Shown one piece after another: positions 1 to 37,526 of a DNA stretch of 37,526 nucleotides. Each line of letters starts with the position of its first letter. Within the stretch, counting starts at the first letter, position 1. This DNA is from Candidatus Thiosymbion oneisti (GTDB taxonomy: Bacteria > Pseudomonadota > Gammaproteobacteria > Chromatiales > Chromatiaceae). Location: the NCBI RefSeq assembly GCF_900092655.1, contig NZ_FLUY01000088.1, forward strand, positions 1 through 37,526. The letters run 5' to 3'. The notes beneath the pieces were generated by a model that was not told where the DNA came from, did no database searches, and saw only the letters and a program-made list of their open reading frames with translations. The translations under genes were made by a program, and so were the position numbers.

Positions 1-243
1 GGTCAAAGAGTATCAAGCATAGAGCCAAGGTTCTTGTCTATATTTCCACGCGCTACCGATGTCGAAAAAGAAAGGTTTAAGTTGCTTCGGAAAGCCTATG
101 TGGATGCCCGATATAAACCAAGTTACACAATCACAAAAGAAGAGCTTAACTGGCTTGCGGAGCGAGTACAAGAGTTACAGGCTGTAACTGAAAAATTATG
201 TAGGGAGAAAATAGCAAGCTATGAGCAAGCATCAAGCATTTAG
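1..243 (+). CDS. HEPN-domain protein, C-terminal part
   Basis: The frame is open from the first base of the window to the TAG at 241-243, so the gene starts outside and only about 80 residues are seen. The text FPRATDVEKERFKLLRKAYV, followed by DARYKPSYTITKEELNWLAE, is the typical end of small HEPN-domain proteins. These often pair with a minimal nucleotidyltransferase as a toxin-antitoxin set or act as RNases. The catalytic R-x4-6-H motif cannot be identified with certainty in the visible part. The partner gene, if any, would lie to the left of the window. Family assignment is from recalled family patterns and is fairly secure; the function as a toxin is inference. Confidence 0.65.
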   Translation, partial: GQRVSSIEPRFLSIFPRATDVEKERFKLLRKAYVDARYKPSYTITKEELNWLAERVQELQAVTEKLCREKIASYEQASSI

Positions 244-328
244 GCATAACAAGTGGCTAAACCCGGACCCGCCTAACTCTGGCGGCGGTTCAAGCTCATC
301 ACATTCTGCTGGCTTAGTCACAACTGAA

Positions 329-424
329 AGCCCGCGTAGGTTGGGGTGAGGAACGAACCCCAACATCTTTGGCTCAATACAACGATCTGTTGGGGTTCGC
401 AAGCTCACCCCAACCTACCGGGCT
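329..424. repeat. Long imperfect palindrome (hairpin repeat)
   Basis: Arms 329-364 and 389-424 are inverted copies with a 24-base loop; the core is GTAGGTTGGGGTGAG on the left and CTCACCCCAACCTAC on the right. It has no coding capacity. It resembles the GTTGGGGT-type palindromes scattered through many proteobacterial genomes. It lies in the gene-free stretch 244-860, which otherwise holds the MITE-like element at 629-756 and no recognisable gene. Confidence 0.8.
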
Positions 425-628
425 ACGCCGTGTTGGGTGGCGATCACCACCTGACGGCGGGTGACGAGACACCCAATCACAGGGGCCAACTCGGCCACGA
501 AGAGAATTAAAAAAGAATTAAAAGGACACCCATTTTGTTTCGAGGAAAGCGAGGAAAGAGAGGCCAAGCTCAATTGATGGGTCGTTTTTCAGATTCATTC
601 GTCTAACATTCGGCTGCAAGCGACCCAA

Positions 629-756
629 TGCCATTAAGTTAAGCGTTACCGGTCGGTCAAAAGGAGGGAAAACTATGAATCACGCGAATCTTCGCTAATT
701 GATTCGCGCGATTCGTACTTTTCTCTGACAAGCGGCCAACAGCCAACTTAATGGCA
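629..756. mobile_element. MITE-like element, copy A
   Basis: A 128-bp non-coding element with terminal inverted repeats TGCCATTAAGTTA at 629 and its complement (one mismatch) ending at 756. The inner part carries a GCGAATC/GATTCGC palindrome. A second copy lies in the opposite orientation at 34043-34200 and matches over about 25 bases at one end and about 30 at the other; the middle differs. No clear target duplication was seen. The type is inferred from the termini and the second copy; no transposase is present. Confidence 0.7.
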
Positions 757-860
757 ATTGGTATCTGACCAACATAGAAAAATGATGCATGATAGTGATC
801 AGATTCGAATATCCAATTTATAACCTGTAACCCGTAACCTAATGCGTTACACTTCACGCC

Positions 861-1139
861 ATGATCCGGAGTTTCAAACACAAGGGACTGGAGAAATATT
901 TTACGAAGGGAACCGCCTCCGGCATCCAATCAGCCCATAGCAAACGCTTACGGCTCATTCTTGGCCGACTAAATGCATCGACATCGCCACAGGACATGGA
1001 TTTACCGGGTCTTTATTTACACCAGCTCCGTGGTAAGTATCGTGGCCGCTGGTCAGTTCGAGTTAGCGGTAACTGGCGTGTCACCTTTAGGTTTGATGGC
1101 CCTGATACGATAGATGTCGATTACGAGGACTATCACTGA
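861..1139 (+). CDS. higB: HigB-type toxin (RelE/ParE superfamily)
   Basis: This 92-aa protein begins [20 protein letters not shown] and carries the family blocks [42 protein letters not shown] and a final VDYEDYH, which match HigB (type II mRNA interferase) along the full usual length. Known HigB toxins cut mRNA on the translating ribosome. The antitoxin gene follows after 2 bases, the usual toxin-first order of higBA. The ATG start gives the standard N-terminus. The pair lies between a MITE and an attC-like site, so it probably arrived by transfer. Confidence 0.9.
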
Positions 1140-1141
1140 TT

Positions 1142-1429
1142 ATGAATATGCATAACCCACCCCACCCAGGAGAGATTATCAGGGATCTTTGTCTTGAACC
1201 TTTGGGTTTGAGCGTAACCGATGCCGCGGAAGCTTTAGGTGTCAGTCGCAACACCTTGTCCTCTATTCTCAATGGCCGTTCCGGAATTGACCCGGAGATG
1301 GCTTTGCGCCTGTCTAAGGCTTTTAACACTTCTCCTGAAAGCTGGTTAAATCAGCAAATCCAATATGATCTTTGGCATGCAAAGAAAGAAAGCAAAGGCA
1401 TCAAAGTCAAGAAACTACATGCCGCCTAA
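1142..1429 (+). CDS. higA: HigA-type antitoxin (HTH_XRE)
   Basis: This 95-aa protein starts [20 protein letters not shown]; the HPGEI block followed by a helix-turn-helix ([20 protein letters not shown], about residues 25-45) is diagnostic for HigA antitoxins. It should bind and neutralise HigB and repress the pair's promoter. Two starts fit, ATG at 1142 and ATG at 1148. The TAA stop (1427-1429) lies inside the GCCTAAC box that opens the attC-like site at 1424, an arrangement typical of integron gene cassettes. Confidence 0.92.
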
Positions 1430-1496
1430 CAAGCGCATGCAGTCGGACCAACAAAACGCTACACGCTTTGTTGGCCGCTGATGCGGGGCGTTATGT
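1424..1496 (+). other. attC-like recombination site
   Basis: The stretch opens with GCCTAAC (fits the R'' consensus RYYYAAC) and ends with GTTATGT (close to the R' consensus GTTRRRY, one position off). The inside folds as an imperfect hairpin: CGCAT-CAG-CGG-CCAACAAA pairs with TTTGTTGG-CCG-CTG-ATGCG, leaving single unpaired bases on the 5' side only, as integron integrases require. Its 73-bp length is in the attC range. No integrase gene or second convincing attC is in the window, so function is inferred from structure. Confidence 0.6.
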
Positions 1497-1544
1497 CTCT
1501 CAAAAAAAACCGACGCTATGAATCTACGTGGACAGCAATTATCA

Positions 1545-2016
1545 TTAGGTGTCAGGTCCCGGATGATTACGAGGATATTTTTTGCACAGCTGGGGCTGGT
1601 GTGCGTACCATTGTTGGCGTGTCCGGAGGGGCGTTTTGGGGTGCAAGTTCTGCTGTGGGATGCGGTGATTATACAGGTAGACGAAGCGTTTGAGGGTTGC
1701 CTGGAGGGAGGCGGCGGAGTCGAAGCGGTGGGTGCGCAGCACCTCGGCGATGCGGCCGTTGAAGCGTTCGGTCATACCGTTGGTCTGGGGGGTTCCGGGC
1801 GTGATCAGACGATGCGCGATGCGGTTGGCGGCGCAGACCCGATCGCAGGGATGGACGCCGGCTGGCTGGCACTCGCCGGAGGCGCCGAAGCGATCGGTAA
1901 ATGCCTTGCCGTTGTCGGTGAGGAGTGTGGTGATTTTGAACGGGGCTTTGTCGATCAAGCGGTTGAGGAAGCCATCTGCTCGTTTTTCATTTCTGGTCGC
2001 TAATTGTACTGAATTC
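1545..2016 (-). pseudogene. IS481-type transposase, C-terminal fragment
   Basis: The minus frame encodes about 150 residues of a DDE integrase-core transposase: LLTDNGKAFTDRFGASGE holds the second catalytic Asp, and TPQTNGMTERFNGRIAEVLR the catalytic Glu, followed by the usual C-terminal block ending near LRTRQQW. The N-terminal half, including the HTH and first Asp, is missing; upstream (towards 2030) the frame closes with a stop near 2025 and no further homology is seen. It cannot be active. Inverted termini could not be identified. Confidence 0.75.
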
Positions 2017-2088
2017 AGATGTCATGTAACGACTCAAACGCCACTGGCCCCTTCTCAGCATTACGGCAAAACCCAAACCCGAACCGCC

Positions 2089-3639
2089 TCAGGCGGTAGA
2101 ATCGATGGAGCGCGACTGCTGGAGGGAGCCTTGGATCTGCAGATTCAGTACCCGCAGGGTGGCATTGATGGCCGCGAACACTTGATTGTAGTGCACGCCG
2201 CGGGTGCGGACCTCACCGGTCTCGCAGGCCCAGGTGATGATGCACTCGGTCAGGGCGTCGGAGTGTCCGCCCTTAGGGATCCGGACCTCAAAGTCTACCA
2301 ACCTGGGCAGGGCAAGCCCCTTTTTCTTCAGGATCTTGGCAAGCGCCCCGGTGAAGGCGTCGAAGCCGCCGTTGCCGCTGCCAGCGGCGGTCAAGACCTC
2401 GTCTTGCAGCCGGACACGAATGCTGGCGGTAGATTGCAGGTCCAGGCTGCTGGTGACGGTGCAGGAGAGCAGCTCGACATGGGTGTAGTCCTTGCCCTCG
2501 AGGACCTCGGTGATGATAAAGGGCAGGTCGTCGCTGGTGATAGCCTTCTTGGAATCTCCGAGTTCTATAACCCGCTGGAGTACCTTGTGTTGGTTCTCCT
2601 CCGAGAGGCTGATGTCGAGGCGCTCTAGGTTCTTGAGCAGAGAGGCCTTGCCCGCGAGTTTACCCAGGGCGTAGCGACGGCTGCGGGCGAAACGCTCCGG
2701 GCTCAGCCGAGTATGGTAGAGGCTGGCCTTATGGTCGCCGTCGGCGTGAATGCCGGCGGTCTGGGTGAAGACGTCCTCGCCTACGATAGGGGCATTGTGG
2801 GCGGTACGCTTGCCCGAGAAATGCTCGACCAGCTCGCCGACCTGGACCAGGTGGGACTCGTCGATCCTTAGGTTCAATCCGAGTTGGTCACGCAAGTTGA
2901 CCGCCACCTCTGCCAGGGAGGCGTTCCCGGCCCGCTCCCCCAGGCAATTGATGGTGCAGTGGACCGCCGCCGCGCCCGCCTGGACGGCCGCGATCACGTT
3001 GGCCGTGGCCAGTCCATAGTCGTTGTGGGGATGGAAGTCGAATTTGAGGTGGGGAAAGCGCCGGATCATGTCCGTCATGGCGGCGGTAACCTGCTCCGGG
3101 GTCATCACGCCCAGGGTGTCCGGGAGCATGAAATGACCGACGCCCGTGTCGGCAAGCCCGTCCACCAGCCGGTAGACGAACCCCCGGCTGTCCCGGTAGC
3201 CGTTCGACCAGTCTTCCAGGTAGAGGTTGACGGCCAATCCCTTTTCGCGGGCGAGCTCGATGTTCGCGCACAGGTCGTTGAGATGCTCGCCCAGCGTCTT
3301 GCCGAGCTGGTGCCGGCAGTGTTTCTCGCTGCCTTTGGCCAGTAGGTTGATTACACGCCCACCGGACTTAAGGATCCAGTCCACGCTCTTTCCGTGGTCG
3401 ACGAATCCGAGTACCTCGACCCGGTCGGCCAGCCCTGCGCCTTGCGCCCAGTCGATGATGTCGGACACGGCCTCGATCTCACCCTTGGACACCCGGGCGG
3501 AGGCCACCTCGATGCGGTCCACCCGCACCAGCTCCAGCAGCGCCTTGCCGATGTTGGTCTTCTCCTCCGGGGAGAAAGAGACCCCGTGGGTCTGCTCGCC
3601 GTCCCGCAGGGTGGTATCGAGGATCTCAGGCTGGTTCAC
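2089..3639 (-). CDS. cimA: (R)-citramalate synthase, Leptospira type
   Basis: This 516-aa protein condenses pyruvate with acetyl-CoA to (R)-citramalate, the first step of the pyruvate route to 2-oxobutyrate and isoleucine. The N-terminal TIM barrel has the metal/catalytic LDTTLRDGEQT block (Arg12, Asp13) and FHPHND (His203, His205). The C-terminal third is a LeuA-type dimer/regulatory domain. Length and text resemble the structurally studied Leptospira enzyme, also 516 aa. Its pyruvate-pocket residues (Leu81, Leu104, Tyr144, from memory) correspond to Leu77, Leu100 and Tyr140 here, which argues for pyruvate rather than 2-oxoisovalerate. The ATG at 3637-3639 overlaps the thrC stop (ATGA), so it is probably translationally coupled. 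2-isopropylmalate synthase is the alternative but less likely. Confidence 0.85.
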   Translation of the reverse strand: MNQPEILDTTLRDGEQTHGVSFSPEEKTNIGKALLELVRVDRIEVASARVSKGEIEAVSDIIDWAQGAGLADRVEVLGFVDHGKSVDWILKSGGRVINLLAKGSEKHCRHQLGKTLGEHLNDLCANIELAREKGLAVNLYLEDWSNGYRDSRGFVYRLVDGLADTGVGHFMLPDTLGVMTPEQVTAAMTDMIRRFPHLKFDFHPHNDYGLATANVIAAVQAGAAAVHCTINCLGERAGNASLAEVAVNLRDQLGLNLRIDESHLVQVGELVEHFSGKRTAHNAPIVGEDVFTQTAGIHADGDHKASLYHTRLSPERFARSRRYALGKLAGKASLLKNLERLDISLSEENQHKVLQRVIELGDSKKAITSDDLPFIITEVLEGKDYTHVELLSCTVTSSLDLQSTASIRVRLQDEVLTAAGSGNGGFDAFTGALAKILKKKGLALPRLVDFEVRIPKGGHSDALTECIITWACETGEVRTRGVHYNQVFAAINATLRVLNLQIQGSLQQSRSIDSTA

Positions 3640-5033
3640 GGCCGGTCGCCGATCGCTGCCAGGGTGCTGCGGATATGTCCCCGTACCGCCTCCTCCGTGG
3701 CATCCAGCAAGACGCAGCGGGTCTCTTTCTCCAGCAGTTCGCGCAGACAGGGTGGTGGGGGCGCCTGGATACCGATGGCCTGGTACACCGCGTCGTTGAA
3801 CTTGGCCGGGTGCGCCGTGGCCAGGCAGACCATATCGGCACGGTGCCGGGCGGCCTGTACGCCAACGGCGGTGTGGGGATCCAGGATGTAACCGTCGTGC
3901 TCGTAGGTCTCCCGGATTTGGTCTAGGATTTGGGTGTCGCCGACGGCCACGGCATCGAAATCACTGGCCAGGGTCACCCGCTGCTCCGCCGTTACCTGCA
4001 TGTACCCGGTACGGTCCAACGCTGAAAGCAGGGTTCGTACTGCCGCCGGGTCTTCACCCACGAGAAAATACAGGTAGCGCTCGAAATTGGAGGCGATCTG
4101 GATGTCCATGGCCGGGCTCAAGGTCGGATGGACCTCGCCCGCCGCGTAGGGACCGCCGGTAACGAACCGGGTCAGGATGTCATTACGGTTGGTGGCGATG
4201 AGCAGCCGGTCTACCGGCAACCCCATGCGCTTGGCCAGGTAGCCGGCGAAGATGTCGCCGAAGTTTCCGGTGGGGACCGCAAAGCTGATCCGGAATCCGG
4301 GATCGCCTCGACTCATCCTACCCCAGGCGTAGAAGTAGTAGACGATCTGGGCCAGGATGCGGGCCCAGTTGATGGAGTTGATCGCGCCCAGGTGGTATTG
4401 CTGCTTGAAGTGTAGATCGTTGAACAGGCCTTTGACGATGCGTTGGCCGTCATCGAAGGTACCGCGGATGGCGATGTTGTGGACGTTTGCATCCAACACC
4501 GTGGTCATCTGCCGTTCTTGGATCGGCGAGACCCGGCCCGCGGGATGCAGAATGAAGATCCGGATCCGGTCCTTGCCACGTACCCCGGCGATGGCCGCCG
4601 AACCTGTATCCCCCGAAGTCGCCCCCAGGATGTTCAGCCGCCCACCGTCGCGTGCGAGCAGGTACGCGAAGACATTCCCGAGAAATTGCAGCGCCACGTC
4701 CTTGAAGGCCGCCGTGGGACCGTGGAAAAGCTCCAGGACGCGTTGCCCGCCGACCTGCACCAGCGGCGTTATTTCCTGGTGGGAGAAGGTCGCATAGGAG
4801 CGGTCAATCAGCGCGACCAGATCGGCGCGCGGGATGGCGTCGCCAACGAAGGGAAGCATGAGCTCCACCGCCAGGTCCCGTAAGCCTAAGTCGGACCAGT
4901 CGCGGAGTTCAGCGGGACCGACCTGGGGCACCGTCGCGGGCAGAAGCAACCCGCCGTCGGTGCCGAGGCCCATCATCACGGCTGCGGAGAAACCGACAGG
5001 CTCAACCCCACCGCGGGTACTGAGATATTGCAT
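3636..5033 (-). CDS. thrC: Threonine synthase
   Basis: This 465-aa PLP enzyme converts O-phosphohomoserine to threonine in the cytoplasm. It starts MQYLSTRGGVEPVGFSAAVM, the usual N-terminus of the longer (gammaproteobacterial/fungal) threonine synthases. The PLP lysine is Lys111 in FHGPTAAFKDVALQFLG, followed by the phosphate-binding GATSGDTGSAAI loop. Full length for the family. It is the first gene of a pair with cimA, overlapping it by 4 bases. Both products feed branched-chain synthesis: threonine can give 2-oxobutyrate, and citramalate gives the same compound. No clear promoter was found in the repeat-rich region upstream. Confidence 0.95.
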   Translation of the reverse strand: MQYLSTRGGVEPVGFSAAVMMGLGTDGGLLLPATVPQVGPAELRDWSDLGLRDLAVELMLPFVGDAIPRADLVALIDRSYATFSHQEITPLVQVGGQRVLELFHGPTAAFKDVALQFLGNVFAYLLARDGGRLNILGATSGDTGSAAIAGVRGKDRIRIFILHPAGRVSPIQERQMTTVLDANVHNIAIRGTFDDGQRIVKGLFNDLHFKQQYHLGAINSINWARILAQIVYYFYAWGRMSRGDPGFRISFAVPTGNFGDIFAGYLAKRMGLPVDRLLIATNRNDILTRFVTGGPYAAGEVHPTLSPAMDIQIASNFERYLYFLVGEDPAAVRTLLSALDRTGYMQVTAEQRVTLASDFDAVAVGDTQILDQIRETYEHDGYILDPHTAVGVQAARHRADMVCLATAHPAKFNDAVYQAIGIQAPPPPCLRELLEKETRCVLLDATEEAVRGHIRSTLAAIGDRP

Positions 5034-5139
5034 CGGTCTTAGGAGCCGTTGACATTAGATCCGAACGTGGGCGATTGTGAGGAATTGGCGCGGCGAGGAG
5101 GGATCTTAGAGCTGTCTGGTTAAAACGGATCTTAGCGTC

Positions 5140-5526
5140 GTGTTGCGTTACGCCGCGTTCGACACCGTGCCCCCCGAAGCATTTTCCAGCGCGGCTAACC
5201 CAACTTACACGTAATACGAGGTCCGCGCGGACAGGCTGCGCGGGGGGTCATGTGGGTGTAGGTTGCGTTAAGACGCCGGCAATGACCTGGCAGACGATCA
5301 GCAAGCCTTGGTGCGTCGAACGCAACACGTCCGGTCCCCCAAACAGTGCCAAATAATTCAGGATTGGTCTCGTTCGATCCTGGCGCTGTTCGGCGTTATT
5401 TGGTGTTGCCTGGGAAGGTGTCGTGTTGGGTTACGGCGCGTTCGACGCTGTGCCCTCCGCAGCGTTTCCCTGCGCGCCTAACCCAACCTACACGCAATGC
5501 GAGGTCTGCGCGGGCAGGCTGCTCAG
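5140..5526. repeat. Dispersed repeat, two partial units
   Basis: A block of about 105 bp starting GTGTTGCGTTACGCCGCGTTC (from 5140) recurs in direct orientation from 5423, with a 180-bp middle part between them. The same order of blocks recurs at about 33800-34040, including the string CCAAATAATTCAGGATTG. Inside are nested palindromes such as GTTGCGTTAAGACGC with GCGTCGAACGCAAC, and GTTGGGTTA with TAACCCAAC. It is non-coding and fills the gap between thrC and the peptidase gene; the right end touches the peptidase stop codon. Confidence 0.8.
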
Positions 5527-6446
5527 CCGTCCTCTTTCCGGTACGACTTGGCGCCGACGTAGTTCATGGGATTGATGGCCTTGCCGTACCTACGGACCTC
5601 GAAGTGAACGTGGGGACCGGTGGAGCGCCCGCTGGAGCCGAGCCTGGCGATCGTCTGTCCCTTCTTGACCAGGTCGCCCTTCTCGACCAGGTTCTTCTGG
5701 TTGTGGGCGTAGCAGGTTACCAGGCCATTCACATGACGGATTTTCACTATACGGCCATATCCGGACTCCCAACCGCTGAAGATGACGACCCCGTCGGCAG
5801 TGGCCAGTATGGGTGTTCCCCGCTTGCCGGCGAAATCGACGCCGCTGTGGAGGTGGTACTTTTTGAGGATCGGATGCATGCGATATCCGAACCCGGAGGT
5901 GATATAGCCGGACCGAACCGGCCATCCAGAGGGGACAGCGTGTTTCCCGAGGCCCTTCTCCATGATCATCTGCTCAAGCTGTTTCAGCTTGTGCCTGCGG
6001 TCGTTGATAAAACCGGACAGGTCGGTTACCTCTCTCAATAGTTCTGACACCTCGATTTCATTGCTCACTCGGGCATCGGCGGGACCGCCCAAGGGGGGCG
6101 GACTCTCGAAATCGAACTCCTCGGCATCCAGCCCGGCCATCTCCACCAGGCGCCCCCCCAACGCATTCAGGCGGAGAATTTCGGCATGCAGATCGCCGAT
6201 CCGACCGGACAAGACATCAAGCTGAGCTTGGGACTTCCAGCGGGCCGCTTCCAACATCTTGCGCTCCTCCTTGAGCATTGCCTCGAACACAGGAACCATC
6301 TGCGGAGATATCAGACTCAGTGGCACACTCGCTCGACCGTACCAGAAACCGACCCCCGCCGCCGCGGTAACCAAAACACCGAGAACGATCCCCCACGCGG
6401 CGGTGCCTTTCCACCCGCTTCTGTGTCGTAAGTAAGTTCGATTCAT
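5523..6446 (-). CDS. M23/LytM peptidase, membrane-anchored
   Basis: The frame is open further upstream, but the ATG at 6444-6446 is chosen: it has a GGAAGG ribosome site and gives a normal 307-aa protein (MNRTYLRHRSGWKGTAAWGI) with a membrane anchor at about residues 14-34. A coiled-coil stretch follows (about 60-150), then a LytM domain with the zinc motifs HSGVDFAG and GPHVHFEVR. Such proteins cut peptidoglycan cross-links or, when degenerate, activate amidases; here the H-x3-D and HxH motifs are both present. In many Gammaproteobacteria this gene lies next to dciA and lpxC, as here. It is divergent from dciA. Confidence 0.88.
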   Translation of the reverse strand: MNRTYLRHRSGWKGTAAWGIVLGVLVTAAAGVGFWYGRASVPLSLISPQMVPVFEAMLKEERKMLEAARWKSQAQLDVLSGRIGDLHAEILRLNALGGRLVEMAGLDAEEFDFESPPPLGGPADARVSNEIEVSELLREVTDLSGFINDRRHKLKQLEQMIMEKGLGKHAVPSGWPVRSGYITSGFGYRMHPILKKYHLHSGVDFAGKRGTPILATADGVVIFSGWESGYGRIVKIRHVNGLVTCYAHNQKNLVEKGDLVKKGQTIARLGSSGRSTGPHVHFEVRRYGKAINPMNYVGAKSYRKEDG

Positions 6447-6447
6447 A

Positions 6448-6981
6448 ATGAAACCTTCCATCAAGCTGAATAATTTCGTAATTTTAGCAAATTCTGGCCG
6501 TCCTGTCAGCAATACCCCCATTCGAGCCGCACTTCCGTTCGTGCCTAAACGCTTCCAACACGCCTGCCGCTTCCTGCGACAGAATGAGAAAACCGCTGGT
6601 TGTTTCGCCGCGATCGAAGGCCACACCCAGCTGTTGCGTGAGATCCAAGCCGTCCTGCCCCCGCCCCTGGATGAGCACTGTCTGTACGCCTCCCTCGATA
6701 CTGGCGTACTGACGTTGCTCACGGATTCCCCGGTCTGGTCGTCACGCCTACGCTTCTTTACCCCGGAGCTCGAGCATCATCTCACCCCGCGTCATGGCCC
6801 CATCGTCACCTGCCGCATCCGCGTTCGGCCTGGTGCCTCCATATCCTCCTCGAAGGCCTCAAACAACAAGCTGTCTGCAACAACGGTACAGCATTTGATG
6901 GACGCGGCCGCAGGCACCGAAGATGCCCGGCTTGCAGCCGCGCTGCGCCGGCTGGCGAAGACCGGCACACGGAATCGCTAG
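6448..6981 (+). CDS. dciA: DciA-like protein (DUF721)
   Basis: The protein contains the DUF721 core: [17 protein letters not shown], then [20 protein letters not shown] and a CRIRVRPG strand. DciA loads or assists the replicative helicase DnaB. The longest frame gives 177 aa from ATG 6448, only 1 base from the divergent peptidase start, leaving no room for promoters. A start at GTG 6541 ([12 protein letters not shown]) is possible, though neither start has a convincing ribosome site. The C-terminal 45 residues are low-complexity, as usual for the family. Its TAG stop shares the CTAG palindrome 6978-6981 with the convergent lpxC stop. Confidence 0.75.
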
Positions 6982-7892
6982 GACGACACAACCAACGGCT
7001 GCAGATAGGAAATCGGCGAGGACTTGAAATCCTCGAACACAACCTGTTCCCATGCCGTTGCGTCGGCCATCAACGCCCGCAGCAGGCAGTTGTTGAGGGC
7101 ATGACCGGATTTGTGCCCGCAAAAGGCGCCGATCAACGAATGGCCAAGCAGGTAGAGGTCACCGATGGCGTCGAGGATCTTGTGCTTGACGAACTCGTCC
7201 TCGTAGCGCAGACCCTCCTCGTTGAGCACCCGGTAGTCGTCCACCACGACGGCGTTGTCCATACTGCCGCCAAGGGCGAGGTCGCTCTGGCGCAATGCCT
7301 CGATATCGCGCAGGAAGCCAAATGTCCGCGCGCGGCTGACCTCTTTGACGAAGGAGGTCGTGGAGAGGTCCACGCTGGCCTCCTGCACCCGCGATACGAA
7401 GACCGGATGATCGAAATCGATGGAGAAATCCACCCTGAACCCATTGTAGGGTTCAAAGATGGCGCGTTTGTCCCCATCTTCCACGGCCACCCTCCGCTTG
7501 ATACGGATGAAACGCTTCGGCCGATTTTGCTCCTCGACACCGGCCGACTGGATCAGGAACACAAAGGGCCCCGCGCTGCCGTCCATAATGGGCACCTCAG
7601 GGGCACTCACGTCGACGTAGGCATTGTCTATCCCCAAACCGGCGAAGGCGGAGAGCAGATGCTCCACCGTGGAGATACCTACGTCCCCCTTGACCAAGGT
7701 AGTCGACAACCTGGTGTCGCCCACGTTCTCGGGACAGGCACGGATCTCCACCGGCTGCGGCAGATCGACGCGGCGAAACACGATCCCGGTATCCGTCGCA
7801 GCCGGACGCAATGTCAGGCAAACCTTGTTGCCCGTATGTAACCCCACCCCGGTAGCTCGGATCACGTTTTTCAGGGTTCGCTGCCTGATCAT
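6978..7892 (-). CDS. lpxC: UDP-3-O-acyl-N-acetylglucosamine deacetylase
   Basis: LpxC carries out the committed step of lipid A synthesis, a zinc-dependent deacetylation. The start ATG 7890-7892 ([20 protein letters not shown]) is preceded by GGGAGG at good distance and gives 304 aa, the family length. Zinc ligands are visible: the His of STVEHLLSA (about 78), and His and Asp of HKILDAIGD (about 237 and 241). The catalytic His lies in [10 protein letters not shown] (about 264). It closes the dcw cluster after ftsZ as in other Gammaproteobacteria. A separate promoter may lie at 8098-8126. It converges with dciA and the stop codons overlap. Confidence 0.97.
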
Positions 7893-8097
7893 TACCATAC
7901 CTCCCATCGCACTCCCCGTGCCTTCTGCCCTGCGGAAGCCACCCTGCGTTCGTCAGGGGTGCTTCGCAAGGAGGCATCCCAGCCGTTTAACGCCAACCCG
8001 GGGGTGTCCTTCCTTGGTTCTCGTGTTTGTCCATCTCAGCCGTCCATCGGAGGCGGAGGGAACAACCCCGGGTTTCCTCGATTAGGGTTTTCCCTCT

Positions 8098-8126
8098 ATT
8101 TAATCAGGTACGAAACGTCTTTACAA
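8098..8126 (-). promoter_or_regulatory. Possible lpxC promoter
   Basis: On the minus strand TTGTAA (8121-8126) and TTAAAT (8098-8103) are separated by 17 bases, inside the AT-rich part of the 300-bp ftsZ-lpxC gap. This leaves a leader of about 200 bases before lpxC. The gap also holds three tandem copies of TGATTCAG (8172-8195) ending in the ftsZ stop. The promoter is a match by eye only. Confidence 0.35.
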
Positions 8127-8191
8127 GAAAATTTATTGATTTTCTTCGTGATCCTCTTTTCTGGTTTACCCTGATTCAGTGATTCAGTGAT

Positions 8192-9385
8192 TCAGTCCGC
8201 CTGATGGCGCAGAAACGCGGGAATATCCAGGTAATCCAGATCCGTCTCCTCGACCGCATCCGGGTGGGCTTGCGCGACCGCGGCCGCAGCGACACCCTGG
8301 TAGCCCTTGCGATAGACCGCCGGGCGCTCCATGTCCCGGTAATCGGGGGTAACCGACCCCGTGCCCCCGCGTGGCACCAGATGGATCGGCGACTCGCCCA
8401 TGGCCGGCTTCGAAAGCTGCGCTCTGCGCCCCTCTCCAAGGCCGGTAGCGACCACGGTCACGCGCAGCTCCTCGCTCAGGTCGGGATCGATGACGGTGCC
8501 GACCACCACGATGGCGTCGTCGTCCGCAAAGTCCCGCACCGTATTGCCCACCTCGTCGAACTCACCGATGGACAAGCTCATGCCGGCGGTGATGTTGACC
8601 AATATCCCCTTGGCACCGGCCAGATCGATGTCCTCCAGCAAAGGACTGTTGATGGCCGCTTCGGCCGCTTCCCGAGCCCGCTGTTCGCCACTGGCGATGC
8701 CCGTCCCCATCATCGCCTGACCCATTTCGGCCATGACGGTCTTGACATCCGCAAAGTCCACATTGATGAGGCCAGGACGGGTGATGAGCTCGGCAATCCC
8801 CTGGGTAGCGTTCAGGAGCACATCGTTGGCCGCCTTGAAGGAGTTCAAGAGACTCATTTCCTTACCGAGCACGGCCAGCAGCTTCTCGTTGGGGATGGTG
8901 ATGAGTGAATCGACGTGGCTCGCCAGCTCGGAGATCCCCTCCACCGCCACCTTCATCCGCTTGGCGCCCTCGAACGCAAAGGGCTTGGTCACCACGGCTA
9001 CGGTCAGGATGCCCAGCTCCCGTGCCACCTGGGCAACGACCGGAGCGGCACCCGTCCCGGTTCCACCGCCCATGCCGGCCGTGATGAAGACCATGTCGGC
9101 ACCCTCCAGGGCATCATGAATGCGTTCCTTGTCCTCCAATGCGGCCTCCTTGCCCACCTTGGGGTCGGCGCCGGCGCCGAGTCCCTTTGTGATGTCCGCC
9201 CCCAGTTGGAGGATGGTCTTGACGTTGGAGCTCTTCAGGGCCTGGGAATCCGTGTTGGCGCAGATGAAATCCACCCCCTCGATGGAAGACTCCACCATCT
9301 GGTTGACGGCATTGCCGCCGCCGCCGCCGACACCGATCACCTTGATGACCGCATCCTGGCCGTTGGTATCCACTAGTTCAAACAT
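8192..9385 (-). CDS. ftsZ: Cell division GTPase FtsZ
   Basis: FtsZ polymerises into the division ring. The start ATG 9383-9385 ([20 protein letters not shown]) is preferred over one 8 codons upstream because AGGAG lies 7 bases before it; this gives 397 aa. The tubulin signature GGGTGTG is at about residues 106-112, and the N-terminal nucleotide loop [13 protein letters not shown] is intact. A variable linker leads to the C-terminal peptide [15 protein letters not shown], which binds FtsA and ZipA. The end of the gene overlaps the last of three TGATTCAG repeats. It follows ftsA after about 130 bases. Confidence 0.98.
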
Positions 9386-9513
9386 CGGTTTTCTCCTGAT
9401 TTTGCTCAATAGTTACCCGCATTGGATCGACTCGTCTTGCAGGATCTCATGGAGGCCCTGCCCGCGTACTGCCCAGTCACGCCCGCCGGTCCCCAGCCAG
9501 GGCAGGCGGACGT

Positions 9514-10749
9514 TCAGAAATTGCCTTGAAACCAGCTCTTCATCCGTTCCCAGATCGCCTTCAGACCGGCGGACTCCGACAGCTCCAAGCGCTGCATGAG
9601 CCGGTGCTGCCGGGCATACATCAGTAACCCGACGCCGGTCGCGTAGACGGGATCACTGATCACATCCTTGAGGCCGGTTACGTGCTGGGAGACACCGAGC
9701 CGAACCGGCATATGGAAGACCTCCTCGGCCAGCTCGGTGAGCCCTTCCATCTTGGCGCTGCCGCCGGTCATGACGACGCCTCCCGCCACCAGGTCCTCGA
9801 AGCCGCTGCGGCGCAGCTCCGCTTGGAGCAGGCCCAAGAGCTCCTCGTAGCGTGGCTCTACGACCTCCGCCAGGGTCTGACGGGCAAGGCGCCGAGCCGG
9901 ACGCTCACCGATGCTGGGGACCTCGATGGTCTCGCCGTTTCTGGCGAGCTGGGTCAAGGCACATGCGTATTGGATCTTAATCTGTTCCGCGTATTGAGTG
10001 GGGGTCCGCAGGGCGACGGCGATGTCGTTGGTCACCTGGTCGCCGGCGATGGGAATCACGGCCGTGTGGCGGATGGCACCGTCGGTGAATACCGCCAGAT
10101 CCGTGGTACCACCGCCGATGTCCACCAAGGCGACGCCCAGCTCCTTCTCATCCTCGCCCAGGACGGCATAGCTGGCGCTGAGCTGCTCCAAGACCAAGTC
10201 GTCTACCTCCAGCCCGCAGCGCCGAATGCACTTGACGATGTTTTGAGCCGCGCTGACCGCGCCCGTGACCATGTGAACCCGGGCCTCCAACCGCACTCCG
10301 CACATACCGATGGGCTCGCGGATGCCCTCCTGCTCGTCGATGATAAACTCTTGGGGGAGGATGTGGAGAATCTTTTGATCGGCCGGAATCGCTACCGCCC
10401 TGGCCGCATCGATAACCCGGTCCACGTCCGCCTGGGACACCTCCCGCTCCTTGATGGCGGTAATGCCGTGGGAGTTGAGGCTGCGGATATGGCTGCCCGC
10501 GATGCCGGCATGGAGGGAGTGGATCTCACAACCCGCCATGAGCTCCGCCTCTTCCACCGCGCGTTGGATGGACTGCACGGTGGACTCGATATCCACCACC
10601 ACACCCTTCTTGAGCCCCCAGGATGGGTGGGTACCGATTCCGATGATCTCGATCCCCTCGTCGTCCTTCACTTCGCCCACCAGGGCGGCGATCTTGGACG
10701 TACCGATATCCAGTCCGATCAGGAGATTCTTTTCGCCTCGTCTCAACAT
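9514..10749 (-). CDS. ftsA: Cell division protein FtsA
   Basis: An actin-like ATPase of 411 aa that tethers FtsZ to the membrane. The phosphate 1 loop is LIGLDIGTSKIAALVGEV at the N-terminus, phosphate 2 is VALVDIGGGTTDLAVF, and the adenosine motif VMTGGSAKMEGL is near residue 330. The C-terminus ends in an amphipathic, Trp-containing helix (IWERMKSWFQGNF), the membrane-targeting sequence. The start ATG 10747-10749 lies inside the end of ftsQ, so the two are coupled. Confidence 0.97.
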   Translation of the reverse strand: MLRRGEKNLLIGLDIGTSKIAALVGEVKDDEGIEIIGIGTHPSWGLKKGVVVDIESTVQSIQRAVEEAELMAGCEIHSLHAGIAGSHIRSLNSHGITAIKEREVSQADVDRVIDAARAVAIPADQKILHILPQEFIIDEQEGIREPIGMCGVRLEARVHMVTGAVSAAQNIVKCIRRCGLEVDDLVLEQLSASYAVLGEDEKELGVALVDIGGGTTDLAVFTDGAIRHTAVIPIAGDQVTNDIAVALRTPTQYAEQIKIQYACALTQLARNGETIEVPSIGERPARRLARQTLAEVVEPRYEELLGLLQAELRRSGFEDLVAGGVVMTGGSAKMEGLTELAEEVFHMPVRLGVSQHVTGLKDVISDPVYATGVGLLMYARQHRLMQRLELSESAGLKAIWERMKSWFQGNF

Positions 10750-11597
10750 TCGGTTCGACTCCTGGAGGGTCCCGAGGTCCGGGACTTTAGTTTTGCTGAC
10801 CGCACGGCTCCCACGGCGTCAGGCCCCGGAGCATCGCCTTCGCCTCCCACCCACCGGACCGCCAACCCATTGCTGTAGCGCATATCCATCAGCGACGGCA
10901 CCCCGGTGGCGGCCAACCGGGGGTAGACCCGGATGAACCTTAAGATCCGTTCCTGAACCCGCTCCTTGCCCAAGGCCAGGCTGAATCCCGCACTCAGGCG
11001 CAAGGTCCAGGCCCCGCGGGCATCCCGGGCAAGGGTTTCGATCTCGAGGCCAAGGGCACGCAGCCGCGGCTCCCAGTCCACAAGGCGCTTCACCAGCTGC
11101 AAGGCATCCTGGTCCATTCCCGAAAGCCTGGGAAGCCCCCGCGGAATGTCACCGGCCTCGGGCCTGAAAATCACGCCGTCGGCATCTACCAAGGTGTCTT
11201 CGTCCCAACGCGCCACGGCTACCCGCTCCACCACCGTGAGCTCCAAGCGATCCGGCCAGCGACGCCGCAAGCTTGCTGACCGTACCCAGGGGATGGCCTC
11301 TACCGCCCTTTTGAGCCCCACCAGGTCCTGCGTCAGGATGCCACCATTCAGCTGCGCGCTGACCGTCTCTCGCAGATAATGCGACGACAGGTGCCTGAGC
11401 GCCCCATCCACCGTTACCACCCGTACCGGCAGCCGTTGGGGCTCCCAACGCATCAGCAGGTAACCGCCACCTCCCAACAGGGACAACAACCCCAGCGCCC
11501 ACACCCAGCGCATCAACCGCCGACCCAAGGCCGGCTCTTCGGCCCTGCGCTCCCTGGCTATCCTTTGTTCGGGGCTACTCAAGGCTGGTCTCCCCAA
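10743..11597 (-). CDS. ftsQ: Cell division protein FtsQ
   Basis: A 284-aa bitopic division protein linking early and late divisome parts. A cytoplasmic tail of about 28 residues leads to one membrane segment (about 30-48), then the POTRA domain (about 54-125, with VRVVTVDGALRHLSSHYLRE and IPWVRSASLRRRWPDRLELT) and the beta domain. The long frame starts at TTG 11595-11597, overlapping the end of ddlB. A TTG five codons later is also possible, so the start is uncertain. The C-terminal tail after about residue 255 is low-complexity. Confidence 0.93.
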   Translation of the reverse strand: MGRPALSSPEQRIARERRAEEPALGRRLMRWVWALGLLSLLGGGGYLLMRWEPQRLPVRVVTVDGALRHLSSHYLRETVSAQLNGGILTQDLVGLKRAVEAIPWVRSASLRRRWPDRLELTVVERVAVARWDEDTLVDADGVIFRPEAGDIPRGLPRLSGMDQDALQLVKRLVDWEPRLRALGLEIETLARDARGAWTLRLSAGFSLALGKERVQERILRFIRVYPRLAATGVPSLMDMRYSNGLAVRWVGGEGDAPGPDAVGAVRSAKLKSRTSGPSRSRTEC

Positions 11598-12510
11598 GAC
11601 TGGTCTCTAGGATGCGCCAAACCAGGGCATCGAAATCCAGCCCATGGGCCTGGGCGGCCATGGGTACCAGACTGTGGTCGGTCATGCCGGGCACGGTGTT
11701 CACCTCCAGCAGGTACGGCTGCCCACCGCCGTCGAGCATAAAATCCACCCGCCCCCAGCCGGCGGCGCCGACCGTATCGAAGGCATCCAGGCACATGGTC
11801 TTAAGGCATGACTCCGACTCGGCATCCAGGCCGCAGGGGCACAGGTAACGGGTGGTATCGGCAAGATATTTGGCCTCATAGTCGTAGAAGGCACGCGGCG
11901 TCTCCAGGCGGATCAGAGGCAGGGCCTCGCCGTTCAGGACGGCGCAGGTATATTCGGGACCCTTGATCCAGCGTTCGGCAAGGACCAGGGCATCGTACTG
12001 CGCCGCTGCGCGCCAGGCCTTGACCAGCGTCTCGGGATCGTCCGCCCGTGCCATCCCGAGGCTGGAGCCCTCACGGGCCGGCTTGATCATGAGGGGGAAA
12101 CCCAGGGCCCCTGCCTGCGCCAGGTCCGCTTCCTGCCGCAATAATGCGAAGTCCGCGGTCGGCAGACCACAACCCTGCCACAAGCGCTTGCAACGGTATT
12201 TATCCATCCCTAAGGCCGAGCCTAACACCCCCGAGCCCGTGTAGGCTAACCCAATGGTCTCGAGCGCACCCTGGATCTGTCCATCCTCGCCGCCGCGACC
12301 GTGGAGGATGATAAACGCCCGCGCAAATCCACCGCTACCTAGCTGCTCCAAGGCACCGGTCTGCGCCGGGTCCAGTCCATAGGCGTCCACCCCTTGACGT
12401 ACCAAGGCCGTCAACACGGCACCACCACTCTTGAGGGAGATCTCACGTTCGGCCGACTGTCCGCCCAGGAGCACGGCCACCTTGCCGAACTCGTCCGCCT
12501 GCGAGGTCAT
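11575..12510 (-). CDS. ddlB: D-alanine--D-alanine ligase
   Basis: An ATP-grasp ligase that makes the D-Ala-D-Ala dipeptide for MurF. The ATG at 12508-12510 (MTSQADEFGKVAVLLGGQSA) overlaps the murB stop as ATGA and gives 311 aa, the family size; the longer open frame upstream is murB in another phase. Visible landmarks are GGQSAEREISLKSG, HGRGGEDGQIQGALE, MIKPAREGSSLGM and the final VNTVPGMTDHSLVP. The murC-murB-ddlB-ftsQ-ftsA-ftsZ order is standard. Confidence 0.96.
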   Translation of the reverse strand: MTSQADEFGKVAVLLGGQSAEREISLKSGGAVLTALVRQGVDAYGLDPAQTGALEQLGSGGFARAFIILHGRGGEDGQIQGALETIGLAYTGSGVLGSALGMDKYRCKRLWQGCGLPTADFALLRQEADLAQAGALGFPLMIKPAREGSSLGMARADDPETLVKAWRAAAQYDALVLAERWIKGPEYTCAVLNGEALPLIRLETPRAFYDYEAKYLADTTRYLCPCGLDAESESCLKTMCLDAFDTVGAAGWGRVDFMLDGGGQPYLLEVNTVPGMTDHSLVPMAAQAHGLDFDALVWRILETSLGETSLE

Positions 12511-13415
12511 GACCCCCAACCCCCGACCCGACACACCTCGGGCGTCAGGCGCACACCGCTGGTACGCGCCACCTCTGACTGTACTCGTTCGATGAGTCGG
12601 ATGATGTCCCACGCGCTGGCGGTCCCCATGTTGACGATGAAGTTCGCATGCTTTTCCGATACTTGCGCACCGCCCACACACAATCCTTTCAGACCTGCCG
12701 CCTCGATGAGCCGTGCGGCATGGTCGCCGGGAGGATTCCGGAACACCGAGCCGCAGCTCGGAAGCCCGATCGGTTGAGCATGTCCCCGCCGCTCGAGTAG
12801 ATCATGGATGCGCTCCAGGCTGGCCGCGGCATCCCCCGGCTCCAGCGCCAGCTCCGCCCCCAAAAACCACTCGCCCGGCGGACCCTGGACCCGGCGGTAA
12901 CCGATGCGGAAGTCCTTCGGCAGACGTTCACGCAGCTCGCCCCGGCGGTCGATGGTGAGCACGCGCCCGACCCGGTCCCAAGTCTCTCCCCCATAGGCAC
13001 CGGCATTCATGGCCAGGGCGCCGCCCATGGTGCCGGGGATCCCGGCCAGGAACTCCACCCCGGTGAGTCCGAGCCTGGCAGCGAAGCGCGCCACCTTGGC
13101 GCAGGAGACCCCGGACTCGGTCCGGATCCCACGCTCCCCGACACGCCTCAAGACACTCAAGCAACCCTGGGTCTGGATCACGGTACCGGCAAAACCCGCG
13201 TCGCTCACCAGCAGGTTGCTGCCCAGCCCGAGCCAGAACACCGGCTCGGTCGGATCCAGGCCACGCAGAAAGGCCGCCAGATCGGCGGCATCCGCTGGCC
13301 GGAAAAACCGGCGTGCCGGTCCCCCCACTCGCCAGCTGGTGTGACGGGCCAGCGGCTCGTCTACGCGCAGCTCGCCGCGGAGGGGTAATGAGGCTTTGGC
13401 CGGGTCGCTATTCAT
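12507..13415 (-). CDS. murB: UDP-N-acetylenolpyruvoylglucosamine reductase
   Basis: A FAD enzyme that reduces enolpyruvyl-UDP-GlcNAc to UDP-MurNAc. The start ATG 13413-13415 (MNSDPAKASLPLRGELRVDE) gives 302 aa. The frame is open further upstream, but that part is the GAACCACGG palindrome and is not MurB. FAD-binding blocks WLGLGSNLLVSDAGF and GTMGGALAMNAGAYGGE, the catalytic SCGSVFRNPPGDH and the Glu in AQVSEKHANFIVN are present (type I MurB). No good ribosome site precedes it. Instead its ATG overlaps the stop of the CopG-like ORF upstream (ATGA), so its translation may now depend on that ORF. Confidence 0.95.
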   Translation of the reverse strand: MNSDPAKASLPLRGELRVDEPLARHTSWRVGGPARRFFRPADAADLAAFLRGLDPTEPVFWLGLGSNLLVSDAGFAGTVIQTQGCLSVLRRVGERGIRTESGVSCAKVARFAARLGLTGVEFLAGIPGTMGGALAMNAGAYGGETWDRVGRVLTIDRRGELRERLPKDFRIGYRRVQGPPGEWFLGAELALEPGDAAASLERIHDLLERRGHAQPIGLPSCGSVFRNPPGDHAARLIEAAGLKGLCVGGAQVSEKHANFIVNMGTASAWDIIRLIERVQSEVARTSGVRLTPEVCRVGGWGS

Positions 13416-13645
13416 GGGTATTCTTTGGAACCACGGATGGACACGGATAAACACGAGTTGTGATCTGTGTTTATCCGTGTCCATCCGTGGTTCTTATCTG
13501 CTGGATAGTACCGGTGTTGGGACGATACATTCACCTGGAACCTTGCATCTGTTTGTTCTCCGAACTCCGTAGCATCATGGTCATCCCAAAATGCCCCGAT
13601 CTCTTGGTAGGTGCCGGCATTTGAAACTGGGGTTTTAGTTGGCAT
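13412..13645 (-). CDS. CopG-family antitoxin-like protein with altered tail
   Basis: This 77-aa reading frame begins MPTKTPVSNAGTYQEIGAFW and continues DDHDATEF to SSQHRYYPAD, the pattern of CopG/BrnA-type antitoxins that normally end shortly after the RYYP motif. The last 25-30 residues are encoded by the palindromic repeat at 13428-13493, so the native end was replaced when the repeat landed. Its ATG overlaps the end of a BrnT-like remnant, and its TGA overlaps the murB start. Whether it still binds DNA or a toxin is unknown. It is clearly foreign to the dcw cluster. Confidence 0.6.
   Translation of the reverse strand: MPTKTPVSNAGTYQEIGAFWDDHDATEFGEQTDARFQVNVSSQHRYYPADKNHGWTRINTDHNSCLSVSIRGSKEYP
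13428..13493. repeat. Perfect 27-bp inverted repeat (CCACGGATGG type)
   Basis: Arms 13428-13454 and 13467-13493 are perfect inverted copies with a 12-base loop; the core is ACCACGGATGGACACGGAT. A related copy starts at about 37494 and runs to the window end. This family of short repeats is scattered in many proteobacterial genomes. Here it lies directly upstream of murB and inside the antitoxin-like ORF. As RNA it would form a very strong hairpin. Confidence 0.9.
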
Positions 13646-13790
13646 ATCTACGCCTTTCTTTCTCTGACATGTCTTTGGCTGAAACGATAATAGCTCGTTT
13701 ATCCCGCGTATACACGAAGAATACGCTTAATATCGGTACTTCCTGTTTTTCATTCCCACCGAAGGTGAAAATCAAGATAAAGCAACCTGT
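13635..13790 (-). pseudogene. BrnT-like toxin, C-terminal remnant
   Basis: In the frame ending TAA at 13635-13637 one reads VPILSVFFVYTRDKRAIIVS then AKDMSEKERRRYAN, the typical end of BrnT-type toxins (VYT...IISAR...ERRRYE). The stop overlaps the ATG of the CopG-like ORF, the usual toxin-antitoxin layout. No start codon or N-terminal half exists: upstream the frame runs into the end of the ankyrin gene in another phase and closes at a TGA near 13798. The left half was apparently lost when the ankyrin module arrived. Confidence 0.5.
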
Positions 13791-14935
13791 TGGTTCTCAG
13801 GGGTGAGCACCGATAACAACTCCGGCTTGTCGTCCGGGACGCACTCATAAGGCAGGACGCCGCGCTTGCTAGCTAGATCGGTACGCGCGCCATATTTCAG
13901 GAGCAGACGGACGTTCTTCTCGTTCCCAAGACTAGCGGCATAGTGCAACAGGCTCCGACCACGAGGGCTGGAATGGTTCGGATCCGCGCCATGGGTCAAC
14001 AGGAACTCCGCGATCTCCGTGCAACCCCGCCCCACGGCATACCACAAAGGCGGCGCACCATTATGAGCTTTCGCGTCGATATGCCGATTCAGGGGAAGGA
14101 GTAAGCTGGCGATTTCCAGGGAACACCCGAAGGGAATCCAGTGCCAAACGGTGAAACCCTTACTGCCGACATGGAACGGATTGGCACCCCGTTCCAGCAG
14201 GAGCTTCACCATATCCAGGTCGCCTTCAGCGGCGGCCAGGAGTAACAGGCTATCGCCGTCGGCATCGGTCGTATTAACATCCGCCCCCCCGGCCAGAAAA
14301 TCTTCGACCTCTTTGACACGCCAATTGCTCACCGCATCGATCAGTCGCTCGGTATCTCCCAGTCCGTCTTCGGGGATGAGCTTCAGCAATAACTCCTCCT
14401 TATCGTCCGGGACGTATTGACAAGGCAGGGCACCGCGTTTGTCCTCTACATCAATCCGCGCACCATATTTCAGGAGTAGACGCACCCCTTTCTCATTCCC
14501 ACGAGCCGCCGCGTCATGCAATAGGGTCCGACCGTTATCGTCGGTGGAGTCCGGGTCCGCGCCATGGACCAACAGGAACTCCGCGACCTCCATGCAATCA
14601 TCCATCAGGGCGTACCCCAAAGGTGTTATGCCGTCGTAATCCTTCAAGTCGATATGTGGATTCAGGGGGAGCAGCAAACGGGCGATTTCCAGGGAACATC
14701 CATAGGCGGCCCAGTGCCAAACGACGAAGCCGTCACTCCCCACATGGAGCGGATCGGCTCCCCGCGCCAGCAGGAGCTTCACCATCTCCAGGTCGCCTTC
14801 ACCGGCGGCTAGGAGTAACAGGCTATCGCCGTCGGTATCGGTGGTATCGACGCTTGCCCCACGGGCCAGAAAGCCTCTTACTTCCTCGATACGCCCATTG
14901 TTCACCGCATCAATCAGTCGTTCGGTATCTTCCAC
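13772..14935 (-). CDS. Ankyrin-repeat protein, internally duplicated (candidate immunity protein)
   Basis: A 387-aa soluble protein made of two copies of one unit of about 191 residues (3-193 and 194-384), each starting DTERLIDAV and ending near PDDK-ELL. Each unit has about five ankyrin repeats, with blocks such as GDSLLLLAAGEGDLEMVKLL and NGRTLLHDAAARGNEKGVRL. No signal peptide or membrane segment is seen. The start is GTG 14933-14935, 21 bases after the stop of the 141-aa toxin candidate, so they are probably co-transcribed. Ankyrin proteins are known immunity proteins in polymorphic toxin loci. That role here is inference from position; a general binding protein is the alternative. Confidence 0.85.
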   Translation of the reverse strand: MEDTERLIDAVNNGRIEEVRGFLARGASVDTTDTDGDSLLLLAAGEGDLEMVKLLLARGADPLHVGSDGFVVWHWAAYGCSLEIARLLLPLNPHIDLKDYDGITPLGYALMDDCMEVAEFLLVHGADPDSTDDNGRTLLHDAAARGNEKGVRLLLKYGARIDVEDKRGALPCQYVPDDKEELLLKLIPEDGLGDTERLIDAVSNWRVKEVEDFLAGGADVNTTDADGDSLLLLAAAEGDLDMVKLLLERGANPFHVGSKGFTVWHWIPFGCSLEIASLLLPLNRHIDAKAHNGAPPLWYAVGRGCTEIAEFLLTHGADPNHSSPRGRSLLHYAASLGNEKNVRLLLKYGARTDLASKRGVLPYECVPDDKPELLSVLTPENQQVALS

Positions 14936-14956
14936 CTGGAATTGCCCTCTCTGGAA

Positions 14957-15382
14957 CTATTGTTCATAGTCTTCGTCGATCTGTTTTCTGGAGCGGTCCG
15001 ACTCCCCTTTCCTCTTCTTGTCATGGGCCTTATGAGTGGCATCTTTGCCTCCCCGCTTCTCTAATTTCTTTTTCCTCCAATCAACATATCTATCAGATGC
15101 ACGCTCGTTCTCCCTCTTTTCTTTGCGGGCTGCTTTTTCTCGCCGCGTTCGCTCCTTATTAGTCTCCCTTCGCTTTTCCTTTTCACAATGCACACATATA
15201 TCATTCTCTGGCCGCTCTTTGGACTCGCCTTCCGTTTGCTCGTCGATCTTTTCGGCGAGCACTGCCACGCCGGCCAGTCCCAATGCACCCCCGATTACAG
15301 CCACAGTGGCTTTTGCCGCCGCGGCGAGCGCCGCCGCGGCCTCCGGAACAAGGACAGCAAGGCCAATAGCCGGAGCCGGCAT
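14957..15382 (-). CDS. Candidate small polymorphic-type toxin, membrane N-terminus
   Basis: A 141-aa protein with a clear start: AGGAG six bases before the ATG at 15380-15382. Residues 1-45 are hydrophobic and Ala-rich (MPAPAIGLAVLVPEAAAALA), enough for one or two membrane segments. Residues 46-110 are highly charged with a CVHC motif at 63-66. The C-terminus has GGKDATHKAH followed by DRSRKQIDEDYE, a text I associate with toxin ends of secreted effectors (KAHD...PDR..QI.EDY). It sits between a 109-aa gene resembling T6SS-locus proteins and an ankyrin gene. I do not know an activity; the two His of the C-terminal block could be catalytic. Confidence 0.6.
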   Translation of the reverse strand: MPAPAIGLAVLVPEAAAALAAAAKATVAVIGGALGLAGVAVLAEKIDEQTEGESKERPENDICVHCEKEKRRETNKERTRREKAARKEKRENERASDRYVDWRKKKLEKRGGKDATHKAHDKKRKGESDRSRKQIDEDYEQ

Positions 15383-15420
15383 TATAATCTCCTTTTATTC
15401 AAAAATCAGTCATTCTCCTG

Positions 15421-15750
15421 TTATCCTTTCGTGTAGCGGAGTTGACGGACCAACATATCCAACTTCTGATCCATCGTATACTTCTCAAGATTCAGAAACT
15501 TCACCACTTCGGGAGATTCGAGCTTACCTTTGGTCGAAATATACAATAAAGCATATTGATGGTACGCCTTGATGGAATGCACGCCGAGCTTACTGGCCCT
15601 GTTACAGGCAACATAGATCATATATTTGAGATCGTTATCTCCGTATTGTGCTGAAAGCTCAGGAAAGCCGGATATGATCTTGTTATAGATGTTGTTTCTT
15701 AGAAATCTATTTGACAAACTGCTGTATTGTTGGCGTGATATTTGAAACAT
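15421..15750 (-). CDS. Small T6SS-locus-like protein, function unknown
   Basis: An AT-rich gene encoding 109 aa. The second of two ATGs (15748-15750, MFQISRQQYSSLSNRFLRNN) is chosen because GGAGG lies 6 bases before it and is too close to the first. The text (a short N-terminal strand, then FLRNNIYNKIISGFPELSAQ, a central ASKLGVHSIKAYHQYA and a hydrophobic ALLYIS) resembles small proteins often found next to PAAR/VgrG-linked effectors. That family has no established function; an adaptor or chaperone role is possible. It opens a three-gene set with the 141-aa candidate toxin (38-base gap) and the ankyrin gene. Confidence 0.6.
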   Translation of the reverse strand: MFQISRQQYSSLSNRFLRNNIYNKIISGFPELSAQYGDNDLKYMIYVACNRASKLGVHSIKAYHQYALLYISTKGKLESPEVVKFLNLEKYTMDQKLDMLVRQLRYTKG

Positions 15751-16001
15751 CGACATCCTCCTCTAATCCAATATCGCAAGCGTTCAGGCCGCTGCCGCTT
15801 TTGCAATCCATGGCACCGGCAGATTCCGGCAATCCCTGCCGGAATGACGAAGCGGGGTCTGAACGATTACTTTTTAATCTGTGAGAATCTGTGTCATCTG
15901 CGGATAGAAAGATAATGTAACCTTTTGCAACCGATTTGCGTTTATTCGCGTTCATTTGCGGACAAATCCTTCGGGAAAATTCTGTCGGCTCAATGTCATC
16001 G

Positions 16002-16098
16002 GTAGGATGCCCCGGCGAACGGCATCATCGATGCGGTTCGCGCGGGAGAGCGCGCACCGGCTGGCAAGCTCAGAATCACCGCGCTCACCGCATCCTAC
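16002..16098. repeat. GTAGGATGC-type hairpin repeat
   Basis: Arms GTAGGATGC (16002-16010) and GCATCCTAC (16090-16098) frame a GC-rich segment. The block is related in reverse to the GTAGGATG(T/C)GGTGAGCGTC units at about 29396 and 30332. The gap 15757-16105 also holds other dispersed units: CCGGCAATCCCTGCCGGAA near 15824 and TTTGCGTTTATTCGCGTTC near 15935. No gene is seen there. Confidence 0.6.
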
Positions 16099-16105
16099 GA
16101 GCTCA

Positions 16106-17530
16106 TCACTCATCACTCAAAAGCTCCGGCAACCGGCCCGCCAGGGCGCCGATATCGCCAGCCCCCATGGTCAGGACTAGGTCGCCGTCTTCGAGCAGGG
16201 TCCCCAGCATTCGGGGCACATCCTGTAAGTCGCGGGCGAACACCGGATCCACTTCGCCGCGGGCCCGGATCGCACGGCTCAGGGTGCGGCCGTCGGCGCC
16301 CGGCAGCGGCGATTCCCCCGCCGCATAGACCTCGCACAAGACGAGTACATCCGCATCCGACAGTATCTGCACGAAATCCTCGAATTGCTCCTGGGTGCGG
16401 GTGAAGCGGTGCGGCTGGAACACCAGCACCAGTCGCCGCCCCGGCCAACCACGGCGCGCCGCCTCGAGCGTGACCGCTACCTCCCGCGGGTGATGCCCGT
16501 AATCGTCCACTAAAATCAGCTCGCGACCGTTCCCCGCCTTGATCTCCCGGACAGCAAAGCGGCGGCCGATACCCTGGAAGTCGCGCAATGCGCGCTGGAT
16601 GGCTGTCTCCTCCACGCCCAGCTCCAGGGCCACCGTGATCGCGGCCAAGGCGTTGAGCACATTGTGACGCCCGGGCAGATTGAGCTCCACCCGGAGGGGT
16701 CCCTCCCGCCCCTCCCAATGCACGGAGAAAACCATACGCAGGCCTTGTTGGCAGATCTCCTCGGCTCGTATGTCCGCCTCCGCACGGGTGCCATAGGTAC
16801 GCACCGGACGTGGGATCATGGGCGCCAGGGCGCGGACCTCTTCATCGTCGATACACAAGACCGCCAACCCGTAGAAGGGCAGATGGTGCAGAAATTCCAT
16901 GAAGGTGTTGCGGAGGCGATCGAAGTCATTGTCGTAGGTGTGCATGTGGTCGGCGTCGACGTTCGTGAGCACCGCCAGCATAGGCTGCAGATAGAGGAAG
17001 GAGGCATCGCTCTCGTCGGCCTCGGCGATCAGGTACTGGCTCGTGCCCAATCGGGCGTTGGCGCGGGCACTGTTCAGGAGCCCACCGATCACAAAGGTCG
17101 GATCCAGCCCGCCTTCGGCCAGCACACTCGCAATCAGGCTGGTGGTCGTAGTCTTACCATGAGTTCCGGCGACCGCCACCCCATAGTAGAAACGCATGAG
17201 CTCGGCCAACATCTCGGCGCGGCGTACCACTGGGATCCGCTGCGCTCGGGCGGCGCACAGCTCCGGGTTGTCCGCGTTGATGGCGGTAGAGACCACCACC
17301 GCATCGGCCCCCTGTGCCTGCTCGGCCCGGTGTCCGATCCGGACCATCACGCCCAGGCCCTCCAGCCGCCGGGTTGCCTCACTCGCCTGTTGGTCGGAGC
17401 CGGAGACCCGATAGCCGAGGTTGGTCATGAGCTCGGCGATCCCACTCATGCCCGAACCCCCGATACCGACGAAATGCAGGTGGCGGATCCGCCCCATATT
17501 ATCGGCCCCGAAACGCATCGCCACGCTCAT
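16106..17530 (-). CDS. murC: UDP-N-acetylmuramate--L-alanine ligase
   Basis: Adds L-Ala to UDP-MurNAc. The ATG 17528-17530 ([20 protein letters not shown]) overlaps the murG stop as ATGA and gives 474 aa; a further in-frame ATG lies 4 codons on. The N-terminal Rossmann motif [16 protein letters not shown], the ATP loop [15 protein letters not shown] (about residues 110-125), the central [10 protein letters not shown] and the C-terminal QPHRFTRT are all intact. Downstream, about 350 bases of repeats separate it from the accessory module that now interrupts the usual murC-murB junction. Confidence 0.97.
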
Positions 17531-18606
17531 GCCCCACCGACCTCCCAACAGGCCCGAGCGATCCGCGCCGCCGCATCCGGCGACCCCCGACCACGGGCGG
17601 CCTGGGCCATCGCGATCAGGCGTGATCGGTTGCCCAAAAGCCCGGCCAGCGCCGCACCCAGGGACGCCGTGGAGAGCTCGGTCTGGGGTAAGAGCTGCGC
17701 GGCACCCACGTCTGCCAGGTAGCGGGCGTTGGCGGTCTGGTGATCGTCCACCGCATAGGGATAGGGCACCAGGATCGAGCCCACCCCCGCCGCCGCCAGC
17801 TCGGACACGGTCAGGGCGCCGGCCCGGCACACCACCAGATCCGCCCAGGCATAGGCCGCGGCCATGTCCGCGATGAAGGGGGTCACCTCGGCCTCGACCC
17901 CAGCGTCGAGGAAGGCCCTGCGGGCCGTCTCCAGGGTGCGCTCACCGGCCTGGTGGCGGATCTGCGGCCGCTGCTCGGGAGGCAAGGTGGCAACCGCCCC
18001 GGCGACGGTCTCATTCAGCACCTTGGCCCCCAAGGACCCCCCGATCACAAGCAGACGGCCGGGACCGGACCGAGCCGCCAACCGCTCCTGGGGCGCCGGT
18101 AGGGCCAGGATCTCCGGCCGGACCGGGTTGCCACTGGTGACCACGCCACGTCCTTCAGGGAAGCTACCGGGAAAGGCCTCGAACACCCGCGCGGCGATGC
18201 GGGACAAGTAGCGATTGGTAAGTCCCGGTATCCGGTTCTGCTCTTGGATCACCAGGGGGATACCTAAGAGCCTGGCCATGAGTCCACCGGGCCCGGAGGC
18301 AAAGCCGCCCATCCCCAATACCAGATCGGGACGGCGCCGACGCAGGATACCCGCTGCCTGACGCAGGGCCGCCAAGAGCTTGAAGGGGGCCGCCAGGATC
18401 TGCCGCGCCCCCTTGCCCCGCAGCCCCTCGATGCCGATCCACTCCAGGGGAAATCCGTTCGCGGGGACCAGCCGTGCCTCCAGGCCACGCCGGGTGCCGA
18501 TCCAGAACACCTCCATACCCTGCTCGCGCAGCAACTCGGCCACCGCCAGGGCGGGGAAGACATGACCGCCGGTGCCCCCGGCCATGAGGGCTAGGCGGGG
18601 GCCCAT
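17527..18606 (-). CDS. murG: Lipid II synthase (N-acetylglucosaminyltransferase MurG)
   Basis: Transfers GlcNAc to lipid I at the inner face of the membrane. The start ATG 18604-18606 ([20 protein letters not shown]) gives 359 aa with the first glycine loop [15 protein letters not shown] at the N-terminus. The other landmarks are the [14 protein letters not shown] block and the UDP-GlcNAc site [14 protein letters not shown] near residue 265. The open frame upstream is ftsW in another phase. The gene overlaps ftsW by 16 bases and murC by 4. Confidence 0.97.
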
Positions 18607-19853
18607 GTCATCCCCTCCGCGGATCTCCGCTCCACGGTCCCGAGCCGCAGGTCCCGGTCGATCCGCAGCAGGAGTCCCACCGCCATGCAGGTGACGATGA
18701 TACTGTTGGTCCCGTAGCTCATGAAGGGCAGGGTGAGCCCTTTGGTCGGCAACAGACCGAGATTCACGCCGATGTTGATCATGGCCTGGAGGCCGATGCC
18801 CAACCCGAACCCGTGGGCCGCGTACGCGGCAAACCAGCAACCGGCGCGCTCGGCACGGACACCGATGGCCAGCACCCGCCACAGGAAAAAACCGAAGGCG
18901 GCGATCACCGCCAGGGTGCCCACCAGCCCGAGCTCCTCACCGATGACCGCCATCAGAAAGTCCGTGTGGGCCTCGGGGAGAAAAAACTGTTTCTGGATGC
19001 CGTTCCCGAGCCCGACCCCGAGCCACTCCCCGCGACCGAAGGCGATGAGTGCCTGGGAGAGCTGGAAGCCGGTATCGAAGGGGTCGGCGAAGGGATTCAT
19101 GAAGGAGGTAACCCGTTCCAGCCGATAGGGCTCCAGCGCCACCAGGACCACGGCGGCCATCGTCAGCATCGCGAACAGAACCGCGAAATGGGTCAGCCGG
19201 ACACCACCGAGAAACAACAGACCCAGCACCGTGGCGAGCAGGATGACGGTGGTGCCGAAGTCCGGCTGGCGCATGATCAGGGCACTGGCGATCACCATCA
19301 GGATCATGGGCTTGAGAAATCCCCACAGGCTGGTGACCACCTCCTCGCGGCGGCGCACTAGGTAGCCGGCCACGAAGATGACGGCAAAGAACTTCATGAA
19401 CTCGGAGCTCTGGAGGTTGAGGGGCCCAAGCGGAATCCAACGGCTGGCGCCGTTGACCGTACGCCCGATTCCCGGCACCAGGACCAGGACCAACAAGACT
19501 AGACCTAAGAAGAACAAGACGGGTCCCGACCGCTCCCACCAGGCCAAGGGGGTGGCAAACACCAGGATTCCCGCCACCGCGGCCAGCCCCAGGGCCAGGG
19601 CATGCCGGATCACGAAATGGAGCGGGGCATCGAAGGTACGATCGGCAATGGGCATGGACGCGGATGACATCATCACGAACCCGAATCCCAACAGCACCAG
19701 CACACAGGCCAGGAGCGGCCAGTCCAGGTCCGGCAACCGACCGATCTGCCGGCGATCCCGCTGCGGCGCCTTCGAATCGGGATCCGCCCGCCTTCCCGCA
19801 GCGTCGGGATGCGCGTTGAGGTTCGTCTGTGGGGTCTGATCTTCGGCGCTCAT
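18591..19853 (-). CDS. ftsW: SEDS peptidoglycan glycosyltransferase FtsW
   Basis: A polytopic SEDS protein that polymerises lipid II at the septum together with FtsI. The start ATG 19851-19853 (MSAEDQTPQTNLNAHPDAAG) overlaps the murD stop as ATGA and gives 420 aa. A polar cytoplasmic tail of about 45 residues precedes about ten membrane segments. Family blocks visible are GASRWIPLGPLNLQSSEFMK, LSQALIAFGRGEWLGVGLGN, PEAHTDFLMAVIGEELG and PTKGLTLPFMSYGTNSI near the end. Confidence 0.97.
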   Translation of the reverse strand: MSAEDQTPQTNLNAHPDAAGRRADPDSKAPQRDRRQIGRLPDLDWPLLACVLVLLGFGFVMMSSASMPIADRTFDAPLHFVIRHALALGLAAVAGILVFATPLAWWERSGPVLFFLGLVLLVLVLVPGIGRTVNGASRWIPLGPLNLQSSEFMKFFAVIFVAGYLVRRREEVVTSLWGFLKPMILMVIASALIMRQPDFGTTVILLATVLGLLFLGGVRLTHFAVLFAMLTMAAVVLVALEPYRLERVTSFMNPFADPFDTGFQLSQALIAFGRGEWLGVGLGNGIQKQFFLPEAHTDFLMAVIGEELGLVGTLAVIAAFGFFLWRVLAIGVRAERAGCWFAAYAAHGFGLGIGLQAMINIGVNLGLLPTKGLTLPFMSYGTNSIIVTCMAVGLLLRIDRDLRLGTVERRSAEGMTWAPA

Positions 19854-21226
19854 ACCTCGAGTGCCTCCACCGCCGCCGCGAAGACCCGACCTCGATGGGC
19901 ATAGTCCTCGAACATATCGAAGCTGGCACAGGCCGGGGAGAGCAGCACACAATCGCCGGGCCGCGCGGCAGAGAGGGCGCGGCGCACCGCATCTATCATG
20001 TCACGCGCGCGCAGTATCTTCGCCCGGCCATCAAGCACACGTTCGATCAGGGGGGCGTCGCGCCCGATCAGGACCACCGCCCGCGCCATTCTCTCCACCA
20101 CCGCTACCAGGGGGGTGAAGTCGGCACCCTTACCCTCGCCGCCGGCGATGAGGACCGCCCGCCTGGGACCCGCGGGATCGACCAGACCCTTCAGGGCAGC
20201 GACGGTCGCACCTGGGTTGGTCCCCTTGGAGTCGTCGTACCAGTCGATGTCCCCTTTGGTGGCCACCAGATCGGTGCGGTGGGGCAGTCCACGGAAGGTA
20301 CGTAGGGCCTCCAACATGGCTGCCTCTGGCAGCCCACAGGCCTGACCCATAGCCAGCGCGGCCAGGGCATTGGCCAGATTGTGGCGGCCCCTTATAGCAA
20401 CCTCGGCGACCGGTAGCCGACGCTCACCTCTGTGGGCGATCCAGGAGACACCGCCGTGCTCGATCAATCCGAAATCCGATGCCTGCTCCGGTGGACCTAA
20501 GGAAAATCCAGTGTCCCGGTCCGCTATACCCGCCATGGCCCGCACCTGGGGATTGTCCAGGTTGAGGACCGCCGTTCGGGCCCCGGATAGGATCCGCGCC
20601 TTGGCAGCGGCGTAATCGGCGAGACTGTCGTAACGGTCCATATGATCCGCCGAGACATTGAGCACGGTCGCCGCCTCGGGTGCGAGGGACCGGGTAGATT
20701 CGAGCTGAAAGCTGGACAGCTCCAACACATAGAGCTGCACGCCGTCATTGAGCAGCTCCAGGGCCGGTTGTCCCAGGTTCCCGCCCACCGCTGCCCGGAC
20801 GCCGGCCAAGTGCGCCATCCGCCCCAACAGGGTGGTGACCGTACTCTTGCCGTTGGAGCCGGTAATAGCGGCCACCGGGGCGCGCACGGCCTGGGCGAAC
20901 AGCTCGATGTCCCCCAGCACCGGCACCCCCCGCGCCGCTGCTTCGGCAATGGGAGGTTCCCGCAAGGACACGCCAGGGCTGACGATCAGCTGTTCAGCGG
21001 CCCTGATGACGGCCGGATCAAAGCCGCCAAGAAACAGAGGCAGGTCCGGCAATTCCTCACGTGCCACCGCCAGCTCGGGAGGCGCTGGGCGCGAATCCAT
21101 GACCGCCACGGTAATCCCTTGGTTCCCCAGATAACGGGCGCAAGACAGACCGGTCTTGCCCAGGCCCAGAATCAGGGCCTTGCCGGTGAGGGATCGGGGC
21201 TGCGTCATTCGCGTCATTCCAGGCAC
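19850..21226 (-). CDS. murD: UDP-N-acetylmuramoylalanine--D-glutamate ligase
   Basis: Adds D-Glu in the cytoplasmic stem-peptide pathway. About 458 aa with the N-terminal KALILGLGKTGLSCARYLGN, the ATP loop ITGSNGKSTVTTLLGRMA, the central FQLESTRSLAPEAATVLNVS and the C-terminal DDSKGTNPGATVAALKGL and LLSPACASFDMF. The long frame starts with GTG at 21226; ATGs at 21217 and 21208 also fit, so the first residues are uncertain. Upstream it is separated from mraY by the 2.6-kb accessory block 21241-23864. Confidence 0.96.
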   Translation of the reverse strand: MPGMTRMTQPRSLTGKALILGLGKTGLSCARYLGNQGITVAVMDSRPAPPELAVAREELPDLPLFLGGFDPAVIRAAEQLIVSPGVSLREPPIAEAAARGVPVLGDIELFAQAVRAPVAAITGSNGKSTVTTLLGRMAHLAGVRAAVGGNLGQPALELLNDGVQLYVLELSSFQLESTRSLAPEAATVLNVSADHMDRYDSLADYAAAKARILSGARTAVLNLDNPQVRAMAGIADRDTGFSLGPPEQASDFGLIEHGGVSWIAHRGERRLPVAEVAIRGRHNLANALAALAMGQACGLPEAAMLEALRTFRGLPHRTDLVATKGDIDWYDDSKGTNPGATVAALKGLVDPAGPRRAVLIAGGEGKGADFTPLVAVVERMARAVVLIGRDAPLIERVLDGRAKILRARDMIDAVRRALSAARPGDCVLLSPACASFDMFEDYAHRGRVFAAAVEALEV

Positions 21227-21358
21227 TGCTGTAATCGCTTCTAATGAAGCCGTGGCATTGAGCTACAGTATTTGGCAGCGTCTAATAGTACAGGATTAAC
21301 AGGATTCTCAGGATTAACAAGATTTTTAGAATACTGCTTTAGAGACCGTCTCATCTGG

Positions 21359-21463
21359 CTCCCACGCTCCGGCGTGGGAGCAAATCTTGACGCTCCAGCG
21401 TCACCAAACCTGCCCGCTGGAGCGGCCAAGATGGCATTCCCACGCTGGAGCGTGGGAACGAGC
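21359..21463. repeat. CCCACGCTCC palindrome block, left arm
   Basis: Two short palindromes (CTCCCACGCTCCGGCGTGGGAG at 21359-21380, and TTCCCACGCTGGAGCGTGGGAA near 21438-21459) with TGACGCTCCAGCGTCA between. The segment 21385-21463 recurs inverted at about 22435-22558 on the other side of the membrane-protein gene. A separate short repeat, built on CAGGATTAACAGGATT, precedes it at about 21290-21330. Confidence 0.85.
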
Positions 21464-21477
21464 AATTGAAACATTTA

Positions 21478-22347
21478 TTAATCACCCTTAAGCACAAAAA
21501 CAACAGGAATGATAACCAAGTACATGGCAGTAATGACTAGTATGGAAGCCCCGCCCATTGACAGAAAAGGTTTTTTCTCGACATCAAAAAACCGCTTGAA
21601 TTTTGTTATGAATAGGTCGATGGGCTTTCGCGTAGAGAGCAAAATTCCACTTAAGATGTAGATCCAAACCCAAACTGATGTGAAGAATGTTGAATAAAAC
21701 CAAATCCCAAATGATGGCTGACTCCCACCCGGAGATGAGAGCGGTAATACGTTTGATAAAAACCCCGCCAAGAATCCATCAAAAGTAATTACGTCCACGA
21801 ATATTATGAATATTAACAAAGCGATCAGAGCTATTAAGAAAGTGGCAATAAAATCCAGGACGATCAATGCGATATGTTCTGGCATGGATGTGCTGTTTCT
21901 TAACAGGGATATGATGTAGCGACTTTCAAGCAGTGAAAGATAATCAGGTATTAAATTCAAACTAACCGAAGCTATAAGCATCCATCCAAACACCTCTGTG
22001 TTGAACCTATCTATAAAAGCCATGAATTGCTCAGGTCTGAGATACGCCCAAAAGAGAGTCATCACCAAAACGGCAATCAATGATGCGATTGCCGATCGAT
22101 AAAAGCATCTCCATGAAAGGTGGCGGGTTCCAAAAATAGTATCGAACGCCTCGGAAAATGTATCGGCCCACCTGATGAAGTGATTTTCCAAGTCTAACCG
22201 CAATAACCATTGTGACACGCTTTTTTTAGCTTCTGGTGCTGCAACTCCTTCAATACGATCAAAGAGCTTCCAAATACCGCCAGTCACTATTACCCAGGAA
22301 CCCAATAATGCGGCTAAGCTGACAATATCATTTTCAATGATATTCAT
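21478..22347 (-). CDS. Multi-pass membrane protein, function unknown
   Basis: A 289-aa protein starting MNIIENDIVSLAALLGSWVI. About six hydrophobic segments can be seen, near residues 8-25, 85-105, 118-135, 160-190, 215-240 and 262-286. A loop of about 30-80 has mixed charge. No known motif was recognised. It is clearly more AT-rich than the dcw genes and is framed by inverted copies of a CCCACGCTCC repeat, so it is probably imported. It follows the heptad-repeat gene, whose 3' end overlaps its start region. Its role is unknown. Confidence 0.75.
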   Translation of the reverse strand: MNIIENDIVSLAALLGSWVIVTGGIWKLFDRIEGVAAPEAKKSVSQWLLRLDLENHFIRWADTFSEAFDTIFGTRHLSWRCFYRSAIASLIAVLVMTLFWAYLRPEQFMAFIDRFNTEVFGWMLIASVSLNLIPDYLSLLESRYIISLLRNSTSMPEHIALIVLDFIATFLIALIALLIFIIFVDVITFDGFLAGFLSNVLPLSSPGGSQPSFGIWFYSTFFTSVWVWIYILSGILLSTRKPIDLFITKFKRFFDVEKKPFLSMGGASILVITAMYLVIIPVVFVLKGD

Positions 22348-22864
22348 GATAAGCGATGATTTCTCGTTCCCACGCGCTGCGTGGGAACGCGGAAGCTCCG
22401 CGCCGCGGAGAAATCAGGCCTGTGTCCATCATGCGCTCGTTCCCACGCTCCAGCGTGGGAACGCCATCTTGTCCGCTCCAGCGGACTATGCCCCGCAGTA
22501 CCGACAGGCATTGGCTATGGTCTACCTGGTTGCTTAGCGACGCTGGAGCGTCAAGATCCCTCCTCCGTCGGGACAAGTTTGCGAGCTTCTGATCCTCGGT
22601 ACTGAGCCTCTGATCCTCGGCGCCGAGCTTCTGATCCTTGACATCGAGGTTCTGATCCTCGACGTTGAGCTTCCGAACCTGGACGTTGAGGTTCTGATCC
22701 TCGGTGCCGAGCTTCTGATCCTCGGCGTCGAGGTTCTGATCCTCGGTGTCGAGCTTCTGATCCTCGGCACCGAGCTTCTGATCCTCGGCATCGAGGTTCT
22801 GATCCTTGGCGTTGAGCTTCTGATCCTTGGCGTCGAGGTTTCGATCCTCGATCGCCACTTCCAT
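22334..22864 (-). CDS. Heptad-repeat coiled-coil protein, tail derived from repeats
   Basis: The ATG at 22862-22864 (MEVAIEDRNLDAKDQKLNAK) follows GGAGG of the preceding gene's end. Residues about 4-94 are thirteen 7-residue units of the form L-x-x-E/K-D-Q-K/N, an ideal left-handed coiled coil with Leu at one core position. Residues after about 100 are translated from the CCCACGCTCC repeat block and are probably not functional, so the true length is unclear. It is likely co-transcribed with the 158-aa gene in front, 3 bases away. Expression is not proven, but the repeat keeps one open frame. Confidence 0.55.
   Translation of the reverse strand: MEVAIEDRNLDAKDQKLNAKDQNLDAEDQKLGAEDQKLDTEDQNLDAEDQKLGTEDQNLNVQVRKLNVEDQNLDVKDQKLGAEDQRLSTEDQKLANLSRRRRDLDAPASLSNQVDHSQCLSVLRGIVRWSGQDGVPTLERGNERMMDTGLISPRRGASAFPRSAWEREIIAYHEYH
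22363..22558. repeat. CCCACGCTCC palindrome block, right arm
   Basis: Contains CGTTCCCACGC-GCGTGGGAACG palindromes at about 22365-22389 and 22438-22463. It also carries the inverted counterparts of the left block's CCATCTTG, CCGCTCCAGCGG and GACGCTGGAGCGTCAAGAT units, with about 50 extra bases before the last. Together with 21359-21463 it encloses the membrane-protein gene. Confidence 0.8.
22583..22855. repeat. 21-bp minisatellite, 13 units
   Basis: Thirteen consecutive units of 21 bp of the type GAGCTTCTGATCCTCGGCG(C/T)C, without any indel. Units alternate loosely between GAGCTT and GAGGTT starts, which changes Lys to Asn on the minus strand. The period equals one coiled-coil heptad, so copy number can change without breaking the frame. 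Confidence 0.92.
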
Positions 22865-22867
22865 TCC

Positions 22868-23344
22868 TCATGCCTCCGGGTGATCGGGCTGCTTCTTTTT
22901 GCTCGCTCCCTTGAAGCGTTCGCCCAATTGGTCGGCTATGGGTTTGAGCCCCGGCGTGGTCTTGGCGGCGGCCTTGACATAGTTGTAAACCTCGGTCGCT
23001 TCCCGCATGGCCTCGCTGCCCACCGCCAGGCGCGTGTCGTCTATCTGGGAAGCGACCGATTCGGCCAGCGTGCCCAGCTCGGTGAGGGTGGTGAAGAGAT
23101 CCACATCCTTCTCGAATCCCTTGGTGCTGAAGCTGCCGGGGAGGATACTCGGATGGTCCTGGGCGGCATCCAGGGCATTTTGGACGAAGGATACGCTGTC
23201 GGGCCCGGTCTTGAAGACGATCTTACGCTCGTGGGGCGTCATATTGACCAGAAACGGGAGTTTTTTGAGCACGATCCCGAAGGCGTCTTTGATAGCCTTC
23301 ACCTCGGCGGGCGAGAGCGATGCATCGATGTTTTGGTAGGACAT
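22868..23344 (-). CDS. Conserved hypothetical protein (158 aa)
   Basis: Starts MSYQNIDASLSPAEVKAIKD with GAGG at a good distance before the ATG. The protein is soluble, helical and compact, with FLVNMTPHERKIVFKTGPDS, a central SFSTKGFEKDVDLFTTLTEL and a Lys-rich tail. I recognise this as a conserved but uncharacterised family from environmental bacteria, with no assigned function. It is followed at 3 bases by the heptad-repeat gene, so the two products may form one complex. Confidence 0.75.
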   Translation of the reverse strand: MSYQNIDASLSPAEVKAIKDAFGIVLKKLPFLVNMTPHERKIVFKTGPDSVSFVQNALDAAQDHPSILPGSFSTKGFEKDVDLFTTLTELGTLAESVASQIDDTRLAVGSEAMREATEVYNYVKAAAKTTPGLKPIADQLGERFKGASKKKQPDHPEA

Positions 23345-23428
23345 AAGCGCCTCTTCTCAAGGTTTGATAATCGATTCATACCTCGAACGGAATCACGTCT
23401 TAAGATTGTTCGGATACGCTTTAGAGTT

Positions 23429-23650
23429 TCAATTCCGCGCAGGTAGTGGGTAGTAAGTTCTGAGTAGGTCTATCAACTTATCCATTTTATGTTCTTCAAT
23501 ACGATTCCTGACTGCTGCTCCTATTATTTCATCCACATGCTTTGTCTGAAGTTGTTCGGGTAGACTTATTACCTGGGTTATATCCACACCTAGAACTTCA
23601 GCCAGCTTGGCTTCAGACTTGAATATTTCGATAACTTTTTGCTTGTTCAT
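23429..23650 (-). CDS. Cro-like small DNA-binding protein
   Basis: The ATG 23648-23650 gives 73 aa starting MNKQKVIEIFKSEAKLAEVL, which looks like the N-terminal helix-turn-helix of phage Cro-type repressors (KxxxIFxSxAxLAxxLG followed by ITQVISLPEQL). The frame extends 16 codons further upstream without homology. The gene is AT-rich and its ribosome site is weak. It may regulate the neighbouring accessory genes or be a leftover of a mobile element. Confidence 0.6.
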   Translation of the reverse strand: MNKQKVIEIFKSEAKLAEVLGVDITQVISLPEQLQTKHVDEIIGAAVRNRIEEHKMDKLIDLLRTYYPLPARN

Positions 23651-23864
23651 GGTATGAGCCGTGTAGGATGTGGTGAGTGCAACGGACCACATCGGCATGA
23701 ACCGGTAGGTCTGATGTCTACAGCGAGTGTTTCAGGTTCCCTCAGGCTTGCCATCCCTGATTCCTGGATTCCGGCAATCCCTGCCAGAATGACGAAGCAT
23801 AAAATCCGATTTGCGTTTATTCGCGTTCATTTGCGGATAAAAACGAATGATGCGGTTCCAACGC

Positions 23865-24947
23865 TTACCGGATCTTCAAACTCGCCAGTCCAATTAACAC
23901 CAAAATCACGGTCAGGATCCAGAACCGCACAATCACCCTCGACTCCGGCCAACCCTTGAGCTCGAAATGATGGTGCAGGGGCGCCATGCGAAAGATCCGT
24001 TTGCCCGTCAGCTTGAAGGAGACCACCTGCATCATCACCGACAGGGTCTCCATGACGAAGACCCCGCCCATAATCAGCAACACCACTTCCTGGCGGGCGA
24101 TCACCGCGACTGTGCCGAGGGCCGCACCCAGGGCCAGGGCGCCCACGTCTCCCATGAAGACCTGCGCCGGATAGGTGTTGAACCAGAGGAAGCCGAGCCC
24201 GGCGCCCACCAAGGCGCCGCAGAAGACCATCACCTCGCCGACACCCGGCACATACGGGATCTTGAGATAGGTTGCGAAATCCACATGACCGGAGGCATAG
24301 ACAAACACGGCCAGGGCACCGCAGACCAGCACCGCGGGCAGTACCGCGAGCCCGTCCAGCCCGTCCGTAAGATTCACGGCGTTGCTGGAGCCGACGATGA
24401 CCAGATAGGCCAGGAGTATGAACCAGGGCCCGAGCTGGAAGGAGACCTCCTTCAGATAGGGCATCAGCAGGGCTGTCTCGGCAGGGGTCGTGGCGCTGGC
24501 ATAGAGGGATCCGGCAGCGGCTAGACCCACCAGAGACTGCCCGAGGAACTTATAGCGGGAGGCCAGGCCCCGGGGGTCCTTGAGCACCAGCTTCCGATAG
24601 TCATCCACCAGCCCGATGGCCCCGCAGGCGAGGGTGACCAGCAGCACCAGCCAGACATAGCCGTTGGCGAGGTCTGCCCACAGTAGGGTGGCAATCCCGA
24701 CGGCCACCAGGATCAGGGCCCCGCCCATGGTGGGGGTACCGGCCTTGGACAGGTGGCTTTGGGGACCGTCGTCCCTTACGGTCTGACCGATCTTGTACCG
24801 GGTCAGACGCCGGATCATGGCCGGTCCGACCAGGAAAGAGATGATCAGGGCGGTGAGCACCGCCATGATCCCACGTAGGGTCAGGTAGCGAAAGACGGAG
24901 AAGGCACTCTCGAACTGCCCGAGCCAAGCGGTCAGATAGAGGAGCAT
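23865..24947 (-). CDS. mraY: Phospho-MurNAc-pentapeptide transferase
   Basis: An integral membrane enzyme that makes lipid I from UDP-MurNAc-pentapeptide and undecaprenyl phosphate. The start ATG 24945-24947 ([20 protein letters not shown]) gives exactly 360 aa, the E. coli length, and lies one base after the murF stop. Conserved blocks include [34 protein letters not shown] and the final [20 protein letters not shown]. Ten membrane segments fit. Confidence 0.98.
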
Positions 24948-24948
24948 C

Positions 24949-26313
24949 TCAAGCCCCTCCCACACCGCAAACGGCGTCCGCTACTTGCTCCATGGCAGCG
25001 GCCCGAGATCCCTTCACCAATACCAGGTCACGGGGACCCAAGTGTCTACGCAGCGCGGAGATCAGGGATGCCTGATCGGGAAAGTGCCTCCCGCCTGTGC
25101 CGAAGGCCTCCGCCGCCGCCGCACTGAGTATTCCCACCGTGTAGAGAACCTCGACGCCGGCCGTCCGGGCGGCTTCCCCCAGGCCCGAGTGCAGCGCCTC
25201 GGCGTCCGATCCCAGCTCTGCCAGGTCGCCCAGTACCAGCCAGTGGCGACCGGGTAACCCCACGAGCACCTCGATGGCCGCCCGGACCGAGTCCGGGTTG
25301 GCGTTGTAGCTGTCGTCGATCAGACGCAGCCCACCGGGGCACTGGCGGGGACACAAACGCCCGGGCACCGGCTGCAAGCCCGCAAGCCCGGCCCGGATCG
25401 CATCGGGCCCTACCTCCAAGACCCTGGCAACGGCCACCGCTACCAGGGCATTTCGAATGTTGTGCGTGCCCGCCAGACCCAGCGCCAGCTCCAGCTCTCT
25501 GCCACCGACCCGGACCGCAAAATCGGTGCGGAAGCCATTCTCGTCCCAGACGCCTTGTATCTCATCGACCTCGGCGCGCACATCGGCCGTGACATCGGAA
25601 CCGCAGGTCAGCACCCGGCGACCGGCGGCCAGATCGCGCCACAGGTCGATCCAAGGCGAATCCGAGGGCACGATGAAGGTACCGTCCGCCGGCAGACCTT
25701 GGGCGATCTCACCCTTGGCCCGGGCGACGCCCTCGAGGCTGCCGAAGCCCTCCAGGTGGGCGTGCCCCGCGTTGGTGATGACGGCGATATCCGGGCGTCC
25801 GATGGCGGTCAGGTAGGCGATCTCGCCGGGGTGGTTGGCACCCAGCTCCAGGACCAGAAAGTCCTGGTCGCGGGCAGCGAGCAGGGTCAGGGGCAGGCCG
25901 ATGTCGTTGTTCAGATTGCCGCCGGTGGCGTGCACCGAGCCGACCTGCCCCAGGACGGCGGCGATCATTTCCTTGCAGGTGGTCTTGCCGTTGCTCCCGG
26001 TAACCGCGATCACCTCTCCGGTGATACGCTCCCGCCAGGCCGCGGCCAGTCTTCCCAGACCTAAGCGGGTATCGTCGACTACTAGTTGCGGAATATCCGC
26101 ATCTACCTGGTGATCCACCAGGGCCGCCGCGGCACCCCTTTGTCCCGCCTGGACGACGAACCCATGGGCATCGAAACGCGCTCCGCGCAGGGCCACGAAG
26201 AGCTGCCCGGTGCAATCCCCGCGGCTATCATTGCCGACGGCATCGAAACGGACATCAGCGCCTGCGACACGGCCCCCAATGCGGGCGGCGGCTTCGGAAA
26301 GCCTCCACATCAC
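24949..26313 (-). CDS. murF: UDP-MurNAc-tripeptide--D-Ala-D-Ala ligase
   Basis: Adds the D-Ala-D-Ala made by DdlB to the stem peptide. 454 aa from ATG 26311-26313 ([20 protein letters not shown]), overlapping the ftsI stop as ATGA. The substrate-binding [23 protein letters not shown] loop [20 protein letters not shown] and the C-terminal [18 protein letters not shown] are intact. In most dcw clusters murE lies directly before murF; here it does not. Confidence 0.97.
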
Positions 26314-28070
26314 CGCCGGTCACCCACCCCCGCCAACAGCAGGGTCGCATCCGGATTGTCAGGCGGCACATTGAACAGACGCAGGGCCCCCTCCATAACC
26401 TTGGCGAACACGGGAGCGGCGACCTTGCCGCCGTAGTAGTGTCTGCCGCGCGGCTCGTCAATCATGACCACCATGACGAAACGGGGCCGGGAGGCGGGGG
26501 CCATACCGGCGAAGACCGATTGATAGCGCCTGGCGGAGTAGCCGCCCCGGACCGCCTTCTTGGCCGTACCCGTCTTGCCGGCGACCCGGTAGCCCTCGAT
26601 GGCGGCCAGCCTGGCCGTACCCTTAGCGGAAACAACCGTCTCCAGCATGGTCCGCACCCGGCGCGCCGTGGTGGCAGAGAGAATCCGTTCCGCGGCGGGG
26701 GGCTCAGGAAGCTTGAGGAGACTGAGCGGACGCTTGATACCGTCCGCCGCCAACACCCCGTAGGCCTGGGCCAGCTGCAAGGTGGTCACCGACAGGCCGT
26801 AGCCGAAGGCCAGGGTGGCATGCTCGAACGGTCGCCAATCCCGGAAGTGACGCAGCTGCCCCGGGGTCTCGCCCGGAAACTTGACCCCGGTCGCACGACC
26901 GAAGCCGAGTCGGTCGTAAAGCCGCCACAGCGCGGCCTTACGCATCCGCAAGGCCAGCTTGACCACACCCACGTTGCTCGATTTGGTGATGACGCCCGTG
27001 GTATCCAACCGGCCGTAGTTGCGGATATCCCTGACCATATCGGGCCCGACGCGCAGGGTGCCCGGATTGGTGTCGATGGGCGTGCGCGGACCCACCAGAC
27101 CCGCCTCCAAGGCCGCGGCCACCACCAGGGGTTTGACCGTGGAGCCGGGCTCCATGACATCGGTGAGGGCGCGATTGCGACGGGCACTTTCCCTACCGCT
27201 CAGCTTGGCGTTGGGGTTGTAGGCCGGCTGGTTCACCATCGCCAGCACCTCGCCGGTCTCCACGTCCAACACCACCGCGGAGGCGGCTACCGCCCGATGC
27301 TTGTCTACCGCCCGCACCAGCTCCCGGTAGGCGAGGAACTGCAGGCGCCGATCGATGCTCAGGATCAGATGTCTACCGTGACGCGGTGGCTTGATGCGCT
27401 CGATCTCGGCTACCACGCGCCGCCGACCGTCCTGGATGACCCGCCGCTTACCGGGCTCTGCCCGCAGCCAGGAATCGTAAGCGAGCTCCATACCCTCGAT
27501 ACCACGGTCGTCCACATCGGTGAAGCCGATGACATGGCCGAAGATCTCGCCGCTGGGATAGAAGCGTCGGTATTCGGATTCCAGGCCCACCCCCCGCAGC
27601 CGGTGCTTCTCTAAAACCTGCTTCACGGCAGCGGTCTCCTTGGGCCCGATCCTCCGTTTGAGATAGAGGAAAGCGCGCTCACGCTTGGCCGTCAGCCGCG
27701 CCATCAACTTAGTCCCATTTACTTTCAAGGCCCCGGCCAAAGCACGCACCATTCGGGGCTGTTCCACCAATCGGCGGGGATCACCCCAGACAGTAGCCAC
27801 CGGGGTACTGACGGCGAGCGGCTCCCCGTTGCGGTCCGAGATCATGCCCCGTCGGGCGGGGATTTCGCACACCCGAAGATGGCGGCGCTCGCCTTCGTTG
27901 CGGAGAAAATCCTTCTCCATGACCTGGCGCTCGAAGGCACTCGCGATCACGGCCAGAAACAGCATTCCCAGGGCCCCGACCAAGACCCGGCGCCGTAGCA
28001 TGAAGCTCGGTCTTTTGCCCAAGCGTTCGACACGCTCGGCGCGCTTGCGTCGCCTTGGTCTAGCGGTCAT
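26310..28070 (-). CDS. ftsI: Septal peptidoglycan transpeptidase FtsI (PBP3)
   Basis: A class B penicillin-binding protein of 586 aa that cross-links septal peptidoglycan with FtsW. A cytoplasmic basic tail and one membrane segment (about 28-47) lead to the PBP dimerisation domain with ICEIPARRGMISDRNGEPLA-like text near 70-88. The transpeptidase motifs are Ser310-TVK, SSN at 364-366 and KTG at 499-501. It overlaps ftsL and murF by 4 bases each. The C-terminus ends normally, so the missing murE is not fused to it. Confidence 0.98.
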   Translation of the reverse strand: MTARPRRRKRAERVERLGKRPSFMLRRRVLVGALGMLFLAVIASAFERQVMEKDFLRNEGERRHLRVCEIPARRGMISDRNGEPLAVSTPVATVWGDPRRLVEQPRMVRALAGALKVNGTKLMARLTAKRERAFLYLKRRIGPKETAAVKQVLEKHRLRGVGLESEYRRFYPSGEIFGHVIGFTDVDDRGIEGMELAYDSWLRAEPGKRRVIQDGRRRVVAEIERIKPPRHGRHLILSIDRRLQFLAYRELVRAVDKHRAVAASAVVLDVETGEVLAMVNQPAYNPNAKLSGRESARRNRALTDVMEPGSTVKPLVVAAALEAGLVGPRTPIDTNPGTLRVGPDMVRDIRNYGRLDTTGVITKSSNVGVVKLALRMRKAALWRLYDRLGFGRATGVKFPGETPGQLRHFRDWRPFEHATLAFGYGLSVTTLQLAQAYGVLAADGIKRPLSLLKLPEPPAAERILSATTARRVRTMLETVVSAKGTARLAAIEGYRVAGKTGTAKKAVRGGYSARRYQSVFAGMAPASRPRFVMVVMIDEPRGRHYYGGKVAAPVFAKVMEGALRLFNVPPDNPDATLLLAGVGDRR

Positions 28071-28345
28071 CGCTCGCCTCCGATCATGCGCACGTCCTCA
28101 CTTCGGGGCAGATACATGCCGAGCAGCTTGCGTGCCTTGGTCTCAATGCGGGGGTGGGTGGTCAACGCGGCCTCCTCGAGTCGCAGCTGTCCCCAGCGTA
28201 CCTCTAGCTTCTGGCGCTCGGCGTGTAGGGCCTGGAGCTCCACGAACGCTACCCGGCTCAAATACTTGGTGTACACGATCCCGATTCCGGTACCGACGGT
28301 ACCCGCGATGAGCAACAACAGAAACCACAGCTCGTAACGGGTCAT
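28067..28345 (-). CDS. ftsL: Cell division protein FtsL
   Basis: A 92-aa bitopic protein: a very short cytoplasmic part, a membrane segment (MTRYELWFLLLLIAGTVGTG and following, about 5-27) and a periplasmic coiled coil with Leu/Ala heptads (about 35-65). It forms the FtsQLB complex that activates FtsWI. Its position between rsmH and ftsI and the ATGA overlaps on both sides support the call more than sequence, which varies strongly in this family. Confidence 0.93.
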   Translation of the reverse strand: MTRYELWFLLLLIAGTVGTGIGIVYTKYLSRVAFVELQALHAERQKLEVRWGQLRLEEAALTTHPRIETKARKLLGMYLPRSEDVRMIGGER

Positions 28346-29271
28346 GCCAGCCGTTCCGCTACCCGCATCAGGGCACTGCGCGCGCGGGGATTGGCGGCAA
28401 CCTCCGTGCTGGAGGGCCGCACCGGCTTGCCGATCGACCGCAGCCGGGCGTTCGTCTCCCGCGCCGTCACGGGAAGGCCGCGGGGAAATCGATCCCCACG
28501 TGCCTCATTGCGGATGAAACGTTTGACGATGCGGTCCTCCAAGGAATGAAAGCTGATGACTACCAACCGGCCACCGGCGGTCAACAGATCGCAGACATTG
28601 GCTAGGCAGACGCGAAGCTCATCGAGCTCGCGATTGATATGGATCCGGATGGCCTGAAAGGTCCGGGTAGCCGGATGTTTACCCGGCTCCCGATTCGGAC
28701 TGGCGGCAGCGACGATTTGTCCCAGGGCACAGGTAGTGACGAGCGGCCGCTCGGCCCGGGCCCGTACGATGGCACGGGCGATACGCCCGGCGCGGCGCTC
28801 CTCGCCGTAATCCCACAGGACACGCGCGATCTCCTCCCCCTTGGCCTGCGCCAACCACTGGGCCGCGGTCTGTCCATTGCTGGTGTCCATGCGCATATCC
28901 AGAGGCCCGTCCAGGGAAAAGCTGAAACCCCGGTCCGGTGCCTCGAGTTGCGGCGAGGAGACCCCCAGATCCAGCAGCAGTCCGCTTACCCGACCGAAGA
29001 GACCGCGCCGCCGTGCCACTTCTTCCATCCGCGAGATGGGCATGTGCTCTATGGCAAACCTCGGGTCACGCCGGGCCAGGGTACTACCTGCGGCAACTGC
29101 CTGCGGATCCCGATCCAGCGCCAACAGGCTTCCCCCGGCACCAAGCCTGGCCAACAAGGCACGTGCGTGCCCTCCGCGGCCGAAGGTGCCGTCCATATAA
29201 ATCCCATCGGGGTCGATCGCCAAGGCCTCCAAGCTCTCCTCCAGTAATACCGGGGTATGGATAGCTTCCAT
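28342..29271 (-). CDS. rsmH: 16S rRNA (cytosine-1402-N4)-methyltransferase
   Basis: Also known as MraW. The start ATG 29269-29271 (MEAIHTPVLLEESLEALAID) gives 309 aa. The SAM site is YMDGTFGRGGHARALLARLG, followed by LLALDRDPQA; the family blocks LLDLGVSSPQLEAPDRGFSF and VVISFHSLEDRIVKRF are present. The frame is open further upstream into repeat DNA. Its first 90 or so bases and the upstream 180 bases are duplicated at about 30146-30400, with hicBA between the copies. Confidence 0.97.
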   Translation of the reverse strand: MEAIHTPVLLEESLEALAIDPDGIYMDGTFGRGGHARALLARLGAGGSLLALDRDPQAVAAGSTLARRDPRFAIEHMPISRMEEVARRRGLFGRVSGLLLDLGVSSPQLEAPDRGFSFSLDGPLDMRMDTSNGQTAAQWLAQAKGEEIARVLWDYGEERRAGRIARAIVRARAERPLVTTCALGQIVAAASPNREPGKHPATRTFQAIRIHINRELDELRVCLANVCDLLTAGGRLVVISFHSLEDRIVKRFIRNEARGDRFPRGLPVTARETNARLRSIGKPVRPSSTEVAANPRARSALMRVAERLA

Positions 29272-29460
29272 CGCACTCACAGTGCCCGTATCAGCAGTCG
29301 CCAGCTTCCAGCTACCAGTCACCAGCTTTCAGTCGCCAGCAGAATAGTTGAACCACAGAGACGCCGAGAACGCAGAGAAAATGCCATGTAACCCCGTAGG
29401 ATGTGGTGAGCGTCAGGGACGACGCGAACCGCATCGATGTATTAGGGGTTGTTGACATTC
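29188..29460. repeat. Direct repeat, copy 1 (rsmH 5' end and leader)
   Basis: Spans the first codons of rsmH and about 190 bases upstream. The same order of sequences is found at about 30146-30400: the rsmH start, a CCAGTCACCAGCT unit, TTGAACCACAGAGACGCCGA and GTAGGATG(T/C)GGTGAGCGTC. Identity by eye is roughly 85-90 percent with a few gaps. The two copies flank hicBA. Confidence 0.85.
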
Positions 29461-29646
29461 ATTGTTTTAACTACGAATCACGCGAATCGACGCAAATGTT
29501 CCTATTAGGAACAAAACCCCCCATTCGTGCAGATCCTCGTGATTCATGATATGTACCCAGCGCCACCTTCTCTCTCAATTCCCGGTAGGGAACGCCCGAC
29601 CTGGCGTTCCGGGGTTCGAAGTAAATTCATCGAAGTGATTAGGCGT

Positions 29647-29823
29647 TTATAGACCAAGATATCTCTGAATGTGCTTTGCAAGCTGATCATCAATCTCAGA
29701 ATGCCGTGGAACTGGTTGCTTGCTGCCATTCTTTGCATTCATATAAATATCATGATTTGATCGATGACGCAGTAAGAAGCAGCCTTGGCGCTCCAGAGAT
29801 CTGACGAATTTCTTTCTTTTCAC
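29647..29823 (-). CDS. hicA: HicA-type toxin
   Basis: A 58-aa frame from GTG 29821-29823 to TAA 29647: it reads KRKKFVRSLERQGCFLLR, then HRSNHDIYMNAKNGSKQPVP and RHSEIDDQLAKHIQRYLGL. This is the complete HicA double-stranded RNA-binding fold with the catalytic His in the RHRSNHDIY block and the P-VPRH-EID motif. HicA toxins cut mRNA. The start overlaps the hicB stop (GTGTGA), so the toxin follows the antitoxin, the reverse of the classic order. AT-rich and imported between mraZ and rsmH. Confidence 0.88.
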   Translation of the reverse strand: MKRKKFVRSLERQGCFLLRHRSNHDIYMNAKNGSKQPVPRHSEIDDQLAKHIQRYLGL

Positions 29824-30011
29824 ACAACGATTTCTTTTGTTTCGTACTGTTCCGGTACATTATCCATAGCCATTAACAGGTACGCTTCCCTAATGTTTGC
29901 TTCCAGCTCTTCTAAACTTTCTCCTTGAGTCATGATCTCCGGATGCTCAAGCAGTTTCCCAAGCCAAAATTTTTCCGATTTCCAATAGATCATATTCACC
30001 TTGCTGTTCAT
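29820..30011 (-). CDS. hicB: HicB-type antitoxin (short form)
   Basis: The ATG 30009-30011 with an AGAGGT site upstream gives 63 aa: MNSKVNMIYWKSEKFWLGKL followed by HPEIMTQGESLEELEANIRE and AYLLMAMD. That is the HicB partial RNase H-like fold (E-F-WLGKLLEHPE..TQGE.LEEL..NI.EA). No C-terminal DNA-binding domain follows, as in many short HicBs. The open frame continues upstream through a palindrome into the truncated rsmH copy, which is not part of the protein. Confidence 0.88.
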   Translation of the reverse strand: MNSKVNMIYWKSEKFWLGKLLEHPEIMTQGESLEELEANIREAYLLMAMDNVPEQYETKEIVV

Positions 30012-30062
30012 GATGAGCGCACCTCTGTCTGATCTTGGATACTTGCGCCTAACGTCACCCAT

Positions 30063-30134
30063 AAGCCGAGCCATACTGCGCCATGAAAACGTTTCAGGAT
30101 TGAGTTGAACTCGATGCGCAGTATGGCTCGGCTT
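30063..30134. repeat. Perfect 19-bp inverted repeat upstream of hicB
   Basis: Arms AAGCCGAGCCATACTGCGC at 30063-30081 and its complement at 30116-30134, loop 34 bases. It lies exactly at the junction between the hicBA segment and the second rsmH copy, about 50 bases before the hicB start. It could be an operator for the TA pair or the end of the inserted segment. Confidence 0.8.
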
Positions 30135-30232
30135 GATGGGAGGTGCCGTCCAGATAGATCCCATCAGGGTCGATCGCCAAGGTCTCCAAGCTCTCCTCCA
30201 GTAATACCGGCGTGTGGATACCCGTCACATCC
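30094..30232 (-). pseudogene. Truncated duplicate of the rsmH 5' end
   Basis: From GTG near 30228 one reads TGIHTPVLLEESLETLAIDP then DGIYLDGT, the RsmH N-terminus. After that the frame leaves homology (SHQAEPYCASSST) and stops near 30094. The copy differs from the real gene by a few codons, so the duplication is not very recent. It lies upstream of hicB and downstream of mraZ. It cannot encode a methyltransferase. Confidence 0.85.
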
Positions 30233-30400
30233 GGATCCTCCACTGCTTACCAGTCACCAGCTATTCAGTCGCCAGCGGAATAGTTGAACCACAGAGACGC
30301 CGAGAACACAGAGAAAATGCCATGTAATCTCGTAGGATGCGGTGAGCGTCAGGGACGACGCGAACCACATCGATGTGTTAGGGCCTGTTGACATTCGGTC
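30146..30400. repeat. Direct repeat, copy 2 (rsmH 5' end and leader)
   Basis: Second copy of the segment at 29188-29460, in the same orientation. It ends in the GTTGACATTC text that also closes copy 1. To its right (30404-30600) follows a GC-rich hairpin unit built on CTCTCCCG/CGGGAGAG (30513-30528) with no gene. Confidence 0.85.
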
Positions 30401-30609
30401 TATCCGGTGGCTTATCGACGTTGGAGCCTGGAAGGGCCGGCATCAGTTTCGATCCCCTCTCGCCTGTTTAATCCCCTCTCCCCAAGCCCCCTCGCTGCGC
30501 TCGGGGCAGGCTCTCTCCCGGCGGGAGAGGGGCTTTTGGGGCCTCCTGGAACAGCGGACCCGCATAGGGGGTGGGGTAGAGGTTTGGGAAGGGTCCGCCA
30601 GCTATCCAA

Positions 30610-30783
30610 TCAGACTATAACGATTCTATTTATTAAAAGGACCAACCCAATCAGTCCAAAGCATATTTGCACCACCCCGATAAAAAATGCAGTAAATATT
30701 TTCCCTGCCGAACCGCTTTTTGTATCTGCCTCATTTATAATATTTTCTTTCAGGTCGAATAATCCCAATTTTTCTTCATACAT
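30610..30783 (-). CDS. Small membrane protein (57 aa), function unknown
   Basis: The frame from ATG 30781-30783 to TGA 30610-30612 encodes MYEEKLGLFDLKENIINEAD, then TKSGSAGKIFTAFFIGVVQI and a strongly hydrophobic end. The first 28 residues are charged; residues about 29-56 form one or two membrane segments. The DNA is AT-rich and coding bias looks plausible, but the ribosome site is weak and I recognise no family. It lies about 120 bases downstream of mraZ in the same direction. Confidence 0.4.
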   Translation of the reverse strand: MYEEKLGLFDLKENIINEADTKSGSAGKIFTAFFIGVVQICFGLIGLVLLINRIVIV

Positions 30784-30903
30784 TTCTATAATAGACTTCT
30801 TTCATTTGTCACGTACCGATTTGCGTTCATTCGCGTTCATTTGCGGCAAAAAACAATTCCGCTGGTAGCCGGCGACTGGTAGCTGGTGACTGGCGACTGG
30901 CAG

Positions 30904-31362
30904 CTAGATGCTCAGGGATGCGATATCGGGACTGGACTCTATCTGCGACAGATCGGCCTGGTTCAACCAGTCGTTGCAGTTATCGTTCCAGGCCTCTTCG
31001 TCCCACAGCTCGAATTTCTTGCCCTGACCCACCAGGGCGACACGTTTGTCCAAAGCAGCAAAGCTGCGCAATGCCGGCGGCAACAACACGCGCCCCTGGC
31101 CATCCATATCGACTTCCTGGGCGTGACCGATGTAGAGTCGCTGCAGCATCCGCGCCTGCTCGTTGAACGAGGGGAGCTGATCGAGCTTACGTTCGATCTC
31201 GACCCAGGTAGGCTCCGGATAGATCAGCAGACAGTGGTCGCGGTCGACCGTTATGACCAAACGGGAGTCACAACAGGATTGCAAACGCTCGCGATACCGC
31301 GCCGGTATCGCGAGCCTGCCTTTGGCGTCCAGATTGAGGAAGGAAACCCCCCGGAACAACAC
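30904..31362 (-). CDS. mraZ: Transcriptional regulator MraZ
   Basis: The first gene of the dcw operon; its product binds the operon's own promoter region. 152 aa with the two family motifs LDAKGRLAIP (about 12-21) and VDMDGQGRVLLP (about 84-95) in the double SpoVT/AbrB fold. The start is GTG 31360-31362 (then LFRGVSFLNL), with GGAGG six bases upstream; no ATG is near. A GTG start is a mild brake on translation. The gap to rsmH, normally a few bases, is here 1.6 kb of inserted DNA. Confidence 0.95.
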   Translation of the reverse strand: MLFRGVSFLNLDAKGRLAIPARYRERLQSCCDSRLVITVDRDHCLLIYPEPTWVEIERKLDQLPSFNEQARMLQRLYIGHAQEVDMDGQGRVLLPPALRSFAALDKRVALVGQGKKFELWDEEAWNDNCNDWLNQADLSQIESSPDIASLSI

Positions 31363-31383
31363 CCACCCCCTCCAAGCGGATAC

Positions 31384-31409
31384 TCCCCTTTACCCCACTT
31401 TCTCCCACA
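31384..31409 (-). promoter_or_regulatory. MraZ operator
   Basis: On the minus strand the sequence reads TGGGAGAAAG TGGGGTAAAG GGG, i.e. TGGG-like units every 10 bases, the known MraZ-binding pattern of gammaproteobacterial dcw promoters. The third unit is imperfect (GGGG). It lies directly after the expected transcription start, so MraZ binding should repress. Confidence 0.85.
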
Positions 31410-31417
31410 TTCCACTG

Positions 31418-31446
31418 ATAATAGGCAAGCATACTCCCCCCGTCAA
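31418..31446 (-). promoter_or_regulatory. dcw operon promoter (Pmra)
   Basis: Minus strand: -35 TTGACG (31441-31446), 17-base spacer, -10 TATTAT (31418-31423). The expected start is about 31410, followed at once by the MraZ operator and then by mraZ. This is a near-consensus sigma70 promoter. The 400 bases to its right (31447-31849), between it and rnpB, hold no gene I can support. Confidence 0.8.
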
Positions 31447-31849
31447 GGTATGAATTGCTTTATTTCTTGTTCGTCAAAACCTAAGGGGTAAGGATTCAGG
31501 TACAAGATATTGTGCAGCGGCACTTAAAAATAACAAGATACTGTGTTTTCATCAAGCGGAGGAGAATATCGGCGCGGCATTGCGACGATGTAGGAATGGT
31601 GGAAATGGGATGGACGGTTAGTGCCGCTTACACCCAAGCCGGAGGGGTGCAGATAGCTGAGGGCTCCGAAGTCGGAACCCCGAAGCCTGGTTGCTGGTCT
31701 GAATTACCGGCGGACCTACTGCAAGCTCGTCACGGCATTCCCCGACGAAAACCTCTGCGTTCGGCACCCCGAGCGATCGTGATGCCCGAAGGCTTCGTTT
31801 GTTCCGCATGCAGTCCCCGAGGACGCTGACCGTCATCCCGAGAGGAAAA

Positions 31850-32224
31850 GTGGGAGCCGGCCTGTAAGCCGGGTTCTGTCGTGGACAGCCATTCATCTGG
31901 GATGCACGTCGCCGTGCACCTCAAGCGACCTACCCGGGAACCCGTGCGGGCCGCACGTCGCGGCCTGAAGCCGCCTGTTCCCCTATTTGGTCTTGCTCCG
32001 GGTGGGGTTTACCCTGCCGCCGATGTTGCCACCGACGCGGTGCGCTCTTACCGCACCATTTCACCCTTACCGATCCGGCTTAAAACGGATTTAGGCGGTA
32101 TATTTTCTGTGGCACTTTCCGTAGGCTCGCGCCCCCCAGGCGTTACCTGGCACCCTGCCCTGCGGAGCCCGGACTTTCCTCCCCCGCGACAACACCGCGG
32201 GAGCGGCTGCCCGGCCGACTCCCA
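31850..32224 (-). ncRNA. rnpB: RNase P RNA (class A)
   Basis: The minus strand shows the class A landmarks. P1 is formed by GGGAGTCGGCC at the 5' end (32213-32223) and GGCCGGCTCCC at the 3' end (31850-31860). CR-I is GAGGAAAGTCCGGGCTCC, followed by the CAGGGTGCCAGGTAACGCC region. The joining part is GGGTGAAATGGTGCGGTAAG with AGAGCGCACC, and GAACCCGGCTTACAGGCC closes the RNA. It matures tRNA 5' ends. The length of about 375 nt is normal. rnpB upstream of mraZ is common in Gammaproteobacteria. Ends are estimated to within a few bases. Confidence 0.96.
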
Positions 32225-32485
32225 AGTTGCAAAGTCTACTACAGAAGGTAAGAGACCACGCTGAACACGAATCCTCGCAGATCGATTTGCGCTGATTGGC
32301 GCGATTCGTAGTTTTCCCTGCAAGTCGGTCAGAACCTGTAGACCGGACAAAAGACATCCGGGGACGGACGCATGTACCCAAGGTGGGCCCAGCAAACAGA
32401 CAAGATGCCCATCGATTGATTGTTTAACAACGAAAACATCTGCGAAAATCTGTAGATTTAAAACCCCAGCGCTTTAAACGAAACC

Positions 32486-33631
32486 GTGTCTAACAAAAAC
32501 ACCAAGCCCGAATGGGCACCAAAAGATGCCGGCAAGGCGTTTGCCGGCAGGGTAATGAGCGGCGTATCGGGCGGGCATGACGGCATGCCGGGCGTGGCGG
32601 GAAGCCAGGCCCGACCCGGTGGTGGCGTTCTGCGCCGCCGTCGTCTCGGCGTAGACGAGTACATGGACGGAGTGTTGGCCGGCGATCGCAATGTGCTCGG
32701 CCAAACCATTACCCTAGTGGAAAGCAACGCCCACGCGCACCTGGAGCTGTCTCAGGAGGTACTGCGCCGGCTGCTTCCCCATGCGGGGTGCTCCATTCGG
32801 GTCGGCATCACCGGCGTACCCGGCGCGGGCAAGAGCACCTTCATCGAGACCTTGGGCCTCCACCTGTGCGAGCAAGGCCATCGGGTAGCGGTATTGGCGG
32901 TGGATCCGAGCAGCAAGGTGACCCGGGGCAGCATCCTCGGCGACAAGACCCGCATGGAACAGCTCTCCCGCCATGAGCAGGCCTTTATTCGCCCCTCCCC
33001 ATCCTCGGGGACCCTGGGCGGAGTGACCCGCAAGAGCCGCGAGACCATCCTGGTGTGCGAGGCTGCGGGTTTCGACGTAATTCTCGTCGAGACCGTGGGC
33101 GTGGGACAGAGCGAGACCACCGTCCGCTCTATGGTCGATTTCTTCCTGTTGGTGATGATCGCGGGCGCGGGCGACGAGCTGCAAGGCATCAAGAAGGGCA
33201 TCATGGAGCTGGCCGATGCCCTGTTGGTCAACAAGGCCGACGGCGACAACAAGTCCCGCGCCAAGGCCGCCCAACTGGAATACAACCGCGCCCTCCACTA
33301 CCTGGCGCCGGCTACCGACGGCTGGCAAACCCGGGCCTATGCCTGCTCCTCATTGACCGGTGAAGGCATCCCCGAGCTCTGGGCCCTAGTGGATACCTTT
33401 CGCAAACAGACCACGGACTCGGGTGTCTTAGAGAAACGCCGGCGTGCCCAAACCCTGGACTGGGTCTACTCCATGGTCGAGGAACATCTGCGTTCGAGCT
33501 TCTTCCAACATGCGGGAGTCGAACAGATCCGGGCCGAGATCGAACACCAAGTCATGTGGGGACGCCTGCCACCCACCGCCGCGGTTCGACGCCTGATCGC
33601 CGAGTTCGAAGGCAATAACGGCAACTCATGA
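32486..33631 (+). CDS. meaB: MeaB/ArgK-type GTPase (B12 mutase chaperone)
   Basis: A G3E-type GTPase that protects and loads methylmalonyl-CoA mutase with adenosylcobalamin. Walker A GITGVPGAGKSTFIETLG, VDPSSKVTRGSILGDKTRME, FIRPSPSSGTLGGVTRKSRE, VETVGVGQSE and the base-specificity NKADGDN are all present. The longest frame is 381 aa from GTG 32486. Its first 50 residues are Gly-rich and absent from typical MeaB, so the ATG at 32555 or a later start may be right. The mutase itself is not in the window; the cobalt genes to the right fit a B12-using cell. Confidence 0.92.
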   Translation: MSNKNTKPEWAPKDAGKAFAGRVMSGVSGGHDGMPGVAGSQARPGGGVLRRRRLGVDEYMDGVLAGDRNVLGQTITLVESNAHAHLELSQEVLRRLLPHAGCSIRVGITGVPGAGKSTFIETLGLHLCEQGHRVAVLAVDPSSKVTRGSILGDKTRMEQLSRHEQAFIRPSPSSGTLGGVTRKSRETILVCEAAGFDVILVETVGVGQSETTVRSMVDFFLLVMIAGAGDELQGIKKGIMELADALLVNKADGDNKSRAKAAQLEYNRALHYLAPATDGWQTRAYACSSLTGEGIPELWALVDTFRKQTTDSGVLEKRRRAQTLDWVYSMVEEHLRSSFFQHAGVEQIRAEIEHQVMWGRLPPTAAVRRLIAEFEGNNGNS

Positions 33632-33681
33632 GCCGCAAGTGGGCCTTGTGGCGCAGGTTGGCGCATCGGCCAGGAGTGCAA

Positions 33682-33853
33682 ATGAGAACTATTGACATGA
33701 AAGGTCGGCCCTGAATTGGTCGACTTTATAAATGAACAAAATCCGGTAGATGAAGACATTGTGATCTTGGATGAAGATGGCGATCTGTCTGGTGTCATTC
33801 ACGCAACGCGAGGTCCGCGCGGGCAGGCAGCGCGGCGGGGAGTATGGGTGTAG
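33682..33853 (+). pseudogene. Phd-like antitoxin gene, frameshifted and truncated
   Basis: An AGGAG site lies 5 bases before ATG 33682, which opens MRTIDMKGRP and then stops. One frame shift later the text continues ELVDFINEQNPVDEDIVILD then EDGDLSGVI, which looks like a small Phd/DUF-type antitoxin. At about 33800 it runs into the dispersed repeat and stops at 33851-33853. So both a frameshift and a repeat insertion have hit it. The family call is tentative. Confidence 0.4.
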
Positions 33854-34040
33854 ATTGCGTTAAGACGCCGGCACGGTTGCCGGCCTGACCAACGAGCCTT
33901 GGTGCGTCGTAACGCAACTCGTCAGATCCCACAAACAGCGCCAAATAATTCAGGATTGATCCGAATTCGGAGCACCGTATTGGGTTACGGCGCGTTCAAT
34001 GCTGTTTGTGTTCTTCGGGAGCGGGCAGCGCGCCTAACCC
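33800..34040. repeat. Dispersed repeat, second locus
   Basis: Same order of blocks as 5205-5526: ACGCAACGCGAGGTCCGCGC, then GTTGCGTTAAGACGCCGGCA, CCTTGGTGCGTCGTAACGCAA, CCAAATAATTCAGGATTG and TTGGGTTACGGCGCGTTC, ending in GCGCGCCTAACCC. The MITE-like copy B begins only 3 bases after it. A short further copy of the last part is at about 34576-34637. Confidence 0.8.
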
Positions 34041-34042
34041 GA

Positions 34043-34200
34043 TGCCATTAAGTTAGCTGTTGGCCGCTTGTCGTGGTGGATCGGAATACGAAAGAGAAAA
34101 CGACAAAGCACGCGAATCGGCGCGAATCCATTCGTGAGGATTCGCGTGATTCGTAGTCTTTTCTCTTACTTTGCCGACCGTAACGCTTAACTTAATGGCA
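34043..34200. mobile_element. MITE-like element, copy B
   Basis: 158 bp between TGCCATTAAGTTA at 34043 and its complement ending at 34200. Relative to copy A (629-756) it lies in the opposite direction: the AGCGTTAC...GGTCGG end is on the right here and the CGACAAGCGGCCAACAGC end on the left. The middle differs in length and sequence but again contains GCGAATC palindromes. No coding capacity. Confidence 0.75.
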
Positions 34201-34240
34201 TTGTAACCTAACCTACGAACTAACGACCGGTAGTAAATCT

Positions 34241-34558
34241 GTGGAAAAAAGAAACATCTATGCCAAGATCCCCGCAGATCTCAGTAATGAAGTATTTGAA
34301 GTTCTTGTACAGAGCAAGAAAGTCAAAATCGAACGTATCGTATCAAAAGGACATACCTCACCGGATACCGGATGGTACGACCAGGAGCAAAATGAATGGG
34401 TCATTGTACTCAAGGGAAATGCCGACATCTCGTTTGAAAATGGGCCGGTAATAAACCTCAAGGAAGGTGAATACATAAATATACCGGCGTACAAGAGGCA
34501 TAAGGTAATCAATACGAGCATCATCCCGGAGACGGTATGGTTAGCTGTACATTATTAA
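34241..34558 (+). CDS. Small cupin-domain protein
   Basis: 105 aa from GTG 34241 (MEKRNIYAKIPADLSNEVFE). The single cupin barrel shows motif 1 around SPDTGWYDQEQNEWVIVLKG, where the usual His pair is reduced, and motif 2 around LKEGEYINIPAYKRHKVINT with a conserved His. Such small cupins may bind a metal or sugar; substrate unknown. The gene is AT-rich, flanked by a MITE on the left and a repeat remnant on the right, so it was probably acquired. Confidence 0.8.
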   Translation: MEKRNIYAKIPADLSNEVFEVLVQSKKVKIERIVSKGHTSPDTGWYDQEQNEWVIVLKGNADISFENGPVINLKEGEYINIPAYKRHKVINTSIIPETVWLAVHY

Positions 34559-34575
34559 AAAAGGGTCCAAATCTC

Positions 34576-34640
34576 GGCGTATTGAATTACGGCGCGTTTG
34601 CCGTCGTGCCCAACGAGGTGTTTCCCCGCGCCTAACACCG
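34576..34640. repeat. Partial copy of the dispersed repeat
   Basis: GTATTGAATTACGGCGCGTTTGC (23 bases from about 34579, given here only as a variant of TTGGGTTACGGCGCGTT) and the closing CCCGCGCCTAACACC match the last third of the units at 5423 and 33985. It sits between the cupin gene and the end of cbiX. Confidence 0.55.
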
Positions 34641-34697
34641 ACGACCCCGCATGCGGTCGGGGGTGCAGGCCACATCGGTTCAGCGATTCAAAAGCGG

Positions 34698-35516
34698 TCA
34701 GTTGGACTGCAACGGGACGGGGTTATCATAGGGAGAAAGTAGGCTGCCCTCGCGGCATTGCCGCAGACGCAGGTCGAGCAGATCAAGCAGCTGCTCATGG
34801 GCACCGATGTAATCCGCCTGCACAATCACTCGGTTCGGATACTGCTTTGTAAGCCGTTCCACCTGCCGCTCGATGCGTTTTATCAGCCGTCCGGTAAACA
34901 GGTAGTAGGGCAACACGATCATCTGGCTGGCACCGAGCAGATCGAGTCGCTGCACGACCTGTTCGAGTCGCGGGAAGCAGACGTCGGTAAAGGCGGGCAG
35001 CACCAGCTCATGGTGGGTGGTCTCGTAGATCCAGTGGGCCATCTTGGCGACTTCGCCGGTGGCTTCGATATCCGACGCGCCCCGCGCCAGCACCACCACA
35101 CCGGTGGTGCGGGGGTCCGGCATGGCCAGCCCCACCATGGTCTGGTGTAGACGATAGCGGAGGGCCTTTAACAGCTGGTCGGTGGTTCCCAGATGGCACC
35201 CGTAGCGGAACTCGACGCTAGGATGGTGCGCCCGCGCCGAGGCGATGGCCTGGGGGATATCATGCTTCACATGACTGGCGGCATTCAGGACCAGGGGCAG
35301 CACGAGCAGGCGCCCGCCCCCATCGCCCAACTCCGCAACGGCCTGCTCCAAACCCTGGGGCAACAACACCGGGGCGTGCTCGATCCAGCACACCCGGACC
35401 GGGACCCCGGAATGGCGTGCTTGCCAGAGACCGGCGAGCTCTTCTACCTCTCGGTTGCCCTCGTTGCCCGGATCCCGGGCGCCGTGGGCGACTAGCAAGA
35501 CGACTTCTTTTGTCAC
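34698..35516 (-). CDS. cbiX: Sirohydrochlorin cobaltochelatase (long CbiX)
   Basis: Inserts cobalt into sirohydrochlorin in the anaerobic B12 route. The protein has two chelatase halves: the first begins KEVVLLVAHGARDPGNEGNR with the metal-binding His, the second begins TGVVVLARGASDIEATGEVA near the middle. The C-terminal text VLPYYLFTGRLIKRIERQVE is typical. The GTG start at 35514-35516 with GAGGA upstream gives 272 aa and is preferred over a TTG at 35573, which would overlap the neighbouring gene. It is the last gene of the cobalt operon. Confidence 0.88.
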   Translation of the reverse strand: MTKEVVLLVAHGARDPGNEGNREVEELAGLWQARHSGVPVRVCWIEHAPVLLPQGLEQAVAELGDGGGRLLVLPLVLNAASHVKHDIPQAIASARAHHPSVEFRYGCHLGTTDQLLKALRYRLHQTMVGLAMPDPRTTGVVVLARGASDIEATGEVAKMAHWIYETTHHELVLPAFTDVCFPRLEQVVQRLDLLGASQMIVLPYYLFTGRLIKRIERQVERLTKQYPNRVIVQADYIGAHEQLLDLLDLRLRQCREGSLLSPYDNPVPLQSN

Positions 35517-35559
35517 GCGTCGTTGTTCCTCGGGTCGTTCGTTGGCTACCAATGGCGGC

Positions 35560-36060
35560 TCAATGGTCGGCAACCGTGATCGTCTCTATGTCTTGGATAA
35601 CCTCGCCGTCTACCGCCAAGTCTTGGTGCGAATTCGAGTTGAGGGTTACCCGAATCGAATGGGTCCCCGGCGTAGGTTCCGGGATGTGGAACCAACGCCC
35701 ATATACGCGAGCGATCTTTTTCCCGTCGAGATAAAGGTGGGCATGGCCTTCGCCTGCAATATGCTCGGAGCTCGCGTGTTGCGGGGAAAAACGAAAGTTT
35801 TTTGTGACAATCTCCAGGTTCCTGCCCGCCATGCCATCTTTATGGACGATCAGGTCGACCTGAGGAATCGCGCTATCCCTGGAGAGGTCGAGCCTTCCAT
35901 GGTCATGTGGGCGATGCGGGGTGTGCTGGAGATGCACCTGGGGAAGCTGCTCACGGGCATCCTGCACGGCCATATCCCCCCGCTGGTTGCCGAGCAGATG
36001 GCCCGCGAGAAAGGCAGCGACCGTGACCAATACCGCCACCGTTCTTTCCCTATCGCCCAT
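35560..36060 (-). CDS. Membrane-anchored His-containing protein of the cobalt operon
   Basis: 166 aa from MGDRERTVAVLVTVAAFLAG, with an N-terminal membrane segment or signal anchor (about 7-25). A His-rich stretch follows (LPQVHLQHTPHRPHDHGRLD, about 39-58). The C-terminal domain (about 80-166) has NLEIVTKNFRFSPQHASSEH, GEGHAHLYLDGKKIARVYGR and a beta-rich end. I recognise the latter domain as a periplasmic family seen near metal transport genes but know no proven function. It lies 9 bases after cbtA and 43 bases before cbiX, so a role in periplasmic cobalt binding is plausible but inferred. Confidence 0.75.
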   Translation of the reverse strand: MGDRERTVAVLVTVAAFLAGHLLGNQRGDMAVQDAREQLPQVHLQHTPHRPHDHGRLDLSRDSAIPQVDLIVHKDGMAGRNLEIVTKNFRFSPQHASSEHIAGEGHAHLYLDGKKIARVYGRWFHIPEPTPGTHSIRVTLNSNSHQDLAVDGEVIQDIETITVADH

Positions 36061-36069
36061 GCCAGTGCC

Positions 36070-36963
36070 CTACGGATTCGAGGTAGAGCCGATCGCCTTT
36101 ACCCGTTCCTGGCGGTCGGCCAGCTTGAGGAATGTCCAGGCGCCGAGGCCGCCGAGGAGCAGCCAGAAGACCACATTGATCAATGCCGCACGCCAGATGA
36201 ATGCATCCGCCAAGGCCGCTGGGGCCGTGCCACCGTGTATTTCCGGTTGGGGGGCACCAAGTAGATGCGGGGCGACGACGAGGACGGCACCGACGATCTT
36301 CCAGACCCATGGCCGTTGCAAGACGATAAGGGCCAATCCGACCGCCGAGCAGAGTGCCGTCAGCAACCACCAGCTCTGCCGCGAGACCAGATCCGCGGCG
36401 AAGCTGCCCGGAATCTCAGGGGGCAACCCTAAGGCGGGGAGGGCGAAAAAGGCGGCATAACCGCCCAGCCCCCAGAGCAGACCTTCCGGCCATTGCAGGC
36501 CCGGGCGTAGTGAGAAAGCGGCCGCCAGCAAGAGACTAAAGGCTATCGCGATCAAAATATTGGCTACCAGCGTCGAGCCGCTACGTTGCCAGCCGTTCTC
36601 CGGTCCCCAATCCGACTCCGCATGCTGGAAGCTATGGATACGCCGATACAATCGTGAGAAGACACCGCCGGCACCGGTCATCGACCCAGTCGCCTCGGAC
36701 TGCCCGGCGTGGGTATGTCCATCCGGTCCTGGCATATGCCCGTCCGGTCCGTGGGTATGTCCACCCGGACCATGGATATGGCTAGCCGATCCGTGAGTAT
36801 CACCGGAGCCATGAGTGTAGCCGGACCCATGGGTATGACCACCCGATTCATAGGTCTCGGCTTCCAGGATGATGGGTACCGTCACCAGGAGCTGTAATCC
36901 GGTCACGACCAAGCCGACCAATACACCGACCATACAGGAAGCGAAAACGATGTTTCTGAACAT
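36070..36963 (-). CDS. cbtA: Cobalt transporter subunit CbtA
   Basis: A membrane protein of the B12-linked CbtAB cobalt importer. The start ATG 36961-36963 (MFRNIVFASCMVGVLVGLVV) gives 297 aa; the open frame further upstream has no homology. After the first membrane segment comes a loop (about 41-86) with eleven His in THGSG/HTHGP-type repeats, then four to five further membrane segments. LRPGLQWPEGLLWGLGGYAA and LGLPPEIPG are typical of CbtA. The stop of cbtB lies 19 bases upstream. The His-rich loop is longer than I would expect for the family. Confidence 0.92.
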   Translation of the reverse strand: MFRNIVFASCMVGVLVGLVVTGLQLLVTVPIILEAETYESGGHTHGSGYTHGSGDTHGSASHIHGPGGHTHGPDGHMPGPDGHTHAGQSEATGSMTGAGGVFSRLYRRIHSFQHAESDWGPENGWQRSGSTLVANILIAIAFSLLLAAAFSLRPGLQWPEGLLWGLGGYAAFFALPALGLPPEIPGSFAADLVSRQSWWLLTALCSAVGLALIVLQRPWVWKIVGAVLVVAPHLLGAPQPEIHGGTAPAALADAFIWRAALINVVFWLLLGGLGAWTFLKLADRQERVKAIGSTSNP

Positions 36964-36982
36964 CTCGGTGCCTATCCCCGTC

Positions 36983-37165
36983 TCAATGGCACGGAAAGGC
37001 CGCGGTGTGGCGGGCATCGTGGGCGGCGTTGTGCGCCGCCAGGGGTGCGAACCCCGCCCCGTACAGGATCACCAGGCCCAATAGGGCGGCGGACAAGGCC
37101 GGCCACAGATGGGTCCGCCGTTGGGCATAGGCACGCCCTTTCATGTCTGATGTGAGACTAGACAT
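36983..37165 (-). CDS. cbtB: Cobalt transporter subunit CbtB
   Basis: 60 aa with one membrane segment (about 22-42) and the C-terminal metal motif HNAAHDARHTAAFPCH, which is diagnostic for CbtB. The ATG 37163-37165 has GGAG at 7 bases. It opens the operon cbtB-cbtA-166 aa-cbiX. Upstream, 37203-37222 forms a 7-bp stem hairpin (GGCCGTC/GACGGCC) in the leader. I looked for a cobalamin riboswitch there and do not see one. Confidence 0.95.
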   Translation of the reverse strand: MSSLTSDMKGRAYAQRRTHLWPALSAALLGLVILYGAGFAPLAAHNAAHDARHTAAFPCH

Positions 37166-37493
37166 CGCTTTACTCCAGTTTTCAGTTTTCTATCAGGCAA
37201 ATGGCCGTCCCGCACGACGGCCGCGGGTATCGAAAGCAGCAGGGGAAACAAGCAGCAGGAGACTAGTACCTAGTTTCGACCGATGTTGCAAGTTAATAGT
37301 ATCTGCTTGCTCACACGCTTGGCTCACATACTCCAGTGTGTGGAGTAGGGGGTGTTGACAGTCCGAAGGTCCGTGCAGCGGACTCTACGCTAACCGCTCG
37401 ATTGACTGTAGGGTCCGCTGTGCGGACCGCTGGGATGTTGCGGCCATCTAGCCTGTGAAAACCGTTGGTCAGTGCAGATAACAACCAGAAAGA

Positions 37494-37526
37494 GAACCAC
37501 GGATGAACACGGATCGACACGGATGG
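37494..37526. repeat. Start of a CCACGGATG-type repeat
   Basis: AACCACGGATGAACACGGAT and the bases that follow match one arm of the palindrome at 13428-13493 with a few changes. It is cut by the window end. The stretch 37223-37493 before it holds no gene I can support. Confidence 0.7.

Follow-up and report, generated by a model that had tools for sequence, protein, structure and literature searches.

REP/REPIN and other stem-loop families are intergenic palindromes dispersed in dozens of copies, REP usually being 20–40 bp in length. The Rickettsia palindromic elements are mobile palindromes translated in frame within a protein. The enterobacterial RU repeats are likewise mobile palindromes read in frame as parts of proteins (PMC2759123). 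Mycobacterial interspersed repetitive units (MIRUs) are short dispersed repeats at start codons, where the ORF they bring ends in a −4 overlap (ATGA) with the gene start (PMC12548453). In phage f1, genes VII and IX also have a −4 overlap, with a long hairpin just upstream of IX, and translation of VII is needed (PMC12548453).

We analyzed a window of 37,526 nt (the whole stretch of DNA under study) from the genome of Candidatus Thiosymbion oneisti (G000), a draft assembly of 1,891 contigs. At murB of this window, as in phage f1, a −4 overlap is combined with a long hairpin ending just before the second start; in the phage, however, both genes have a function and their coupling has been tested, whereas at murB we infer the coupling and a remnant serves as the first ORF. 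As with MIRUs, a dispersed repeat is located at the start codon and an ORF ends in the ATGA overlap. MIRUs, however, carry their own ORF and habitually insert at start codons, whereas here the ORF start is provided by an antitoxin remnant and the element is palindromic. The repeat shares with REP/REPIN and similar families its dispersed, intergenic, palindromic nature and its dozens of copies but is longer (64 bp), with 30-bp arms of tandem decamers (ACACGGATNN). As in RU repeats and Rickettsia palindromic elements, a mobile palindrome forms part of a protein in frame; the host ORFs of those elements are mostly annotated genes, while here it is a decayed antitoxin. Finally, adjacent genes of BrnT (PF04365) and a CopG-type antitoxin were found in an intact relative (locus L149 of another genome of the family), whereas both genes are truncated in the window and form no functional pair.

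The palindrome as a dispersed repeat

A perfect inverted repeat with 27-nt arms (100% identity) and a 12-nt loop was found at 13428-13454/13467-13493, where, as the initial annotation had claimed, it encodes the tail of the ORF preceding murB. The strong RNA hairpin proposed just before the murB start was also borne out: the RNA is predicted to fold with −58.5 kcal/mol (z = −9.6 relative to dinucleotide-shuffled sequences), and 12 nt lie between the end of the hairpin and the murB ATG. The palindrome had been taken for the antitoxin tail; this stands for the sequence, but the element itself is a wandering repeat that belongs to neither the antitoxin nor murB.

The repeat (13429..13492, AACCACGGATGGACACGGATAAACAC...GTGTTTATCCGTGTCCATCCGTGGTT) corresponds to the canonical 64-bp form: three decamers (AACCACGGAT GGACACGGAT AAACACGGAT) make up one arm, and their reverse complement follows after a loop of 4 nt. 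The number of decamers varies, some arms having fewer than three and others more. Its multi-copy nature had been overlooked. A 26-base arm pattern, searched with at most one mismatch, gave 82 matches in G000, 154 in G003 (WYCW01, 20 contigs; an ectosymbiont of Catanema belonging to the same genus), 42 in G002 (JAIZWN01, the congeneric ectosymbiont of Robbea hypermnestra) and 0 in G001. The pattern was present in 18 of the 194 genomes of the family, and exact arm matches were absent from every other of the 399 sampled genomes of the phylum. None of the 98 distinct copies sampled from G000 and G003 (43 full repeats and 55 single arms) was located inside a gene as predicted, roughly, by a simple codon-usage model. 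Because it is multi-copy and was never encountered within predicted genes, the palindrome, with its inverted-repeat structure and extragenic position, is judged from its sequence to be a REP/MITE-like dispersed element that came to lie in the antitoxin frame incidentally. A MIRU-like start-codon habit was not supported: only 5 of 78 element-to-start distances, measured on rough gene calls, were <25 nt.

The hairpin gave only sub-threshold, mostly microRNA-type and meaningless matches in Rfam, nothing similar was found in plasmid records, and a literature search with the sequence strings returned no description of the repeat. A repeat family with decamer-built arms in Chromatiaceae symbionts is now described.

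Related elements were also noted. A sister repeat of like build (CCGCAAATGAACGCGAATAAACGCAAAT) was found near the same genes in the window (15930-15965) and at L067:1965-2000 and 4290-4400; in G003, it adjoins the toxin–antitoxin remnant. In the G003 genome (L178, L190-L192), some arms carried additional decamers, and copies of the repeat also formed tandem arrays in which the spacer is conserved; this suggests slippage or tandem growth of repeat units. In G002 (L069:880-1050), another palindrome family (CCCACGCGGCGCGTGGGAACG) directly precedes the half-repeat at murB.

Decayed toxin–antitoxin pair and the probable order of events

The BrnT-type toxin remnant (13635..13727, minus strand) consists of about 30 C-terminal codons and the stop, the N-terminal part being absent. 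The initial annotation had assigned to it the C-terminal 40–50 residues; the BrnT-homologous stretch is shorter, 30–32 residues (13727-13638), and the other approximately 20 codons of the open frame matched neither G003 nor the intact relative. The remnant begins at the same base (AGCGTATTC) in the window and in G003, and the two are 94% identical in nucleotide sequence over 13727-13496. The following hybrid ORF (13412..13645, minus strand, 77 aa) comprises the N-terminus of a CopG-type antitoxin (residues 1–50), while its last 26 residues derive from the repeat and the leader of murB. The antitoxin ATG is preceded, within the toxin remnant, by an AAAGG-type Shine–Dalgarno (SD) sequence.

Comparison with the L149 pair upheld the recognition of a broken BrnT/CopG pair. 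The intact toxin homologue there matches BrnT_toxin PF04365 above the cut-off (39.9 bits), as expected of a BrnT toxin of ~90 aa, which the window lacks. Directly behind this complete toxin gene, L149 encodes an 87-aa antitoxin with a weak match to CopG_antitoxin PF12441 (25.0 bits; cut-off 28); the hybrid ORF reached 12.9 bits against the same cut-off. The window antitoxin keeps its first 50 of about 87 residues, exactly as annotated, with a 77% match over 48 residues, and residues 51–87, the C-terminal DNA-binding RHH/CopG half, are replaced by repeat-encoded sequence. Because only about 30 C-terminal toxin residues are left, the pair is classed as a remnant and not as a BrnT/CopG member. 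Selection on the hybrid ORF was considered and rejected: between G000 and G003, antitoxin codons 1–50 differ by five silent and five changing substitutions, one of the latter being a stop in G003, and therefore give no sign of constraint.

The ankyrin gene, the toxin–antitoxin remnant and murB follow each other in G003 in the same order as in the window, and the repeat is absent from this site. In the G003 antitoxin, codon 20 is an in-frame TAG stop, yet the 3′ half is kept, and about 240 bp separate the break point from murB. Since the same toxin truncation and a dead antitoxin occur in repeat-free G003, the toxin was probably truncated already in an ancestor, and the repeat probably joined a pair that was by then dead. 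In G002, the toxin–antitoxin remnant is absent, and a single repeat arm lies as far from murB as the repeat does in the window; the murB start is identical (ATGAATAG), and the leader matches that of the window gene (AAGAATGCCC). This places the repeat–murB junction probably before the G000/G002 split. The repeat–antitoxin junction, as we infer from these end states, would have arisen with the loss of about 240 bp. Given the repeat-free pair of G003 and the half-repeat of G002, the hybrid ORF would be a by-product of repeat insertion or recombination.

The surrounding region also deserves description. The murC–murB step of the dcw cluster is split in the window by about 2.7 kb (13416-16118), containing the ankyrin-repeat gene, ORFs of 141 and 111 aa and the toxin–antitoxin remnant. 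This split is common to G000 and G003; in G001, murC and murB are nearly adjacent. Blocks 15500-15899 and 13800-13899 have 96–100% identity to G003, against ~83–86% for murB/murC, and suggest a recent exchange of the segment holding them.

Initiation at murB and the question of coupling

The gene murB, encoding UDP-N-acetylmuramate dehydrogenase (12507..13415, minus strand, 302 aa; NF010480, 359.5 bits), was the single good match in the whole G000 genome. The stop TGA of the hybrid ORF (13414-13412) overlaps its ATG (13415-13413) on the same strand, forming the ATGA (13412..13415) typical of −4 coupled pairs; both this overlap and the lack of a good ribosome site were annotated correctly. The 12-nt leader between hairpin and ATG (13416..13427, minus strand) contains no SD, and the best SD duplex of murB (−2.2 kcal/mol) is random-like: random 17-mers of the window have a median of −2.5 kcal/mol, and 57% of them reach −2.2. 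Opening the region −20..+15 around the murB ATG was calculated to cost 21.4 kcal/mol versus 10.7–18.2 for seven other starts, several of which are approximate in position (the ddl start is two bases off), and 7.6 for the antitoxin ATG. No minus-strand promoter was found between the hybrid ORF and murB, the sole minus-strand match (14087) being at chance level.

The account we favor, and hold to be fairly probable, is that the repeat joined a dead antitoxin to murB and that a coupled route now supplies part of MurB. A copy of the genus-wide REP/MITE-like palindrome, probably mobilized in trans or spread by recombination, lies directly upstream of murB, and its far end is joined in this lineage to codon 50 of the antitoxin. 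The junction would have formed in a BrnT/CopG pair that no longer worked, removing the second part of the antitoxin together with an older leader of murB. By chance, the antitoxin frame is open through the repeat, meeting the TGA within the murB ATGA. Ribosomes that enter at the antitoxin start codon would unfold the hairpin on their way to this TGA, where they would terminate and could reinitiate on murB. Given the hairpin 12 nt away and the missing SD, −4 coupling of the two ORFs is plausible. The coupled route would probably account for part of MurB, the other source being initiation directly at the A-rich leader, which is unpaired and has no SD. The chance that coupling contributes appreciably to MurB is put at about one half; the dependence of murB on hybrid-ORF translation suggested in the initial annotation is possible, and strict dependence is rated lower.

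The strongest competing explanation, which we regard as a serious though less probable one, is that ribosomes initiate murB directly on its leader, unpaired and lacking an SD, or at a second in-frame ATG at 13484 inside the palindrome (overlooked earlier), and that the hybrid ORF and ATGA are coincidental. Direct initiation is possible because the region −12..+15 is nearly unpaired beside the hairpin and needs only 2.8 kcal/mol to open; against this, the usual 30S footprint reaches about −20 and so includes the hairpin, which costs >20 kcal/mol to open, and no SD is present. The start at 13484 was rejected: its SD is weaker still (−0.5 kcal/mol), and the resulting N-terminal extension is not kept in G002. 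Coincidence, in turn, is cheap. At full repeats, an average of 1.3 of the 3 frames is open per strand, and an ORF with an upstream start runs through the repeat in 54% of full-repeat strand views (in 26%, 20 or more codons precede it). A frame reaching the murB ATGA is therefore cheap by chance, the TGA being supplied by murB itself. In the comparison with relatives called for in the initial annotation, G003 keeps the decayed pair without the repeat; murB of G002, which has the leader and no antitoxin, is equally SD-less with only half the hairpin, which counts against a need for coupling. On the other side, a 41-codon frame from an ATG happens to end at the same murB ATGA in G002 too.

It is improbable that murB has kept the repeat for a regulatory or mRNA-protecting role as a REP-like hairpin, for example against downstream decay, with the ORF irrelevant. 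The very stable fold, the location of repeats between genes, the occurrence of the repeat, whole or halved, at this position in two species and its copy before prlC would fit such a role; however, there is no sign that the full hairpin is retained, because it is absent from the G003 site and half gone in G002, and no intrinsic terminator or terminator-like U-run was found on the murB strand (one weak match was on the opposite strand). Least probable is an assembly artefact, in which two repeat copies between antitoxin and murB collapsed into one and the intervening sequence was dropped: the G000 contigs are short and many end in the repeat, but the order ankyrin gene–toxin–antitoxin remnant–murB is identical in the 20-contig G003 assembly, and the right-hand junction recurs in G002.

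The repeat was found before one more housekeeping gene. In G000, 19 nt separate its end from the start of prlC (L003:1470-1580, G000:C782; identified as oligopeptidase A by eye from the sequence), whose SD is −0.2 kcal/mol, versus −5.9 in G003 and −7.3 in G002, where the orthologues have no repeat at this place. Two genes, murB and prlC, with the repeat and no SD are not a rule. It is unlikely, in our estimate, that in Ca. Thiosymbion the dispersed palindrome replaces the SD leaders of housekeeping genes and makes their translation depend on an upstream frame through the hairpin, so that the start codon of a dead antitoxin keeps an essential gene alive.

If the coupling favored here is real, a selfish palindrome has deprived an essential gene of its own ribosome site, and the start codon of a pseudogene has taken over control and would be kept for that reason alone. 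Even without coupling, the locus shows precisely how a dispersed palindrome can capture the end of a gene in decay, and congeners present both the repeat-free and the half-repeat state.

Follow-up and report, generated by a model that had tools for sequence, protein, structure and literature searches.

How does the CbtAB importer take hold of its metal? CbtAB, a predicted cobalt importer, is not known to have an ATPase or a metal-capture step. The locus described here bears on that question through a third gene, which directly follows cbtB and cbtA and which encodes a small histidine-rich protein that we call the partner. Our favoured reading, held with moderate confidence, is that the partner acts as an accessory, membrane-anchored, periplasmic Co(II)-binding subunit of the CbtAB importer. 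Below we set out the evidence for this reading alongside four alternatives that make different sense of the same observations.

The cbt gene row and its surroundings

The window (the whole stretch of DNA that was analysed, 37,526 nucleotides) carries at its right end four minus-strand genes in a row:

36983..37165, minus strand: cbtB, 60 amino acids, one transmembrane segment (residues 26-44), C-terminal histidine motif HNAAHDARHTAAFPCH; PF09489
36070..37017, minus strand: cbtA, up to 315 amino acids, about six transmembrane segments in a transmembrane scan; PF09490, TIGR02458
35560..36060, minus strand: partner, 166 amino acids, third gene after cbtB-cbtA; open reading frame whose domain recurs behind cbtA
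34698..35573, minus strand: cbiX-like chelatase gene, up to 291 amino acids, two CbiX stretches; PF01903, E 6.3e-42

By profile, the first two genes encode members of the CbtAB families. CbtA passes both PF09490 (E 1.3e-43, 150 bits against a cut-off of 30.7) and NCBIfam TIGR02458 (233.2 bits, cut-off 182.9); CbtB, whose C-terminal histidines are visible, passes PF09489 (E 5.4e-16, 58.9 bits, cut-off 27) and falls slightly below the cut-off of NCBIfam TIGR02459 (63.0 bits against 64.4). The window's CbiX likewise passes its Pfam cut-off. An inner ATG of cbtA at 36963 gives a product of 297 amino acids (36070-36963, minus strand), which matches the end point in an earlier note on this DNA. The genes seen in the window's cbt cluster do not include a transporter ATPase. 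Upstream sequence is short, as the window is an entire contig of its genome and only 361 bases lie 5' of cbtB; a search for a sigma-70-like site between 34400 and 37526 of the window found none. The earlier note had read the placement of the partner before cbiX as a sign of periplasmic cobalt capture ahead of import and insertion. That order is real in the window but is not general, in that CbiX matched at 0 of 33 cbt-linked loci elsewhere (by a single-sequence profile), and the two genes were seen adjoining only in the window. The CbiX family, moreover, also includes iron and nickel chelatases.

Several further features of the window were recorded. A 21-bp tandem repeat of 12.8 copies (22582-22850) lies inside the minus-strand open reading frame 22334-22864 and encodes LDAEDQK-like seven-residue units. 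Copies of the repeat ACCACGGATGAACACGGAT occur at 13430-13491 and 37496-37524 (five matches, none expected by chance), some of them where the contig ends, 5' of cbtB, and others at the N-terminal end of the long minus-strand open reading frame 12507-13484, which by eye is MurB-like. A bacterial RNase P RNA of class A (31849-32222) is on the same strand as a gene cluster that we take to be of the division and cell-wall type, and an open reading frame resembling ankyrin repeats by eye (13772-14935) lies within the cell-wall gene cluster.

The literature consulted treats the system as predicted and as consisting of two proteins. In the excerpts available, CbtAB is termed a predicted cobalt transporter (PMC2667541), CbtA is described as lacking experimental confirmation (PMC4771312), and overexpression of cbtAB in Methylobacterium gave no growth increase (PMC2773004). 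The same kind of excerpt from seven papers (PMC2667541, PMC2773004, PMC4771312, PMC13108547, PMC3621897, PMC8123684 and PMC7689651) makes no mention of a third Cbt component.

Histidines and predicted fold of the partner

The features relevant to the proposed metal handling are the following:

35986..36042, minus strand: predicted N-terminal transmembrane anchor of the partner, residues 7-25; hydropathy 1.74, model helix 4-19 of low confidence
35899..35934, minus strand: histidine-bearing linker of the partner, residues 43-54 (H43, H46, H49, H52, H54), from histidine counts
35572..35865, minus strand: C-terminal beta-sandwich domain of the partner, residues 66-163 (56-163 in the AlphaFold2 model), from the model and a 93-sequence alignment
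35737..35751, minus strand: EGHAH with H106 and H108, a nearly invariant HxH in the 93-sequence alignment
36709..36837, minus strand: histidine-rich first loop of CbtA, residues 61-103 of the 315-residue frame, 11 histidines, from shuffles and the underlying DNA repeat

With one transmembrane segment predicted at its N-terminus, the partner is probably membrane-anchored, as had been proposed. The C-terminal domain with GEGHAHLYLDGK (residues 103-114, 35719-35754) is present as described, and the domain was aligned over 93 sequences. Across all gene contexts H106 is kept in 93/93 sequences and H108 and H145 in 92/93 each; the 39 cbt-linked sequences all retain these three, and 38 of the 39 also have H125, which is not the common residue at that position among fusions of the domain to the copper chaperone PCu(A)C. 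With all contexts pooled, nine alignment columns are retained in 93% or more of the 93 sequences, and the HxH and the later histidine belong to them. The partner matched no Pfam family above cut-off and no NCBIfam family, a PDB sequence search returned nothing of note, and when nine relatives were run against Pfam the sole strong match came from one fusion, in its PCu(A)C portion.

The histidines ahead of the domain call for a more measured account. The partner does carry a histidine cluster of its own in the linker, as the earlier note said, and this recurs in relatives; its density, however, is ordinary, as 948 of 5000 shuffles of the partner give five histidines in 15 residues. The cluster is unremarkable taken alone because the whole protein is so histidine-rich (15 in 166 residues). 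What recurs is better seen by context: in 39 cbt-linked proteins the 42-residue stretch ahead of the domain contains six histidines at the median (range 2-9), against medians of two in seven YHYH-linked proteins, one in 19 other proteins and one in 27 PCu(A)C-fused proteins (counts anchored inside the domain match; L125, which is without the motif, was omitted).

The first loop of CbtA, by contrast with that linker, is exceptional by the same measure. The reported eleven histidines in 43 residues were borne out at residues 61-103, a count that none of 5000 shuffled versions of CbtA reached. The repeats described there are also real; the loop is a run of GHTHG-type units of about seven residues because the DNA beneath it, at 36708-36800, is a 21/42-bp tandem repeat. 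At 94 residues with 13 histidines, the window's loop segment is the longest among 139 CbtAs compared, one of which exceeds it in histidines (15 versus 13). A model of CbtA alone had a pLDDT of 53 and was set aside.

AlphaFold2, run on the window's partner plus a relative (L002), gives a confident all-beta domain, with mean pLDDT of 76-96 in ten-residue blocks from residue 61 onwards. Fold searches with Foldseek and VIA-align place it among many FN3/Ig-like sandwiches (best Foldseek E 1.3e-3; best structural alignment Z 9.0, rmsd 2.4 over 80 residues). This predicted placement is uninformative on function, and equally so is the want of a metal-binding fold in the match list. H106 and H108 should face the same side, since they are on the same strand two residues apart, and we infer that they form a joint metal site with H145, probably joined by H125.

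A quite unlikely alternative is that the domain binds an organic ligand or chelated cobalt, or serves as a protein-protein module, with its histidines playing a structural part. Such a role would suit a fold as common as the FN3/Ig-like sandwich, which bears no metal signature, and it would suit gene contexts (YHYH, PEBP and perhaps DoxX-like) that share no metal theme; it sits poorly with the placement of the HxH and the later histidine among the nine most-kept columns over all contexts, and with the alignment of these histidines to histidine columns of a second family, DUF4399.

DUF4399 carries the pattern GHHHL. Profile alignment of our domain with DUF4399 (PF14347) by hhalign gave a probability of 96.1 and a score of 52.3, with the HxH and the late histidine in register, whereas 60 column shuffles reached at best a probability of 3.7 and a score of 18.5 and the reversed profile scored 15.2. 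The score is 30.3 with the histidine columns masked and 37.8 using the cbt-linked rows alone. The DUF4399 rows were chosen by the motif GH[HAF]H[LI] (25 of 30 fetched loci), which favours the HxH columns. By hmmscan, PF14347 was absent for nine of nine members at E up to 10, a search in which the HMMER filters drop most matches above about 0.1. Altogether, a distant kinship of the two families is likely on these profile comparisons, the motif filter helping part of the signal. The window's genome itself encodes a DUF4399 protein (L172), and among the papers listed for DUF4399 no function of it was seen.

Gene contexts, descent and control of the partner

In the samples, the domain is uncommon outside one family. 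In evenly drawn subsets of genomes, a profile of nine relatives found it in 11/398 genomes of the phylum and in 5/248 of the window's class (the window's genome included in both), and in 73/345 of an alphaproteobacterial family (f68), which named plasmid and MAG matches suggest is probably Rhodobacteraceae in the broad sense. All 22 plasmid records found by tblastn are alphaproteobacterial by name, and the domain was not found in the viral contigs searched. A single-protein search of 38 close relatives found it in the window's own genome only. As cbtA, too, occurs among those 38 relatives only in the window's genome, the window's cbt operon was probably gained.

We examined up to 5 kb on either side of 85 matches, scoring neighbours by profile; for DUF1636, CobW, CbiX, YHYH, PEBP and PCu(A)C these profiles were built for the purpose, each on a handful of sequences or a single one, and misses are possible. 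The 85th match (L130) was counted as without the domain: behind its cbtA, L130:5001-5120 encodes a transmembrane segment and GHDHALDH followed by a stop, such that the domain is lost and a histidine stub is kept. A plasmid locus with a broken frame (L011) was excluded from the domain set. A candidate relative in Paenibacillus (L003) was rejected as well, its 31-residue match overlapping what by eye appears to be the frame of an ABC permease and being taken as chance.

Of the 84 domain loci, 33 place the domain immediately after cbtB-cbtA with the strand shared, 27 carry it as a fusion to PCu(A)C, five adjoin YHYH genes and 19 are other. Co-occurrence with cbtAB, which the earlier note had proposed to check, thus holds for 33 of the 84; the 27 fusions and a further 24 loci of neither kind stand outside it. 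The cbt-linked loci have cbtB at 33/33, DUF1636 at 24/33 and CobW at 7/33 within about 5 kb, and the plasmid and MAG loci L002, L004, L006 and L010 likewise carry cbtB, cbtA and the partner. Many marine bacteria have the partner gene after the importer in this way. The window is the sole cbt-linked case seen in its class (the other matches were checked within 1.5 kb on each side, and L134 and L135 within 5 kb).

The remaining contexts are diverse. One 'other' locus has the domain gene beside a CobW gene (L087), and three more (L094, L104 and L116) fall amid the PCu(A)C fusions in the domain tree. In one group of the 'other' loci the domain comes after a membrane protein that matches DoxX weakly, as at L088:5464-6762 (E 5.4e-4, below cut-off), and at L124:4965-6428 it is fused to a membrane protein without a Pfam match; by eye, both share a stretch of the AHV[RK]WF type. 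Recurring neighbours of the 27 PCu(A)C fusions (L092-L125) resemble, by eye, genes for branched-chain amino acid ABC transporters, and neighbours of a plasmid-borne fusion (L008) are annotated as such, an odd home for a copper chaperone.

These contexts bear on what metal the partner would handle. Metal choice is not derivable from the domain, because 27/84 loci are PCu(A)C-fused and 24/84 are YHYH-linked or other. It has been suggested that a domain found mostly beside copper or nickel genes, or without any metal gene, would undo the cobalt proposal; this description half fits the superfamily and does not fit the subfamily to which the window's partner belongs. We consider it very unlikely that the partner handles copper or some other metal and shares the operon only because metals compete. 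The 27 PCu(A)C fusions lend that idea what appeal it has, but PCu(A)C, the one copper gene sought there, did not score near the 33 cbt loci, where the recurring neighbours are DUF1636 and CobW, and the riboswitch of the cbt loci senses B12.

That riboswitch is a regular feature of the operon. An Rfam cobalamin riboswitch lies upstream of cbtB at 32 of 34 cbt loci (the 33 with the domain and the stub L130), being absent at L071 and L076. Four of five plasmid and MAG loci have one (L002, L004, L006 and L010), the exception being L005, where cbtB was unscored. Locus L010 is a 12.2-kb mobilizable plasmid of Pontibrevibacter on which cbtB, cbtA, the partner and DUF1636 follow the riboswitch; it is an instance of cobalt import on a small plasmid, CbtAB being a predicted importer. 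By comparison, 0/16 non-cbt domain loci have a cobalamin riboswitch (16 of 51 scanned; 2 + 14), and 19/20 partner-less cbt loci have one (20 of 67 such f68 loci scanned). Since it is equally frequent in partner-less loci, the riboswitch marks the cbt locus and not the partner, whose tie to B12 is solely through the shared operon. According to an excerpt of a review, coenzyme B12 represses cbtBA 43-fold (PMC8123684).

The window departs from this pattern, in that no cobalamin riboswitch was found in it or in the rest of its genome, and its operon must therefore be controlled otherwise. We take the riboswitch to be usual and not defining for CbtAB, so that the window stays in the family. Despite lacking the riboswitch, the window's genome has CbiC, and no CbiM, the one other transporter type sought, was found in it; CbtAB could accordingly be the genome's cobalt importer.

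Control by B12 also weighs on a second alternative, which we regard as fairly unlikely: that the partner works in the periplasm as a buffer or a gate, keeping excess Co(II), or competing Cu or Zn, off CbtA and thereby giving selectivity or less toxicity, instead of feeding the importer. Cobalt import can indeed harm. In Methylococcus at 1 uM CoCl2, as reported in the excerpted text, knock-down of cbtB improved growth, which the authors ascribe to cobalt toxicity, and guides against cbtA were enriched (PMC13108547); the PCu(A)C fusions of the domain suggest several metals besides. Yet if the partner is co-transcribed behind a B12 riboswitch, it would be made at B12 scarcity, when the cell needs uptake more than protection.

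In the domain tree of 93 sequences, three changes suffice for the cbt label, whereas shuffles need 30.1 on average. The window's partner is one of 39 sequences on a fork where 38 are linked to cbt genes, with support of 82/83, which is not strong; a starred set of 56 around the window adds seven YHYH-linked and ten other rows to this fork. The proposed link of the partner to a cobalt operon therefore stands at the level of the subfamily, while the domain overall is not cobalt-specific. The CbtA tree (139 sequences, quick method, SH-aLRT support; duplicates L269, L270, L159, L167 and L168 dropped) puts the window's CbtA in a set of 36 (SH-aLRT 98) comprising 32 from other families, three partner-less f68 CbtAs and itself. 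The main f68 CbtA clade (103 rows, SH-aLRT 98) holds the other 38 partner-linked CbtAs and not the window's. The window's partner, for its part, is nearest the cbt-linked partners of that main clade. As its CbtA is outside the clade and its partner kin to the partners within it, the partner accompanies two lineages of CbtA. As far as the trees go, this favours a functioning pair over neighbours frozen in place, and a single transfer of the partner gene would account for the pattern.

The partner is optional, being absent from most CbtAB loci sampled: 67 of 99 f68 CbtA places above cut-off have no domain match within about 3 kb on each side, contig permitting. Conversely, CbtA is not over-represented in genomes that carry the domain only at other places (6/42 versus a background of 66/314), and no cbtA lies within 5 kb of L079, a gene of the partner type whose genome gave no CbtA match. 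A chance or inherited neighbourhood without function could draw on this absence behind 67/99 f68 CbtAs and on the confinement of the other 38 partner-linked CbtAs to one clade, which implies few independent events. We nonetheless hold it to be extremely unlikely, seeing that the partner keeps its place right after cbtA, with about 34-36% full-length identity to the window's protein and also on plasmids, and that in the window it accompanies another CbtA lineage.

The loop of CbtA varies within these lineages. In the f68 CbtA clade with the partner-linked forms (58 rows; the clade lists for this contrast were taken from the CbtA tree by hand), all 13 partner-less sisters have at least four loop histidines (median 6), as against 0 of 38 partner-linked CbtAs (maximum 2). 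This single contrast looks like a shift of the histidine cluster from the transporter to the partner, as judged from the sequences. A general rule, by which a histidine-poor CbtA loop goes with a partner, was considered and fails: fewer than four loop histidines are also found in 40/48 other partner-less f68 CbtAs and in 6/7 partner-less or stub rows within the partner clade, and the window contradicts the rule outright, having both a histidine-rich loop and a partner. A Mann-Whitney comparison of loop histidines gives p 6.9e-6 with kinship ignored, and both medians are 2.

A proposed capture subunit and its relation to known systems

The gene order, the recurrence of the partner behind cbtBA, the riboswitch of relatives and the conserved histidines are observations; from them we infer that the partner binds metal, which metal this is, how the protein is oriented, that it touches CbtA and which way the ion passes. 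On the favoured reading, the partner as an accessory subunit of CbtAB, the N-terminal helix would anchor the protein in the inner membrane, and its flexible histidine-bearing linker and the histidine site of its FN3-like beta-sandwich would bind Co(II) in the periplasm. That site would draw H106 and H108 from the HxH strand; H145 would come from the loop that follows a later strand, and H125 would probably join them. The partner would then hand the ion to the histidine-rich CbtA loop and the CbtB histidine tail, and CbtA would move it inward for cobalamin synthesis. If this is true, a co-inherited periplasmic histidine-site protein would supply the metal-capture step of CbtAB, and the role would be the first function for a domain that lies below the Pfam and NCBIfam cut-offs and is maybe kin to DUF4399.

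A broader scheme is possible but doubtful: the domain may represent an undescribed superfamily of periplasmic histidine-site metal chaperones (FN3-like, HxH...H...H), related to DUF4399 and reused in several settings. It would serve cobalt as a module anchored by a transmembrane segment alongside CbtAB, copper as a fusion to PCu(A)C, and other metals next to YHYH and possibly DoxX-like proteins. The histidine cluster would, in one clade of CbtA, have shifted from the transporter loop to the partner.

Among known systems, the domain differs from DUF4399, which retains GHhHl and HFGkGQt. The copper chaperone PCu(A)C (PF04314), a metal chaperone by name, is fused to the same domain in 27/84 loci; the partner differs from it in having no PF04314 match, as do the relatives searched save one (1/9 members, a fusion, matches). 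A likeness of role only can be drawn to the extracytoplasmic helpers of ECF-type Ni/Co importers (CbiN, and NikK and NikL of NikKMLQO), likewise small extra membrane components; neither CbiN nor NikL matched in an hmmscan of the partner. NikK and NikL are named as additional components of a Ni/Co importer in the excerpt available (PMC2667541). The closest comparison is with CbtAB itself (PF09490, PF09489), to which the window's CbtA and CbtB belong by profile and whose loci in relatives follow a cobalamin riboswitch. CbtAB is already described, as two proteins in the published excerpts, and to these the window adds a third: a new, unnamed component of a known type of system.
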